Assembly: GCF_000504285.1 (NCBI RefSeq)
Contig: NZ_KI632511.1
Span: 5,500,154-5,564,153 of the forward strand
Origin: Actinospica robiniae DSM 44927
GTDB lineage: Bacteria > Actinomycetota > Actinomycetes > Streptomycetales > Catenulisporaceae
Direction: 5' to 3'
Length of the DNA stretch: 64,000 nt
Below are positions 1-64,000 of this stretch, one piece after another. Within the stretch, counting starts at the first letter, position 1. Every line of letters starts with the position of its first letter. The position numbers were made by a program, and so were the translations under genes. The notes under the pieces were generated by a model that had not been told where the DNA came from, ran no database searches, and worked only from the letters and a program-made list of their open reading frames with translations.

Positions 1-792
1 GGCCCGCTTCCCGGCACTGCCCGGCGGCCGCCCTCGGGCGCGGATGCCCGCGCCGATGGCCGTGGGTCACCGTCGAAGGCAGCTGTCAACCAGCGCATAC
101 TCGTCAGAGTCCGCGCGCTCCTGTCCAAAGCCGAGTCCACCGACTACCCCGCCGAGGCCGAGACGTTCACCGCCGGCGCGCAGGCGCTGATGGCCCGCCA
201 CAGCATCGACGCCGCCATGCTCTGGGCAGAGTCCGGCGACGCCCCCGATGCCCCCCGAGGCCGTCGCCTCGGCATCGACGCCCCGTACGAGACCGCGAAG
301 GCGATGCTGGTGACCGTGGTCGCACAAGCGAACCGCTGCCAGGCGGTGTGGAACAAGGAACTGGGCTTCTCCACGGTCATCGGCTTCCCCGCCGACCTCG
401 ACGCAGTAGAACTTCTTCACACCTCTCTCCTCGTCCAGGCCACGACCGCGCTGGTGAAGTCCGGCACGCGCGCCCACGGCGACGGCCAGTCGAGGACCCG
501 AGCCTTCCGCTCGGCGTTCCTCACGTCCTATGCCCAGCGCATCGGCGAACGGTTGTCCGCCGCGGCGGGCGAAGCGGTGCATCAAGCCTCTGCCGAACCC
601 GGGCACGCAGGCCTGCTACCCGTCCTCGCAGCCCGCGACCGAGCGATCGAGGAAGCCGTGGATGAGATGTTCGGCAAAACGAAGAAGCACCGAGTCGCCG
701 CCCGGTACGACATGGAGGGGTGGATGTCCGGCCGCGCTGCCGCCGATGAGGCCAGACTTCAGGAGAACAGACGGATTCCCGGATCTCGCTGA
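1..792 (+). CDS. DUF2786 domain protein, 5' end outside window
   Basis: The reading frame is open from base 1 to a TGA at 790-792, so the true start lies upstream and at least 263 residues are seen. An internal ATG at 190 falls inside the conserved domain and is unlikely to be the start. The stretch around residues 35-70 (RVRALLSKAEST, then AEAETFTAGAQALMARHSID) is the hallmark of DUF2786, a short helical domain common in actinobacterial and phage proteins and of unknown function. The rest has no motif I recognise. A hairpin repeat and the tmRNA terminator follow it. No function can be assigned. Confidence 0.8.
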   Translation, partial: GPLPGTARRPPSGADARADGRGSPSKAAVNQRILVRVRALLSKAESTDYPAEAETFTAGAQALMARHSIDAAMLWAESGDAPDAPRGRRLGIDAPYETAKAMLVTVVAQANRCQAVWNKELGFSTVIGFPADLDAVELLHTSLLVQATTALVKSGTRAHGDGQSRTRAFRSAFLTSYAQRIGERLSAAAGEAVHQASAEPGHAGLLPVLAARDRAIEEAVDEMFGKTKKHRVAARYDMEGWMSGRAAADEARLQENRRIPGSR

Positions 793-889
793 AATCGCCG
801 CCGAGCGGCGGGCAGACATGGATGTGTCAGCCAACCGCGCAAACCGACAGCCGCCGACCCTTTCCGAACCAGCCGGCAGTCACGCGCGG

Positions 890-939
890 GGGTCCAGGGG
901 GCGGAGCCCCCTGGCGTGGGGTGTGGGGCCGTGCCCCAC
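890..939. repeat. Intergenic double-hairpin repeat, copy A
   Basis: Two perfect stem-loops lie in tandem: arms 894-902 and 906-914 with loop GGA, then GTGGGGC (923-929), loop CGT and GCCCCAC (933-939). The 25 bases at 915-939 recur at 58675-58699 with a single difference, again next to a GC-rich hairpin. It sits just after the DUF2786 stop, so it may also work as a terminator. Confidence 0.7.
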
Positions 940-970
940 TTCGAAAACAGGACCTCCGCGCCTACGACGA

Positions 971-1014
971 AGCCCCGCCGTAGCGCGCAGCGAAGCAAGC
1001 GCGTAGGCGGGGCT
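971..1014 (-). terminator. Probable terminator of tmRNA
   Basis: An imperfect inverted repeat pairs AGCCCCGCC at 971-979 and the following bases to 988 with 999-1014, 16 bases downstream of the tmRNA 3' end on the minus strand. There is no clear T-run, as is usual in actinobacteria. Confidence 0.55.
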
Positions 1015-1029
1015 ACAGGTAGGTCAGCG

Positions 1030-1431
1030 TGGAGGTGCCGGGAATCGAACCCGGGTCCATCAGCGGCTCAGCAAGGCTTCTACGGGCGTAGTCCCGTGCG
1101 AGTTTCTCGGCTCCGGTGATCCCCGGGACGGGTCACCGACAAGCCCAGCCACGTGAGTTTCCCTCATTCGCCCGTAGCCTGCTCATGAGGTTTAGCCCCC
1201 TAGCGATGCCGCGTCCAGGTCGGGGGCGATCCTGGGGCGACAAAGGCGCTGTGCCAGCGCCTCACTGCGTTTCTAGAGAACTAGATCAGGCAGCGAGACG
1301 GAGGTCGGCCTTGGCCATCTGCTTAGAGTTGGCATTTGTTTTTTTGCCGTGTTTTTGGTTAACGAGATCATCACGGCTTCCTCGGCCCGCTTCCCCTGCG
1401 TCAACGTCCAATGTCGAAACCGTTCACCCCC
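1030..1431 (-). ncRNA. ssrA: Transfer-messenger RNA (tmRNA)
   Basis: tmRNA rescues ribosomes stalled on broken mRNA and adds a degradation tag, working with SmpB. The 3' tRNA-like part is clear: a T-arm with GGTTCGATTCC and an acceptor strand CACCTCC that pairs with GGGGGTG at the 5' end (1431-1425). The discriminator A is at 1030 and CCA is not encoded. The 5' part carries the usual GGTTTCGACA. The tag frame reads ANSKQMAKADLRLAA and stops at TGA (1288-1286). The length is about 402 nt, normal for actinobacteria. smpB lies about 1.3 kb away on the same strand. The exact resume codon (GCC for the first Ala) is inferred from the tag pattern. Confidence 0.95.
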
Positions 1432-1614
1432 GGGGTGGTGGAACCACACACGGGTCGGCCGCGCGCTCGGGGCGCGCCGGCAGAAGAGCGATGTGTGCAG
1501 TTCTCAAACAGCAGCCGACGTCTGGTCGACGCGGCCTCTACCAGGATAGCCGTTGGCGTGGCCGGGGAGCCACTTGTTTGCGATCAGCGAACACCCGTGT
1601 CTGTGCTGCGGCGA

Positions 1615-2571
1615 TCATCGCAGGTCAGGCACCAGGACCAGCTTGCCGCGGGTGTGGCGCTGCTTCGAGAGCTGGAAGGCTTCGGCCGCCTTCTCCAGCG
1701 GCAGCTCCTGCTGCACGTGGACCTCGAGCTCCTTCTCGTCGACCAGGCGCGCGAGTTCCTTGAGGCCCTTCGCGTCGGGCTCGACGAAGACGAACTTGCC
1801 GCCGAACTCGGTGACCTTGGGGTTGACCACCGAGACCATCCGGCTGGGGTCCTTCACCAGCGGCACCGAGCGCTCGATCGTGTCGCCGCCGATGTAGTCG
1901 ACGACGGCGTCGACGCCGTCGGGGGCGAGTTCGCGGACCCGGGCTTCGAGGCCGGGGCCGTATTCGACCGGCTCGGCGCCGAGGTCGGTGACGAACTCGT
2001 GGTTGCGGGGGGAGGCCGTGCCGATGACGCGGGCGCCTTTCGCTCCGGCGATCTGGGCGGCGGTCGAGCCGACGCCGCCCGCTACCGCGTGGATCAGGAC
2101 GATCTCGCCGACGCCGACCCGCGGACCCTTCTCCGCGCCCACGCCGACCGCGGCGAGCGACTGGAGGGCGGTGAGGCCGGCCAGCGGGAGGCCGCCCGCC
2201 TGGGCCCAGCTGCCTGCCTGCGGGCGCAGCGCCACGTACTTCTCCGGGACGACGGCGAACTCGGCGTACGTGCCGTGCTGGACGATGGCGAGCCGCGCGT
2301 AGCTGAAGACCTCGTCGCCCGGCATGAAGTTCTCCACGCCGTTCCCGGTGGCCTCGACCACGCCGGCGACGTCCCAGCCGGGGATCGCGGGCAGGCGCAC
2401 GTCCAGCTTGCCGTGCAGGTCGCCCTGTACGACCTGCCAGTCCACCGGGTTCACTCCGACCGCCTTGACCCGGATCAGCAGTTCGCCCGGGCCCGGCTTG
2501 GGATCCGGGTACTGCGCGTCCATGGCGAGTGCTGATTCGTCCCCGTACGCGGCATACGTGATCGCTCTCAT
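1615..2571 (-). CDS. NADP-dependent MDR oxidoreductase (quinone reductase-like)
   Basis: A 318-residue protein of the medium-chain dehydrogenase/reductase superfamily, the zinc-independent quinone oxidoreductase branch. The N-terminal GroES-like fold contains VKAVGVNPVDWQV and PGWDVAGVV. The Rossmann domain has VAGGVGSTAAQIA for NADP binding, followed by GARVIGTAS. Catalytic zinc ligands are absent, which fits one-electron or hydride reduction of quinones or enones; the substrate cannot be read. The start is placed at ATG 2571 (MRAITYAAYG), which matches how the family begins; the frame stays open upstream but encodes a non-conserved Arg-rich stretch. It stands alone between tmRNA and smpB. 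Confidence 0.85.
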   Translation of the reverse strand: MRAITYAAYGDESALAMDAQYPDPKPGPGELLIRVKAVGVNPVDWQVVQGDLHGKLDVRLPAIPGWDVAGVVEATGNGVENFMPGDEVFSYARLAIVQHGTYAEFAVVPEKYVALRPQAGSWAQAGGLPLAGLTALQSLAAVGVGAEKGPRVGVGEIVLIHAVAGGVGSTAAQIAGAKGARVIGTASPRNHEFVTDLGAEPVEYGPGLEARVRELAPDGVDAVVDYIGGDTIERSVPLVKDPSRMVSVVNPKVTEFGGKFVFVEPDAKGLKELARLVDEKELEVHVQQELPLEKAAEAFQLSKQRHTRGKLVLVPDLR

Positions 2572-2666
2572 GCTCACAGTCAACCGCTTGCGGCCGAGCC
2601 GGGCTGGCCGGGCTAGGCCGGAATGGGGACGGCGGCACACCCGGGACGGAGCGTCAGGCCGCGGGG

Positions 2667-2692
2667 GCCGCCGGGCCGCGCGGCCCGGCGGC
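2667..2692 (-). terminator. 26-bp palindrome at the end of smpB
   Basis: The 26 bases form a perfect palindrome (12-base arms, central CG) that touches the smpB stop codon. It is a likely factor-independent terminator of the ftsE-ftsX-smpB unit, though no T-run follows. Confidence 0.5.
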
Positions 2693-3168
2693 TACCGCTG
2701 GCGCCGGCGCGCGGCCGAGATGTCCCGCTCGGCCTCGCGCTTCATGGTGCGCTCCAGCAGCGTCTGCCGCTTGTCGTAGTCCTTCTTGCCTCGGGCCAGC
2801 CCCAGCTCGACCTTCGCCTTGCCGTCCTTGAAGTACAGCTCCAGCGGGATCAGCGTCAGACCGGACTCCTTGCTCTTGCCGATCAGCTTCTGGATCTCGG
2901 AGCGGTGCAGCAGGAGCTTGCGCAGCCGGCGCGGGGCGTGGTTGTTCCAGGTCCCCTGGTTGTACTCGGGGATGTGGACGTTGTGCATCCACACCTCGCC
3001 GTCGCGGACCTGGGCGAAGCCGTCGACCAGGGAGGCGCGGCCCTCCCGCAGGGACTTGACCTCGGTGCCGGTGAGCACCACGCCGGCCTCGTAGGTGTCC
3101 TCGATGAAGTACTCGTGCCGCGCCTTCTTGTTCCGGGCGATGACCTTCTGCCCGCGCTCCTTGACCAT
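2692..3168 (-). CDS. smpB: SsrA-binding protein SmpB
   Basis: SmpB binds the tRNA-like end of tmRNA and brings it to stalled ribosomes. At 158 residues it is the normal size. The conserved core is complete: [50 protein letters not shown] and the basic C-terminal tail KKDYDKR that reads the empty mRNA channel. It starts at ATG 3168, 14 bases after the ftsX stop, so it is probably cotranscribed with ftsEX, a linkage common in actinobacteria. Its RNA partner tmRNA lies just downstream on the same strand. Confidence 0.97.
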
Positions 3169-3182
3169 GGAACAAGTATCCC

Positions 3183-4094
3183 TTAGACGCGCAAGTACTT
3201 ACGCAGCGTGAACACCGATGCCGCTACCGACATCAGTATGCCCACCACCAGCAGCAACGGGATGATGAAGACGAACGGGCGCCAGCCGATGAACTGGATC
3301 GAGCTCAGGTGCGGGGCCACGATGCCGTCGATGAAGAACGCCTTGATGGCGATCAGCACGCCGGACGCGAGCGCGCCGCCAAGCAGGCCGGCCACCGCGC
3401 CCTCGAGCAGGAACGGCATCTGGATGTAGAAGTTCGAGGCGCCGACCAGCCGCATGATGCCCGTCTCGCGCCGTCGGCTGAACGCGGACAGCCGCACCGT
3501 GTTGAAGATCAGCAGGAACGCCAGCACCAGCATGACCGCGGCCACGCCGCCGGCCGAGTACTCGGCGATGTGGATGAAGGTGAACAGCGGCTGGAGCAGC
3601 TGCTGCTCGTCCACCACGGAGGCCACGCCCTGCATGTTGCCGACCGCGTCCTGCACGACCTGGTACTTGTTCGGGTCGGTGAGCTTGACCCGGTAGTTGT
3701 CCTCCATGTCCTGCTCGGTCGCGGTCTGGCCGAGCGCGGTGCTGCCGTACGCCTGCTCGTAGTGCTGGAACGCCTGTGCCTGGGTCTCTTCTTCGACCTT
3801 CTGCACGTACGGCGTCTTGTGCGCCAGCTGGTCGTCTATCGCCTGCCGCTGCGCGGCCGTGACCACGCTGCTGCAGTTCGGCGAGTGGTCGACGTCGTTC
3901 TTGTTGCACATGTAGACGGCGACTTCGACCTTGCCGTACCAGAAGCCCTGCATCGCCTTGGTCTGCTCGAGCATGAGCAGGCCGGCGCCGAGCATGGTCA
4001 GGGCGACGGCGGTGGACACGATGACCGCGATCACCATCGTCAGGTTCCGGCGCAGGCCGTGGCCGATTTCCTGGAGTACGTACTGGATCCGCAT
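3183..4094 (-). CDS. ftsX: Cell division protein FtsX
   Basis: FtsX is the membrane subunit of the FtsEX ABC-type complex, which transmits ATP hydrolysis by FtsE across the membrane to activate peptidoglycan hydrolases. This 303-residue protein has the expected layout: one transmembrane helix near residues 20-45, a large extracellular loop with two cysteines ([12 protein letters not shown]), then three helices in the C-terminal half and the short RKYLRV tail. The cytoplasmic loop [14 protein letters not shown] is the typical FtsE contact site. It follows ftsE by 57 bases and precedes smpB. Confidence 0.95.
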
Positions 4095-4151
4095 GTCGGT
4101 TCTAATCCTGCCGAGGGTGTCGTGGCTACGTCTTCGTCGGGCGCGCGGGTG

Positions 4152-4841
4152 CTAGCGGACGTATCCGTAGACGCCGCGGGCCTGGTCGCGCACGAGGGTG
4201 CCCTGGTCGAGTTCGAGCACGCGCTTGCGCATCTGGTTCACGATGGCCTGGTCGTGGGTGACCATGACCACGGTGGTGCCGGTGCGGTTGATCCGGTCGA
4301 GCAGCTTCATGATGCCGACGCTGGTCTCGGGGTCGAGGTTTCCGGTCGGCTCGTCCGCGATGAGCACCATCGGGCGGTTGACGAACGCGCGGGCGACGGC
4401 CACACGCTGCTGCTCGCCGCCGGAGAGCTCGTTGGGCAGCCGGTCCTCCTTGCCGGCCAGGCCGACCAGGTCGATCACCTCGGGCACCACCTTGTTCAGG
4501 TGGCTCTTCGGCTTGCCGATGACCTCGAGCGCGAACGCGACGTTCTGGAACACGGTCTTGTTCGGCAGCAGCCGGAAGTCCTGGAACACCGTGCCGATCA
4601 GCCGGCGGTGGTGCGGAAGCTTCCAGTTCGACAGGCGGGACAGGTCCTTGCCGGCCACGATCACCCGGCCGGTGGTGGGCCGCTCCTCACGCAGGATCAG
4701 CCGCATGAAGGTGGACTTCCCGGAGCCGGAGGAACCGATGACGAACACGAATTCGCCGCGCTCGATCTCCAAGGAGACGTTGCCCAGCGCGGGACGCTCC
4801 TGGCCCGGGTACGTCTTGCTGACGTTCTCGAAGCTAATCAC
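4152..4841 (-). CDS. ftsE: Cell division ATP-binding protein FtsE
   Basis: The ATPase partner of FtsX. All ABC motifs are intact in 229 residues: Walker [11 protein letters not shown]-loop FQDFRLL, signature [14 protein letters not shown], Walker [13 protein letters not shown] and switch His in VTHD. The frame starts with GTG at 4841 ([12 protein letters not shown]), matching the family start. No good ribosome-binding site precedes it, so the message may have a very short leader. It heads an ftsE-ftsX-smpB unit and is divergent from the small zinc-ribbon gene at 4991. Confidence 0.96.
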
Positions 4842-4990
4842 GGTTGCATCACATCCGGCAGTGTAGTGAGGAACGCCGCCCCCGCCGGAGGGAGTTGCGC
4901 GAACTTCCCTGGAGTGTAGGGCGCGCGGCCCGGGTAGGAGGGAACGGATGGGGGCGCCAGGGCGTTAGTCCACGTAACGAGGAGGAGACG

Positions 4991-5179
4991 ATGCGACGAG
5001 ACGACCTGGTCTGCGCGAACTGCGCCGGGAGGGTGTCCGAGGGACGCTGCCCGGTCTGCCGCGCTAGCCGTGACCAGTACGGATATGGGCGCACCGGGCC
5101 CAGCGCGACGGTGTGGATGGTGCTGGCCGTGCTCGCCGCGCTGATAGCCGCGGTGGCGCTGGAGGGCCGCTTCGCCTGA
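4991..5179 (+). CDS. Small zinc-ribbon membrane protein (62 aa)
   Basis: A short gene with a strong ribosome-binding site (GAGGAGA) before ATG 4991. The N-terminal half holds two CxxC pairs (CANC and CPVC, about 14 residues apart), a probable zinc ribbon. The C-terminal half is one transmembrane helix (VWMVLAVLAALIAAVAL) ending in a very short tail, so the ribbon would sit in the cytoplasm. It lies between divergent ftsE and convergent prfB, and I recall small proteins of this kind at the same spot in Streptomyces. Function unknown. Confidence 0.75.
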   Translation: MRRDDLVCANCAGRVSEGRCPVCRASRDQYGYGRTGPSATVWMVLAVLAALIAAVALEGRFA

Positions 5180-5302
5180 CCCGGATGTGACTCCGGTCAC
5201 GTTCGCGCCTTTTGGGACCGCGTGACCACGGCATTACCGTGAGCTGACGCCGAAACCGGCGCCCTGTCGGCAAATCGGGATGCTCGCGGTGGTTTGATCC
5301 AG

Positions 5303-5340
5303 GGAAAAGGTCGCCGGATCCGGGTGGATCCGACGACCTT
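5303..5340 (-). terminator. Terminator of prfB
   Basis: Arms 5307-5321 and 5326-5340 pair with one mismatch around the loop GGGT. On the minus strand the stem is followed by TTTT, so this is a good intrinsic terminator 46 bases after the prfB stop. Confidence 0.8.
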
Positions 5341-5385
5341 CGTCATGCGCGCGTGACTTACCTCGGTAAAAGTGCTGCGTCCCGG

Positions 5386-6492
5386 CTACTTCTGCCGACG
5401 CCAGCGGATGGCGGCCTCGATGAAGCCATCGATCTCGCCGTCGAGGACGGCCGAGGTGTTGCCGGTCTCGAACTCGGTGCGCAGGTCCTTGACCATCTGG
5501 TACGGGTGCAGCACGTAAGAGCGCATCTGGTTGCCCCAGGAGCCGCCGGAGTCGCCCTTGAGCGCGTCCATCTTGGCCTGCTCCTCCTGGCGCTTGACGT
5601 CGAGGAGCTTGGCCTGCAGGACGGCCATGGCGGACGCCTTGTTCTGCAGCTGCGAGCGCTCGTTCTGGCAGGAGACGACGATGCCGGTGGGCAGGTGGGT
5701 CAGGCGCACGGCGGAGTCGGTCGTGTTCACGCCCTGGCCGCCGGGGCCGGAGGAGCGGTAGACGTCGACTCGCAGCTCGTCCTCGGGGATCTCGATGTGG
5801 TCGGTCTGCTCGACCACCGGGAGCACCTCGACGCCCGCGAACGAGGTCTGGCGCCGGCCCTGGTTGTCGAAGGGCGAGATGCGCACCAGGCGGTGGGTGC
5901 CCTGCTCCACGGACAGCGTGCCGTAGGCGTAGGGGGCCTTGATCTGGAAGGTGGCGGACTTGATGCCCGCTTCTTCGGCGTAGGAGGTGTCGTACACCTC
6001 GGTCGGGAAGCTGTGGCGCTCGCAGTAGCGCAGGTACATCCGCAGCAGCATCTCGGCGAAGTCGGCCGCGTCCACGCCGCCCGCCTCGGAGCGGATGGTG
6101 ACCAGCGCCTCGCGGGAGTCGTACTCGCCGTTGAGCAGCGTGCGCACCTCCATCTCGGAGACGGCCTTGGCCACCTTCGGCAGCTCGGTCTCGACCTCGG
6201 CGAGGGTGTCCGCGTCGTCCTCGGCGAGGCCGAGTTCGTGGAGCACCTCCACGTCGTCGAGGCGCCGGCGCAGGCCTTCCACCCGGCCGAGCTCCCCCTG
6301 CAGGTAGGAGAGGCGGCTGGTGACCTGCTGCGCCTTGGCCTGGTCGTCCCACAGGTCCGGCGCGGCGGCCTCCTCGTTGAGCCGCTCGATCTCGGCTCGC
6401 AGCGCGTCGAGGTCCACCACCGCCTCGATCGAGGCCATCGTGGACTTGAGGTTCTTGAGCTCTTCAGCAAGGTCTACCGACACAGCAACCAA
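5386..6492 (-). CDS. prfB: Peptide chain release factor 2
   Basis: RF2 ends translation at UGA and UAA. This 368-residue protein has the GGQ motif that triggers peptide release ([16 protein letters not shown]) and the SPF tripeptide that reads the stop codon ([12 protein letters not shown]), which separates it from RF1. The N-terminal helical domain is complete. The start is at 6492 ([14 protein letters not shown]). The frame is continuous, so there is no programmed UGA frameshift of the kind found in many other bacteria. A strong terminator follows. The gene stands alone in orientation between the kinases and the small zinc-ribbon gene. Confidence 0.97.
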
Positions 6493-6550
6493 GCTTATGC
6501 GAAGCGCGCCACTCGGATTTCCACTCGGCGGCCTCCGCTCGCCGGCGGGC

Positions 6551-8647
6551 TCACCGCGGGGTGCGGTAAACGCCGATGGCGCCGTCGGCCGCGGGGGCGG
6601 CCAGGGCCACGCCGCCGCCGGGGATCGCGGTCACGCCGGGCTGGCCGGCCGCCGGGACGCCGGCCGGGAACCAGGTCATCGGGCCGTGCAGATCGCGGCC
6701 GGAGAACTGGAAGACCTGGATCCCGGCCGAGGCCGAGAGCACGAACAGGTCCGGGTGCCCGTCGGGGCCGTACGCCGTGGCGGGCTGGCCGGCGGCGCCG
6801 GTGGGCCAGGCGTACTGCCAGGCGCCGCCCTCGTTGTAGACGCGCATGGTGGCCCCGTCGGAGGCCCGCACGACGTACGCGGCCAGGTCCGCGCCGCGCG
6901 CGGCCAGGGCGACCTGCGGCAGGATCGCGCCGGCCTGCGAGAGCCGGCGCCAGCCGGAACCGGATCCGTCGTGGTCGAGGACGGCCTCGAGCAGGGCCTG
7001 GTCGGTGGACGAGGCGATCACGACGGTCTCGCCGGCGTACGCGGCGGCGGCCGGCGGCCCGGCCACCTGCTCGTCGTCCAGGACCTTCCAGCCGGCCCAG
7101 CCGACGCCGGGGGTGAGCAGGTTGCGTTCGACCCGGCCGGAGGACGAGGTGGCGTAGAGCTCAAGGCCGCCGTCCGCGCGGCCGACGAGCGCGGGCTGGA
7201 CCGAGCTGGTCAGTCCGGGGACGACAGCCCAGGTGGCGGAGGCCGTGGTGGCCGCCGCCACCCGCACGAGGCCGTCCGAGCCGGTGGACGCGGCGTACAG
7301 CGTGCCCTTGGCGTAGGCCAGCTGGACCGCGCCCATGACGTGCGGGGCCGGGGCGGGCAGGGTCGCCAGCGGGCTGAAGCCGAAGTCGCCGGAGACCGGG
7401 ATGGCCTGCGGGCCGCCGGCCGAGCCGTCGGCGAGGGTGGCCTGGGCCACGCCCGGGACGGACGCGTCGGAGGCGCCGACCGGCGAGTTGCCGTCCTGGC
7501 TGAGTGTGTAGCCGAGCGCGCCCACCATCGCCGAGCCGATGCCGAAGAAGGCGAGCAGCTTGCGCACGTTGGGGTGCCGCTGCCCGGGGACGAAGACGCC
7601 GGTCTCGTACGACTCGCCGCCGAACGTCTCGGCCGGGCCGAAGTCGACCGGCTCGGCCCGGGCCGGGGTGTCCGGGCCGAGCGGCTCGCGGATGGCGCGG
7701 ATCATGTTGACATGGGTGTCGCGCGACTCGTCGCCGACCGCGTCGGCGACGGACTGCACGAGCGGCACGGCGCCGGCATGCGTCATCAGGTTGGGGTCGG
7801 TGAAGGGGCGGTCGCCACGCGGAGAGGCGACGCGGAGCGGGGGCAGGCCGGCCAGCGCGGGTTCGCAGGCGCGCAGCAGCGAGGCGAACTCGGCCGCGGA
7901 CAGCCGCGCGGCGGGGGTCTTGGCGAGGCAGCGCTCGAGCAGCTCGGCCGGGCCGGGCGGCATGCCGGGCACCCGCGGGGCGGGCTCGGTCACGTGCCGG
8001 CGCAGGATCGCGCCGGGGTGGCCGCCGCCGAACGGGCTCCAGCCGGTCAGCAGCTCGAAGAGCACGGTGGCCAGCGCGTAGACGTCGACGGCCGGGGTCG
8101 GCGGGCAGCCCTCGATGACCTCGGGGGCGAGGTAGTCGGGGGTGCCCACGATCCGGGTGGTGCGGGTGTGGCGCGGGCCGTCGACGAGGCGGGCGATGCC
8201 GAAGTCGGTGAGGCGGGCCAAGCCGTTCTCGTCGAGCAGCACGTTCTCCGGCTTCACGTCGCGGTGCACCACGCCGCGGGCGTGCGCGGCGGCGAGCGCC
8301 TCGGCGATGTCCCGGCAGACGGCCACGGCCTCGGCCGGCGGCAGCGCGCCGCGCTGCTCGATCCGCTCGCGCAGGTCCGATCCGGAGACCAGGTCCATCA
8401 CCAGCGCGAGATCGTTGCCGTCCACGACGAGGTCGCGTACGCCGACGATGCGCGGGTGGCGCAGGCTCGTCAGGACCGTGCGTTCCTGGACGAACCGGGC
8501 GATCAGCGTCTGATCCGCAGTCAGATCATCGTGCAGCAGCTTGATCGCGACCGGCCCCTCTGGCCCCCGACCGGCCCAGACCGTGCCGCACGTGCCCCGG
8601 CCGATGACCCTGGTCACCGTGTAGCGGCTGCCGATCCTGCGCGTCAC
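6551..8647 (-). CDS. Membrane Ser/Thr protein kinase with C-terminal sensor domain
   Basis: A 698-residue receptor-type kinase. The kinase domain (about residues 8-265) is intact: P-loop [10 protein letters not shown], Lys in VAIKLL, catalytic loop [17 protein letters not shown] and APEVIEG. After a linker, one transmembrane helix ([19 protein letters not shown], near 375) leads to an extracellular C-terminal half of about 300 residues. That half is built of repeated short beta units ([22 protein letters not shown]), resembling a PLL-like beta-propeller that could bind sugars or cell-wall parts; that reading is inference. The start is GTG 8647 with GGGAGC upstream. It lies 63 bases after a second kinase in the same direction. 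Confidence 0.92.
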
Positions 8648-8710
8648 TTCAGTTGCTCCCTGGGGCTGCCTACCGGCGAAACGAGTTCACCCTAACGGCG
8701 GCGGAAGCGT

Positions 8711-10174
8711 TCAGTGTGACGACCCACCAAATCCGTTCCAGGGCACGATGATCGAGACACCGGACCTGTTGTTCATCGGATTGTTGTGGTTGCGCGCGAT
8801 CCGGTTGCCGATCTCCACCCCGATCAGCGCGGCCAGCGCGAGCACGATCAGCAGGATCGCCAGCTTGCCGAGGCAGCCGATGCCGGACTTGGGCAGCGGG
8901 TCGTACGCGGCGCCCGGGCGGGGCTGGCGCGGGGCCTGGCGCAGCGGCGGCGGGGCGTCGACCCGGCGCTGCGGCTGGGGCTGGACGATCCGCTGCTGCG
9001 GCGCCTGCTGCGGCGGCCGGTACGCGGAGCCGCCCTGCGGGGCGTAGGCGCCGCGCGGCGGCACGTTGTTGTGCGCGGGCGGCAACTGCGGGCCGGGGAA
9101 GACCGGCTGCGGCGGGTATCCGCTCGGCTTGGGCTTCGGCGTGACGTGGGTGGGCGCGGCGGGCGCGGCTGCGGCCGCCGCCGCGGCGCCGTACGACGCG
9201 GGGATCGGCCGGGTCGGCGCGGCGGCCGCCGCCGCGACCGCGGCGGGGGTGCGGCCGGGGGTGACCGGCGACGGGGCCACCGGCGCGGGCTCGCCGGGCA
9301 GCTTCGGCAGCACCACGGTGCCCTCGCGCGGGTGGACCGGCACGAGCGCGGCCGCGCCCGGGTCGGAGGCCTTGACCGCGGCGCGCAGCCGGCTGGCCAG
9401 CGCGGCCGCGTCGGGGCGGCGGGAGGGGTCCTTGGCCAGGGCCGAGGCGATCACCGACCACAGCGCGTCGGGCACGCCCTCGGGGCGCGGCGGCGGCTGG
9501 GTCTGGTGCGCCTGGAAGACCTCCATGGCGTCGTTGCCGCGGAACGGCGGGCGGCCGGTGCGCAGCTCGAAGAACATGATGCCGCAGGCGTAGACGTCGA
9601 CCGCGGGGGTCGGCTGCTGGCCGGAGATGACCTCGGGGGCGAGGTAGTACGGGGTGCCCACGACCTGGCTGGTGCGGGTGACGGACGGGGCGTCGGCGAG
9701 GCGAGCGATGCCGAAGTCGGTCAGCAGCGGCCGGTAGCCGCCGTCCTCGGGGTGCAGCAGCACGTTCGCGGGCTTGACGTCGCGGTGGATGATCTTCGCC
9801 GCGTGGGCCACGGCGAGGGCCTCGGCCACGTCGGCCACCAGCAGGGCGGCCTCGGCGGCGCCCAGGGTGCCCCGGCCGCGCAGGTAGGCGCGCAGGTCCG
9901 GGCCCTCGACCAGCTGCATCACCAGCGCGAGCAGGTCGCCCTCGACCACCAGGTCGCGCACCGAGACGAGCGAACGGTGCCGCATGGAGACCAGGGCGGT
10001 GCGCTCGCGCAGGAAACGGGTCACCACATCGGCGTCGTTGGCCAGCTCCTCGAGCAGGACCTTGATCGCCACGGCCTCCCCGGTGTCCCGCACACGGCCG
10101 CGCCATACCGAACCGAAGGCACCTCGGCCCAGTTGGGACTGCAGCTCGTAGCGGCTGCCGATCGGCTGACCCAC
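8711..10174 (-). CDS. Membrane Ser/Thr protein kinase, Pro/Ala-rich linker
   Basis: A 487-residue kinase with an intact N-terminal catalytic domain (about residues 8-270): [48 protein letters not shown] long Pro/Ala/Gln-rich linker follows (residues 290-430), then one transmembrane helix (LGKLAILLIVLALAALIGVEI) and only about 30 residues outside, too short for a sensor domain. The start is GTG 10174 with GGAAAGG 7 bases upstream. It precedes the propeller kinase and is divergent from the FHA/FtsK-like gene; FHA domains bind phosphothreonine, so the three may form one signalling set (inference). Confidence 0.93.
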   Translation of the reverse strand: MGQPIGSRYELQSQLGRGAFGSVWRGRVRDTGEAVAIKVLLEELANDADVVTRFLRERTALVSMRHRSLVSVRDLVVEGDLLALVMQLVEGPDLRAYLRGRGTLGAAEAALLVADVAEALAVAHAAKIIHRDVKPANVLLHPEDGGYRPLLTDFGIARLADAPSVTRTSQVVGTPYYLAPEVISGQQPTPAVDVYACGIMFFELRTGRPPFRGNDAMEVFQAHQTQPPPRPEGVPDALWSVIASALAKDPSRRPDAAALASRLRAAVKASDPGAAALVPVHPREGTVVLPKLPGEPAPVAPSPVTPGRTPAAVAAAAAAPTRPIPASYGAAAAAAAAPAAPTHVTPKPKPSGYPPQPVFPGPQLPPAHNNVPPRGAYAPQGGSAYRPPQQAPQQRIVQPQPQRRVDAPPPLRQAPRQPRPGAAYDPLPKSGIGCLGKLAILLIVLALAALIGVEIGNRIARNHNNPMNNRSGVSIIVPWNGFGGSSH

Positions 10175-10451
10175 GTCAAACCCTTTCCTCCCCGAACGCG
10201 GTACGTCGGTGGTGCAGATGAAGCGGTCCTGCGATGGTGCGCAGCCAGACTAGTGCGAGGCGGCGATCCCCCGGCGTCGGGGATGGGGGTTTGTACCCTA
10301 ATCGCTACCTCGAACCGAGCGAAAGCAGGCTGACGCGCCGCCCGTGCGTCCGATGCCGGCGGCGCGCGCCCGGCGAGCGGTGTCAGAACTCTCGGCTACC
10401 GTTATCTTTGGTAGCTCCCACCGACCCGCCGCACAAGGACCGCGTACTCCC

Positions 10452-13322
10452 ATGCAGCTGCGACTGTCCGTCAGTGTGCCGACCGGGCCGGCCCGTGCCG
10501 CGGGCCGGGCCACGGCCGGCGGCGCGAACCCGAGCTCCCTGCTGGACGTGCTGGTCAGCGCGCCGGCCGGGACTCCGCTGCGGGCAGCCCTTGGGCAGCT
10601 GGCGAATCTGGCCGGACTGGCCGAGCCGGTCTTCCACGTCGGGCCGGAGCGCCCCGCGCTCGACCACCCGCTCGGCGTCCCGCCGCTGGTGGACGGCGCC
10701 GTACTGACCGCCGACCAGCCCGCCGCGACCCTCCCGGCGCCGGGGAACCTGGAATTGCACGTGATCGGCGGCCCGGACGCCGGGGGCGTGCATTTGCTCA
10801 CTCCCCCCGCGCCGGGTCGCGCTCCACTGCGCCTGACCATCGGGCGCGGCGCCGAGGCGGACATCCGGATCGAGGATCCGGACCTCTCGCGCCGGCACGC
10901 CGAGCTGACGGTGAGCGCGGACTGCGTCCGGGTGGCCGACTGCGGCTCGACCAACGGCACGGTGCTCGGCGGCGCCCGGATCGGCACCGAGCCGCTGCTG
11001 CTCGCACCGCAGACGCCGGTGCGGGTGGGCGAGACCACGTTGCTGCTGCGCCTCGGCGAGGAGCCGCTGGAGACGGAGCCGGACCGGCTCGGCCGGGTGC
11101 TGGTGCGGGTGCGGCCGCGGACGGCCCCGCTGGTGCCCTCGCCCCGGTTCGAGCTGCCGCCCCCGCCCAGCCCGCGCGGCCTGCCCGCGGCCCGGCGGCG
11201 GGCCGAGGCGGGCTACGAGCAGGCGAAGGCGGCGACCGAGGCGAAGATCTCGGCGGCGCTGGCGCAGGAGTCCGCGCTGCGCCGCGGCCGGTATCCGGAC
11301 CCGGCGGCGCTGCTGACCACGGCCCTGCGCCCGGGCGAAGCGCTGTGGAGCCGCGGCCGGGACCAGCCGGAGCTGCTCGAGCTGCGGCTCGGCACGGCCC
11401 GGCTGCCCTCGGCGGTGACGGTCCGGCAGGGCACGCACAGCTTCCGGCCGCGGGTGCCGGCCGCCCCGGTGACGGTCGATCTGGCCCGGGTCGGCGTGCT
11501 CGGCGTGGTCGGGGTGGACGACGGCTCCCTCGCCTCGAGCCTGCCGCGGACGAGCGCGAACTCGGTCGCGAACCCGGGGCCGCGCGCGGATTCGCACCCG
11601 GCGTCAGACGCGGAGACGCTCTCGCCCAGCCGCTCGCGGGGCATCAGAGTCGGCACGATCGGCGTGTCGAGCGGCGTGCCGGGCCAGGCTCAAGCCCAGG
11701 CCGGCACTATGACGGGCACTTCGGCGGCCTACTCGGTGCGCGCCCTCGGCCGCAGCCTGGTCGCGCAACTGGCCGCGCTGTGCTCGCCGCTCGACGTGGA
11801 CCTGGTCGTGCTCAGCCCCCATCAGCCCGAGCCGTGGCGCTGGGCGACCTGGCTGCCGCACTGCGTCCCGCAGGACGGCCAGAACTGCCGCGCGCTGGTC
11901 GGCTTCGACGCCACCCAGGCGGCGGCCCGGCTGGCCGAGCTGACGGTCCGTCTGGAGGCTCGCCAGGGCGCCCTGCGCGGCAGCAACGAGCCCTGGCCCG
12001 GCCGGCGCACGGTGCTGGTGCTCGACCAGGGAGACCTGGCCGGACAGGCCGGGTATCCGCCGGAGCTGCTGCGGCTGCTGGCCGAGGGGCCGCAGGTGGG
12101 CATGCACGCGCTCGTCCTCGCGCCGCGGATCGAGGACCTGCCGCCCGGCGTCGGCGCGGTGGCCACGGTGGGCGGCGAGGTGCACACCCGGCTGCGGCTC
12201 GACCAGCCCGAGGCGCTGGCCATAGACGGGATACTGGCCGACCTGACCTCGCCGCAGTGGGCGCTGCGGTTCGCGCACGCGCTGGCGCCGCTGCGCGACT
12301 CGCGCGAGGGCGGCGTGCAGGGGATACACGGCACCAACCAGCGTCAGCTGCCCGAAGAGGCCCGGCTGCTGCCGCTGCTCGAACTCGACCTGCTCACGCC
12401 GACGAAGCTCTCCGCGCGCTGGACGGCCCAGCGGGAGGCGGACGCGCGCGGCGCGCAGGGACTGCCGGTCGTCCTCGGCGCGGACAGCCACGGCGCCGTG
12501 CGCGCGGAGCTGACGGGCCACCACATCCTCGTCGGCGGCGTGTCAGGCTCCGGCATCTCCGAGGCACTGCGCTCGGTGCTCTGCTCGGCGGCGCTGCCCA
12601 CCCCGCCGGAGCATCTCCGGGTGCTGCTGGTCTCCGGCGGCGCCGGGCCGTCCTGGGGCGAGAGCGCCAAGCTGCCGCACGTCGCCGAGCACCTGGACGA
12701 GCCCCCGACCGAGCCGCAGCTGCGCCGCCTGCTCGCGCTCGCCGTCGCGCTGAGCGACAAGGGCCTGCGGGTGCTGCTCGGCGTGGACGGGTTCGACCGG
12801 CTGGCCGCACAGCAGCCGTGGTTCGTCAAGGAGCTGACGGAGCTGGCCCGCCAGGGCCGGGCGGCGGGCGTGCACCTGCTGCTCGGGATCACCCTGGACG
12901 ACGGCGCCGCCCGGCGCCTGCTCGACGGCGAGCTGTGCGAGGAGCTCGATCTGCGCCTCGCCCTGCGCACGTACGGGCCGGAGGAGTCGCGCCGGCTGGT
13001 GTCGCTGCCGGACGCCGCGGCGATCCGTCCGTCCCTCCCCGGCCGCGCCTGGCTGGCCCTGCCCGACGGCCGCGTGCTGCCGGTGCAGGTGCCGCGGGTC
13101 GGCGGCCGGATGGCCTCGAGCGCGACCGCGCGCGCGAACGTCACGGCGGAGGACTGGCGCAAGCTCGGCGACCCGCTGCCCCCGCGCGGCGCGGGCCTGG
13201 CCGGCACCGGCGCCCACCAGTCCGTATCCCCGGGCGCGCCGACCGATCTGGCCCTGCTCGTCGAGAGCGCGCAGCGGGCGGCCGCGGCCAAGGCGCCGGC
13301 GCAGCGCTCCGTCTCGGCCTGA
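10452..13322 (+). CDS. FHA and FtsK/EccC-like protein with degenerate ATPase motifs
   Basis: A 956-residue protein. Residues 1-95 are an N-terminal domain, followed by an FHA phosphopeptide-binding domain (about 130-200) with its key residues present (IGRGAEAD, LSRRHAEL, STNGTV). The middle contains PDPAALLTTALRPGEALW and a module typical of FtsK/SpoIIIE-type EccC proteins. The second module has GGVSGSGIS (695-703), where Ile702 replaces the Walker A lysine, and VDGF (778-781), where Gly780 replaces the Walker B glutamate. It therefore probably does not hydrolyse ATP. The start ATG 10452 was preferred over in-frame 10344 because MQLRLSVSVPTG resembles relatives. It is divergent from two Ser/Thr kinases. 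Confidence 0.85.
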   Translation: MQLRLSVSVPTGPARAAGRATAGGANPSSLLDVLVSAPAGTPLRAALGQLANLAGLAEPVFHVGPERPALDHPLGVPPLVDGAVLTADQPAATLPAPGNLELHVIGGPDAGGVHLLTPPAPGRAPLRLTIGRGAEADIRIEDPDLSRRHAELTVSADCVRVADCGSTNGTVLGGARIGTEPLLLAPQTPVRVGETTLLLRLGEEPLETEPDRLGRVLVRVRPRTAPLVPSPRFELPPPPSPRGLPAARRRAEAGYEQAKAATEAKISAALAQESALRRGRYPDPAALLTTALRPGEALWSRGRDQPELLELRLGTARLPSAVTVRQGTHSFRPRVPAAPVTVDLARVGVLGVVGVDDGSLASSLPRTSANSVANPGPRADSHPASDAETLSPSRSRGIRVGTIGVSSGVPGQAQAQAGTMTGTSAAYSVRALGRSLVAQLAALCSPLDVDLVVLSPHQPEPWRWATWLPHCVPQDGQNCRALVGFDATQAAARLAELTVRLEARQGALRGSNEPWPGRRTVLVLDQGDLAGQAGYPPELLRLLAEGPQVGMHALVLAPRIEDLPPGVGAVATVGGEVHTRLRLDQPEALAIDGILADLTSPQWALRFAHALAPLRDSREGGVQGIHGTNQRQLPEEARLLPLLELDLLTPTKLSARWTAQREADARGAQGLPVVLGADSHGAVRAELTGHHILVGGVSGSGISEALRSVLCSAALPTPPEHLRVLLVSGGAGPSWGESAKLPHVAEHLDEPPTEPQLRRLLALAVALSDKGLRVLLGVDGFDRLAAQQPWFVKELTELARQGRAAGVHLLLGITLDDGAARRLLDGELCEELDLRLALRTYGPEESRRLVSLPDAAAIRPSLPGRAWLALPDGRVLPVQVPRVGGRMASSATARANVTAEDWRKLGDPLPPRGAGLAGTGAHQSVSPGAPTDLALLVESAQRAAAAKAPAQRSVSA

Positions 13323-13380
13323 GGGCGGCATTGCCCGGTACGGCGCGATCGAGTCGGCGGCGGGTGTCAGTGGTCGGCAG

Positions 13381-13386
13381 TACGGT
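13381..13386 (+). promoter_or_regulatory. -10 box, leaderless SMI1/KNR4 gene
   Basis: TACGGT (TAnnnT type) followed by 6 bases and ATG 13393; no ribosome-binding site is visible, so transcription would begin at the start codon. Confidence 0.5.
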
Positions 13387-13392
13387 CGCGCC

Positions 13393-14126
13393 ATGACGAG
13401 CGCCGCGGATCTCAGTGCCGGTATACGAGCTGCCGCCGAAAAGCGCGCCGAAGCCTGGCGGTTCCTGACTGACTTCGCCGCGGAATGGCGGGCGCCGCTC
13501 GCCCCGGAGGACGGCTACCGGCCGGCCGAGCTGGACCAGGCCGAGGCGCGCCTTGGAGTCCGGCTGCCCGCAGTCCTGCGCGAAGCGTACGAGTTGCTCG
13601 GCCGCCGCGGCGACCTGACGCGCAATCACGACCGGTTGCAGCGGCCGGATGAGCTGTACCTGCGTGAAGGCGCGCTCATCTACCACACTGAGAACCAGGG
13701 CGCCGCGGAGTGGGGCATCCTGCTGGACGACCTCGGGCCGAGGACCCCGCGACCTTCCGTCGCCCTGATCTGTTCGACAAGACAGAGGAGCGCTGGGAAC
13801 CGTGGACGGAGCGCCTGTCCACGGCATTGGTCGAGCTGGTCATGTCGGAGACGGTGTCGTACGAGCGCGACGGGTTGTCGGACGCGGCCGATCTGATGGT
13901 GCCCCTGCCGGCCGCCTTCGAGCCACTGCCCTCGGTCTTGCCGGAAGAGCACGAGTCCGCCTGGTTCCTTGCCGAGGGGGTGCTCGCGCACGTGTACGAC
14001 GACGCCTGGCTGACCGTCCGAGCCCAGTCCACCGAGGCGCTCGAGGCCATCCGCGAAGGCCTTGCGCTCCTCTGGATCTCCCGGTGCGGTGTCCTGACGA
14101 CGCCGGCCGAGCCTCGGTCCCGCTGA
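13393..14126 (+). pseudogene. SMI1/KNR4-family (SUKH) gene broken by a frameshift
   Basis: The frame from ATG 13393 encodes a SUKH-type N-terminal half (AELDQAEARLGVRLPAVLREAYELLGRRGDL, RPDELYL, YHTENQGAAEWGILLDDL) and then turns into nonsense. The matching C-terminal half continues in another frame (AEDPATFRRPDLFDK, ERWEPWTERLSTALVELV) to a stop at 14126. One missing base at the GGG run 13735-13737 would join them exactly. Some SUKH proteins are immunity factors against contact-dependent toxins; others are housekeeping, and no toxin gene is beside this one. The break may be a real mutation or a sequencing error in a homopolymer. Confidence 0.8.
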
Positions 14127-14156
14127 GGCCCGGCCGTCCGCGGCAGCGTCAAACCA

Positions 14157-17100
14157 CTACATCGCGTTGGCCCGCAGCAGGGTCCTGATCACCCGCAGCG
14201 CCACCGACAGGATCGCCAGGTCGAACGAGTCGGCCGAGGAGATCTCGTCCAGGATCACCTTCGCGCGCTCCACCGCCGCCTGGTTCTTCTCCACCCACGC
14301 GGCGTACCGGGCCTCCGCGTCGGCCTCGCCGGGGGCGGCGGCCAGCACGTCGAAGGTGAGCGCGGCCTGGGCGCTGTAGAGGTCCTCGCGCACCGCCGCG
14401 CGGGCCATCGTCTCCCACCGGTCGGTGCGCGGCAGGGCGGTGATCCGGTCCCGCAGCGCGCCGATGCCGAGGCGGTCGACGAGGTCGAAGTAGCACTCGG
14501 CCACTTCCACCGGGGCCCGGCCGCTGTCCCAGGCCACCTCGACGATGTCCAGTGCCGAGTAGGCGGCCGACGCGGCGGCGCAGCGGGCGGCCAGCGCCTG
14601 CGGGACGCCCGCCGCCACCAGTTCGTTGGTGGCCGCGGCGAGCTGGGCCGCGTCGTTGCCCTTGAGCAGCTTCGGCAGTTGCCCGACCACCTCGGCCACG
14701 CCCGCGCCGAACGCCTCGACCTGGGCCGAGATGTCGATCGGGTGCTTGCGGTTGAGCAGGAACCAGCGGGCTCCGCGCTCGGTCAGCCGCCGCCCGGTCA
14801 GCCGCATCCGGGTCTGCACCTCGGCCGAGACCTTGTTGTCGAGCTCGTCGACCGCGGTCCAGAAGGTCTCCAGGTTGAACACCTCGCGGGCCACGATGTG
14901 CGCCCGGGCGATCTCCTCGGCGCCGGCGCCGGTCTCCTCCCGCATCCGGAAGATGAAGGTGGTGCCGGCGTTGTTGACCAGGTTGTTCACCACCTGGGTG
15001 GCGATGATCTCGCGGCGCAGCGGGTGGGTGGAGATCAGGTCGCGCAGCCGCTCGCGCACGGCGCTGGGGAAGTAGGCGAACAGGTCCGCCTCGAGGTACG
15101 GGTCCTCGAGCAGGTTGCTGGCCAGCAGCTCCTCGTTGAGCACGATCTTCGTGTAGGCCAGCACCACCGCGAGCTCCGGCTGGGTCAGCCCGGCGCCGGC
15201 CTGGCGGCGCTCCTGGATCACCCGCTCGCGCGGCAGGAACTCGAGCTCCCGGTTGAGCTGGCCGGCCGAGGCCAGGGCCCGCATGTACCGCGCGTGCACG
15301 TGCAGCAGCTGCGGCGCCTGGGCCACCGACGAGGCCAGCGCCACGTTCTGGCCGTAGTTGTCGGCGAGCACGAGGTCGGCGATCTCGTCGGTCATCGAGG
15401 AGAGCAGCGCGGTGCGCTCCCCGGTCGGCAGCGCGCCGGACTTGACCGCCTGGTCCACCAGGATCTTGATGTTCACCTCGTGGTCCGAGGTGTCCACGCC
15501 GGCCGAGTTGTCCAGCGCGTCGGTGTTCATCCGGCCGCCGGCGGAGTCCGGGCCGCCCTGCAGCGCGTACTCGATCCGGCCGAGCTGGGTGCAGCCGAGG
15601 TTGCCGCCCTCGCCGACCACCTTGACCCGCAGGTCGCCGCCGTTGACCCGGATCGCGTCGTTGGCCTTGTCGCCGACGTCCGCGTGCGACTCGCCGGCCG
15701 ACTTCACGTAGGTGCCGATGCCGCCGTTCCACAGCAGGTCCACCGGTGCGAGCAGGATCGCGCGCATCAGCTCGGCCGGGGTGGTGCGCAGCGCGTTCTC
15801 CGGCAGGCCGAGCGCGTGGCGCAGCTGCGGGGTGACCGGGATCGACTTGGCCGTGCGCGGGAAGACGCCGCCGCCGTCGGAGATCAGCGACTGGTCGTAG
15901 TCCGCCCAGCTGGACCGGGGCAGCTCGAACAGCCGCTGCCGCTCGACGAAGGAGCGCTCCGGGTCCGGATCCGGGTCGACGAAGATGTGCCGGTGGTCGA
16001 AGGCCGCGATCAGCTTGGCGTGCCGGGAGCGCAGCAGGCCGTTGCCGAACACGTCGCCGGACATGTCGCCGATGCCGACGACGGTGAACGGCTGGCTCTG
16101 GGTGTCCACGCCGAGCTCGCGGAAGTGCCGCTTGACCGACTCCCAGGCGCCGCGCGAGGTGATGCCCATGACCTTGTGGTCGTAGCCGACCGAGCCGCCG
16201 GAGGCGAACGCGTCGCCGAGCCAGAAGCCGTACTCGGCGGCGACCGCGTTGGCGATGTCGGAGAAGGTCGCGGTGCCCTTGTCGGCCGCGACGACCAGGT
16301 AGTGGTCGTCCCCGTCGAAGCGCACCACGTCCTTGGGCGCGACGATCTGACCGTCCACCAGGTTGTCCGTGATGTCCAGCAGGCCCCTGATGAACATCTG
16401 GTAGCAGGCCACGCCCTCGGCCAGGAACGCCTCCCGGTCGGAGGGGTCGACCGGGTTCTTCACCACGAACCCGCCCTTGGCCCCGACCGGCACGATCACC
16501 ACGTTCTTGACCATCTGCGCCTTGGCCAGGCCGAGGATCTCGGTGCGGAAGTCCTCGCGCCGGTCGGACCAGCGCAGGCCGCCGCGGGCGACCTTGCCGA
16601 AGCGCAGGTGCACGCCCTCGACCCGGGCCGAGTAGACCCAGATCTCGAACTTCGGCCGGGGCATCGGCAGGTCCGGCACCGCCGGGGCGTTGATCTTGAA
16701 CGAGACGTACGGTTTGACCCCGCCCTCGGCGTCGAGCTGGTAGAAGTTCGTGCGCAGGGTGGCCCGGATCACCGCGAGCAGGGAGCGCAGGATGCGGTCC
16801 TCGTCGAGCGAGGCGACGGTGTCGAGCGCCCCCTCGATCTCCTCGATCATGCCGTCGACCAGCTCGTGCCCGGCACTGACGTGGGCCGGGTCGAAGGCCG
16901 CCTCGAACAGGCGCACCAGCAGCCGCACGATCCGGGTGTTGGCGCCCAGCACCTGCTCGAAGTAGTCCTGGCTGAACGAGACCCCGCCCTGGCGCAGGTA
17001 CTTCACGTACGCGCGCAGGATGCTGGCCTGGCGCCAGCCAAGGCCGGAGGAGAGCACCAGCGCGTTGAAGCCGTCGTTCTCGGCCGAGCCGGACCACACC

Positions 17101-19070
17101 GCGGCGAACGCGGCGGTGAACCGGTCTCGGGCGGAGGGGTCCTGGAGCACCTCGGCGTCCGTCACCCGCAGGCCGAAGTCGAGGATCCAGGCCGTGTCCC
17201 CGCACCGGCGGTTGAGCTCGTAGGGCTGCTCCTCGAGCACCTCGACGCCGAAGCGCTGCAGGATCGGGAGCACCTCGGCCAGCGTGATCATCCGGCCCAC
17301 CCGGAAGATCTTGAGCCGGTACTCGTCCGGCGCGGCGTCCGGCCGGCGGTAGACCGCGAGCGAGGAGTCGGTGCGGTCGTCGCCGTGGATGGCCTCGATC
17401 CGGGCCAGGTCCTGGGCGGCCCGCTCCGGCGGGAAGTCGGCCTTGTAGCCCTCCGGGAACGCGTCGGCGTAGTCGGCCAGCAGCGCGTTCGCCCGCTGCC
17501 CGCCGACCTGCTCGCCCAGCACGTCGGTCAGCGCGTCGTTCCAGGTGCGCAGGGCCCGGGCGAGCCGGCGCTCGATCTGCTCGGCGTCCACCTCGGGCAG
17601 CCGCTCGCCGCCGGCCACCCGGATGACGAAGTGCAGCCGGGTGAGCACCGACTCGGTGGAGCGCACGGTGTAGTCGATGACGTCGCCGTGCAGCTCCTCG
17701 AGCAGGATGCGCTGGAGCTTGAGCCGGTTGGCGGTGTCGTACAGGTCGCGCGGAAGGTAGACGAGGGCCGAGAAGAAGCGGCTGTAGACGTCCTCGCGCA
17801 GGAACAGCCGCACCCGGCGGCGCTCCTGCAGGTGCAGCACCGAGCCGGAGATGTCCGCGAGCTCGGGCACCGGGATCTGGAACAGCTCGTCGCGCGGGTA
17901 GGACTCGAGGATCTGCAGCAGGTCCTTGCCGGAGTGCGAGTTGACCGAGTAGCCGTGCACGTCCAGCACCTGCCGGACCTTCTGGCGCACCACCGGGATG
18001 CGCAGCACCGACTCGGAGTACGCGGCGGCGGAGAACAGACCCAGGATGCGCCGCTCCCCGACGACCTGCCCGGCCTCGTTGAAGACCTTCACGCCGATGT
18101 AGTCGAGGTAGCCCGGACGGTGCACGGTGGAGCGGGAGTTGGCCTTGGTGAGCACCAGCAGGCGCGGCTCGCGGGCGCGGGCGCGCACCTCCGGCGGGAG
18201 CTTGGAGAACGAACCGGGGCCGGCCAGCGCCTGGTCGGCGCGCAGGATGCCGAGGCCGGTGCCGGTGACCGCGCGCAGCCGGTCCTCGCCGTTCTCGGTC
18301 AGCAGCTCGTACTCGCGGTAGCCGAGGAAGGTGAAGTGGCCGTCCACGAGCCAGCGCAGCAGCTCCTGGCCGGCCGAGAGCTCGTCGAAGCCCAGCCCGG
18401 CGGCCTGCGCGCCGGCGCCCTGCGCCCCGTCCAGCGCGTCGGCGGCGCCGAGGGCGGCCGCGCGCATCTTCGGCCAGTCCTCCACCGCCTCGCGCACGTC
18501 CTGCAGCACCCGGCGCAGGTCGGCCTCGAGCGAGGAGGCCGCGCCCGCCTCGTCGGCCAGCCGGCCGATCTCGATGTGCATCCAGGACTCGACCACGGCT
18601 CCGGCCGGCGCCCCGGCCGGGTCGGCGTCGTAGATCTCGCGCAGCTTGCCGGCCAGGTCCCGGTCGACCGCGAGGACCGGGTGGAACAGGGTGTGGATGC
18701 CGTGGCCGCGGCGGGAGAGCTCGGCGGTGACCGAGTCGACCAGGAACGGCATGTCGTCGGTGACGATCTCGACCACGCTGCGCCCGCCCCGGGCCCGCCA
18801 GCCGTCCTGCTCCACCGTCGGGGTCAGCACCCTGATCTTGGCGGTGCCCTGCGGGCGCTGCGCGGCCAGCTGCGCGCTGGAGGCGGCGGCGCCGACCAGA
18901 TCGGCCGGCGAGCGGTCGGCCAGATCGTCCAGGGCCACATGCCGGTAGTAGCGGTTGATCACCGTCTCGCCGACCTCGCCCGCCCCGGCCGGCGTCGGCT
19001 CGCCGGATCTGGCCAGCTCGGCCGCCTCCCCGAGCAGCTGCGTCTTCGCCGGGTCCGTCTGCGTCACCAT
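14157..19070 (-). CDS. gdh: NAD-specific glutamate dehydrogenase, large type
   Basis: Converts glutamate to 2-oxoglutarate and ammonia with NAD. At 1637 residues it belongs to the giant (about 180 kDa) GDH class first described in Streptomyces. The N-terminal third carries ACT-like regulatory segments. The catalytic part shows PVGAKGGFVVKNP (around residue 825), GNGLLRSRHAKLIAAFDHRHIF and GGVFPRTAKSIPVTPQ, all typical. The start is set at ATG 19070, with GGAG 9 bases upstream; MERAL at 19085 is the alternative. The gene is monocistronic, with about 200 bases before the next start. It probably serves amino-acid catabolism. Confidence 0.95.
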   Translation of the reverse strand: MVTQTDPAKTQLLGEAAELARSGEPTPAGAGEVGETVINRYYRHVALDDLADRSPADLVGAAASSAQLAAQRPQGTAKIRVLTPTVEQDGWRARGGRSVVEIVTDDMPFLVDSVTAELSRRGHGIHTLFHPVLAVDRDLAGKLREIYDADPAGAPAGAVVESWMHIEIGRLADEAGAASSLEADLRRVLQDVREAVEDWPKMRAAALGAADALDGAQGAGAQAAGLGFDELSAGQELLRWLVDGHFTFLGYREYELLTENGEDRLRAVTGTGLGILRADQALAGPGSFSKLPPEVRARAREPRLLVLTKANSRSTVHRPGYLDYIGVKVFNEAGQVVGERRILGLFSAAAYSESVLRIPVVRQKVRQVLDVHGYSVNSHSGKDLLQILESYPRDELFQIPVPELADISGSVLHLQERRRVRLFLREDVYSRFFSALVYLPRDLYDTANRLKLQRILLEELHGDVIDYTVRSTESVLTRLHFVIRVAGGERLPEVDAEQIERRLARALRTWNDALTDVLGEQVGGQRANALLADYADAFPEGYKADFPPERAAQDLARIEAIHGDDRTDSSLAVYRRPDAAPDEYRLKIFRVGRMITLAEVLPILQRFGVEVLEEQPYELNRRCGDTAWILDFGLRVTDAEVLQDPSARDRFTAAFAAVWSGSAENDGFNALVLSSGLGWRQASILRAYVKYLRQGGVSFSQDYFEQVLGANTRIVRLLVRLFEAAFDPAHVSAGHELVDGMIEEIEGALDTVASLDEDRILRSLLAVIRATLRTNFYQLDAEGGVKPYVSFKINAPAVPDLPMPRPKFEIWVYSARVEGVHLRFGKVARGGLRWSDRREDFRTEILGLAKAQMVKNVVIVPVGAKGGFVVKNPVDPSDREAFLAEGVACYQMFIRGLLDITDNLVDGQIVAPKDVVRFDGDDHYLVVAADKGTATFSDIANAVAAEYGFWLGDAFASGGSVGYDHKVMGITSRGAWESVKRHFRELGVDTQSQPFTVVGIGDMSGDVFGNGLLRSRHAKLIAAFDHRHIFVDPDPDPERSFVERQRLFELPRSSWADYDQSLISDGGGVFPRTAKSIPVTPQLRHALGLPENALRTTPAELMRAILLAPVDLLWNGGIGTYVKSAGESHADVGDKANDAIRVNGGDLRVKVVGEGGNLGCTQLGRIEYALQGGPDSAGGRMNTDALDNSAGVDTSDHEVNIKILVDQAVKSGALPTGERTALLSSMTDEIADLVLADNYGQNVALASSVAQAPQLLHVHARYMRALASAGQLNRELEFLPRERVIQERRQAGAGLTQPELAVVLAYTKIVLNEELLASNLLEDPYLEADLFAYFPSAVRERLRDLISTHPLRREIIATQVVNNLVNNAGTTFIFRMREETGAGAEEIARAHIVAREVFNLETFWTAVDELDNKVSAEVQTRMRLTGRRLTERGARWFLLNRKHPIDISAQVEAFGAGVAEVVGQLPKLLKGNDAAQLAAATNELVAAGVPQALAARCAAASAAYSALDIVEVAWDSGRAPVEVAECYFDLVDRLGIGALRDRITALPRTDRWETMARAAVREDLYSAQAALTFDVLAAAPGEADAEARYAAWVEKNQAAVERAKVILDEISSADSFDLAILSVALRVIRTLLRANAM

Positions 19071-19275
19071 GAGCGCTCGCTCCATACCAGCCGTGCGCCT
19101 TTGCACGGCATCAGCGTGTCGGGCCGGGGCTTTCCCCGGTCTCGGGTACGCCTGAAAGGCTACCCGCCAAAGTGCAACGCCGGGACGCACCTGTCCGATC
19201 ACGTTGTCACGTCTGGGTTGTGGATTCCTACAGTGTGGACCGTACGGGGGAACAGGCAAGCGAAATTCCGCCGCG

Positions 19276-19776
19276 TCAGGTCAGCTGGCCGAGCTCCTGC
19301 ACGCCGTACCAGAGCAGGTCGAAGTCCTCGACGGCGTCGACGGCGAGCTCGGCCTCGGGGTCACCCTCGGCGGGGTCCGCCGCCAGCGCGGCCAGCGCCG
19401 CCCGCACCGCCTCCCGAGCGGCGGCCTCGTCCACGTGCAGCGAGGCGATGTCCTTGAGCCGTACGGGCTCTGTGATATCGATCACGCCCGGGTCCTCCGA
19501 TTCCGCGGCCCCCGCGCGGATCCGCGCCTCCGGCACGTCGGCGGCCAGCACCACCCGCAGCGCGCGGGCGTCCGGCAGCGCGGGATCGGCGGCCAGCAGG
19601 CGCAGCGAGGCCCGTGCGGCGGCGGTCAGGGCCGCGTACTCGAGCTCCTCCTCGTCGCCCTCCAGGTACCACGCGCGCAGGGCCTCGGTGACCGCGTACG
19701 CCCGGCCCGCGGGCACCGTGCGCTCCTTCTCGAGCTGCTCCAGAAGGGCGATCGTGCCAGGCAGATAGACGCGCAT
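19276..19776 (-). CDS. DUF6912-like conserved protein
   Basis: A 166-residue acidic protein beginning MRVYLPGTIALLEQL, which resembles the actinobacterial DUF6912 family. It has no signal peptide, membrane helix or known catalytic motif. Conserved-looking parts are YAVTEALRAWYLEGDEEELEY and the C-terminal LLWYGVQELGQL. It starts at ATG 19776 with a -10 box 6 bases upstream and no ribosome-binding site, suggesting a leaderless message. It lies upstream of NAD-GDH in the same direction, but 205 bases separate them. Function unknown. Confidence 0.75.
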   Translation of the reverse strand: MRVYLPGTIALLEQLEKERTVPAGRAYAVTEALRAWYLEGDEEELEYAALTAAARASLRLLAADPALPDARALRVVLAADVPEARIRAGAAESEDPGVIDITEPVRLKDIASLHVDEAAAREAVRAALAALAADPAEGDPEAELAVDAVEDFDLLWYGVQELGQLT

Positions 19777-19782
19777 GGCACG

Positions 19783-19788
19783 AGACTA
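19783..19788 (-). promoter_or_regulatory. -10 box, leaderless DUF6912-like gene
   Basis: Read on the minus strand, TAGTCT is followed by 6 bases and ATG 19776. Confidence 0.5.
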
Positions 19789-19831
19789 ACGCAGGACGCA
19801 GACCCTCGCGCCGTGCTCGCCCGACCCGGCG

Positions 19832-20839
19832 TCAGACCACGGGCTGGGCCGCGGCCAGCACCTCGCCGACGGTGCGCCGGGCGGTGTCGAGCACCTCGAC
19901 CCGGCGGGCCGGGTCCATCAGGTTGGCGCCCAGCGCCTGCAGATCCTCCGGGCCGGGGCAGAGCACTGTCACGGTGGTGCCGTCCGCGCGCACCCGGATC
20001 ACCTCCTGCAGCATCTGCCGGGTGACCCGGTGCCGGTAGCCGCGCTCGATCTTGCCGATGAAGCCGGTCGGCCGGTCGTAGCCGCGGGCGGCCATCGGGG
20101 CGAGCACGTAGACCTCGTCCAGCTTCGTCCCGCCGGGCAGGGCGGCCGCGCCGAGCAGGTCCACGTTGGTGTTGGAGATGGCGCCGCCGTCGACGAAGCG
20201 GCGCCCGCCGATCCGGGCCGGCGGGAACCAGCCGGGGATCGAGCAGGAGGCCACCACCGCCTCGGCCAGGCCCGCCGGAGGCGCGCCGGGGTGGCCGAAG
20301 ACCACGCGCTCGCCCGAGTCGTAGTCCATCGCCACCACCCGGATGCCCGGATGCGGGGACCAGGCGCCCGAGGGGATGACCTCCTCGACCATCTTGCCGA
20401 TGTCGCCGAGCGAGCCGCGGCCGGGCGGCAGTATGGCCGAGAGCACCGTGGTGCTCGGATAGCTGCGCGGATGGCGCACCGACCGGGCGATCAGCCGGGG
20501 CGAGCCGAGGCGCACCTGCGGCCAGGGCGGCGAGGCGCCGCCGGCGGCCGCGTCGTAGTCGAACAGCTGGCCGGCCAGCGGCCCCTGCTCGACCTGCCGG
20601 CCGCGCTGATGGCTCCACAGATCCCCGGCGCTGGCGCCCGCGCCGAGCAGCGCGGCCAGGATGGAGCCGGCCGAGGTGCCCACGATCAGCAGCCCCTCGC
20701 GGGCGTCGACCCCCGCGTCCTCCTCCAGCGCCCGCAGCGCGCCGATCATCCAGGCGGCACCGAGCGTCCCGCCGCCGCCCAGCACGAAGCCGCGGCGGAC
20801 CGTCGCCGCCGGACCGCGGCCCCGCACGTTCTCGAACAC
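19832..20839 (-). CDS. Patatin-like phospholipase / lipid acyl hydrolase
   Basis: A 335-residue protein of the patatin family, which cleaves acyl esters with a Ser-Asp dyad. Motifs in order: the oxyanion-hole loop LGGGGTLGAAWMIGAL near residue 20, the nucleophile in VGTSAGS near 60, and the Asp in VDGGAISN near 215. There is no signal peptide or membrane helix, so it probably acts inside the cell on membrane lipids. The start is GTG 20839 with GGAAGG 8 bases upstream; the longer open frame to 21001 is low-complexity Arg-rich sequence with no family match. It is divergent from the DUF2156 membrane protein, which also acts on lipids, but a link is speculation. Confidence 0.88.
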   Translation of the reverse strand: MFENVRGRGPAATVRRGFVLGGGGTLGAAWMIGALRALEEDAGVDAREGLLIVGTSAGSILAALLGAGASAGDLWSHQRGRQVEQGPLAGQLFDYDAAAGGASPPWPQVRLGSPRLIARSVRHPRSYPSTTVLSAILPPGRGSLGDIGKMVEEVIPSGAWSPHPGIRVVAMDYDSGERVVFGHPGAPPAGLAEAVVASCSIPGWFPPARIGGRRFVDGGAISNTNVDLLGAAALPGGTKLDEVYVLAPMAARGYDRPTGFIGKIERGYRHRVTRQMLQEVIRVRADGTTVTVLCPGPEDLQALGANLMDPARRVEVLDTARRTVGEVLAAAQPVV

Positions 20840-21078
20840 GTACTTTTCCTTCCCACCGGACGGGTGCGGCCATGCCCCGGACTCCAGCCGTTTGGCGCAG
20901 GCGCGGGGCTGAAACCGGCCCCGGCGCACCGGTCCGGCGCGGTGCCTCCGCGGCGCGCGGCCCGCGTCGTGACCGGGACCGGCGCGCACGGGCACGCGCA
21001 TAACGACTCGACAACTCCGGCCGTTGTGGGGAATCCGGCCCCCCGGGCGGGTAGTTGCACTATTGCGGGGAGGTAGCC

Positions 21079-22875
21079 ATGAATGTGAAGACCGTCCGCC
21101 AGGACCGCAGCCGGGAACCGTCGGTGTGGCCCTTCGCAGCGCTGATCGGCGCCGCCGGGGCCGCCATGCTGGCGTATGCGCTTCCGGCCGCGCCGGGCTG
21201 GCTCAGCGCGCTCGCGCTGACGGTGTGCGGCACCGGCCCCACCTCCGCGCACGCCGGACTGCTCGGCGCGGTGCTGCTGGTGCTCGCCTGGGGCCTCGCC
21301 CGGCGCCGGCAGACGGCCTGGGCGCTGACCCTGGGCGTGCTGGTGTGGAGCGCGGGCGCCGAGACCGAGGCGCTGATCGCGCCGAGCCCGGCCGAGCCGT
21401 GGCGGTTGGCCCCGCTGGCTTTCGCCATCATCGGGCTCTGGCACGGCCGCTTCCACTTCCAGGTCCCGCTCAACGCCGGCCGGCTGCGCCAGACGGCCGA
21501 GTTCAGCGCGGTGTCCATGGTCGCGGTGCTGCTGGTGGGCGGCGGCGGCCTGTTCATGGAGCGCGGCAGCTTCGCCACCCCGGTCGCGGCCGGGGACATA
21601 GGCCGCGAGGTGGTCTCCGCGGCCGCCGCGAACCCCGGGCCGACCGAGTTCGACGGCCCGTCATGGCAGCTGGGCGGTCTGGCTCTGCTCAGCGGCGTGC
21701 TGCTGCTGGTGGCCCTGGCCTGGCTGATGGCCTCGGCCCCGGCACCGAGCCCGGGCGGCCGGGCCCAGCGCGCGATCGTGCGGGCGATGGTGGCCCACCC
21801 GGAGTCCGAGACCCTGGCGCCGTTCGCGCTGCGCTACGACAAGAGCTACGTCTTCTCCCCGGACGGCCGGGCCGCGATCGGCTACCGGGTGCTGGCCGGG
21901 ATGGCGGTGGCCGGCGGCGACCCGGTCGGCGCGGTCGAGTCCTGGCCGGACGCGGTGGCCGAGTTCGACTCGCTGGTGCGGCGCAGCGGCTGGCGTCCGG
22001 CCGTGCTCGGCGCCGGCCCGCAGGCGCTCGAGCTGTGGCGTGAGCACGGCATGCACCGGATCGGCATCGGCGACGAGGTGGTGGTGGACTCCGCGGCGTT
22101 CAACCTGGACGGGCGCGCGATGCGCAACGTGCGCCAGGCCGTGCGCCGCACCGAGCGGGCCGGGCTGGTGACCGAGGTGCTGCTGGAGCGTGATCTCGAG
22201 CCCGGGCTGGCCGGGCAGCTGCGCCGGATCCACCGGGAGTGGCTGGGCCCGGCCGGCCGCGAGCACGGCTTCGCGATGAACCTGGACTCGATGGCGCGCG
22301 GCGCCCACCCGGACGCGCTGATCGCGGTCGCCCTCGCCCCCGAGGGCTACGCCGTGGCCTTCCAGCGGTACCTGCCGGCCGCGCAGTACGGCCCGGCCGC
22401 GGCGCTCTCGCTGGACGTGATGCCGCGCACGCCGCTCTCGCCGAACGGGGTGAACGAGCGCCTGATCGTGGACGTGATCGCCTACGCGCGCAGCCACGGC
22501 TACCCGCGGGTCTCGCTCAACTTCGCCGCCTTCCGCCCGCTGCTCTCCCAGGCCAGGACCGAGCCGGAGCGGCTGACCCGCACCCAGCGGGCCACCATCA
22601 AGGCCATCGGCCTGCTCGACCCGCTGATCCAGGTGGACTCGCTCTACCGGTTCAACGACAAGTTCCAGCCGGGCTGGGTGGCCCGGTCGGTGCTGATCGG
22701 CTCCTGGCTGGACCTGCCCCGGTTCGCCCTGGCCGCCTTCGGCCTGGAGTTCGCGCTGCCCTACGACCGGCGCCGCACCGGCCGGGCCGTGACGGCCGGC
22801 GAGGAGTCAATTGAACTGCAGGGCGGTGCACAGCCAGTCGAAGCCGCCGCGCCCCTGCGCGGCCACCGGGGCTGA
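21079..22875 (+). CDS. DUF2156 membrane protein (lysyl-phosphatidylglycerol synthase-like)
   Basis: A 598-residue protein with about six transmembrane helices in residues 15-235 (for example FAALIGAAGAAMLAYALP and LALLSGVLLLVALAWLMA), followed by a cytoplasmic DUF2156 domain of the phosphatidylglycerol lysyltransferase C-terminal type. Landmarks are GYRVLAGMAVAGGDPVG, the RNVRQAVRRTERAG segment and YPRVSLNFAAFR. Such proteins attach amino acids to phosphatidylglycerol, which lowers surface charge and sensitivity to cationic peptides. The donor here is unknown. The start ATG 21079 has GGGAGG upstream. Its last 69 bases overlap the convergent Rv3235-family gene. Confidence 0.87.
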   Translation: MNVKTVRQDRSREPSVWPFAALIGAAGAAMLAYALPAAPGWLSALALTVCGTGPTSAHAGLLGAVLLVLAWGLARRRQTAWALTLGVLVWSAGAETEALIAPSPAEPWRLAPLAFAIIGLWHGRFHFQVPLNAGRLRQTAEFSAVSMVAVLLVGGGGLFMERGSFATPVAAGDIGREVVSAAAANPGPTEFDGPSWQLGGLALLSGVLLLVALAWLMASAPAPSPGGRAQRAIVRAMVAHPESETLAPFALRYDKSYVFSPDGRAAIGYRVLAGMAVAGGDPVGAVESWPDAVAEFDSLVRRSGWRPAVLGAGPQALELWREHGMHRIGIGDEVVVDSAAFNLDGRAMRNVRQAVRRTERAGLVTEVLLERDLEPGLAGQLRRIHREWLGPAGREHGFAMNLDSMARGAHPDALIAVALAPEGYAVAFQRYLPAAQYGPAAALSLDVMPRTPLSPNGVNERLIVDVIAYARSHGYPRVSLNFAAFRPLLSQARTEPERLTRTQRATIKAIGLLDPLIQVDSLYRFNDKFQPGWVARSVLIGSWLDLPRFALAAFGLEFALPYDRRRTGRAVTAGEESIELQGGAQPVEAAAPLRGHRG

Positions 22876-23334
22876 CTGCTCGAACCGCAGCGCCACCGCC
22901 CGCACCCGGGTGCCGTCCTGGATCACGACGGTGGACTCCACGATCCCGGCGGCCGGCTGGTGCAGCCGGACCGAACGGATCATCGAACGGGCCGCGAACC
23001 GGGCGGCGCCGCGCCGGCCGCCGGGCGCGGCGAGCTGCCCGGCCACGTCCCGGGAGAGCCAGCGGCGCATCTGCTCCACCGGACGGCGCTCGAGCAGGAC
23101 GTCCACCACGGCCTCGGCCAGCCGGCCCACCCCGGCCGTCGGCTCGGGCGCGGCCAGCCCGCGGGCGTCGACCTCGAGCCGGTGGGTCCAGCCGGTCACC
23201 CAGGACCGCAGCCAGCCGCGCTGCCCGGGCACCGCGCCGGTGCCGCCCCACTCGGCCAGCGGTCCGGCGGCGCGCTGCAGCCGGCTGTCCGGGAAGCGGA
23301 CCTCGGTGATGAAGTAGGTGTCGTCCTCGAGCAT
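22807..23334 (-). CDS. Rv3235-family protein
   Basis: A 175-residue protein. The central segment LAEAVVDVLLERRPVEQMRRWLSRDV and the later IRSVRLHQPAAGIVESTVVIQDG ... RVRAVALRFEQ ... WLCTALQF match the Rv3235 family, found near secA in many actinobacteria, as here. The fold resembles small NTF2-like proteins, but no activity is known. It starts at ATG 23334 (MLEDDTYFITEVRF) with GGGGCGAG upstream. It follows secA in the same direction beyond a strong terminator and overlaps the 3' end of the DUF2156 gene tail to tail. Confidence 0.82.
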   Translation of the reverse strand: MLEDDTYFITEVRFPDSRLQRAAGPLAEWGGTGAVPGQRGWLRSWVTGWTHRLEVDARGLAAPEPTAGVGRLAEAVVDVLLERRPVEQMRRWLSRDVAGQLAAPGGRRGAARFAARSMIRSVRLHQPAAGIVESTVVIQDGTRVRAVALRFEQSAPVAAQGRGGFDWLCTALQFN

Positions 23335-23452
23335 CGTCTCGCCCCGTTCTTTCGCCAGGCTGATGACCCGTCAGACTGGTGACGACGCCGGAACGTTGTC
23401 GTCGGGAGGCCAAGATCACCCGATCCGGTGAGCCGCGCTGGGCCGGAAAGCC

Positions 23453-23485
23453 GAAGCCCCGTCAGGTGCGACCTGACGGGGCTTC
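23453..23485 (-). terminator. Terminator of secA
   Basis: A perfect inverted repeat of 15-base arms (23453-23467 and 23471-23485) around a 3-base loop, starting 16 bases after the secA stop. It insulates the Rv3235-family gene. Confidence 0.85.
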
Positions 23486-23501
23486 GTTCACGCTGCGGGC
23501 G

Positions 23502-26216
<2,715 letters not shown>

Positions 26217-26394
26217 TTTGAGGACGACTCCTTGCTGGAAATCGGACGCGGCCACTGCGCCCCATGTTCGAGAGCACCGTGGACGCAGCCTGAGGGACCG
26301 GCGTCGGGCCGGTCGTTATGCCATCGTAAGCGACCGGGGTGGCACAAAGACAGTGCGCGTTCCATTTCCGAACCACGCGGAAGAGGTCTCCACC

Positions 26395-27024
26395 ATGAAT
26401 CAGCCGGAAATCGCCGCCGGCCCGCTACTGCTGCGCCCCTGGCGTCGCTCGGACGCCGAGGCGATGGTCGCCGCCTGGGCAGATCCGGAGATCCGCCGGT
26501 GGGCCCGCTACGGGCAGAGACTACCGAGCGTGGAGGGAATGGAACACTGGGTGGCCTGGAATCGGGAGCAGTGGCGCACTGGCAAGCGGGCCGCGTTCGC
26601 CATCGAGGCGGCGGGCGGGCCGCTCGCCGGATCGATCACTCTACGTGATTTCGGGCGGGACGCCGACGGCGAGGGCGGGGACACGGCGGAGGTCGGCTAC
26701 TGGATCGCCCCGCGGGCACGCGGCCGCAACATCGCGCCGAACGCGCTGACGGCCGTGAGCACGTGGGCGTTCGCCGCGAGCGAGCTCGGCGGCCTCGGTG
26801 TGCGGCGGGTCGAGCTGGTGCACTCCGTGGGCAACACCGCATCCTGCCGAGTAGCGCAGAAGGCCGGGTTCCCGCACGAGGGCACACTGCGGGGCTCATT
26901 CCGTTATGCCGACGGCGCGTGGCACGACGAGCACCTGCACGCCAAGCTCTTCTCGGATCCGAGGACCGAGCTCCTCACGGATCCGAAGGCGGAGGAGAAC
27001 GCGGAGGAGAAGGTCGAGCAGTAG
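26395..27024 (+). CDS. GNAT acetyltransferase, RimJ/RimL type
   Basis: A 209-residue acetyltransferase. The GNAT fold is visible: LLLRPWRRSDAEAMVAAW at the start, GSITLRDF, EVGYWIAPRARGRNIAPNAL (acetyl-CoA loop R-G-R-N-I-A) and VELVHSVGNTASCRVAQKAGF, with the SxNxxS-type motif of RimJ/RimL proteins that acetylate N-termini or small amines. The target is unknown. Start ATG 26395, with GAGG upstream. It is divergent from secA and convergent with ppx. The last 20 residues are a charged, low-complexity tail. Confidence 0.88.
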   Translation: MNQPEIAAGPLLLRPWRRSDAEAMVAAWADPEIRRWARYGQRLPSVEGMEHWVAWNREQWRTGKRAAFAIEAAGGPLAGSITLRDFGRDADGEGGDTAEVGYWIAPRARGRNIAPNALTAVSTWAFAASELGGLGVRRVELVHSVGNTASCRVAQKAGFPHEGTLRGSFRYADGAWHDEHLHAKLFSDPRTELLTDPKAEENAEEKVEQ

Positions 27025-27070
27025 GCGCCGAGGAAACGCCCCGGCGCCCGCAATTTACATCCGTGTCTCT

Positions 27071-27102
27071 GATCGGACCGGCGCCAGCGGGCCGGTCAGA
27101 TC
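27071..27102. terminator. Hairpin between convergent GNAT and ppx genes
   Basis: Arms 27071-27082 and 27091-27102 pair with one mismatch. The structure overlaps the ppx stop codon and could terminate from both sides. Confidence 0.5.
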
Positions 27103-28034
27103 TGCGACAGCGCTATTCCGTCGAGGATGTCGTGCTCGGAGACAACCACCTCGGACACTCCGAGCCGATCCACGATCCGCTCGAGGATGAGCGCGCCGGC
27201 CGCGATCACGTCCACCCGGCCGGGGTGGATCACCGACATCGCGGCGCGCTGCTCGTGCGTCATCGCGAGCAGGTCGGACGCGGTCTGCCGGACCACGGCG
27301 GCGGGGATCCGGGACAGGTGCACCCGGTCGCGGTCGTACTGCTCCAGCCCGAGCGCGAGGGCGGCCATCGTGGTGACCGAGCCGGCCAGGCCGACCAGCG
27401 TGCGGGCACGGGAGAGGTCCACGCTCTCGGCCGCGACGTCGATGGCCGCGTCGATGTCCCGGCGGGCGGCGTCGATCTGATCCTGAGTCGGCGGATCCTG
27501 GGTCAGGTGACGCTCCGTCATCCGGACGCAGCCCACGTCCACCGACTTGGCCGCCTGCACCTTGTCGCCGCCGAGTACGAACTCGGTCGAGCCCCCGCCG
27601 ATGTCCACCACCAGGTACGGCGTGGCGTATTCGGCCGCGTCGGTGGCCAGCGCGGACGTGGCGCCGCGGAAGGAGAGCGTGGCCTCCTCGTGCCCGGTGA
27701 TCACCTCGGGCTCGACCCCGAACCGCTCGCGCACCCCGGCGAAGAACTCGTCGCGGTTGCTCGCGTCCCGGGTCGCGCTGGTGGCGACGAAGCGGATGTG
27801 CTCGGCGCCATGGGCGCGGATGATCTCGGCATAGCGGTCGCAGGCCGCGAAGGTGCGGGCCAGCGCCTCGTCGGCGAGCCGGCCGGTGGCGTCGACGCCC
27901 TGGCCGAGCCGGACGATCTCCATCTGCCGGTCGATCTCGGTCTCGGCGCCCGTCTCCGGGTCGAGGTCCGCCACCAGCAGGCGGATCGAGTTGGTGCCGC
28001 AGTCGACCGCCGCCACGCGCTTGCCGGTGCTCAC
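27096..28034 (-). CDS. ppx: Ppx/GppA-family exopolyphosphatase
   Basis: Hydrolyses terminal phosphates of polyphosphate or related guanosine pentaphosphate. The 312-residue protein shows the ASKHA-type nucleotide fold: VAAVDCGTNSIRLLV at the start, RFVATSATRDASN, GHEEATLSFRG, VVDIGGGSTEFVLG and GLAGSVTTMAAL. It is the short two-domain form. It starts with GTG 28034, which overlaps the upstream DUF501 stop by 4 bases, so translation is probably coupled. The order eno-ftsB-DUF501-ppx matches mycobacteria (Rv1023-Rv1026) and Streptomyces. Confidence 0.92.
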   Translation of the reverse strand: MSTGKRVAAVDCGTNSIRLLVADLDPETGAETEIDRQMEIVRLGQGVDATGRLADEALARTFAACDRYAEIIRAHGAEHIRFVATSATRDASNRDEFFAGVRERFGVEPEVITGHEEATLSFRGATSALATDAAEYATPYLVVDIGGGSTEFVLGGDKVQAAKSVDVGCVRMTERHLTQDPPTQDQIDAARRDIDAAIDVAAESVDLSRARTLVGLAGSVTTMAALALGLEQYDRDRVHLSRIPAAVVRQTASDLLAMTHEQRAAMSVIHPGRVDVIAAGALILERIVDRLGVSEVVVSEHDILDGIALSQI

Positions 28035-28594
28035 AGCTCGCCCTTCTCGGAGTGCCCTGATTCGCCGGCCGGCTCCGCCGCGTCCGCCGTCTGACCCGCG
28101 TGCACACACGGCCCGGAACGCCACCATTCCGGCAGCAGCGCCAGCGCCTCGTCGCCCAGCGGGTTCACGCCCGGGCCGGCCGCGAGCGAGTGCGCCACCA
28201 GCACGTGCAGGCACTTGACCCGGTCCGGCATGCCACCGGCGCTCGGGAAGCCCTCCAGCACCTCGATCGCGTCACGTCGGCGCAGGTAGTCCTCGTGCGC
28301 CGCGCGGTAGGCGGCGGCGAGCTCGGGATCGGTGCCCAGCCGCTCGGTCATCTCGGCCATCAGGCCGCCGCCCTCGAGGGTGCCGATGGCCGAGGCCGCC
28401 TTCGGGCAGGTGAGGTAGAAGAGGGTGGGAAAGGGCTCGCCGTCGGGGTTGCGCTCGGTCTTGATCCGGGGGGCGGTCTCCACCACGTCCGGGTTGCCGC
28501 ACGGGCACCGATGCGCCACCGCCAGCAGGCCCCTGGGCGTGCGCCCGAGCTGGGCCTCGACGGCCGCGACGTCCTTGCCTTCCACGCTGTTCAC
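28031..28594 (-). CDS. DUF501 family protein
   Basis: A 187-residue conserved actinobacterial protein. The DUF501 core is clear: AQLGRTPRGLLAVAHRCPCGNP, FPTLFYLTCPKA, LEGGGLMAEM, and GMPDRVKCLHVLVAHSLAAGPGVNPLGDEAL. Conserved cysteines (CPCG, TCPK, KCLH) hint at metal binding, which is inference. Always next to ppx and ftsB; role unknown. The start is GTG 28594 with a -10 box 7 bases before it, so it may also be transcribed by its own leaderless promoter. Its stop overlaps the ppx start. Confidence 0.9.
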   Translation of the reverse strand: MNSVEGKDVAAVEAQLGRTPRGLLAVAHRCPCGNPDVVETAPRIKTERNPDGEPFPTLFYLTCPKAASAIGTLEGGGLMAEMTERLGTDPELAAAYRAAHEDYLRRRDAIEVLEGFPSAGGMPDRVKCLHVLVAHSLAAGPGVNPLGDEALALLPEWWRSGPCVHAGQTADAAEPAGESGHSEKGEL

Positions 28595-28601
28595 CCGCTC
28601 T

Positions 28602-28607
28602 ACGGTA
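28602..28607 (-). promoter_or_regulatory. -10 box, leaderless DUF501 gene
   Basis: On the minus strand TACCGT is followed by 7 bases and GTG 28594, inside the eno-ftsB-DUF501-ppx block. Confidence 0.45.
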
Positions 28608-28625
28608 CTACCCGGCGACGGCGGT

Positions 28626-29219
28626 TCAGCGCGTCGCCGTGGAGCCCGGGTCCTTCACCGTGTTCCACAGCTTGTCGTACCAGGGCGAGGGTGTCGGGGT
28701 GGGCAGACCGAGCTGCTCGGAACCGTTGGCCGGGCCGGCCACGGTGAACCCCTCCTCACCCGGCTTGACGTAGTGCAGCTGCGAGCGGGCCTGGATCGCC
28801 ACGTACCCCGGGTCGGACCACAGCGCGATCTGCGACTGAAGCTCGGTGACCTTCTTGGACAGCGCGTCGTTCTGCCGCTCCACGCTCGTCAGCTGCGAAC
28901 GCTGAGACAGGTACTCCTGGAACGGGTAGGCGACCGTGACCACGACCGCGCACACGGCGAGCGCGAGGATGGTGGCACGCCTGGTCAGCCGGAACTTCGG
29001 GCGGGGCACCGAAGGACGCCGGCCGGACGGACGCGGCAGCGTGCGCGGCTTGGCCGGCTCGACCTCGGGCTGCTCGGCCTCGGCCTGCCGCTCCCGCTCG
29101 CGCGGCTCCCGTTCGGCCGCGCGCGTCGGCGGCACCAGGCCGAGCCGGGACGGGGTGCGGCGCGCGGAGGACGAACGCTGCGACACGTCGCGCGCGGGGC
29201 GCCGCGGTTGGTCGGCCAT
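28626..29219 (-). CDS. FtsB/DivIC-type septum formation initiator
   Basis: A 197-residue single-pass protein. A basic, disordered N-terminal region of about 80 residues precedes one transmembrane helix (ATILALAVCAVVVTVAYPF) and an extracellular coiled coil (YLSQRSQLTSVERQNDALSKKV), then the conserved DPGYVAIQARSQLHYVKPGE, which is diagnostic. FtsB/DivIC joins FtsL and FtsQ/DivIB in the divisome and helps activate septal wall synthesis. The long N-terminal cytoplasmic tail is an actinobacterial feature. It sits between eno and DUF501 in the conserved order. Confidence 0.93.
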   Translation of the reverse strand: MADQPRRPARDVSQRSSSARRTPSRLGLVPPTRAAEREPRERERQAEAEQPEVEPAKPRTLPRPSGRRPSVPRPKFRLTRRATILALAVCAVVVTVAYPFQEYLSQRSQLTSVERQNDALSKKVTELQSQIALWSDPGYVAIQARSQLHYVKPGEEGFTVAGPANGSEQLGLPTPTPSPWYDKLWNTVKDPGSTATR

Positions 29220-29267
29220 CGGCCTGACACCCCCTCACCTTCCGGCGTCCCGGCAGCCGAGACGAGT

Positions 29268-29296
29268 GTGGCGCGCTCCGGATCGGAGCGCGCCAC
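29268..29296 (-). terminator. Terminator of eno
   Basis: A perfect 13-base-pair stem (29268-29280 and 29284-29296) with loop GAT lies 23 bases after the eno stop. It suggests that ftsB and the genes below have their own promoter. Confidence 0.8.
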
Positions 29297-29319
29297 CCAT
29301 GCTATTGCGTGATCCGCTT

Positions 29320-32050
<2,731 letters not shown>

Positions 32051-32220
32051 CGATCCATGGTCACACGGGGCCGGAAGACCGCCGCGGCCGGGACCGTCGT
32101 GCCGGGCGGCGGCGTCCTCCGGATCGAGGTTCACCCGCTGGGAGTAGCCCGATCGGGTTACCGCTTCACCGCTTCGCGTCACCCGGGCCGGGGATCGCCG
32201 CCGTTTCCGGGAACGCCACA

Positions 32221-32269
32221 GGGCCTCGTCGCCGACGGCCCGGAGGGATCAGCTTCGGCGACGAGGCCC
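32221..32269 (-). terminator. Terminator of tatA
   Basis: Perfect 15-base arms (32221-32235 and 32255-32269) around a 19-base loop, 11 bases after the tatA stop. Confidence 0.75.
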
Positions 32270-32280
32270 GTGTGAAAGTT

Positions 32281-32559
32281 TCAGCGCTGCTCGGCGGCCG
32301 GGGTCGGCACGGCGTCCTGCTGGGCGGCCGTGGTGATCACCGAGGCCTCGACGGCGGCCGGCGGGGTGACCGGGCCGGCGGGCTGCGCGGGGGCAGCCGG
32401 GGTGTCGTCCTTGGCCGCGGCCTTCATCTCCGACTTGAAGATGCGCAGCGACTGACCGACCGACCGGGCGGCGTCGGGCAGCTTGCGCGAGCCGAAGAGC
32501 AGCACGAGCAGTACAAGGATGACGATGATGTGCCAGGGCTCAAGTCCGCCACGCAGCAT
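32281..32559 (-). CDS. tatA: Twin-arginine translocase subunit TatA/TatE
   Basis: Forms the pore of the Tat system that exports folded proteins. The 92-residue protein has the usual plan: a short N-terminus, one transmembrane helix (WHIIVILVLLVLLF), the FGSRKLPD hinge, an amphipathic helix (AARSVGQSLRIFKSEMK) and a Pro/Ala-rich tail. No tatB or tatC is near, and in actinobacteria tatA is usually beside tatC, so this may be an extra TatA/E copy. The start ATG 32559 has AGGAG upstream. It is flanked by the P450 and mazG. Confidence 0.92.
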   Translation of the reverse strand: MLRGGLEPWHIIVILVLLVLLFGSRKLPDAARSVGQSLRIFKSEMKAAAKDDTPAAPAQPAGPVTPPAAVEASVITTAAQQDAVPTPAAEQR

Positions 32560-32659
32560 GGTTCCGCACTCCTAGTGATCTTGATGCCGTAGCCGTTCTC
32601 CGCACCGATGGCGGGTTTTTGGCGCCGGTGCACTGACCAGACTAACCGTACTTACCCGA

Positions 32660-33727
32660 CTATCGGGAGGCCTCACGGTGAAGAATCTGATCCCGTAGCC
32701 CGCGAGCCTGAATCCGCAGTGCCTCCTCCGGATCGACTCCCAGTTCCCGAGCCAGGCCCACGACGGCCAATAACAGCCTTCCGACCTGCTCCTTCGGTGT
32801 AGAGGCCGATATATCAGAAGCCTGTTCCAGCTGAGCGGGCAGTTGCGGAACCGTTATTTCCAGCCCGGCGCCCCCGGCCCGCTTGAGCAGCTTGTCGGCG
32901 AGCGAAAGGGCCGGTTGGGCCAGCACAACGCCCTCAACCACCGAAGTCCGGGACTTTTCAGCTGCTTTCAACTGCTCCCACGTCGCCTCGACCTCGGCCG
33001 CGTCGCGCGCGGCCCCGTCGCCGAACACGTGCGGGTGACGCCCGATCAGCTTCGTGACGATACCCTGCGCGACGTCGTCGATACCGAACGGATCCTCCGC
33101 GTGCTCCTGGGCGATCCGGGAGTGGAAGGCGACCTGCAGCAGCACGTCCCCCAGCTCCTCGCGCAGCGCGTCGCGCCCGTCGCCCGGAACCTCGCAGTCG
33201 CCGTCCTCGATCGTCTCGGCCGCCTCGTATGCCTCCTCCAGCAGGTACTTCACCAGGCTCTGGTGGGTCTGCTTGGCGTCCCAGGGGCATCCGCCCGGGG
33301 AGCGCAGCCGGTCCATCACCGCGACCAGGTCGAGCAGCTTGGCGCCCGGCAGGTCGTAGCTGCCCGGAAGCACCTCGAGCTCGATGTCCGCGGACACCGC
33401 CGCGCCCGGCGCCCCCGGCAGCCCGGCCGCCAGCCGCTGGCCCAGCGCCTGCACCAGCCGCTGGTCCGCGCCGGAGGGATCGGCCAGCCAGACCACCCGC
33501 GCCCCCGCCGCCGCCTCGGCCAGCAGCTCCTCGGCCACCTCCGCCGACTCGCCCTCGATCAGCTCGATCGCCACGTCCAGGTCGTCGAGGTACTCCAGGA
33601 TCGGGTGCTCCTCGGCCCCCGCATGCACCCGGGCCCCCGGCTCCGTCACCGCCGCCCACGCCGCGCCCGACATCAGCCCCGGCGCCACTCTCGGCGAGAA
33701 CGGGATCAGCACGATTCGACCGGTCAT
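32660..33727 (-). CDS. mazG: MazG-family nucleoside triphosphate pyrophosphohydrolase
   Basis: Hydrolyses NTPs or dNTPs to the monophosphates and cleans damaged nucleotides. The MazG domain starts near residue 135 (VMDRLRSPGGCPWDAKQTHQSLVKYL) with the metal-binding EExxE...ED motif LLEEAYEAAE and LREELGDVLLQVAFHS, then KLIGRHPHVFG. The first 130 residues are an extra N-terminal domain typical of actinobacterial MazG. It has 355 residues and starts at ATG 33727 with a -10 box 6 bases before it. It follows mfd in the same direction, as in mycobacteria. Confidence 0.92.
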   Translation of the reverse strand: MTGRIVLIPFSPRVAPGLMSGAAWAAVTEPGARVHAGAEEHPILEYLDDLDVAIELIEGESAEVAEELLAEAAAGARVVWLADPSGADQRLVQALGQRLAAGLPGAPGAAVSADIELEVLPGSYDLPGAKLLDLVAVMDRLRSPGGCPWDAKQTHQSLVKYLLEEAYEAAETIEDGDCEVPGDGRDALREELGDVLLQVAFHSRIAQEHAEDPFGIDDVAQGIVTKLIGRHPHVFGDGAARDAAEVEATWEQLKAAEKSRTSVVEGVVLAQPALSLADKLLKRAGGAGLEITVPQLPAQLEQASDISASTPKEQVGRLLLAVVGLARELGVDPEEALRIQARGLRDQILHREASR

Positions 33728-33733
33728 GAAAGC

Positions 33734-33739
33734 AGCCTA
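33734..33739 (-). promoter_or_regulatory. -10 box, leaderless mazG
   Basis: On the minus strand TAGGCT is followed by 6 bases and ATG 33727; no ribosome-binding site is visible. Confidence 0.5.
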
Positions 33740-33949
33740 CTGGGCGTGTCTCAGTTCTCCGGCAGCGCGATCCCAGTCGAGTCGAGGTCGGCCTCGAACG
33801 GCCAGGACATGGTCAGCCGGTCGCGGGCGCTGTTTGGGACCGAGCGTGACGGTCATCTCGGCGTGCGCCCGCGAACTCCGGTGGAGCCGTCTGCGCCAAC
33901 TGCTTCCACGGAATCAACCGTCAGGCCGGCCCTGCCTCCCCGCTTCCCG

Positions 33950-37543
<3,594 letters not shown>

Positions 37544-37860
37544 GGGCTACTCCATGGTGGTGGCAACGCCGACTAACCCCGAGCGGCCCGCAGGAGGGGG
37601 GCCGGGGGTTGGTATGCATCTAGGGTACGCACTGGATCCGACACACGGCCCGACCGAGGTCTGGGAGGATCACGCGTCAGGCGCGAGCGGATCTCGAAAC
37701 CGGAACGAACCGGGCGACCGACACGATTCCGGTTTACCTGGACGGCACTCCCGCCTACCGCAAATCCGGGTGCGCCGGGTACCGTCGTCCAGGAGCACTG
37801 TGTGCCGGGGTGCGCTGCCGCGGCGGGCGCAAGAGTTGTGACGTAGGGACTGGGAGAGCG
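37544..37860. other. Divergent intergenic region between mfd and the SUKH gene
   Basis: This 317-base stretch must hold both promoters. I see the mfd ribosome-binding site at its left end and GGGAGAG before the SUKH start at its right end. No confident -35/-10 pair, strong hairpin, repeat or RNA gene is visible. Confidence 0.5.
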
Positions 37861-38889
37861 ATGACGCAAGGAACGGGCACGGGCCTTCCGACGAACACGG
37901 CCGGGATACCCAACGGTCAGTTCGCCGGTCGGCTCATCGAGTTCAGCGACGTCGAGCTGGACCGCAAGTACCCGCGCGGGGTGTACCTCAACTTCCACGG
38001 CTACCCGGACTTCTCGGTGTACGCGCGGCACGCCGTGCAGATCGCCGACCCGCCGGCCGAGCTGTCGGTGGACGAGGTGCGGGTGACCGACGTGGTGGCG
38101 GCGAACCTGCTCGCCTCGCGCACCGGCGATCCGCTCTACCAGCAGGGCCGGCCGCCCACGGCCACGCCCGAGGGCTGGACCTGGACGCACGAGGCGCGCA
38201 GCCGCCGGATGTTCATGGTGCCCGCCGAGCTCAACGGCTCGTTCCGGCACCACGGCGGGATCGCCACGCTCAAGGCGGACCGGGCCAAGTCGGGCCTGTG
38301 GCACGAGGGCATGCTCGAGCCGGTCGCCTTCGAGCGCTCCGGCTCGGTGCCCGAGGAGGCGATGGTCCAGCTCGAGTCGCAGCTCGGCTTCCAGCTGCCG
38401 GTCTCCTACCGGCGGTTCCTGGCCGGCACCGACGGCGGCCGGCCGCTCGGACCCGCGGTCAACCTGTCCGCGGGCTTCGTCTCGGACGGCTGGCTCTTCG
38501 GCGTGCGCCGCTCGGACCCGCACCAGGAGCTGGTGTACGCGAACCAGGCGCTGTTCGACCGGTTCACCGAGGAGTACCTGGGCGTCGGCTTCGTGCGCGG
38601 CGGCATGCTGGTGCTCAAGATCCGGGGCAACGACCTGGGCTCGGTGTGGTTCTTCGACGACGACGACTACCGGGACCGGGACAACCGGGACGCCGCCTCG
38701 GTCTGCGCCGAGCTGCTGATCCGGGTCGGCAACGACTTCGACGACTTCGCCCGGCACCTGGTGGCGCTGCCGCCGCAGATCCAGGAGATCTCCGAGGCGG
38801 CGGTGCAGCAGGGCTTCGCGAACCTGGTGACGGACGTGGCCTACCTCGGCTCCGCGCTGCCGCCGCACCTGGCGTTCCACCGACGCTGA
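37861..38889 (+). CDS. SUKH (SMI1/KNR4) protein fused to an HNH/Endo VII toxin-like domain
   Basis: A 342-residue two-domain protein. The C-terminal half (about 150-310) is a SUKH fold: EEAMVQLESQLGFQLPVSYRRFLAGTDGG and FDDFARHLVALP are typical. The N-terminal half (about 15-140) resembles the C-terminal nuclease region of polymorphic toxins of the HNH/Endonuclease VII group: KYPRGVYLNFHGYPDFSVYA, then GWTWTHEARSRRMFMVPAEL and RHHGG. In those toxins I expect WHH and DLH; here the matching positions read WTH (108-110) and ELN (123-125), so catalytic histidines seem lost. It may be an inactive toxin joined to its immunity domain. Start ATG 37861, ribosome-binding site GGGAGAG. Confidence 0.75.
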   Translation: MTQGTGTGLPTNTAGIPNGQFAGRLIEFSDVELDRKYPRGVYLNFHGYPDFSVYARHAVQIADPPAELSVDEVRVTDVVAANLLASRTGDPLYQQGRPPTATPEGWTWTHEARSRRMFMVPAELNGSFRHHGGIATLKADRAKSGLWHEGMLEPVAFERSGSVPEEAMVQLESQLGFQLPVSYRRFLAGTDGGRPLGPAVNLSAGFVSDGWLFGVRRSDPHQELVYANQALFDRFTEEYLGVGFVRGGMLVLKIRGNDLGSVWFFDDDDYRDRDNRDAASVCAELLIRVGNDFDDFARHLVALPPQIQEISEAAVQQGFANLVTDVAYLGSALPPHLAFHRR

Positions 38890-39171
38890 CACGCCCGCCG
38901 GCGCGGGGCCCCGAGCGGGTCTCGCGGCGGCGGTCCGCCGGTTCCGGATCGGGGCGCGCTCGGATTTCGAACCCTTCCGTACGCCTTCCGTACGCCGCCC
39001 CCCGCGCGGGGGCGGCGTTCGCCGTTTCTGCCTCCCACCGGCCCATTGTCGGTCTCAGCGGGTGGGCGAGATGAAGACACTGTGACGTACGCCGCATACG
39101 ATGGGGCCAAAGCCCTTCCGCGCGGACAACGGCGTCCGGCGCATCGCCCGTGAACCGAGGAGTGTGCCGCC

Positions 39172-42039
39172 GTGGCCGACACCGCCGCCGTCCCCAGTCC
39201 GCCTTCGGCGCCGCCGCCCGCGCCCGACGCCGCCCTGCGCGGAGACATCAAAGCCCTGGGAGAGCTGCTCGGCCGCACGCTGGTGCGGCAGGAGGGCGAG
39301 TACCTGTTCGACCTGGTCGAGCAGATCAGGGCACTGACCCGGTCGGCGGACGCCGGCGCGGCGGACGAGGCGCAGGCCAGGCTGGCCGAGATCGACCTGG
39401 GCACGGCCATCCGGCTGGTGCGCGCGTTCTCCAGCTACTTCTACCTGGCGAACGTGACCGAGCAGGTGCACCGCGCCCGCGAGCTGCACGGCGAGCGGGC
39501 CACCACCGGCTCCTGGCTCTCCCGCGCGGTCGAGCGGATCGGCGCGGCGATCGAGGACCCCGAGTCCAAGGTGACCAGGGACTGGGTCGAGGAGGTCATC
39601 TCCCGGCTCTCGGTGCGCCCGGTCTTCACCGCGCACCCGACCGAGGCGGCCCGCCGGACCATACTCGGCAAGCTGCGCCAGATCGCCCTGCTGCTCGACG
39701 CCAACCCGTTCCCGCAGCCGGGCACGCCGGTGGACCCGGTGGCCCAGCGGCGCGCCTCGCGCCGGCTGGAGGAGCTGGTCGAGTCGCTCTGGCAGACCGA
39801 CGAGCTGCGGGTGACCCGGCCGGAGCCGACCGACGAGGCCCGCAACGCCCTGTACTACCTGGACGAGCTGCACTCCGGCGCGGTGCCGGACGTGCTCGAC
39901 GAGCTCGCCGCCGAGCTCGAGCGGATCGGCGTGCGGCTGCCGGTGGACGCGCGGCCGCTGAGCTTCGGCAGCTGGATCGGCGGCGACCGGGACGGCAACC
40001 CGAACGTCACCCCGACGCTGACCCTGGAGATCCTCGGCCTGCAGCACGAGCGGGCCATCGACGACGCGCTCAAGCTGGTCGAGGGCCTGCGCTCGACCCT
40101 GTCCACCTCGAAGCGGATCGCCCGGGTCACCCCGGAGCTCGAGGAGTCGCTCGCCCGGGATCTCGAGGCCCTGCCGGACATTCCGGCCCGGTACCGGCGG
40201 CAGAACCTGGAGGAGCCCTACCGGCTCAAGGCCACCTGCATCCGGGAGAAGCTGCTCAACACCCGCAAGCGGATCGCGGAGGCGCGCCCGCACGTGCCCG
40301 GGCAGGACTATCTCAACGGCGAAGAGCTGGTGGCCGACCTGCTGCTGATGCGCGAGTCGCTGCTGGCGGACCGGGGCGAGCTGATCGCCCGCGGCAGCCT
40401 GGACCAGGTGATCCGTACCATTTCGGCCTTCGGCCTGCAGCTGGCCACCCTGGACGTGCGCGAGCACGCGGACGCGCACCACCACGCCGTCGGCCAGCTG
40501 ATCGACCGGCTCGGCGGAGAGGCCTGGCGCTACGACGACATGCCGCGCGACTACCGGGCCGGGCTGCTGGCCAAGGAGCTGCGCTCGCGCCGGCCGCTGG
40601 CGAAGCTGCCGGAGCGCGCGCACCGGCAGGGCATCGAGGGCTTCGACGCCTGGGGCGGGGCCACCCCGCTGCTCGACGACGCCGGGGCGAAGACCTTCGG
40701 CATCTTCACCGCGATCAAGGAGACGATCGACCGCTTCGGTCCGGACGTCATCGAGAGCTACATCATCTCGATGTGCCGCGGGGTGGACGACGTGTACGCG
40801 GCGGTGCTGCTGGCCCGCGAGGCGGGCCTGATCGACCTGCGCGGCGGCCGGGCCGCGATCGGCTTCGTGCCGCTGCTGGAGATGGTCGAGGAGCTGCGCC
40901 AGGCCGACACCATCCTCAACGACCTGCTCAACGACCCGTCCTACCGCAAGCTGGTGCGGCTGCGCGGGGACGTGCAGGAGGTCATGCTCGGCTACAGCGA
41001 CTCGAACAAGTCGGCCGGCATCACCACCAGCCAGTGGGAGATCCACCTCGCCCAGCGCAAGCTGCGCGACGTGGCGCACCGGCACGGCGTACGGCTGCGG
41101 CTCTTCCACGGCCGCGGCGGCACGGTGGGCCGCGGCGGCGGTCCGACCCACGAGGCGATCATGGCGCAGCCGTGGGGCACGCTCGAGGGCGAGATCAAGG
41201 TCACCGAGCAGGGCGAGGTGATCTCGGACAAGTACGCGCTGCCGAGCCTGGCCCGGGAGAACCTGGAGCTGACCGTCGCGGCCACGCTGGAGGCCTCGGT
41301 GCTGCACCTGGGCCCGCGGCAGAGCACGGACGCGCTGGCCCGCTGGACGGCGACGATGAGCGGGATCTCGGACGCGGCGTTCGCCACGTACCGGGACCTG
41401 GTCGACGACCCGGACCTGCCCCGCTACTTCCTGGCCTCGACGCCGGTGGACCAGCTGGGCGACCTGCACCTGGGCTCGCGCCCGTCGCGCCGGCCGGACT
41501 CGGGCGCGGGGCTCGAGGGCCTGCGGGCGATCCCGTGGGTGTTCGGCTGGACCCAGTCGCGCCAGATCGTGCCGGGCTGGTTCGGCGTGGGCACCGGCCT
41601 GGCCTGGGCGTACGAGGCCGGGCACGCGGACGTGCTGCAGGAGATGTACGAGGACTGGCACTTCTTCCGCAACTTCCTGTCGAACGTCGCGATGACGCTG
41701 GCGAAGACGGACCTGCGGATCGCCCGGCTGTACGTGGAGCAGCTGGTGCCGGAGCACCTGCGGCACGTGTTCGACCGCATCGTCGAGGAGCACGAGCTGA
41801 CGGTGCAGCAGGTGCTCAAGGTGACCGGGCAGAGCGAGCTGCTGGGCACCGACCCGGTGCTGGCCCGCACGCTGCAGGTGCGCGACCGGTACCTCGACCC
41901 GATCTCCTACCTGCAGGTGGCGCTGCTCAAGCGGCACCGCGAGGCGGTGGCGGCCGGCGAGGAGCCGGATTCGCAGCTGAGCCGGGCGCTGCTGCTGACG
42001 GTCAACGGCGTGGCGGCGGGTCTGCGCAACACCGGCTGA
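39172..42039 (+). CDS. ppc: Phosphoenolpyruvate carboxylase
   Basis: Makes oxaloacetate from PEP and bicarbonate, refilling the TCA cycle. The 955-residue protein has both catalytic signatures: [18 protein letters not shown] with the essential His, and [20 protein letters not shown] with the essential Lys; the mobile loop [19 protein letters not shown] is intact. The C-terminus ends NTG after an [11 protein letters not shown] helix. The start is GTG 39172 with GAGGAG 9 bases upstream. It stands alone and ends at a strong terminator before a gap filled with DnaA boxes. Confidence 0.97.
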
Positions 42040-42060
42040 GTCCGGCGCCCCGAACCATCG

Positions 42061-42093
42061 TGTGCCCGGCACCCCGTATGGGTGCCGGGCACA
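42061..42093 (+). terminator. Terminator of ppc
   Basis: Perfect 14-base arms (42061-42074 and 42080-42093) with loop CGTAT, 21 bases after the ppc stop. It separates ppc transcription from the DnaA-box cluster. Confidence 0.85.
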
Positions 42094-42193
42094 CGGGCGT
42101 GTGGGGCCGGATGCGTGGCGGCTGGGGGTGGGGCGTCGCGGGGCCTGGCCGCGCAGCGCCGATAGCCGGGCGGATGCAGCGCGCTACACCGAG

Positions 42194-42428
42194 TTATCCA
42201 CAGCGCCAGCCGGTTATCCACAGGATCCACAGATCTTGTCCACGGTGTGTATAAATCCTGTGGATAACCCGGTCGCGTGCCCCCGGTCTGGCGTAACGAA
42301 ATGGACTCGCTTGGGGAAAACTCCGGCGGACCGGGCTGTGGATAACCACTTTCCACCGGGTTCGCCGGGGCTCGCCTGGGGACAACTCCGGACAAGGCGC
42401 ACCAGTTCCCGGATCCGCCTGTGGATCG
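42194..42428. other. Cluster of DnaA boxes outside oriC
   Basis: Four exact TTATCCACA boxes: 42194-42202 and 42214-42222 on plus, 42259-42267 and 42337-42345 on minus. Near matches: GGATCCACA at 42223 and TTGTCCACG at 42236 (plus), TGGGGACAA at 42377 and TGTGGATCG at 42420 (read as minus-strand boxes). The left four point right and the right four point left, an inverted cluster. It lies in the 430-base gap between convergent ppc and purU, where no promoter is needed. dnaA and dnaN are not here, so it is not oriC. A datA-like DnaA-titration or replication-control site is the likeliest reading. A further exact TTGTCCACA lies at 42891 inside purU. Confidence 0.8.
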
Positions 42429-42469
42429 GCGGCGGGTGTGTTAAGGGCGCCGGATCACGCCGGATTACG

Positions 42470-43336
42470 TTAGGAGAAGACCACCGTACGGCGCGAGTTG
42501 AGCAGCACCCGGTGCTCGGCGTGCCAGCCGACGGCGCGGGAGAGCACCCGGCACTCCACGTCCCGGCCGGCCGCGACCAGCTGATCCGGCGTCATGCCGT
42601 GGCCCACCCGGGCCACGTCCTGTTCGATGATCGGGCCCTCGTCCAGATCCGCCGTCACATAATGCGCGGTCGCGCCGATCAGCTTCACGCCGCGCTCGTG
42701 CGCCTGGTGGTAGGGCTTGGCGCCCTTGAACGACGGCAGGAACGAGTGGTGGATGTTGATGATCCGGCCCTCGAGCGCCTTGCACACGTCGTTGGAGAGC
42801 ACCTGCATGTAGCGGGCCAGCACCACCAGCTCGATCCGGTGCTCGGCCACCAGCTCGAGCAGGCGCGCCTCCTGCGCCGCCTTGTTCTCCTTGTCCACAG
42901 GCAGGTGGACGAACTCGATCCCGTAGGACTCGACCAGGGTGCGGAAGTCGGTGTGGTTGGAGACGACGAACGGGATGGTGACCGGCAGCGCGCCGATGCT
43001 GTGCCGGAACAGCAGGTCGTTGAGGCAGTGGCCGAACTTCGAGACCATGATCACCATCGGCATGTGCGTCGCCGCCTGGTGGATCTGCCACTGCATGTGG
43101 AACGACGCGCCGGTCGCCGCGAACCCGTTGGACAGCGTGGTCAGGTCCACGCCCGGCTCCTGCGCCCGGAAGTGCACCCGCATGAAGAAGACCCCGGTGT
43201 CCGGGTCGCCGTACTGCTGGCTGTCCACGATCGTGCATCCGGTCACGAGCAGGAAGCTGGCCACGGCGTGCACGATGCCCCGTTGGTCGGGGCACGACAA
43301 GGTCAGGATGTAGTCGGCGGACGCGTCCTCAGTCAT
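42470..43336 (-). CDS. purU: Formyltetrahydrofolate deformylase
   Basis: Cleaves 10-formyltetrahydrofolate to formate and tetrahydrofolate, balancing the one-carbon pool for purine synthesis. In 288 residues it carries an N-terminal ACT domain (YILTLSCPDQRGIVHAVASFL) and a formyltransferase domain with the catalytic Asn-His pair in IINIHHSFLPSFKGAKPYHQA and the Asp in ATAHYVTADLDEGPIIEQD. The start ATG 43336 has a -10 box 6 bases upstream and no ribosome-binding site. It is convergent with ppc; the gap between them holds the DnaA boxes. Confidence 0.95.
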   Translation of the reverse strand: MTEDASADYILTLSCPDQRGIVHAVASFLLVTGCTIVDSQQYGDPDTGVFFMRVHFRAQEPGVDLTTLSNGFAATGASFHMQWQIHQAATHMPMVIMVSKFGHCLNDLLFRHSIGALPVTIPFVVSNHTDFRTLVESYGIEFVHLPVDKENKAAQEARLLELVAEHRIELVVLARYMQVLSNDVCKALEGRIINIHHSFLPSFKGAKPYHQAHERGVKLIGATAHYVTADLDEGPIIEQDVARVGHGMTPDQLVAAGRDVECRVLSRAVGWHAEHRVLLNSRRTVVFS

Positions 43337-43342
43337 GGGGCC

Positions 43343-43348
43343 AGGCTA
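43343..43348 (-). promoter_or_regulatory. -10 box, leaderless purU
   Basis: On the minus strand TAGCCT is followed by 6 bases and ATG 43336. Confidence 0.5.
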
Positions 43349-43394
43349 GGGCAGTGCCCTCCGGCGCGCCCATATCGACCGTCAGATGAGCAGG

Positions 43395-44258
43395 TCATCG
43401 GGACGCGGGCGCCGCCGGCCCGGACAGCGTCTGGTCGTAGCGGCGCAGCAGCAGCTTCGCCACGAGGTCGTGCGAGCCGAGCGGCGCGGCGACGCGCGGA
43501 GTACGCACTGAGCCGGGCTCGAGGCCGGACAGGGCCGCGATGTCCCCCAGACGGCGCGTATAGCCGCCTTCGGCGAGCAGGTAGGTGGCGACGGCCACCG
43601 GGCGCCCCCGGCGGCACAGCCGGGCCAGCAGAGCGCTGACAGAGGGTTCCGCGGCCGTCAGGAAGGCGGTGCGCACCGGCATTCCCAGCCGCTCGGCCAA
43701 CAGGCCCGCCATCGCCACCGCGTCGGCCGTGGCCCGCTGGTCCAGCGAGCCCGCCGCGGCCAGCACCACCTCGGTGCCGAAGACGCGCCCGCTGACCGCG
43801 CCGAGGCGCTCGGCCAGCACCTGCGCCAGCATCGGGTCGGGGCCGAGCGCGCGGGCCACGTGGACCAGTAGCCGCGCGGCGCGATCCTGGCCGGGCGCAC
43901 CGGCCATCGCCACGGTCTTCGTGACGGCCCGCACGGCGGCCGGGATGTCGTGGCGCACGTGGTAGCCGGACCCGAGGAAGAGCGGCAGCACCACGGCCTC
44001 CCGCGCGCCCTGGGCGGCCAGCTCGCGCAGCACCGTGTCCGGGCGCGGCTCGGCCTTGGACACGAAGCTGAGCCGGACCGGCAGGCCCGGCCGCAGGAAC
44101 CTGATCCGCTCCAGCAGCGCGTCGAGGGTGAGCAGGCCCTCCAGATGGGTGGTGCCGTGAGCCACCACGACCGCCGGCACGTCGTCGCGCGCGGGCGGGA
44201 GGACGCTCGGGGCGGGCCGTGGCGCGACGGCTGCGGACGAGGGGCGGGACACGGGCAT
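43395..44258 (-). CDS. CbiX-type sirohydrochlorin chelatase
   Basis: A 287-residue protein with two tandem CbiX-like halves, the long form. The first half has VVVAHGTTHLEG (metal-site His in AHG) and VVLPLFLGSGYHVRHDI; the second has EVVLAAAGSLDQRA and VAVATYLLAEGGYTRRL. Such enzymes insert iron or cobalt into sirohydrochlorin for siroheme or cobalamin. AHGTT replaces the more usual AHGS. The HemD-like regulator gene ends 59 bases upstream in the same direction, and the pair suggests siroheme supply for nitrite or sulfite reductase; neither reductase is in the window. Confidence 0.85.
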   Translation of the reverse strand: MPVSRPSSAAVAPRPAPSVLPPARDDVPAVVVAHGTTHLEGLLTLDALLERIRFLRPGLPVRLSFVSKAEPRPDTVLRELAAQGAREAVVLPLFLGSGYHVRHDIPAAVRAVTKTVAMAGAPGQDRAARLLVHVARALGPDPMLAQVLAERLGAVSGRVFGTEVVLAAAGSLDQRATADAVAMAGLLAERLGMPVRTAFLTAAEPSVSALLARLCRRGRPVAVATYLLAEGGYTRRLGDIAALSGLEPGSVRTPRVAAPLGSHDLVAKLLLRRYDQTLSGPAAPASR

Positions 44259-44317
44259 GCGGGCCTCCCTGTGAGTGGACGGCTAGCGGGTTGCGCCGAC
44301 GCCGGCGGGTCGAACAG

Positions 44318-45169
44318 TCAGGGCTCGATGTCGAGCCGGTAACCGCGCTTGGTCACGGTCTTCACCAAGCCCGCGGCCGGCCCGAGCGCCGTGCGCAGCC
44401 GCGCCACCGTCGCCTCCACCGCGTGCTCGTCGCGGTGGGCGCCGTTCCCGTCCCGGATATCCCAGACGCGGCGCAGCAGCTCGGAGCGCGAGACCACCCA
44501 GCCGGGCCGTCGGGCGAGCTCGGCGAGCACCGCCGCCGGGAGCGGGGGGAGCGTGACGCAGTGCCCTCCCACGGCCACGCTGAAGCCCTGCAGCACCAGC
44601 GTGCGCTCCGCGTCGAGCCGCACCTCGTGCCGGATGCGCTGCGGCAGCGTCGCGGCGAGGAGGTCGGCGAGGGCCGGGAAGCGCGGGCGCTCGGCCGTCA
44701 GCGGCTCCACCCCCACGGCCTGAAGCGGCCGCGCGCAGGCCGGGGCGAGGCAGACCGGGAGCACGTCCGAGCGCAGCGCGGCCAGCAGCACGTCGAGCGA
44801 GCCGGTGACGGCGGCGGCCTCGAGCAGGCCGGTGACGCCCGGCGCCGTGGTGAAGGTGACCGCGTGCACGTCCCGGCGGACCAGCGCCCCGACGAACCGG
44901 GCCGCGGCGGCGCGGTCGCCGGCACGGCGGGCGGAGGCGCCCTCGTCCCCGGGCGTGAGCCGGACGACGGGGGTCTCCACGGTGCGCGCGCCGAGCCCGT
45001 GCAGCCTGGCGGCGAGCTCCTCGCGTCTGCGGTCCGCCGTGATCGCCACGACGCTGCCGGTCAGCGGCCCGCCGTCGAACTCCGCCGCGGTGGTGGACGC
45101 GTCGGGGTGGGGCGGCCGGGCGGGCAGGGAGGTGGGCGGTCGCTGGTCGAGCGTCTCTGCCGATGCCAT
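44318..45169 (-). CDS. HemD-like winged-helix regulator (NnaR type)
   Basis: A 283-residue protein with a uroporphyrinogen-III synthase-like N-terminal part (TGSVVAITADRRREELAARLHGLGARTVETPVVRL and VTFTTAPGVTGLLEAA) and a C-terminal OmpR-type winged helix (LPPLPAAVLAELARRPGWVVSRSELLRRVW ... EATVARLRTAL ... VKTVTKRGYRLDIEP). This combination is that of NnaR of Streptomyces, which helps GlnR activate nitrate/nitrite assimilation genes. The start is placed at ATG 45169 (MASAETLDQRPP), though the ribosome-binding site is weak. It could use the tetrapyrrole-like domain as a sensor; that is inference. It is probably cotranscribed with the CbiX gene. Confidence 0.85.
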   Translation of the reverse strand: MASAETLDQRPPTSLPARPPHPDASTTAAEFDGGPLTGSVVAITADRRREELAARLHGLGARTVETPVVRLTPGDEGASARRAGDRAAAARFVGALVRRDVHAVTFTTAPGVTGLLEAAAVTGSLDVLLAALRSDVLPVCLAPACARPLQAVGVEPLTAERPRFPALADLLAATLPQRIRHEVRLDAERTLVLQGFSVAVGGHCVTLPPLPAAVLAELARRPGWVVSRSELLRRVWDIRDGNGAHRDEHAVEATVARLRTALGPAAGLVKTVTKRGYRLDIEP

Positions 45170-45256
45170 GGGCCCACGATCCACGCCCCGGGTTTCGGCG
45201 GTGTTGCCGTGTCGTTGTGCCCGGGTTAGAGCTCCTCCGAGTGGGTGACGCAACGT

Positions 45257-45282
45257 CACCGGCGGGAGTGAACCCGCCGGTG
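45257..45282 (-). terminator. Terminator of the Gln/Pro-rich membrane protein gene
   Basis: Perfect 10-base arms (45257-45266 and 45273-45282) around a 6-base loop, 39 bases after the stop at 45322. Confidence 0.7.
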
Positions 45283-45321
45283 CTCCGCTCACCCGATCAG
45301 CGCTCGGATGTCAGAGCCGCG

Positions 45322-46443
45322 TCAGAGCTGGGCGCTGGTGATCTGGGGCTTGCCGTAGGTGGGCATGGCCTGGTTCCACAGCTTCGCCGCGGACTGCTTC
45401 GCCTGGGTGGACTCGCTGCTGCCCTGGCTCGCCGCCGCGTAGTTCGGGTCGGCCTTGACCGCCGCCGCCGAACAGGTGGCGCCGCCGTCGAAGTCCGCGA
45501 CGGCCTTGGCGTAGTCGTTGTCCGAGGTGTACGAGTCGTGCCAGGCCTTGTTGAGCGCGGCGGCCAGAGCGGTGCCGCCGTCGATCTTGCTCACGTCCAG
45601 CTTCGCCAGCGTGTTCAGCGCGGCCTGACGGCCGGTCACCGCGCTGTTGATCTCCGCCTTCGCGACCGGGATGTTGCAGGCGACCAGGGCGCTGACACCC
45701 CCGTTGGCGTCGCTGCGCAGGTCCTTGGCCTCGGTCACCAGCTGGTAGAGCGCGTCAGCCTCCTGCTGCGCGCTCTGCTTGGACCCGGCGGAGCTGCTGG
45801 CGCTCGGATTGCCGCTGGACTGGCTCGAGGGCGTGCCGGAGCCGCCGCCGGACAGGCCGAGGTACAGGCCCACCGCGGCGACCACGACGACCACGCCGCC
45901 GATCACGAGCGGCGTGCGGCTGCGGCCGGGACGCGGCGGCAGCGGGTCGTATCCGGCCCCGCCGTAGCCCTGGCCGGGGCCGCCGTACGCGGGCTGGGCC
46001 TGCGGGTAGCCGGGAGCCTGCTCCTGCTGCGGGGTGAACATCGCGGTGGCCGCGGGCTGCGGCTGCGCCTGCGCCGCCTGGGCGAACCCGGCCGCCGGGG
46101 GCGCCGCGCCGACCACGGCCTGGCGCGATATCGAGCGCCGGTCGGTCGGGACCGAGTCGCGGAAGAGGTGGTCGAACTCGCTGGGTACCGAGGCCTGCTC
46201 CTCCTGCCCGAACATCGCCTGCTGCGCCGCGGCCTGCTCCGGGTAGGCCTGCTGGGGCTGGCCGTAGGGCTGCTGCTGCCCCGCCGGGTACTGCGGGCTC
46301 TGGCCGTAGGACTGCTGCGGGTAGGGCTGTTGGTACTGTTGTTGCTGCTGGTAGGACTGCTGCACCGGTTCCATCGGCGCACCGGGCTGGTACGGAGAGC
46401 CTTCTTCCGGCCAGCTCCCCGGCACTTCGGGCATCTGGGACAC
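45322..46443 (-). CDS. Gln/Pro-rich single-pass membrane protein
   Basis: A 373-residue protein. Residues 1-180 are a disordered cytoplasmic region rich in Gln, Pro, Tyr and Ala, with the short motif EFDHLFRDS (about 89-97), which I associate with several actinobacterial membrane proteins of this layout. One transmembrane helix follows (PLVIGGVVVVVAAVGLYLGL), then a Ser/Gly linker and an extracellular helical domain of about 150 residues with two cysteines (VACNIPVAKAEIN and GGATCSAAAV) that may form a disulfide. Function unknown. Start GTG 46443 with GAGGA upstream. Confidence 0.75.
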   Translation of the reverse strand: MSQMPEVPGSWPEEGSPYQPGAPMEPVQQSYQQQQQYQQPYPQQSYGQSPQYPAGQQQPYGQPQQAYPEQAAAQQAMFGQEEQASVPSEFDHLFRDSVPTDRRSISRQAVVGAAPPAAGFAQAAQAQPQPAATAMFTPQQEQAPGYPQAQPAYGGPGQGYGGAGYDPLPPRPGRSRTPLVIGGVVVVVAAVGLYLGLSGGGSGTPSSQSSGNPSASSSAGSKQSAQQEADALYQLVTEAKDLRSDANGGVSALVACNIPVAKAEINSAVTGRQAALNTLAKLDVSKIDGGTALAAALNKAWHDSYTSDNDYAKAVADFDGGATCSAAAVKADPNYAAASQGSSESTQAKQSAAKLWNQAMPTYGKPQITSAQL

Positions 46444-46681
46444 AGTGCAATTCCTCGCAGATAGGCGTTCGTCCGGCGCCGCGGGCAGGGTGAACCCCTC
46501 GCCACGGCGACCGAATAGACGCTACTCGCCCAGGCAAGCCCTGCCACGATCACGGCCGGGGTTGTCACAGAACTGCAACTCGGTTCTACCAGGCTTCGAA
46601 ATAGCCGCGGCTCCGCATCCGCCTGCGCCGTCGTCCGCCGCGGCCCGCGCGGATCGCCCCGCCGGGCCGCTTCGATACCCG

Positions 46682-48118
46682 CTAGCGCGGCAGCGCCGGG
46701 GCCAGGACCAGCGGCAACGCGCTCTGCCTGACCGCGAGCCGGCCCAGCCGCTCGCGAAAACCGCGCACCGCCGAGCTGTCCTGGTACGGGTCGAGCCTGC
46801 GGTCGAGATCGTGCAGGTACTCCACACCCCGGTGCGAACGCAGTTGGCTGAGCATCTCGATCGCCTGAGAACCGGTGGCGCAGGCCGCCTCCACCTCGCG
46901 CTCCTGCGCGTACGCGGTGGCCACCAGCACCGTGTCGACCACCCGGCGGCGCACGTGGCCGGGCGCGTGCTCGGCCAGCGCCCGCTGCGCGTGGTCCTTG
47001 GCCTGCCGGGGCCGGTCCAGGTCCCGATAGCAGTGCGCGAACTCGTCGGACAGATAAGCGGGTGTGAAATGCCTGATCCAGTCCGGATCCTCGGCCGGAT
47101 TCGTCTTCTCCATCTCCGCGGCCGCGCGGGAGAGCGCTGCCTCGCAGGAGCGCACGTCCCCCAGCACCGCGTGCCCGCGGGCCTCGGCGGCGTGGAACAT
47201 CGCGCGCACCGTCGGCGTGGCCTGATCCCGGGCGCCCTCGTTGGCCGCGCGGGCGAGCTGGGTTATCTCGCGCGGGGAGCCGAGCTGCCCGGCCAGATGG
47301 CTCATCCCGGCCGCGAGCACGTATCCGCCGTAGGCGCGGTCCCCGGCCGCCTGGGACAGTCGCAGAGCCTGGATGTAGTAGCGCTGGGCCAGGCCGTGCC
47401 GGCCGGTGTCCACGGCCATGTAGCCGGCCAGCTCGGTGATCTGCGCGGCGGCAGAGAACAGGGCCCGCCCGGTGCGCTCGGGATAGGTGCCGGTGAGCAT
47501 CTCGGCGACCACGTCGTCGAGGTAGTGCACCACGATCGAGCGCACGTAGCCGGAGCCGAACTGGTGGTCGAGGTCGCGGAAGACCTTGGCCGCGGCCCGC
47601 AGCGCGTAGACATCGGAGGGGCCGACCCGCGGGCCGCGCCCGGCCAGCGAGGGCGGCCGGGCCACCTCCGCGTCCGGCGGGGTGATCAGCCAGTCCCGGC
47701 TGGGCGCGATCAGCGCGGCCACGGCGAAGGAGGAGCCGAGCAGGAACTCACGGTGGCTCACATCGGCCCGCCACAGCTCCGTCACCTCCTCGATGGCGGC
47801 GGCGGTGGACGGCGCGAAGTGCAGGCCCACGCTGGAGGAGCCGTTGCGCCCGTCGGCCATGCCGATCTCCTCGACCGTCACCGGCCGGCCGAGCTTGCGC
47901 CCGAGCGCCTCGGCGATGAGGGTCGGCGCCATGCCCCGCGGCTGCTGGCCCCGCAGCCAGCGGGCGACCGAGGTCTTGTCGTAGCGCAGGTCGAGGCCGT
48001 GCTCCGCGCCGACCATGTTGACTCGACGGGCCAGCCCCGCGTTGGAGCTCGCGGCCTCCTGGATCAGCGCGGCGAGCCGTTGGTTCGGCTGCCGCGGTCC
48101 GGCGGTGCGTACGGCCAT
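46682..48118 (-). CDS. NsdA-like regulator (HTH plus TPR-like repeats)
   Basis: A 478-residue protein closely resembling NsdA of Streptomyces, a negative regulator of sporulation and antibiotic production. The N-terminal region (MAVRTAGPRQPNQRLAALI, RYDKTSVARWLRGQQPRG, IAEALGRKLGRPVTVEEIG) is an XRE-like helix-turn-helix. The rest is helical and TPR-like (AGYMAVDTGRHGLAQRYYIQAL, GGYVLAAGMSHLAGQLGSPREI). The start ATG 48118 has GGGGAGG 4 bases upstream. It is divergent from the prim-pol-like gene across 253 bases. Activity in DNA binding is expected from the family, not shown here. Confidence 0.88.
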   Translation of the reverse strand: MAVRTAGPRQPNQRLAALIQEAASSNAGLARRVNMVGAEHGLDLRYDKTSVARWLRGQQPRGMAPTLIAEALGRKLGRPVTVEEIGMADGRNGSSSVGLHFAPSTAAAIEEVTELWRADVSHREFLLGSSFAVAALIAPSRDWLITPPDAEVARPPSLAGRGPRVGPSDVYALRAAAKVFRDLDHQFGSGYVRSIVVHYLDDVVAEMLTGTYPERTGRALFSAAAQITELAGYMAVDTGRHGLAQRYYIQALRLSQAAGDRAYGGYVLAAGMSHLAGQLGSPREITQLARAANEGARDQATPTVRAMFHAAEARGHAVLGDVRSCEAALSRAAAEMEKTNPAEDPDWIRHFTPAYLSDEFAHCYRDLDRPRQAKDHAQRALAEHAPGHVRRRVVDTVLVATAYAQEREVEAACATGSQAIEMLSQLRSHRGVEYLHDLDRRLDPYQDSSAVRGFRERLGRLAVRQSALPLVLAPALPR

Positions 48119-48371
48119 CGGGCCTCCCCTTGTCCTTCGGGTCCACAGGCGTGTGCACGGGAACGGTCTACGCGCGCCCACCGGTGCGTCTCGCCGTGCG
48201 TCGGTGAGTACTGCATGCGCATATGTCGCGAAGAGTAGCGGCGAATCGCTCCGAGCGGTAGCCCAGCGTAATCGGATGGTAGGAATTCGTCGTGCCCGGA
48301 CGAGCCCGGAATATTCCCGAAACAGCCGGTCCCGGCCGTAACCCGGCACGCCGCGAAGGGGTTCTAGGGCC

Positions 48372-49046
48372 GTGGAGAGAACTATCGCCGAACTGCCCCG
48401 CCCGCTCACCCGACCCGACCGCACGCAGAGTACGGACGGTCTCGGATTGCTCGAGGCCGCACTCGGCTATATCGAAGACCGGCACTGGGATGTGGTGCTC
48501 GGGACCAGTGTGCAGCGGGCGGACGGGATGTGGTCCTGTTCCTGCGGGGACCGGCGGTGCGTCTCGATCGGGGCGCATCCGGCCATGCGGGACTGGCAGA
48601 AGAAGATCAGCGGGCAGCCGAGCCGGGCGTACGAGTGGTGGACCGAGCAGCCTCAGGGCTCGATCATCCTGCCCACCGGGCGCACCTTCGACGTGCTCGA
48701 ATGTTCGGAGCAGGCCGGGCTGTTGGCGCTGGCCCGGCTCGAGCGCTCCGGGGCGCACCCGGGGCCGGTGGCGGCCACGCCGTCGCGACGGCTGTACTTC
48801 TTCGTACTGCCGAACGCGAGGACGAAGGTGGCCAGGACGCTCACCGGCCTCGGCTGGGGCCGCACGACGCTGGATCTGGTCTGCCGCAGCACCGGCGACT
48901 ACATCGTGGCGCCGCCGTCGCGGATGGGCACGCGCGGACAGGTGCAGTGGGTGCGCGCCCCCGCCGACTCGGCGCGCTGGCTGCCGGATCCGGAGGAGGT
49001 GCTGGCGCCGCTGGCCTACGCCTGTGGACTGCACCGGATCCGCTGA
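48372..49046 (+). CDS. Small prim-pol-domain protein, probably inactive
   Basis: A 224-residue protein similar to the N-terminal domain of bifunctional DNA primase/polymerases. It has the cysteine cluster CSCGDRRCVSIGAHPAM, the IILPTGRTFDVLECSEQAG strand and the VAATPSRRLYFFVLP segment typical of small Streptomyces proteins beside nsdA. Active prim-pols need two or three acidic residues and a His; here only the Asp in FDVLE is clear and the next acidic position is Glu, so catalytic activity is doubtful. No helicase domain follows. Start GTG 48372 with AAGGGG 10 bases upstream. Divergent from the NsdA-like gene. Confidence 0.75.
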   Translation: MERTIAELPRPLTRPDRTQSTDGLGLLEAALGYIEDRHWDVVLGTSVQRADGMWSCSCGDRRCVSIGAHPAMRDWQKKISGQPSRAYEWWTEQPQGSIILPTGRTFDVLECSEQAGLLALARLERSGAHPGPVAATPSRRLYFFVLPNARTKVARTLTGLGWGRTTLDLVCRSTGDYIVAPPSRMGTRGQVQWVRAPADSARWLPDPEEVLAPLAYACGLHRIR

Positions 49047-49123
49047 GCCGTGCCGGACTTCAAGCACTGAGACACTGATGTCAGAACTGATGAACGACTG
49101 AGCGGCCCCGAGCCGCTCCAACG

Positions 49124-49172
49124 CCGGCGGGCGCCGCCGCAGGGATCAGAACCCTGCCGCAGCGCCCGCCGG
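49124..49172. terminator. Bidirectional terminator between the prim-pol-like and dtxR-like genes
   Basis: Outer arms 49124-49133 and 49163-49172 pair perfectly, with an inner GCAGGG/CCCTGC stem. The genes on both sides converge here. Confidence 0.75.
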
Positions 49173-49210
49173 TCTCCTTCAGGCCTCTGTGTTGCCGGCC
49201 CTCCGCGTGC

Positions 49211-49912
49211 TCAGTCCTCGTCCGCGAACACGTGCGCGGCCAGCTCCAGGTCGAGCTCGGTGGCCTCGCGGGCCGCGCCGATGAGCACGCCGCCCTCGGT
49301 CAGGCTCACCTGCACCGCGTTGCCGGGACGCACGCCGGCCCGGCGCAGCCGGTGCATCACGTCGAGATCCGACTGCACCGGCTCGCCGATGCGCCGGATC
49401 ACCGCCACCGCGTGCTCGCCCTCGGGCAGGGCGTGCGCCACTTCGCGCAGCGAGATCAGGCCCTCCTCGCGGAACGCGGTCGAGTGCAGCTCCGAGTCGA
49501 GCTCCTCGAGCCCGGGGATCGGATTGCCGTAGGGCGAGTGCGTGGGGCTGCCGAGCAGCTCCAGCAGCCGCCGCTCGACCCGCTCGCTGATCACGTGCTC
49601 CCAGCGGCAGGCCTCTTCGTGCACCTCGTCCCACTCGAGCCCGATCACGTCCACCAGCAGCCGCTCGGCCAGCCGGTGCTTGCGCATCACCCGGGTGGCC
49701 AGCGCGCGGCCCTTGTCGGACAGCTGCAGGTGCCGGTCGCCCTCGACCGTCAGCAGGCCGTCCCTGGACATCCGGGCCACCGTCTGGCTGACCGTCGGAC
49801 CGCTCTGACCGAGCCGCTCGGCGATGCGCGCGCGCAGCGGGACGATGCCCTCTTCTTCCAGTTCGAAGATCGTACGCAAATACATCTCCGTGGTATCGAT
49901 CAGGTCGCTCAT
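49211..49912 (-). CDS. DtxR/IdeR-family iron-dependent repressor (DmdR-like)
   Basis: Binds DNA when loaded with Fe2+ and shuts off iron uptake genes. The 233-residue protein has the DtxR winged helix (LRARIAERLGQSGPTVSQTVARMSRDG), the metal/dimer domain and a C-terminal SH3-like domain. Every classic DtxR metal ligand in the first two domains sits at the same number: Met10, His79, Glu83, His98, Cys102, Glu105, His106. This makes iron rather than manganese sensing likely. The start ATG 49912 gives this match. A near-perfect iron box at 63411 in this window is a plausible target. Confidence 0.93.
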   Translation of the reverse strand: MSDLIDTTEMYLRTIFELEEEGIVPLRARIAERLGQSGPTVSQTVARMSRDGLLTVEGDRHLQLSDKGRALATRVMRKHRLAERLLVDVIGLEWDEVHEEACRWEHVISERVERRLLELLGSPTHSPYGNPIPGLEELDSELHSTAFREEGLISLREVAHALPEGEHAVAVIRRIGEPVQSDLDVMHRLRRAGVRPGNAVQVSLTEGGVLIGAAREATELDLELAAHVFADED

Positions 49913-50009
49913 CGGCACGGCTCCCACGGGTGTCGGCAAGCCCGGCAACGCCGGGAGGATACGGTCACCGACCATTGTGACGCACCGTGCCGACAGCGGA
50001 AATGCTTGC

Positions 50010-50684
50010 TCACGGGCTGAGTCGCTCGATCCGCCAGCCCCCGGGCGCGGACGCGTCGCGCCGGTAGAGCGCGCGGTCGTGCAGCCGGTTCGGCCGGCCC
50101 TGCCAGAACTCCACCGTCTCCGGCCGCACCCGCAGCCCGCCCCAGTGCGGCGGGCGAGGCACCCGATCGGGGTAACGCTGCGCGTACTGCGCCAACTCCT
50201 GCTCCAGCCAGGCCCGATCCGGGATCGGCTCGGACTGCGGACTGGCCCAGGCGCCGAGTTGCGCGCCGCGCGGCCGGCTGGCGAAATAGGCATCGGACTC
50301 CCAGTCCGGCACCCGTTCGGCCGTGCCCTGCACGATCACCTGGCGCTCGAGCACGTACCACGGGAAGAGCAGGCTCACCCTCGGGTCGGCCGCGAGCTGC
50401 CGCCCCTTGCGCGAACGGAGGTTGGTGTAGAAGGTGAATCCTTCCGGTCCGTACCCTTTGAGCAGGACGGTTCGACTGGACGGCCCAGCCGCCGGATCGC
50501 AGGTGGTCAAGACCATGGCGTTCGGTTCGAACCAGGAGGCGTCCGATTTTCGTGCAACCGCGTCGGTTTCCGCGAACCAACGCCCGAACTGCGCGCTCGG
50601 GTCGCTTGTGAGCTCGGTCACCTCAATGGCCCGTTCGGAGTAATCTCGCCGCAAGGCGGCGAGATCTGGCTGCTCAGCGCTCAT
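50010..50684 (-). CDS. pdxH: Pyridoxamine 5'-phosphate oxidase
   Basis: Oxidises pyridoxine or pyridoxamine 5'-phosphate to PLP with FMN. In 224 residues it shows the FMN-binding split barrel: PNAMVLTTCDPAAGPSSRTVLLKGY, GFTFYTNLRSRKGRQLAADP, LLFPWYVLERQVIVQGTAERV, and the C-terminal WGGLRVRPETVEFWQGRPNRLHDR that binds PLP. Start ATG 50684 with GGAGG 7 bases upstream. It is divergent from citrate synthase; the nearby SerC uses its product PLP. Confidence 0.96.
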   Translation of the reverse strand: MSAEQPDLAALRRDYSERAIEVTELTSDPSAQFGRWFAETDAVARKSDASWFEPNAMVLTTCDPAAGPSSRTVLLKGYGPEGFTFYTNLRSRKGRQLAADPRVSLLFPWYVLERQVIVQGTAERVPDWESDAYFASRPRGAQLGAWASPQSEPIPDRAWLEQELAQYAQRYPDRVPRPPHWGGLRVRPETVEFWQGRPNRLHDRALYRRDASAPGGWRIERLSP

Positions 50685-50898
50685 ACGGTCGCCTCCACGT
50701 CCGTTCGCGGCCCCGGATTTCCTTCCGGCCGTTGTAGCGGTCCAATATAGGTAGCCGGTCGCACTTGGCGGGAACCTCCAAGCGGCCCGCGACGTTTCCA
50801 CAGCGCCGACCGTCACCCGCGCGCCCCGCACGGGCTGGGGGCGGAGCGGCGCCGGAGAACCTCACGAAGGACATTTGCCACAGCAAGGGAGCCGTAGG

Positions 50899-52002
50899 AT
50901 GCCCGACTTCGTACCCGGACTCGAAGGCGTCGTCGCCTTCGAGACGGAGATCGCCGAACCCGACAAGGATGGCGGCTCGCTCCGATACCGCGGCGTCGAC
51001 ATCGAAGACCTGGTCGGGCACGTCACCTACGGCAACGTGTGGGGCCTGCTCGTCGACGGAAAGTTCAACCCGGGCCTGCCCCCGGCCGAGCCCTTCCCGC
51101 TCGCCATCCACTCCGGCGACGTCCGGGTGGACGTGCAGGCGGCGCTCGCCACGCTCTCCCCGATCTGGGGCCTCAAGCCGCTGCTCGACATCAGCGACGC
51201 GCAGGCGCGCGACGACCTCGCCCGCGCCGCCGTGATGGCGCTGAGCTTCGTGGCCCAGTCGGCCCGCGGTATAGACCGCCCGATGGTCCCGCAGCGCGAG
51301 ATCGACAAGGCCGAGACCATCGTCGAGCGCTTCATGATCCGCTGGCGCGGCGAGCCCGACCCGCGCCACATCAAGGCCGTGGACGCCTACTGGACCAGCG
51401 CCGCCGAGCACGGCATGAACGCCTCGACCTTCACCGGCCGGGTCATCGCCTCCACCGGCGCGGACGTGGCCGCGGCCCTGTCCGGCGCGGTCGGCGCCAT
51501 GTCCGGCCCGCTGCACGGCGGCGCGCCCTCGCGCGTGCTGCACATGATCGAGGAGATCGAGCGCACCGGGGACGCGAAGAAGTACGTCACCGGCATCCTG
51601 GACCGCGGCGAGCGGCTGATGGGCTTCGGCCACCGCGTCTACCGCGCCGAGGACCCGCGTGCCCGCGTGCTGCGCCGCACCGCCAAGGAGCTCAACGCTC
51701 CGCGCTACGAGGTCGCCAAGGCGCTCGAGGACGCCGCGCTCGCCGAGCTGCGCGCCCGCCGCCCCGACCGCGTGCTCGAGACGAACGTGGAGTTCTGGGC
51801 GGCCATCGTGCTCGACTTCGCCGAGGTGCCCTCGCACATGTTCACCTCGATGTTCACCTGCGCCCGCACCGCGGGCTGGTCCGCGCACATCCTGGAGCAG
51901 AAGCGCACCGGCCGGCTGGTGCGCCCCTCGGCCCGCTACATCGGCCCGGGCACCCGCAAGCTGCAGGACGTCGACGGCTTCGACACCATGATCGTGCACT
52001 AA
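50899..52002 (+). CDS. Citrate synthase (short, type 2-like)
   Basis: Condenses oxaloacetate and acetyl-CoA to citrate. The 367-residue protein carries the catalytic triad regions: GPLHGGAPSRVLHM (His), MGFGHRVYRAEDPRA (His) and ETNVEFWAAIVLDFAEVP (Asp). The short N-terminus (MPDFVPGLEGVVAFETEIAE) matches actinobacterial CitA-type enzymes and methylcitrate synthase relatives, so use of propionyl-CoA cannot be excluded. The start ATG 50899 has GGGAG upstream. A strong terminator follows. PEP carboxylase in this window makes its oxaloacetate. Confidence 0.95.
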   Translation: MPDFVPGLEGVVAFETEIAEPDKDGGSLRYRGVDIEDLVGHVTYGNVWGLLVDGKFNPGLPPAEPFPLAIHSGDVRVDVQAALATLSPIWGLKPLLDISDAQARDDLARAAVMALSFVAQSARGIDRPMVPQREIDKAETIVERFMIRWRGEPDPRHIKAVDAYWTSAAEHGMNASTFTGRVIASTGADVAAALSGAVGAMSGPLHGGAPSRVLHMIEEIERTGDAKKYVTGILDRGERLMGFGHRVYRAEDPRARVLRRTAKELNAPRYEVAKALEDAALAELRARRPDRVLETNVEFWAAIVLDFAEVPSHMFTSMFTCARTAGWSAHILEQKRTGRLVRPSARYIGPGTRKLQDVDGFDTMIVH

Positions 52003-52019
52003 GCCGCACCCGCGGCTGC

Positions 52020-52067
52020 GCACAACGCCCCACAATCCCTCTTCAGGGGGGCTGTGGGGCGTTGTGC
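52020..52067 (+). terminator. Terminator of citrate synthase gene
   Basis: Perfect 15-base arms (52020-52034 and 52053-52067) followed by CTTTCC; it begins 18 bases after the stop. Confidence 0.8.
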
Positions 52068-52078
52068 CTTTCCGGTAA

Positions 52079-53308
<1,230 letters not shown>

Positions 53309-53432
53309 GTGTCACCGATCCGCTTGCCGGTGGGGCGGAACGACGGAGCGCGACGGTCCGGATCGCGACGGGTCCGGACGAACTCTTAGCTCCGCTTCAC
53401 CTTGAGCGCAGCTTTATTTGCGGCCCGGCGCA

Positions 53433-53438
53433 TAACCT
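53433..53438 (+). promoter_or_regulatory. -10 box, leaderless serine hydrolase gene
   Basis: TAACCT followed by 6 bases and ATG 53445. Confidence 0.45.
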
Positions 53439-53444
53439 CGCATC

Positions 53445-54500
53445 ATGCGTAAGGCCAAGCTGAAGTTCAAGCGCCCCCGGGTCAACGGCGGCGTACCGGT
53501 GCGCACCGGCACGATCCTGACGGCCGGCGCCACGGTGCTCGTCACGGTGGCGATAGCGCTGGCCATCGTGGGACCTGACGGCTCAGCGGCCGCGGCACCC
53601 GCCGCGGCCGCTTCGTCCTCGGGGGCGGATTCGAGTTCTGCTTCAGCATCGGCCTCCGCATCAGCATCGGCATCGGCATCGGCGTCCGCATCGGCATCGG
53701 CGTCCGCATCGCCGTCGCCTTCCGCCTCGGCCAGCGCGAGCTCCTCGCCCTCCGCGTCCGCCTCGCCGGTCGAAGACCCGGCCACAGCCCTGGCCGAAGC
53801 GGTCGCGAGCACCGTCTCGGCCGACGGCAAGCACGTCAGCGTGGCCGTGGAGGACCTCTCCACCGGCACCACCGCGAGCTACAACGTCAGCGACGACTAC
53901 GTCACGGCCTCCATAATCAAGGTCGACATACTCTCGACGGTGCTCTACAACGACCAGCGCGAGGGCACCTCGATGAGCTCCTCGCAGCGCTCGCTGGCCA
54001 CTGCGATGATCGAGAACAGCGACAACGACGCGGCCTCGGCGCTCTACGACGACGCGGGCGGCTCGGCCGGCATCACGGCCGCCAACAAGGCGTTCGGCCT
54101 GACCGACACCGACATCGACAATTCAGCTTTCGGCGACACCACCACCACGACCAGTGACCAGATACTCCTGCTGCGCCAGGTCTTCACCTCGGACTCGAAG
54201 CTGACCTCGGCCGACCGCAGCTACATCCAGGGTCTGATGGCGCACGTGGAGACGGACCAGCGCTGGGGCGTGAGCGCGGGCGCCGACGACCCGGGCGAGG
54301 GCGCGAGCGACTACCTGCTCAAGAACGGCTGGCTGCCGCGCAGCGCCACGAACCTTTGGGAGGTCAACAGCATCGGCGAAGTCGAGCACAACGGCCACGA
54401 GTACCTGGTGGCCGTGCTCTCGGCGGAGAACACGTCGATGGACTCGGGGATCAGCGTGATCGAGAAGGTCGCCAAGGAGGCGGTCGACGCGCTCGGCTGA
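53445..54500 (+). CDS. Membrane-anchored class A beta-lactamase-like serine hydrolase
   Basis: A 351-residue exported protein. A basic N-terminus is followed by one hydrophobic helix (ILTAGATVLVTVAIALAIVG), likely an uncleaved anchor, and a Ser/Ala/Pro-rich linker (about residues 45-110) that would span the cell wall. The catalytic domain has the beta-lactamase-like motifs SxxK in ASIIKVDIL, SDN in IENSDNDAAS, and KNG in YLLKNGWLP in place of KTG. The general-base Glu of true class A beta-lactamases is not evident, so a peptidase or wall-related hydrolase is as likely as drug resistance. Leaderless-type start at ATG 53445. Confidence 0.87.
   Translation: MRKAKLKFKRPRVNGGVPVRTGTILTAGATVLVTVAIALAIVGPDGSAAAAPAAAASSSGADSSSASASASASASASASASASASASASPSPSASASASSSPSASASPVEDPATALAEAVASTVSADGKHVSVAVEDLSTGTTASYNVSDDYVTASIIKVDILSTVLYNDQREGTSMSSSQRSLATAMIENSDNDAASALYDDAGGSAGITAANKAFGLTDTDIDNSAFGDTTTTTSDQILLLRQVFTSDSKLTSADRSYIQGLMAHVETDQRWGVSAGADDPGEGASDYLLKNGWLPRSATNLWEVNSIGEVEHNGHEYLVAVLSAENTSMDSGISVIEKVAKEAVDALG
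53640..53712. repeat. Hexameric tandem repeat coding the Ser-Ala linker
   Basis: Near-perfect tandem copies of GCATCG/GCATCA/GCCTCC units encode alternating Ala-Ser. Such a repeat can change length by slippage without shifting the frame. Confidence 0.7.
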
Positions 54501-54529
54501 GGCGTTCGGCGCGGCGCGCTGTCCGGCGC

Positions 54530-54625
54530 TCAGTGCATGTGCTTGACCAGCGTCCCGACCAGCACCAGGGCGAACAGGCCCAGGAGCGTCGCGGTGACGA
54601 TGCGGGTACGAATGCGGGGATCCAC
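54530..54625 (-). CDS. Possible 31-residue membrane peptide
   Basis: A frame from GTG 54625 to TGA at 54530 encodes VDPRIRTRIVTATL followed by GLFALVLVGTLVKHMH: a basic start, one transmembrane helix and a short tail. An in-frame TAG lies 4 codons upstream, so this is the only likely start. The ribosome-binding site is poor. Small actinobacterial membrane peptides of this plan exist near transporters; here it lies between the serine hydrolase and thpR. Function unknown. Confidence 0.45.
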   Translation of the reverse strand: MDPRIRTRIVTATLLGLFALVLVGTLVKHMH

Positions 54626-54694
54626 CTCAGCAGTCTAGGCGGGCCGTCCGGGCGGCTCCGCGCCGGGCCCGGCCGACGGCCGGCGGAGGCCGGC

Positions 54695-55252
54695 TCAGCG
54701 CCCGGTCAGCGCCCAGCGCCCGCGGGGCACATAGATCGGGGGACGTCCGGCCCCGACCGGCGTCAGCGACTCGAACAGGGTGATCTCCTTGACCAGCCAG
54801 CGCGGCGTGCGGAAGGCCTGCATCCGCTCGACGTAGGGCTTGAGGTCGGTCGACCCCTCGCCGCGCACCCGGGCGAGGGTCACGTGCGGCCGGAACGGGC
54901 GCTCGTCCACCTTCACCCGGCAGCGGCGGGCCGCGGCGGCCACGGACTCGGACAGCCGCCCGAGCCGGTCCCGGTCGCCCTGGATGCCGGCCCACAGCAC
55001 GTGCGAGTCGAACTGGCCGCCACCGGCCACCGCGAGCTCCATCGGGGTGGCCCGCCCGGCCGCGCGGGCGAGGCGCTCGGTCAGGTCGGGCAAGGTCGGC
55101 TCGGGCACCTCGCCGAGGAAGGCGAGGGTGATGTGCCAGCTCTCCGGATGGGTCCAGCGCACGTGGGCGTCCCCGTGCGGGAGCGTGGAGAGTGCAGCGC
55201 GCAGCTCGAGCAGCACCGGTCGAGGGGGTACCACGGCCACGAACAAGCGCAT
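54695..55252 (-). CDS. thpR: RNA 2',3'-cyclic phosphodiesterase (LigT-like)
   Basis: A 185-residue 2H phosphoesterase that opens 2',3'-cyclic phosphates at RNA ends. Both HxT motifs are present: WHITLAFLG near residue 42 and FRPHVTLARV near 130. The N-terminal MRLFVAVVPP is typical. The start ATG 55252 has a strong GGAGG 6 bases upstream. It lies 87 bases after the MFS exporter gene in the same direction and may share its transcript. Confidence 0.92.
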   Translation of the reverse strand: MRLFVAVVPPRPVLLELRAALSTLPHGDAHVRWTHPESWHITLAFLGEVPEPTLPDLTERLARAAGRATPMELAVAGGGQFDSHVLWAGIQGDRDRLGRLSESVAAAARRCRVKVDERPFRPHVTLARVRGEGSTDLKPYVERMQAFRTPRWLVKEITLFESLTPVGAGRPPIYVPRGRWALTGR

Positions 55253-55339
55253 CGCGCACCTCCGGATGAGGGGTCCGGCGTCGCCGGCCTCCCCCGTACC
55301 GGGAGGCACGGGCACACGGCGATGAGTGTCAGCTCATCA

Positions 55340-56629
55340 TCATGCAGGGCGCGCCACCACTGCGATGTGCGGACGGGCCAAGAGCCTCGTCTGTATCTGC
55401 CGGTCCGTCCGCCGGGCCAGCCAGTACGCGGCGCCCAGACCGGCCGCGACGGTCAGCAGCCCGCACAGGCTCTGGGTCCAGCGCACGCCGATCGCTCCGG
55501 CCAGCCAGCCCACGATCGGCGAGCCGACCGGGGTGCCGCCCATGAAGACCAGCACGTACACGCCGGTGACCCGGCCGCGCAGCTCCGGCGTCACCGAGGT
55601 CTGCATGACCGCGTTGGCGGTGGTGGCCGTGGTCAGGCCGCACATGCCGGTAAGCGCGAGCATCGCGGCGTACGAGCCGAGGTCCGGCATCACCGCGGCG
55701 GCCAGTTCGAACAGGCCGAAGAGCATGGCCCCGCCGAGCACCAGCCGGATCCGGGCCACCCGCCGCCGGGCCGCGAGCAGCGCGCCGAGCAGGGAGCCGA
55801 CCGCCATGATCGCGGAGATCACGCCGTAGGTGGAGGCGCCGGAGTGGAAGACCTGGGTGGTGTAGAGCGGCAGCAGCACCGGGAAGTTGAGGCCGAAGCT
55901 GCCGAACACGGCCACCGTGACCAGCACGGCGAGCAGGTCGGGCCGAGTGCGCACGTAGCGGAAGGCCTCGAGCTGGCCGCCTCGTCCGCGCTTGGCCCGG
56001 GTGTCCGCGTGCAGTTCGCGCTTGCGGATCAGGGCCAGTCCGGTGACCACGGCCGCATAGGAGGCCGCGTTGATCAGGAAGACCCAGCCGGAGCCGGTCA
56101 TCTGCGAGGTGAACAGGCCGATCAGCAGGCCGGCCACGGCGGGGCCGAGGACGCGGCCGAGGTTGAAGTTGGCGGAGTTGAGCGAGACCGCGTTCTGCAG
56201 GTCCTCCGGGCCGACCATCTCGACCACGAAGGACTGCCGGGCCGGGGTGTCGGCGGCCGTGACGGTGCCCAGGAGCAGGGCGAAGACGTAGATCTGCCAG
56301 GCGGTGATGCTTCCGGTGACGGTGAGCAGGCCGAGGATGCCGGCGAGCACGCCCATGCCGCTCTGCGTGATCATCAGCATGGTGCGCTTCGGGAACCGGT
56401 CGGCGAGCACGCCGCCCCAGACCGAGAAGAGCAGGATCGGGAGGAACTGCAGCGCCGTGACCACGCCGAGGGCGGTGCCGCTGTGGGTGAGGGTGAGCAC
56501 CAGCCAGTCCTGGGCGATGCGCTGCATCCAGGTGCCGGTGTTGGAGACGACCTGCCCGGCCGCGAACAGGCGGTAGTTGCGGTTGCGCAGGGATCGGAAT
56601 GTGCTGCGTATCGAGTCGGTCTCGCTCAC
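55340..56629 (-). CDS. MFS exporter, EntS-like (MFS_3)
   Basis: A 429-residue transporter with about 12 transmembrane helices. The N-terminal FRSLRNRNYRLFAAGQVVSNTGTWMQRIAQDWLVL is typical of the MFS_3 group that includes the enterobactin exporter EntS, and GGVLADRFPKRTMLMITQ is the loop 2-3 signature. The substrate cannot be read: drug or siderophore export are options. The start GTG 56629 has GGAGGGG upstream. No iron box is present; instead a short palindrome (56688-56700) lies upstream, which may be an operator. It follows the NCS2 permease in the same direction. Confidence 0.9.
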   Translation of the reverse strand: MSETDSIRSTFRSLRNRNYRLFAAGQVVSNTGTWMQRIAQDWLVLTLTHSGTALGVVTALQFLPILLFSVWGGVLADRFPKRTMLMITQSGMGVLAGILGLLTVTGSITAWQIYVFALLLGTVTAADTPARQSFVVEMVGPEDLQNAVSLNSANFNLGRVLGPAVAGLLIGLFTSQMTGSGWVFLINAASYAAVVTGLALIRKRELHADTRAKRGRGGQLEAFRYVRTRPDLLAVLVTVAVFGSFGLNFPVLLPLYTTQVFHSGASTYGVISAIMAVGSLLGALLAARRRVARIRLVLGGAMLFGLFELAAAVMPDLGSYAAMLALTGMCGLTTATTANAVMQTSVTPELRGRVTGVYVLVFMGGTPVGSPIVGWLAGAIGVRWTQSLCGLLTVAAGLGAAYWLARRTDRQIQTRLLARPHIAVVARPA

Positions 56630-56687
56630 GGGCGGCCCCCTCCGGCGGTACTGCTATGGCTTAAATCACACTGAGAAGCTTACATCA

Positions 56688-56700
56688 TTAGCAGCGCTAA
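56688..56700. promoter_or_regulatory. Palindrome upstream of the MFS gene, possible operator
   Basis: TTAGC, 3-base spacer, GCTAA: a perfect short inverted repeat in an AT-richer island between the NCS2 stop and the MFS start. MarR-type repressors bind sites of this size, but no MarR gene is in the window. Confidence 0.4.
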
Positions 56701-56752
56701 GTGGAAACCGTCTATTCCCCACTCAGCCACTTACAGGCCAGGTGGGGCGGGG

Positions 56753-58165
56753 TTACTTCACGTTCAGCCAGTGCTCGATCGGGCTGATCGCGAAGTAGGC
56801 GACGAAGAGCAGCGAGATCACGGCCATCAACGGGTGCACCTCGCGCGCCCGGCCGAGCACCAGCCGGATCGCCACGAACGCGATCACCGAGGCGCCGATA
56901 CCGTTGGTGATCGAGTAGGTGAAGGGCATCAGCGCGATCGCCAGGTACGCCGGGATCGCGATGTCCCATTCGGTCCAGGGGATGTCCTTGATCTGGGTCA
57001 TCATCAGAAAGCCCACCACGACCAGCGCCGGCGCCGCCGCCTGCTGCGGCACGATCCCGGTCAGCGGCGTCGCGAACGTGGTCAGCAGCAGCAGCACGCC
57101 GGTGACGACGCTGGCCAGTCCGCTGCGCGCGCCCTCCCCGACGCCCGCCGCGGACTCGACGAAGGTCGTGTTCGAGGAGCACGAGCCCGCGCCGCCGGCC
57201 GCCGCGGCCAGCCCGTCGATGAACAGCACCCGGTTGATCCCCGGCACCTCGCCCCGCTCGGTCAGCAGCCCCGCCTCGGCGGTCACGCCCACGATCGTGC
57301 CCATGGCGTCGAAGAAGTCGGACAGGATCAGCGTGAAGATGAACACGATGCAGGTCACGACGCCGGCGTGGACGAAGCCGCCGAACAGCGAGAACCTGCC
57401 GAGCAGGCTGAAGTCCGGGCTGGCGAACGGGTGGCTGGGCAGCTTCGGCTGGATCAGCCCCCAGTCCGTCACGGTCAGGTGCGCGACGTGGTTGACGATG
57501 ACCGCGACCACGGTGCAGACGATGATGGAGATCAGGATCGCCCCCGGCACCCGGCGCACGAGCATCAGGAAGGTGGCCAGTACGCCGAGGCAGAAGATGA
57601 GCACCGGCCAGCCGTTGAGCTGGCCGTCGGAGCCGAGCTGCACCGGCACGGTGGTCTGCGCGGCGTCCGGGACCCGGGTGACGAAGCCCGCGTCGACCAG
57701 GCCGATCAGCGCGACGAACAGGCCGATGCCGACGCCGATGGCCCGCTTGAGCGGCATCGGGATGGCGTCCATGATCATCCGCCGCAGCCCGGTGACCACC
57801 AGCACGCAGATGCCGATGCCCTCGAGCACCACCAGGCCCATGGCGTCCTGCCAGGACATGGTCGGCGCGATCGTGAAGGCCACCACGCCGTTCAGGCCCA
57901 GGCCCGCGGCGATGGCGAGCGGCAGGTTCCCGCCCACGCCCATGATGATGGTCATCGCCCCGGCCACCACCGCCGTGGCCACCGTCAGCTGCGCCGGGTT
58001 CAGCGTGTGCCCGTAGAGGTCCTTGCCGCCGCCCAGGATCAGCGGGTTGAGCACCACGATGTAGGCCATGGCGAAGAAGGTCGCGAACCCCCCGCGCAGC
58101 TCCCGCAGCACGGTGCTCTTGCGCTCGGGCAGCTTGAACGCGAGGGAGACGGGATCGGCGGCCAT
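56753..58165 (-). CDS. NCS2-family purine permease (AzgA-like)
   Basis: A 470-residue membrane protein with 12 or more helices. The beginning RKSTVLRELRGGFATFFAMAYIVVLNPLIL and GLGLNGVVAFTIAP are typical of the AzgA branch of nucleobase/cation symporters (hypoxanthine, guanine, adenine), and VGVTAEAGLLTERGEVPGINR with SNTTFVESAAGVGEGARSGL marks the conserved binding-site helices. Start ATG 58165 with GGAG upstream. It is divergent from the DUF2530 gene. Confidence 0.92.
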   Translation of the reverse strand: MAADPVSLAFKLPERKSTVLRELRGGFATFFAMAYIVVLNPLILGGGKDLYGHTLNPAQLTVATAVVAGAMTIIMGVGGNLPLAIAAGLGLNGVVAFTIAPTMSWQDAMGLVVLEGIGICVLVVTGLRRMIMDAIPMPLKRAIGVGIGLFVALIGLVDAGFVTRVPDAAQTTVPVQLGSDGQLNGWPVLIFCLGVLATFLMLVRRVPGAILISIIVCTVVAVIVNHVAHLTVTDWGLIQPKLPSHPFASPDFSLLGRFSLFGGFVHAGVVTCIVFIFTLILSDFFDAMGTIVGVTAEAGLLTERGEVPGINRVLFIDGLAAAAGGAGSCSSNTTFVESAAGVGEGARSGLASVVTGVLLLLTTFATPLTGIVPQQAAAPALVVVGFLMMTQIKDIPWTEWDIAIPAYLAIALMPFTYSITNGIGASVIAFVAIRLVLGRAREVHPLMAVISLLFVAYFAISPIEHWLNVK

Positions 58166-58208
58166 GGCTGCTCCGGAGGCGGTGGTGCGGGTGAGCGGGC
58201 GTGTTGTC

Positions 58209-58214
58209 TACGCT
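58209..58214 (+). promoter_or_regulatory. -10 box, leaderless DUF2530 gene
   Basis: TACGCT followed by 7 bases and GTG 58222. Confidence 0.5.
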
Positions 58215-58221
58215 TGCCCCC

Positions 58222-58500
58222 GTGGCCATTCCCGCGGATTCCGAGAACACGACCGAGCAGCCGCCGAACGGGGGGTTGCGCGACCTCAAGCCGATGGAGG
58301 TGGACATCACCCGGATCGTCCTGATCGGCACCGTGCTCTACGCCATCGCCGCCGTCGTCCTGCTCGCGATGAACACCACGCTGACCCACCACGGCCACGG
58401 TCGCTGGCCCTGGGTGGCGGTGAGCGGGACGGCCCTCGGCCTGCTCGGCCTCTACTATCTCAAGCGCCGCGACCGCGCGAACGCCCGCGCAAAGGCGTGA
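58222..58500 (+). CDS. DUF2530 membrane protein
   Basis: A 92-residue protein with two transmembrane helices (VLIGTVLYAIAAVVLLAM and WVAVSGTALGLLGLYYL) joined by a short HHGHGR loop, and a basic C-terminal tail. The preceding segment LKPMEVDITRIVLIGT is the DUF2530 signature. The start is set at GTG 58222, which sits 7 bases after a -10 box; the GTG at 58201 is in frame but would lie upstream of that box. Found next to NCS2 permeases and DUF3027 genes in actinobacteria; function unknown. Confidence 0.82.
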   Translation: MAIPADSENTTEQPPNGGLRDLKPMEVDITRIVLIGTVLYAIAAVVLLAMNTTLTHHGHGRWPWVAVSGTALGLLGLYYLKRRDRANARAKA

Positions 58501-58527
58501 AACCTCTTCCCGCCCGGCTGATAGCGG

Positions 58528-58772
58528 GACGTAGGGCCGGGCAGGGCCGAAGGAAAACCTTAAAGCCGCCCCGCGCGCACATGTGAGAGCTCTTCCCGCC
58601 CCTGGCCTTACTGACCTCCGCCGCCGCCACTCTCCTCATCCGGAACCCGCGCGCGGGGTCCGGGGTGTCCCCGGCGTGGGGCGTGGGGCCGTGCCCCACA
58701 AGACACAGGGGACACGTGCGCTCGACGCAGGCCCGACCCGTAGCGAAGCGTAGGGCCGGGCCGAAGGAAAAG
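58528..58772. repeat. Intergenic repeat region, copy B of double hairpin and short direct repeats
   Basis: The 274-base gap between DUF2530 and DUF3027 contains a double hairpin (CCGGGG/CCCCGG at 58660-58674, then GTGGGGC/GCCCCAC at 58683-58699). Bases 58675-58699 repeat 915-939 with one change. It also holds two direct repeats of CGTAGGGCCGGGC...GCCGAAGGAAAA (about 58530-58557 and 58750-58772). The flanking genes converge, so these probably act in termination. Confidence 0.65.
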
Positions 58773-58774
58773 CG

Positions 58775-59611
58775 CTAAGAGTGGCCCAGCTCGGCGGAGT
58801 CGACCGAGTCCATCGCGAACTCGTCGAGCACCGGCCCGGGCGCTTCGCGCGGCTCGGGCGAGGCGACCGCCTCGGAGTGCCCGCCGCAGCCGAAGTTGAG
58901 CGAGACGACCTGGCCGTCGGCCGGGGAGTACTCGTTGGCGCACACGCCGAAGGCCTGGCGCAGCGAGCCCGCCATCAGGGCCAGGAAGCCGCAGGTGGAA
59001 CAGGTGCCCGGGGCGGCCTGGGCCATGTCGGACTCCGGTCCGCGGCCCTGCAGCCAGCGCTCGGCCGCGGCCTCGCGGCCCTCGCGGGAGAGCACCCGGT
59101 GACGGCCGGCGCCGATCTCGAAGGCGATCAGCGGCAGCGAGTCGCGCCGCTCCCACTTCTCTTCCTCCGCGGCCTTGCCGGTGGCGATCTCCGGCTCGTC
59201 CGCGCCGGTGTAGCCGGGCTCGAGCCGCACGTCGTCGGGGGCGGTGGGCAGCAGGTCGCCCACACCGATGTCACCCGGCTGCAGCCGCTCGCTCCACGGC
59301 AGCCACTGCGGCGGCATGATCGCGCCGTCACCGGGTACCAACACCGTCTCGTCGACGGTCACCAGCTTCGAGCGCGAGGCCCGGGTGACCGTGACCGCCC
59401 AGCGCCAGCCGACGTAGCCGCGCTCCCTGGCCTCGAAGTAGTGGGTGGCCACCCGTTCGCCGTCGGACTGGATGCCGAGGTGCGCGCCCACGTTGCCGAT
59501 GCCGGCCACGTCTTCGGCGGCGGCCAGCGCGAGCTCAACGGCTTCGGCGCAAGCGGAGTCCAGGACGGGGGTACGGCTGGTTCGGGGCTTGGCGGGCGTC
59601 GCGGTGGTCAC
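58775..59611 (-). CDS. DUF3027 family protein
   Basis: A 278-residue conserved actinobacterial protein. The DUF3027 core is clear: DSACAEAVELALAAAEDVAGIGNVG, HYFEARERGYVGWRWAVTV, LVPGDGAIMPPQWLPWSERLQPGDIGVGDLLP, and the cysteine-bearing end CSTCGFLALMAGSLRQAFGVCANEYSPADG, a likely metal site. Function unknown. The start is GTG 59611, 7 bases after a -10 box and without a ribosome-binding site. It is divergent from the MFS-like gene. Confidence 0.88.
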   Translation of the reverse strand: MTTATPAKPRTSRTPVLDSACAEAVELALAAAEDVAGIGNVGAHLGIQSDGERVATHYFEARERGYVGWRWAVTVTRASRSKLVTVDETVLVPGDGAIMPPQWLPWSERLQPGDIGVGDLLPTAPDDVRLEPGYTGADEPEIATGKAAEEEKWERRDSLPLIAFEIGAGRHRVLSREGREAAAERWLQGRGPESDMAQAAPGTCSTCGFLALMAGSLRQAFGVCANEYSPADGQVVSLNFGCGGHSEAVASPEPREAPGPVLDEFAMDSVDSAELGHS

Positions 59612-59618
59612 GCTCCAG

Positions 59619-59624
59619 ATGGTA
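59619..59624 (-). promoter_or_regulatory. -10 box, leaderless DUF3027 gene
   Basis: On the minus strand TACCAT is followed by 7 bases and GTG 59611. Confidence 0.5.
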
Positions 59625-59719
59625 GTCGTTCCGCGGGCCGCCAGCGTCAGGCGTCCGTGACAAGGGACGTCCGCGGGGTACACACTTGACGCGACGAACC
59701 TGAGGGGGAGATCGAAGGC

Positions 59720-61294
59720 ATGGGTGGTCGGGACAACGCTTCCGAGCAGCTGCGCGGAGCGGCGGGGATGCCGCCGCTTCAGGAGACGGCGCTCGGTTCG
59801 CCCGCTGACCTGCACGCCACCGACGTGGTCGGCCCCGGCGCGGCGCCGCCCGGGGGCCCGGCGGATCCGGCGGTCGCGACCATGAGCGTGCACGGCGACG
59901 GCGGCAAGGGCGGCCGCGACGGACGCGACGGCCGCAACGCGGCCTGGGTGCGGCAGACCGGCAACAAGGTCAAACACGGGGCGGACGAGGCGATGGACGC
60001 CGCGGACGCGGTCTACAGCCGGATCCAGCGGATCACCCAGGCGGAAGGGGCGGGCCAGTCCGGCCTGGCCCACGTCATCGAGCTCAACGCGGTGGTAGCC
60101 ACCGGCGACCTGCTGGTCACCGTGGCCCTGGCCACCTCGCTCTTCTTCAGCCTGCAGCCGAACGAAGCCCGCCCGAAGGTGGCGCTGTACCTGCTGGTCA
60201 CGATGGTGCCGTTCGTGCTCCTCGCGCCGGTGATCGGCCCGGTGCTGGACCGGCTGCGCGGCGGACGCCGCTTCGCCATGGCGCTGACCGCGCTGATCCG
60301 GGCGCTGCTCGCGCTGGTGCTGGCGAAGACGATCGCCGGCGGCAGCCTGGCCGTCTACCCGGCGGCCTTCGGCTGCCTGGCCGCCTCGCGCGCCTACGGG
60401 GTGAGCCGCTCGGCGGTCATCCCGCGGGTGCTGCCGCCGGGCACGTCACTGGTTCGGGCCAACTCCCGAATCAACTTGTTCACGCTGTTCGCGACCCTGG
60501 TGGCCACGCCCATCGGCTACGGCCTGGGCAAGCTGGGCCACGCCCTGCCGCTGCTGCTCGCGGCTCTGGTCTTCTTCGCAGGCACCTGGCTGGCCCTGCG
60601 TCTGCCCAAGCACGTGGACTCGGACGAGGGCGAGATGCGCGCCCAGCTGCGCCGGGAAGACCACGGCCTGGACGAGAACGAGCACACCCTGGCCCAGACG
60701 CTGCCGGACAAGCGGCTGCGCTCGGTCGGCACGAGTGTGCTGCTGGCGCTGCGGGCGACCGGCGCGTTGCGCGCGTACGCCGGGTTCACGGCCTTGTACT
60801 TCGCGTTCATGCTGCGCACCAACTCCATCGGCGGCCTGCACAACCTGACCGCCATCGGCCTGGTCGCGGGGGCGATCGCGGTCGGCGGCGGGCTCGGCTC
60901 GCTGGTCGGCGGCTGGCTCAAGGCGCGGGCGCCCGAGGGCATCGTCACCGGCTGCATCACGGTCAGCGCGATCGTGACGGTGCTCACCGCCTTCTACTAC
61001 AACCTGCCGATGGTGCTGCTCGCCTGCGGCCTGGCCGGGCTGGCACCGTCGCTGGCCAAGCTCTCGCTGGACGCGATGATCCAGCGCGACACGGTCGAGC
61101 AGGTGCGCACGTCCGCGTTCGCCAAGTCGGAGACGCTGATGCAGCTGTGCTGGGTGCTCGGTGCCGGCCTCGGCCTGGTCATGCCGAGCAGCCACCCGGT
61201 ACTCGCGGTGAGCACCTGCGCGGTCTGGCTCAGCGTGGTGACGCTGATCACCGCCAAGGCGCTGACCGACCAGCGGCACTCCTCCCCGTCCTAG
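59720..61294 (+). CDS. MFS-like membrane protein with long N-terminal tail
   Basis: A 524-residue protein. The first 110 residues are a soluble Gly-rich tail (GGKGGRDGRDGRN) ending in an amphipathic segment; about 10-12 transmembrane helices follow, starting LNAVVATGDLLVTVALATSLFF. The loop PVIGPVLDRLRGGRRFAMAL is an MFS signature. Substrate unknown. It lies directly upstream of mqnB-mqnD, as in Streptomyces, but no role in menaquinone synthesis is shown. The start ATG 59720 has GAGGGGGAG upstream. Confidence 0.85.
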   Translation: MGGRDNASEQLRGAAGMPPLQETALGSPADLHATDVVGPGAAPPGGPADPAVATMSVHGDGGKGGRDGRDGRNAAWVRQTGNKVKHGADEAMDAADAVYSRIQRITQAEGAGQSGLAHVIELNAVVATGDLLVTVALATSLFFSLQPNEARPKVALYLLVTMVPFVLLAPVIGPVLDRLRGGRRFAMALTALIRALLALVLAKTIAGGSLAVYPAAFGCLAASRAYGVSRSAVIPRVLPPGTSLVRANSRINLFTLFATLVATPIGYGLGKLGHALPLLLAALVFFAGTWLALRLPKHVDSDEGEMRAQLRREDHGLDENEHTLAQTLPDKRLRSVGTSVLLALRATGALRAYAGFTALYFAFMLRTNSIGGLHNLTAIGLVAGAIAVGGGLGSLVGGWLKARAPEGIVTGCITVSAIVTVLTAFYYNLPMVLLACGLAGLAPSLAKLSLDAMIQRDTVEQVRTSAFAKSETLMQLCWVLGAGLGLVMPSSHPVLAVSTCAVWLSVVTLITAKALTDQRHSSPS

Positions 61295-61359
61295 GCCGTG
61301 TCCGCCGGGCCCGGCCGAGCCTGACCGGACCGGGGCCGAGTGCGCTCACCCGCTCGGTG

Positions 61360-61365
61360 TAACTT
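61360..61365 (+). promoter_or_regulatory. -10 box, leaderless mqnB
   Basis: TAACTT followed by 6 bases and GTG 61372. Confidence 0.5.
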
Positions 61366-61371
61366 GGCCGG

Positions 61372-62022
61372 GTGAACCGGATTCTGATCGTCACCGCGGT
61401 CGAGGCCGAGGCCGAGGCGTTGCGCCGGGGCCTGCCCGGCGGAGCCGACGCGCCGGGGGTCACCGTGCTCGTGGGCGGGGTGGGCTCGGCCCACGCGGCC
61501 GCGTCGACGGCCCGGGCGCTGGGCACGGACGGCGGCGGCTACGGCGCGGTCATCAGCGCGGGCATCGCCGGCGCCTTCCGGGGCCGGGCCGAGCTGGGCG
61601 GGCTGCTGCTGGCCCGCCAGGTCGTGGCCGCGGACTTCGGCGCCGGGGCCCCGCGGGACGAGGAGCATCCGGACGGCTTCCTGAGTGTGGACGAGCTCGG
61701 CTTCGGCTCGGCCACGGCGGAGGCCGGGCGGCTGCCGGGCGTGCAGGCCGTCGTCGGCACCATCCTCACCGTCACCTGCGCCACCGGAACCGACGAGCGC
61801 GCCGAGGAACTGACGCGGCGTTACCCGGAGGCGGTCGGCGAGGCGATGGAGGGCTACGGCGTGGCCGCCGCGGCGGCGCTGTTCGACCTGCCCTTCGCCG
61901 AGATCAGAGCCGTGTCGAACTTCGTCGGGCGGCGGGAGCGGGAGGCCTGGCGGATCGGTCCCGCGCTGGCCGCGCTCACCGCGGCGGCCCGGCCGATCGC
62001 GGAAGGACTCCAGGCATGCTGA
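61372..62022 (+). CDS. mqnB: Futalosine hydrolase
   Basis: Cleaves futalosine to hypoxanthine and dehypoxanthine futalosine in the alternative menaquinone pathway. The 216-residue protein is of the nucleoside phosphorylase fold: RILIVTAVEAEAEALRRGL, ISAGIAGAFRGRAELGGLL, VVAADFGAGAPRDEE, and EAMEGYGVAAAAALFDLPFAEIRAVSNFVGRR with the catalytic Glu. It starts at GTG 61372, leaderless type. Its last 7 bases overlap the mqnD start, so the two are translated together. Confidence 0.93.
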   Translation: MNRILIVTAVEAEAEALRRGLPGGADAPGVTVLVGGVGSAHAAASTARALGTDGGGYGAVISAGIAGAFRGRAELGGLLLARQVVAADFGAGAPRDEEHPDGFLSVDELGFGSATAEAGRLPGVQAVVGTILTVTCATGTDERAEELTRRYPEAVGEAMEGYGVAAAAALFDLPFAEIRAVSNFVGRREREAWRIGPALAALTAAARPIAEGLQAC

Positions 62023-62798
62023 CCATCGCCTACTCTCCCTGCCCCAACGACACCTTCATCTTCCACGCGTGGACGCACGGCCTGATCGCCGGAGCACCGG
62101 AGCTGACGGTCAGTTACGCCGACATCGACCAGACCAACGGCTGGCTGGCCGACGAGCGCGGCCTGGACGTGATGAAGATCTCCGCGGCCGCGCTGCCGGA
62201 GGCGCTGGCGAACGGCTACGAGCTGCTGCCGTGCGGCGGCGCGATGGGCCGGGGCTGCGGGCCGCTGGTGCTGGCCGCGCCCGGGTTCGGCGGCAGCCTG
62301 GCCGGCCGGACGGTGGCCGTGCCGAGCCTGCGCTCGACCGCGTTCCTGCTGTTCAAGCAGTGGGCTGCGGCGCGGGGTGAGCAGCCTGAGATCAGGGTCA
62401 TGCAGTTCCGCGACATCATGCCCGCGGTGCGCGACGGCGAGGTGGACGCCGGACTGGTCATCCACGAGGCCCGCTTCACCTACCAGCAGTTCGGCCTCGA
62501 GTGCCTCGCCGATCTGGGCGAGTGGTGGGAGGCGACGACCGGCGCGCCGATCCCGTTGGGCGTGATCGTGGCCCGCTCGGCTCTCGGGCCCGAGGTGATC
62601 GGCGGGGTCACCGCGGCGCTGCGCGCTTCCGTGGAACACGCCTTCGCCCACCCGCAGGACTCGCACGAATACGTGCTCTCCCTCGCCGAGGAGATGGATC
62701 CGGATGTGGCCCGCCGCCACATCGAGCTCTACGTCAACGAGTTCTCCCGGGACCTCGGCCCGGACGGCGAGAAGGCCCTCGAACGCTTGTTCGTTTAG
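62016..62798 (+). CDS. mqnD: 1,4-dihydroxy-6-naphthoate synthase
   Basis: Converts cyclic dehypoxanthine futalosine to 1,4-dihydroxy-6-naphthoate, a later step of the futalosine menaquinone route. The 260-residue protein begins MLTIAYSPCPNDTFIFHAW, the family hallmark, followed by DVMKISAAALPEAL, LPCGGAMGRGCGPLV and DAGLVIHEARFTYQQFGL. The fold is that of periplasmic-binding proteins but it is cytoplasmic. It overlaps mqnB and ends in a hairpin that covers the stop codon. Confidence 0.95.
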   Translation: MLTIAYSPCPNDTFIFHAWTHGLIAGAPELTVSYADIDQTNGWLADERGLDVMKISAAALPEALANGYELLPCGGAMGRGCGPLVLAAPGFGGSLAGRTVAVPSLRSTAFLLFKQWAAARGEQPEIRVMQFRDIMPAVRDGEVDAGLVIHEARFTYQQFGLECLADLGEWWEATTGAPIPLGVIVARSALGPEVIGGVTAALRASVEHAFAHPQDSHEYVLSLAEEMDPDVARRHIELYVNEFSRDLGPDGEKALERLFV

Positions 62799-62811
62799 CT
62801 GTTCGAGGGCC
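62774..62811 (+). terminator. Terminator overlapping the mqnD stop codon
   Basis: Arms 62774-62784 and 62801-62811 pair perfectly; the left arm codes the last residues of MqnD and the stop (62796-62798) lies in the loop. Confidence 0.7.
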
Positions 62812-62835
62812 GGGAGCGACGGGCGGGGGCGGCGG

Positions 62836-63219
62836 TCACAGGTCGAGCTGGTCGGCCACCGCCCGGAGCAGCTTGGCCACCTTGCGGCCCTGCTCGCGCT
62901 CGGGGTACTTGCCGCGGCGCAGGGTGGTCGAGACGTGGTCGAGCACCTTGATCACGTCTTCGACGATCACGACGAGGTCCTCGGCCGGCTTGCGCTGGGC
63001 CACCGCGACGGAGGGCTTGGCGTCGATCAGCTGGACGTTGAGCGCGCTCTCGCCGCGCCGCCCGTCCGCGATGCCGAACTCGACCCGCTGGCCGGGCTTG
63101 AGCGTATCGACCCCGGGCGGGAGCGCGGAGGAGTGGACGTGGACGTCGCCGCCGTCCTCGCGGGCGATGAAACCGAAGCCCTTTTCGGCGTTGTACCACT
63201 TCACCTTGCCGGTCGGCAC
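62836..63219 (-). CDS. Cold-shock domain protein with C-terminal extension
   Basis: A 127-residue protein. The first 65 residues are a cold-shock domain: [19 protein letters not shown] with the RNP1 motif, and [10 protein letters not shown] where RNP2 has His in place of the usual Phe (VFVH). The C-terminal half is a helical extension ([26 protein letters not shown]) found in actinobacterial relatives. It should bind single-stranded RNA or DNA. The start is GTG 63219 with GAGG upstream. It is convergent with mqnD, as in Streptomyces. Confidence 0.9.
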
Positions 63220-63410
63220 CGAACTACCTCATCACTCTCGTCGTAACTCCCGGGCTTCGCACGCTGACCGCGTTCACCCTGACGAGTTAAGGCTAGCTGC
63301 CCGGCGCCGCCTGGTCACGCTGCATTATCGAGCTGATCCGGACGCGTGAGCATTTCCTGCGGACATCCCTCGTACGGCGTAGTCAACGCGCGCTTCAGGG
63401 CCCGGACACC

Positions 63411-63429
63411 TAAGGTTAGGCGAACCTTA
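63411..63429 (+). promoter_or_regulatory. Iron box (DtxR/IdeR/DmdR operator)
   Basis: TAAGGTTAGGCGAACCTTA matches the 19-base actinobacterial iron box TTAGGTTAGGCTAACCTAA at 16 positions and is itself an imperfect palindrome. It lies 58 bases before the start of the sucrase/ferredoxin-like gene. Confidence 0.8.
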
Positions 63430-63487
63430 CTTTTCTCGTCGTCTCGGCTGCCCGGGCGCCGTGCCGCGGACTTCCCGGGAGGGCCTG

Positions 63488-64000
63488 ATGACGCTGCCGC
63501 CGTGTGCCGACCCCGCCGCGACCTGCGCCGGCGCCTGCGTCGGGCTCGGCGCGAGCGCACCGGCGGCCACCCGCGGCTGGCTGCTGATCGAACACGCCGG
63601 ACCGTGGCCCGCATTCGGCTATCCGAGTGACCTCCCGGCCGGCCTGGCGCGGTCCGCCGAGCGGCTGCTGGGTCACGGCGTGCGCCCGCAGCTGATCCGG
63701 CGCACGGACCGCCTCGGACGGCGCGGAGACGGCGTGCGCGCCGTCTTCCTGGCGGGCGGAGACGCCGCGGGATCGACCTGGATCGAGCGGGTCGATCCGG
63801 CACTGCTGACGGACCGTCACCCTGGCTCTCGACTGAACTCTGCGACGTTCCGTACCGCGCAGGCACCGGGCCTCGGGCGAGCCGCCGGGCCGCTGCTTCT
63901 GGTGTGCACGCACGGCCGGCGCGAGGTGAGCTGCGCCCGCTTCGGCCGGCCGGTCGCAGTGGCCTTGGCCGCCCGTTTCGGTCCGCTGGTCTGGGAGACC
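63488..64000 (+). CDS. Sucrase/ferredoxin-like protein, 3' end outside window
   Basis: The first 171 residues are seen and the frame runs off the window. The start ATG 63488 has GGGAGG upstream. The protein opens with a Cys-rich segment (CADPAATCAGACVG), continues RGWLLIEHAGPWPAFGYP, and carries LLLVCTHGRREVSCARFGRP, the CTHG...C...RP motif of the thioredoxin-like [2Fe-2S] ferredoxin fold of this family. In actinobacteria such genes are often near siderophore loci. The iron box upstream indicates repression by iron, probably through the DtxR-like protein at 49211. Confidence 0.88.
   Translation, partial: MTLPPCADPAATCAGACVGLGASAPAATRGWLLIEHAGPWPAFGYPSDLPAGLARSAERLLGHGVRPQLIRRTDRLGRRGDGVRAVFLAGGDAAGSTWIERVDPALLTDRHPGSRLNSATFRTAQAPGLGRAAGPLLLVCTHGRREVSCARFGRPVAVALAARFGPLVWET

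Follow-up and report, generated by a model that had tools for sequence, protein, structure and literature searches.

Clusters of DnaA boxes outside the replication origin have reportedly been described in Streptomyces coelicolor by Smulczyk-Krawczyszyn et al. in 2006, and oriC-proximal DnaA-box clusters in Bacillus subtilis are said to have been described by Okumura et al. in 2012. The S. coelicolor clusters carry names that we take to be those of cosmids (D78, H24, and H69), and presumably D78 is the pheA-serS site, H69 the crgA site, and H24 the dnaB site. In Escherichia coli, DARS1 is located between bioD and uvrB. Filamentous actinobacteria, in which the timing of initiation is poorly understood, have to our knowledge neither the Hda nor the SeqA system of E. 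coli. Passages of PMC5742627, PMC4585315, and PMC10950094 state that the S. coelicolor and B. subtilis clusters repress untimely initiation in the manner of E. coli datA. According to passages of the review PMC5742627, datA is thought to lower initiation, and its minimal form consists of boxes 2, 3, and 7 plus an IHF site. Passages of PMC11317965 locate DARS2 by mutH and state that E. coli DnaA in vivo favors boxes that are 2 to 3 bp apart.

Here, we followed up a sequence-only reading of 64,000 nucleotides of an Actinospica chromosome (the window, bases 5500154 to 5564153 of a single-contig genome of 9,918,887 bp, or 9.92 Mb), which had proposed that an inverted cluster of DnaA boxes between ppc and purU is a titration or timing site. 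The comparison covered 14 genomes of family f1, comprising Actinospica (the host, G000, with G001 and G002), its sister genus g3 (G004), and Catenulispora (g2), together with 26 genomes of f2, which are inferred to be Streptomycetaceae (Streptomyces-like), and one of f3. Coordinates of the gap and its flanking genes are those of the window, and seven-digit coordinates are those of the genome named.

DnaA boxes in the gap between ppc and purU

The gap (42040 to 42469, 430 bp) lies between the 3' ends of two genes. The gene for phosphoenolpyruvate carboxylase, ppc, occupies 39172 to 42039 on the plus strand (NCBIfam NF000584, 906 bits; Pfam PF00311), and that for formyltetrahydrofolate deformylase, purU, occupies 42470 to 43336 on the minus strand (NCBIfam NF004684, 423 bits; TIGR00655). 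The NCBIfam profiles agree with the names first given to these genes, and the stops at 42039 (plus strand) and 42470 (minus strand) make the gap convergent, as had been read. The statement that dnaA and dnaN are missing from the window also held, as both (TIGR00362 and TIGR00663) lie about 406 kb off. Directly after the ppc stop, an inverted repeat at 42047 to 42107 forms a strong hairpin (minimum free energy, -57.5 kcal/mol; z, -6.0), which is a probable terminator setting ppc apart from the boxes; a similar hairpin follows ppc in G001. An Rfam scan of the gap gave eight matches, all under the gathering score, and seven of them overlay this hairpin, so the gap was ruled out as a structured RNA. 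DnaA is a transcription regulator in E. coli, according to the abstract of PMC11317965, and the boxes might by this token serve to control ppc, purU, or a transcript of the gap that is not annotated. However, no Rfam family reached its gathering score, and promoter control is unlikely because both genes end in the gap, with the strong hairpin behind ppc; we thus regard transcriptional control as highly unlikely.

Measured against the consensus TTRTCCACA, the gap held four exact boxes, all TTATCCACA, three boxes with one mismatch, and four with two mismatches. The four exact boxes had been counted correctly, while the variants, first given as four, were three of the one-mismatch and four of the two-mismatch kind. 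Likewise, four plus-strand boxes do lie at the left, but the minus-strand boxes at the right number seven rather than four when up to two mismatches are allowed, and the strand changes at about 42245. The plus-strand group begins with exact boxes at 42194 to 42202 (identical in G001 and G002) and at 42214 to 42222 (TTATCCCCA in G002). The second of these is abutted by a weak box, GGATCCACA, at 42223 to 42231 (two mismatches; invariant in the three Actinospica genomes), and the group ends with the nonconsensus box TTGTCCACG at 42236 to 42244 (one mismatch), which was the same in all four cluster-bearing genomes. Opposed to the latter, with 1 bp between, stands the first minus-strand box, TTATACACA, at 42246 to 42254 (one mismatch), and it forms a tandem with an exact TTATCCACA box at 42259 to 42267 (13 bp start to start, 4 bp between the boxes). 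Further along the minus strand are a weak box, TTTTCCCCA, at 42312 to 42320 (two mismatches), an exact TTATCCACA box at 42337 to 42345, and a one-mismatch box, TTGTCCCCA, at 42377 to 42385; the first and the last of these three lie in a 24-nucleotide direct repeat, TTGTCCCCA in its second copy. Two weak boxes with two mismatches each complete the series, TTGTCCGGA at 42387 to 42395 and CGATCCACA at 42420 to 42428, the latter being doubtful and situated where the gap, toward its end, is poorly conserved. Two-mismatch boxes, of which the whole window held 104, four of them in the gap, are weak evidence when taken alone. A further exact box at 42891, which had been listed as the ninth, does lie inside the purU coding sequence and was kept in G001, but it had no counterpart in G002 or G004. 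Nothing therefore supports a function for this box, and it was rejected as a member of the cluster.

Rarity of the cluster and its position relative to oriC

The window contained five exact boxes versus 0.11 expected, and five were reached in none of 100 shuffles. Genome-wide, there were 39 exact matches to TTRTCCACA versus 14 to the reversed control pattern. Four of the 39 sit within 152 bp at the ppc-purU gap, and when 39 sites were placed at random 20000 times, four of them never fell within 160 bp; as in other extra-origin clusters, several consensus boxes lie outside oriC, far above chance. We also scored stretches of about 250 bp in the 1.162 Mb around oriC, with an exact box counting as 1 and a one-mismatch box as 0.4. 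The ppc-purU cluster, at 5.2, was the top stretch, oriC included. Next came two stretches at 3.2, the crgA cluster and one on the dnaA-rpmH side of oriC, and then two at 2.6, the dnaB cluster and one on the dnaN-dnaA side of oriC; the maximum in five order-1 Markov sequences of the same length was 1.0. Beyond the 1.16 Mb around oriC, the ranking was made genome-wide on exact boxes alone, so that a group of imperfect boxes there may have gone unnoticed. At this scope (exact boxes genome-wide, boxes with up to one mismatch in 1.16 Mb), equal clusters were not many, and the scan thus did not refute the sequence-only reading.

The dnaN and dnaA genes, with their boxes, are at about 5948541 to 5950854, and the crgA and dnaB clusters are 17 kb and 42 kb from oriC, respectively. 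As a whole, oriC has 12 boxes with up to one mismatch, four of them exact, spread over 2.3 kb. The ppc-purU cluster packs the same number of exact boxes into less sequence, and the highest AT content of any of its 25-mers (60%) matches that of the dnaN-dnaA region, as might be expected of a second or relic replication origin. However, the AT-rich stretch consists mostly of boxes, the part of the cluster outside boxes is 74% GC, the noisy minimum of the cumulative GC skew (within 1.16 Mb) falls near oriC rather than the cluster, and dnaA, dnaN, and most parS-like sites are at 5.95 Mb. A second origin was thus rejected on skew, composition, and neighborhood, and we hold it to be extremely improbable.

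Within 1 Mb of oriC lie 26 of the 39 exact boxes: 4 in oriC, 21 on the side of the window, and 1 on the other side. With 21 of the 22 boxes outside oriC on one side, a role in chromosome structure or segregation can be considered, in which DnaA or another protein would organize the oriC-side arm at this place; the conserved nonbox sequence at about 42282 to 42302 may also bind something else. Against this, no parS-like site with up to two mismatches was found near the cluster. The parS-like sites in the 1.16 Mb were at 5953626 to 5956019, beside oriC, and in a pair at 5190130 and 5190166. A parS centromere at the cluster was therefore rejected, and a structural role is, in our view, very unlikely. 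The two sites of the pair at 5190130 and 5190166 are 36 bp apart and about 760 kb from oriC.

Conservation among related genomes

Boxes within 700 bp downstream of purU were found in 4 of the 41 genomes, the host included. The carriers were the three Actinospica genomes, with seven or eight boxes of up to one mismatch, and G004, with four. The other 37 genomes (10 of Catenulispora, 1 of f3, and 26 of f2) had no boxes in the 700 bp searched, although one contig counted as boxless (L049) stops after 279 bp. In G001, G002, and G004, the other neighbor of the cluster was again ppc. From the ppc side, 30 of the 41 loci were extracted, and the cluster was present in the same four genomes only, while six others had one to three scattered boxes (one exact); among the remaining 11, the locus of G003 alone was inspected and had no box. 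The gap is thus conserved in Actinospica and the sister genus (4/4) and not beyond (0/37), which likewise does not refute the sequence-only reading, and the absence of the cluster at ppc-purU from 37 of 41 genomes indicates that it is not a universal need.

The boxes are the best-conserved part of the gap in the three Actinospica genomes. Identical columns made up 78/90 in ten boxes, compared with 60/116 between boxes and 22/224 in the rest of the gap (Fisher P of about 1e-7 and 1e-36, respectively), the last figure being low largely because sequence is missing in G002. When ungapped columns and boxes of up to one mismatch were counted, the values were 57/63 for boxes, 81/136 for the cluster elsewhere, and 22/72 for the rest of the gap. 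In these counts the boxes were defined from the host sequence, which slightly favors them. The positions of boxes in G004 were taken from box scans, as the gap alignment puts them wrongly. A nonbox stretch within the cluster, at about 42282 to 42302, was also conserved in the three Actinospica genomes and is a possible site for another protein.

Extra-origin clusters at crgA, dnaB, and serS

Clusters after crgA and before dnaB recurred in both main families (serS, pheA, dnaB, rplI, and dnaN were named by NCBIfam and crgA by Pfam). At least three boxes with up to one mismatch were present within 500 bp in 39 of the 40 genomes with a crgA locus; the exception was the f3 genome (G015), and G012 had no crgA match. 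The crgA cluster of the host, at 5932343 to 5932434 (L001, 10344 to 10435), lies in a convergent gap between crgA and a rhomboid-protease gene match. Upstream of dnaB, all 30 loci had at least three boxes, as did G004 (31 of the 41 genomes covered). Within f2, the cluster after crgA was seen in 26/26 genomes and that before dnaB in 22/22 examined. Additionally, the 800 bp before serS contained at least four boxes in 26/26 f2 genomes, for example at 4406103 to 4406414 in G014 (L189, 6104 to 6415), and boxes in this interval were found in 0/14 f1 genomes, the host included, and in 0/1 of f3. The third cluster thus varies by lineage, being located at serS in f2 and at ppc-purU in Actinospica and g3. 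An assignment of double box pairs in f2 to oriC proved wrong, their neighbors being pheA and serS, and an f2 cluster about 107 kb from pheA-serS was dropped as the known strong cluster, as it is the crgA cluster.

Three side observations were made on these genomes. In the three genomes inspected, Catenulispora has a box group of its own near nitroreductase and SpoIIE-type phosphatase genes (G003, 110973 to 111002, L185; G006, L194; G009, L195), perhaps the counterpart of the third cluster. In three genera, a tandem DnaA-box pair directly precedes a response-regulator gene (G000, 5045201 to 5045226, L003; G003, L187; G004, L202) and possibly marks a DnaA-regulated two-component system. The DnaB matches listed for G004, G005, G008, G010, G012, G013, G015, and G019 cover only half of the query sequence, roughly residues 250 to 481, and in G004 both halves of the query match, about 1 kb apart; these half-length matches suggest intein-like inserts.

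Box geometry and the three-box module

In the three Actinospica genomes, the ppc-purU cluster contains a module of one box (42214 in the host), a second that starts 22 bp further along (42236), and a third that faces the second at a distance of 10 bp (42246). The same module, with 20 to 21 bp between the first two boxes, was present in the crgA clusters of 13/13 f1 genomes having the crgA locus. It is oriented along crgA in three of them (Actinospica) and in reverse in ten (G004 and Catenulispora), so the three boxes may not share a common descent. The 10-bp opposed pair occurred in 0/27 crgA loci outside f1, and the module in 0/30 serS loci and 0/31 dnaB loci. Within the 1.162 Mb of the host, pair and module were confined to ppc-purU and crgA. 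The G004 ppc-purU cluster had no 10-bp pair and showed 12 bp instead.

The core of the cluster is one box opposed to a tandem pair, with start-to-start spacings of 10/13 in the three Actinospica genomes and 12/13 in G004. The DARS1 and DARS2 cores of E. coli MG1655, measured here with two mismatches allowed, were both 14/12, and the opposed box deviated from the consensus at its last base in the three Actinospica genomes, G004, DARS1, and DARS2. The locus might accordingly be imagined as an active DnaA-nucleotide switch, in which the opposed box and the tandem pair would release ADP, as at DARS, or hydrolyze ATP, as at datA. The core has the DARS topology (at 10/13 or 12/13), and its spacing and nonconsensus box are conserved; a pure sponge would not account for the maintained spacings or the maintained imperfect TTGTCCACG box, and an active role is therefore the main rival explanation. 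We nevertheless consider a nucleotide switch unlikely. By our own reckoning, random three-box orientation sets give this topology in one of four cases, and the rplI-dnaB cluster, at 14/11, is closer to the DARS spacing. The 14/12 spacing is absent from ppc-purU, and DARS1 and DARS2 share their spacing according to a passage of the review (PMC5742627), which also gives minimal datA an IHF site and makes ADP dissociation at DARS2 dependent on IHF and Fis sites.

The trio with near-DARS spacing in the rplI-dnaB gap lies at 5907016 to 5907190 in the host (L006, 5017 to 5190; relatives, L333 to L362 and L382). Upstream of dnaB, a 14-bp opposed pair was found in 29/31 loci, and the tandem third box at 11 bp was found in 9/9 f1 loci examined and in one f2 locus (two mismatches allowed). 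Such a 14-bp pair was found once more in the 1.16 Mb of the host, in oriC, and is thus no hallmark of DARS-like sites. For the trio itself, a DARS-like function in actinobacteria and control of a dnaB promoter by DnaA are both conceivable. One could further envisage that, in f1, a specific three-box DnaA complex forms at crgA and ppc-purU and, with the dnaB trio, constitutes an actinobacterial control system that would switch the nucleotide state of DnaA instead of only titrating the protein and whose third locus would have been swapped between lineages (pheA-serS versus ppc-purU), a scenario that we judge improbable.

Discussion

We consider it fairly probable that the gap is a noncoding, predicted DnaA-binding locus that limits initiation as a titration site or brake. 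The titration or timing site first suggested remains the best reading, argued from position, conservation, and analogy, and the locus probably represents a known type of bacterial braking or timing device at a new place. We observed directly the boxes themselves and their arrangement, how rare such boxes are elsewhere and how well these are conserved, their position between two gene ends, and their distance from oriC. The boxes strongly suggest that DnaA would bind here, and an effect of this binding on initiation is suggested by the analogous clusters of S. coelicolor and B. subtilis and by datA of E. coli. Under this reading, DnaA would load onto the exact boxes first and then spread cooperatively across the conserved core (42190 to about 42310), so that bound initiator would be kept away from oriC. 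Since the locus would be replicated later than oriC, copying it would add further strong boxes to the competition for DnaA and thereby help to prevent early reinitiation. The convergent gap behind the hairpin may shield the DnaA complex from transcription; datA was inhibited when moved into a highly transcribed region, according to a passage of PMC5742627. A supporting point for such a brake is that the crgA cluster is also convergent and has the same three-box module, and a counterpoint is that the ppc-purU cluster, about 406 kb from oriC, lies beyond the crgA and dnaB clusters. As oriC has more boxes (12, 4 of them exact), the ppc-purU share of DnaA may be modest.

In the open-licence literature, we found no precedent for the ppc-purU place, the lineage turnover, or the shared module, no DnaA boxes in Actinospica or Catenulispora among the matches listed, and no paper on D78 with DnaA boxes in Streptomyces or on crgA, dnaB, or serS box clusters. 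The kind of locus itself is known. A strong cluster that moves between lineages beside two fixed ones is a natural experiment, which asks whether selection keeps the dose of strong boxes, the distance to oriC, or the geometry. Additionally, with the DARS-like dnaB trio and the module common to two gaps, an active role of such sites in Gram-positive bacteria can be put directly to the test.

Compared with known systems, ppc-purU differs from oriC in having neither the dnaA/dnaN neighborhood nor the skew minimum. The arrangement of the E. coli DARS core, with box I opposed to tandem boxes II and III, is found at ppc-purU, but at 10/13 in three genomes and 12/13 in one instead of 14/12. Like E. 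coli datA, which has an IHF site between DnaA boxes 2 and 3, the locus is an intergenic DnaA-box locus outside oriC; the datA stretch of MG1655 that we scanned has four boxes (two mismatches allowed) over 250 bp, three of them on one strand. The B. subtilis clusters are comparable by the repression of untimely initiation stated in passages of PMC5742627 and PMC4585315. Unlike the Streptomyces pheA-serS cluster, the locus is at ppc-purU, about 406 kb from oriC, mostly TTATCCACA, and in a convergent gap, and the two do not share a place, as the f2 genomes are without boxes downstream of purU. Like the S. coelicolor clusters, it is a dense group of DnaA boxes that lies outside oriC yet in the chromosomal neighborhood of the origin, and the places of the crgA and dnaB clusters are common to the f2 genomes and Actinospica.
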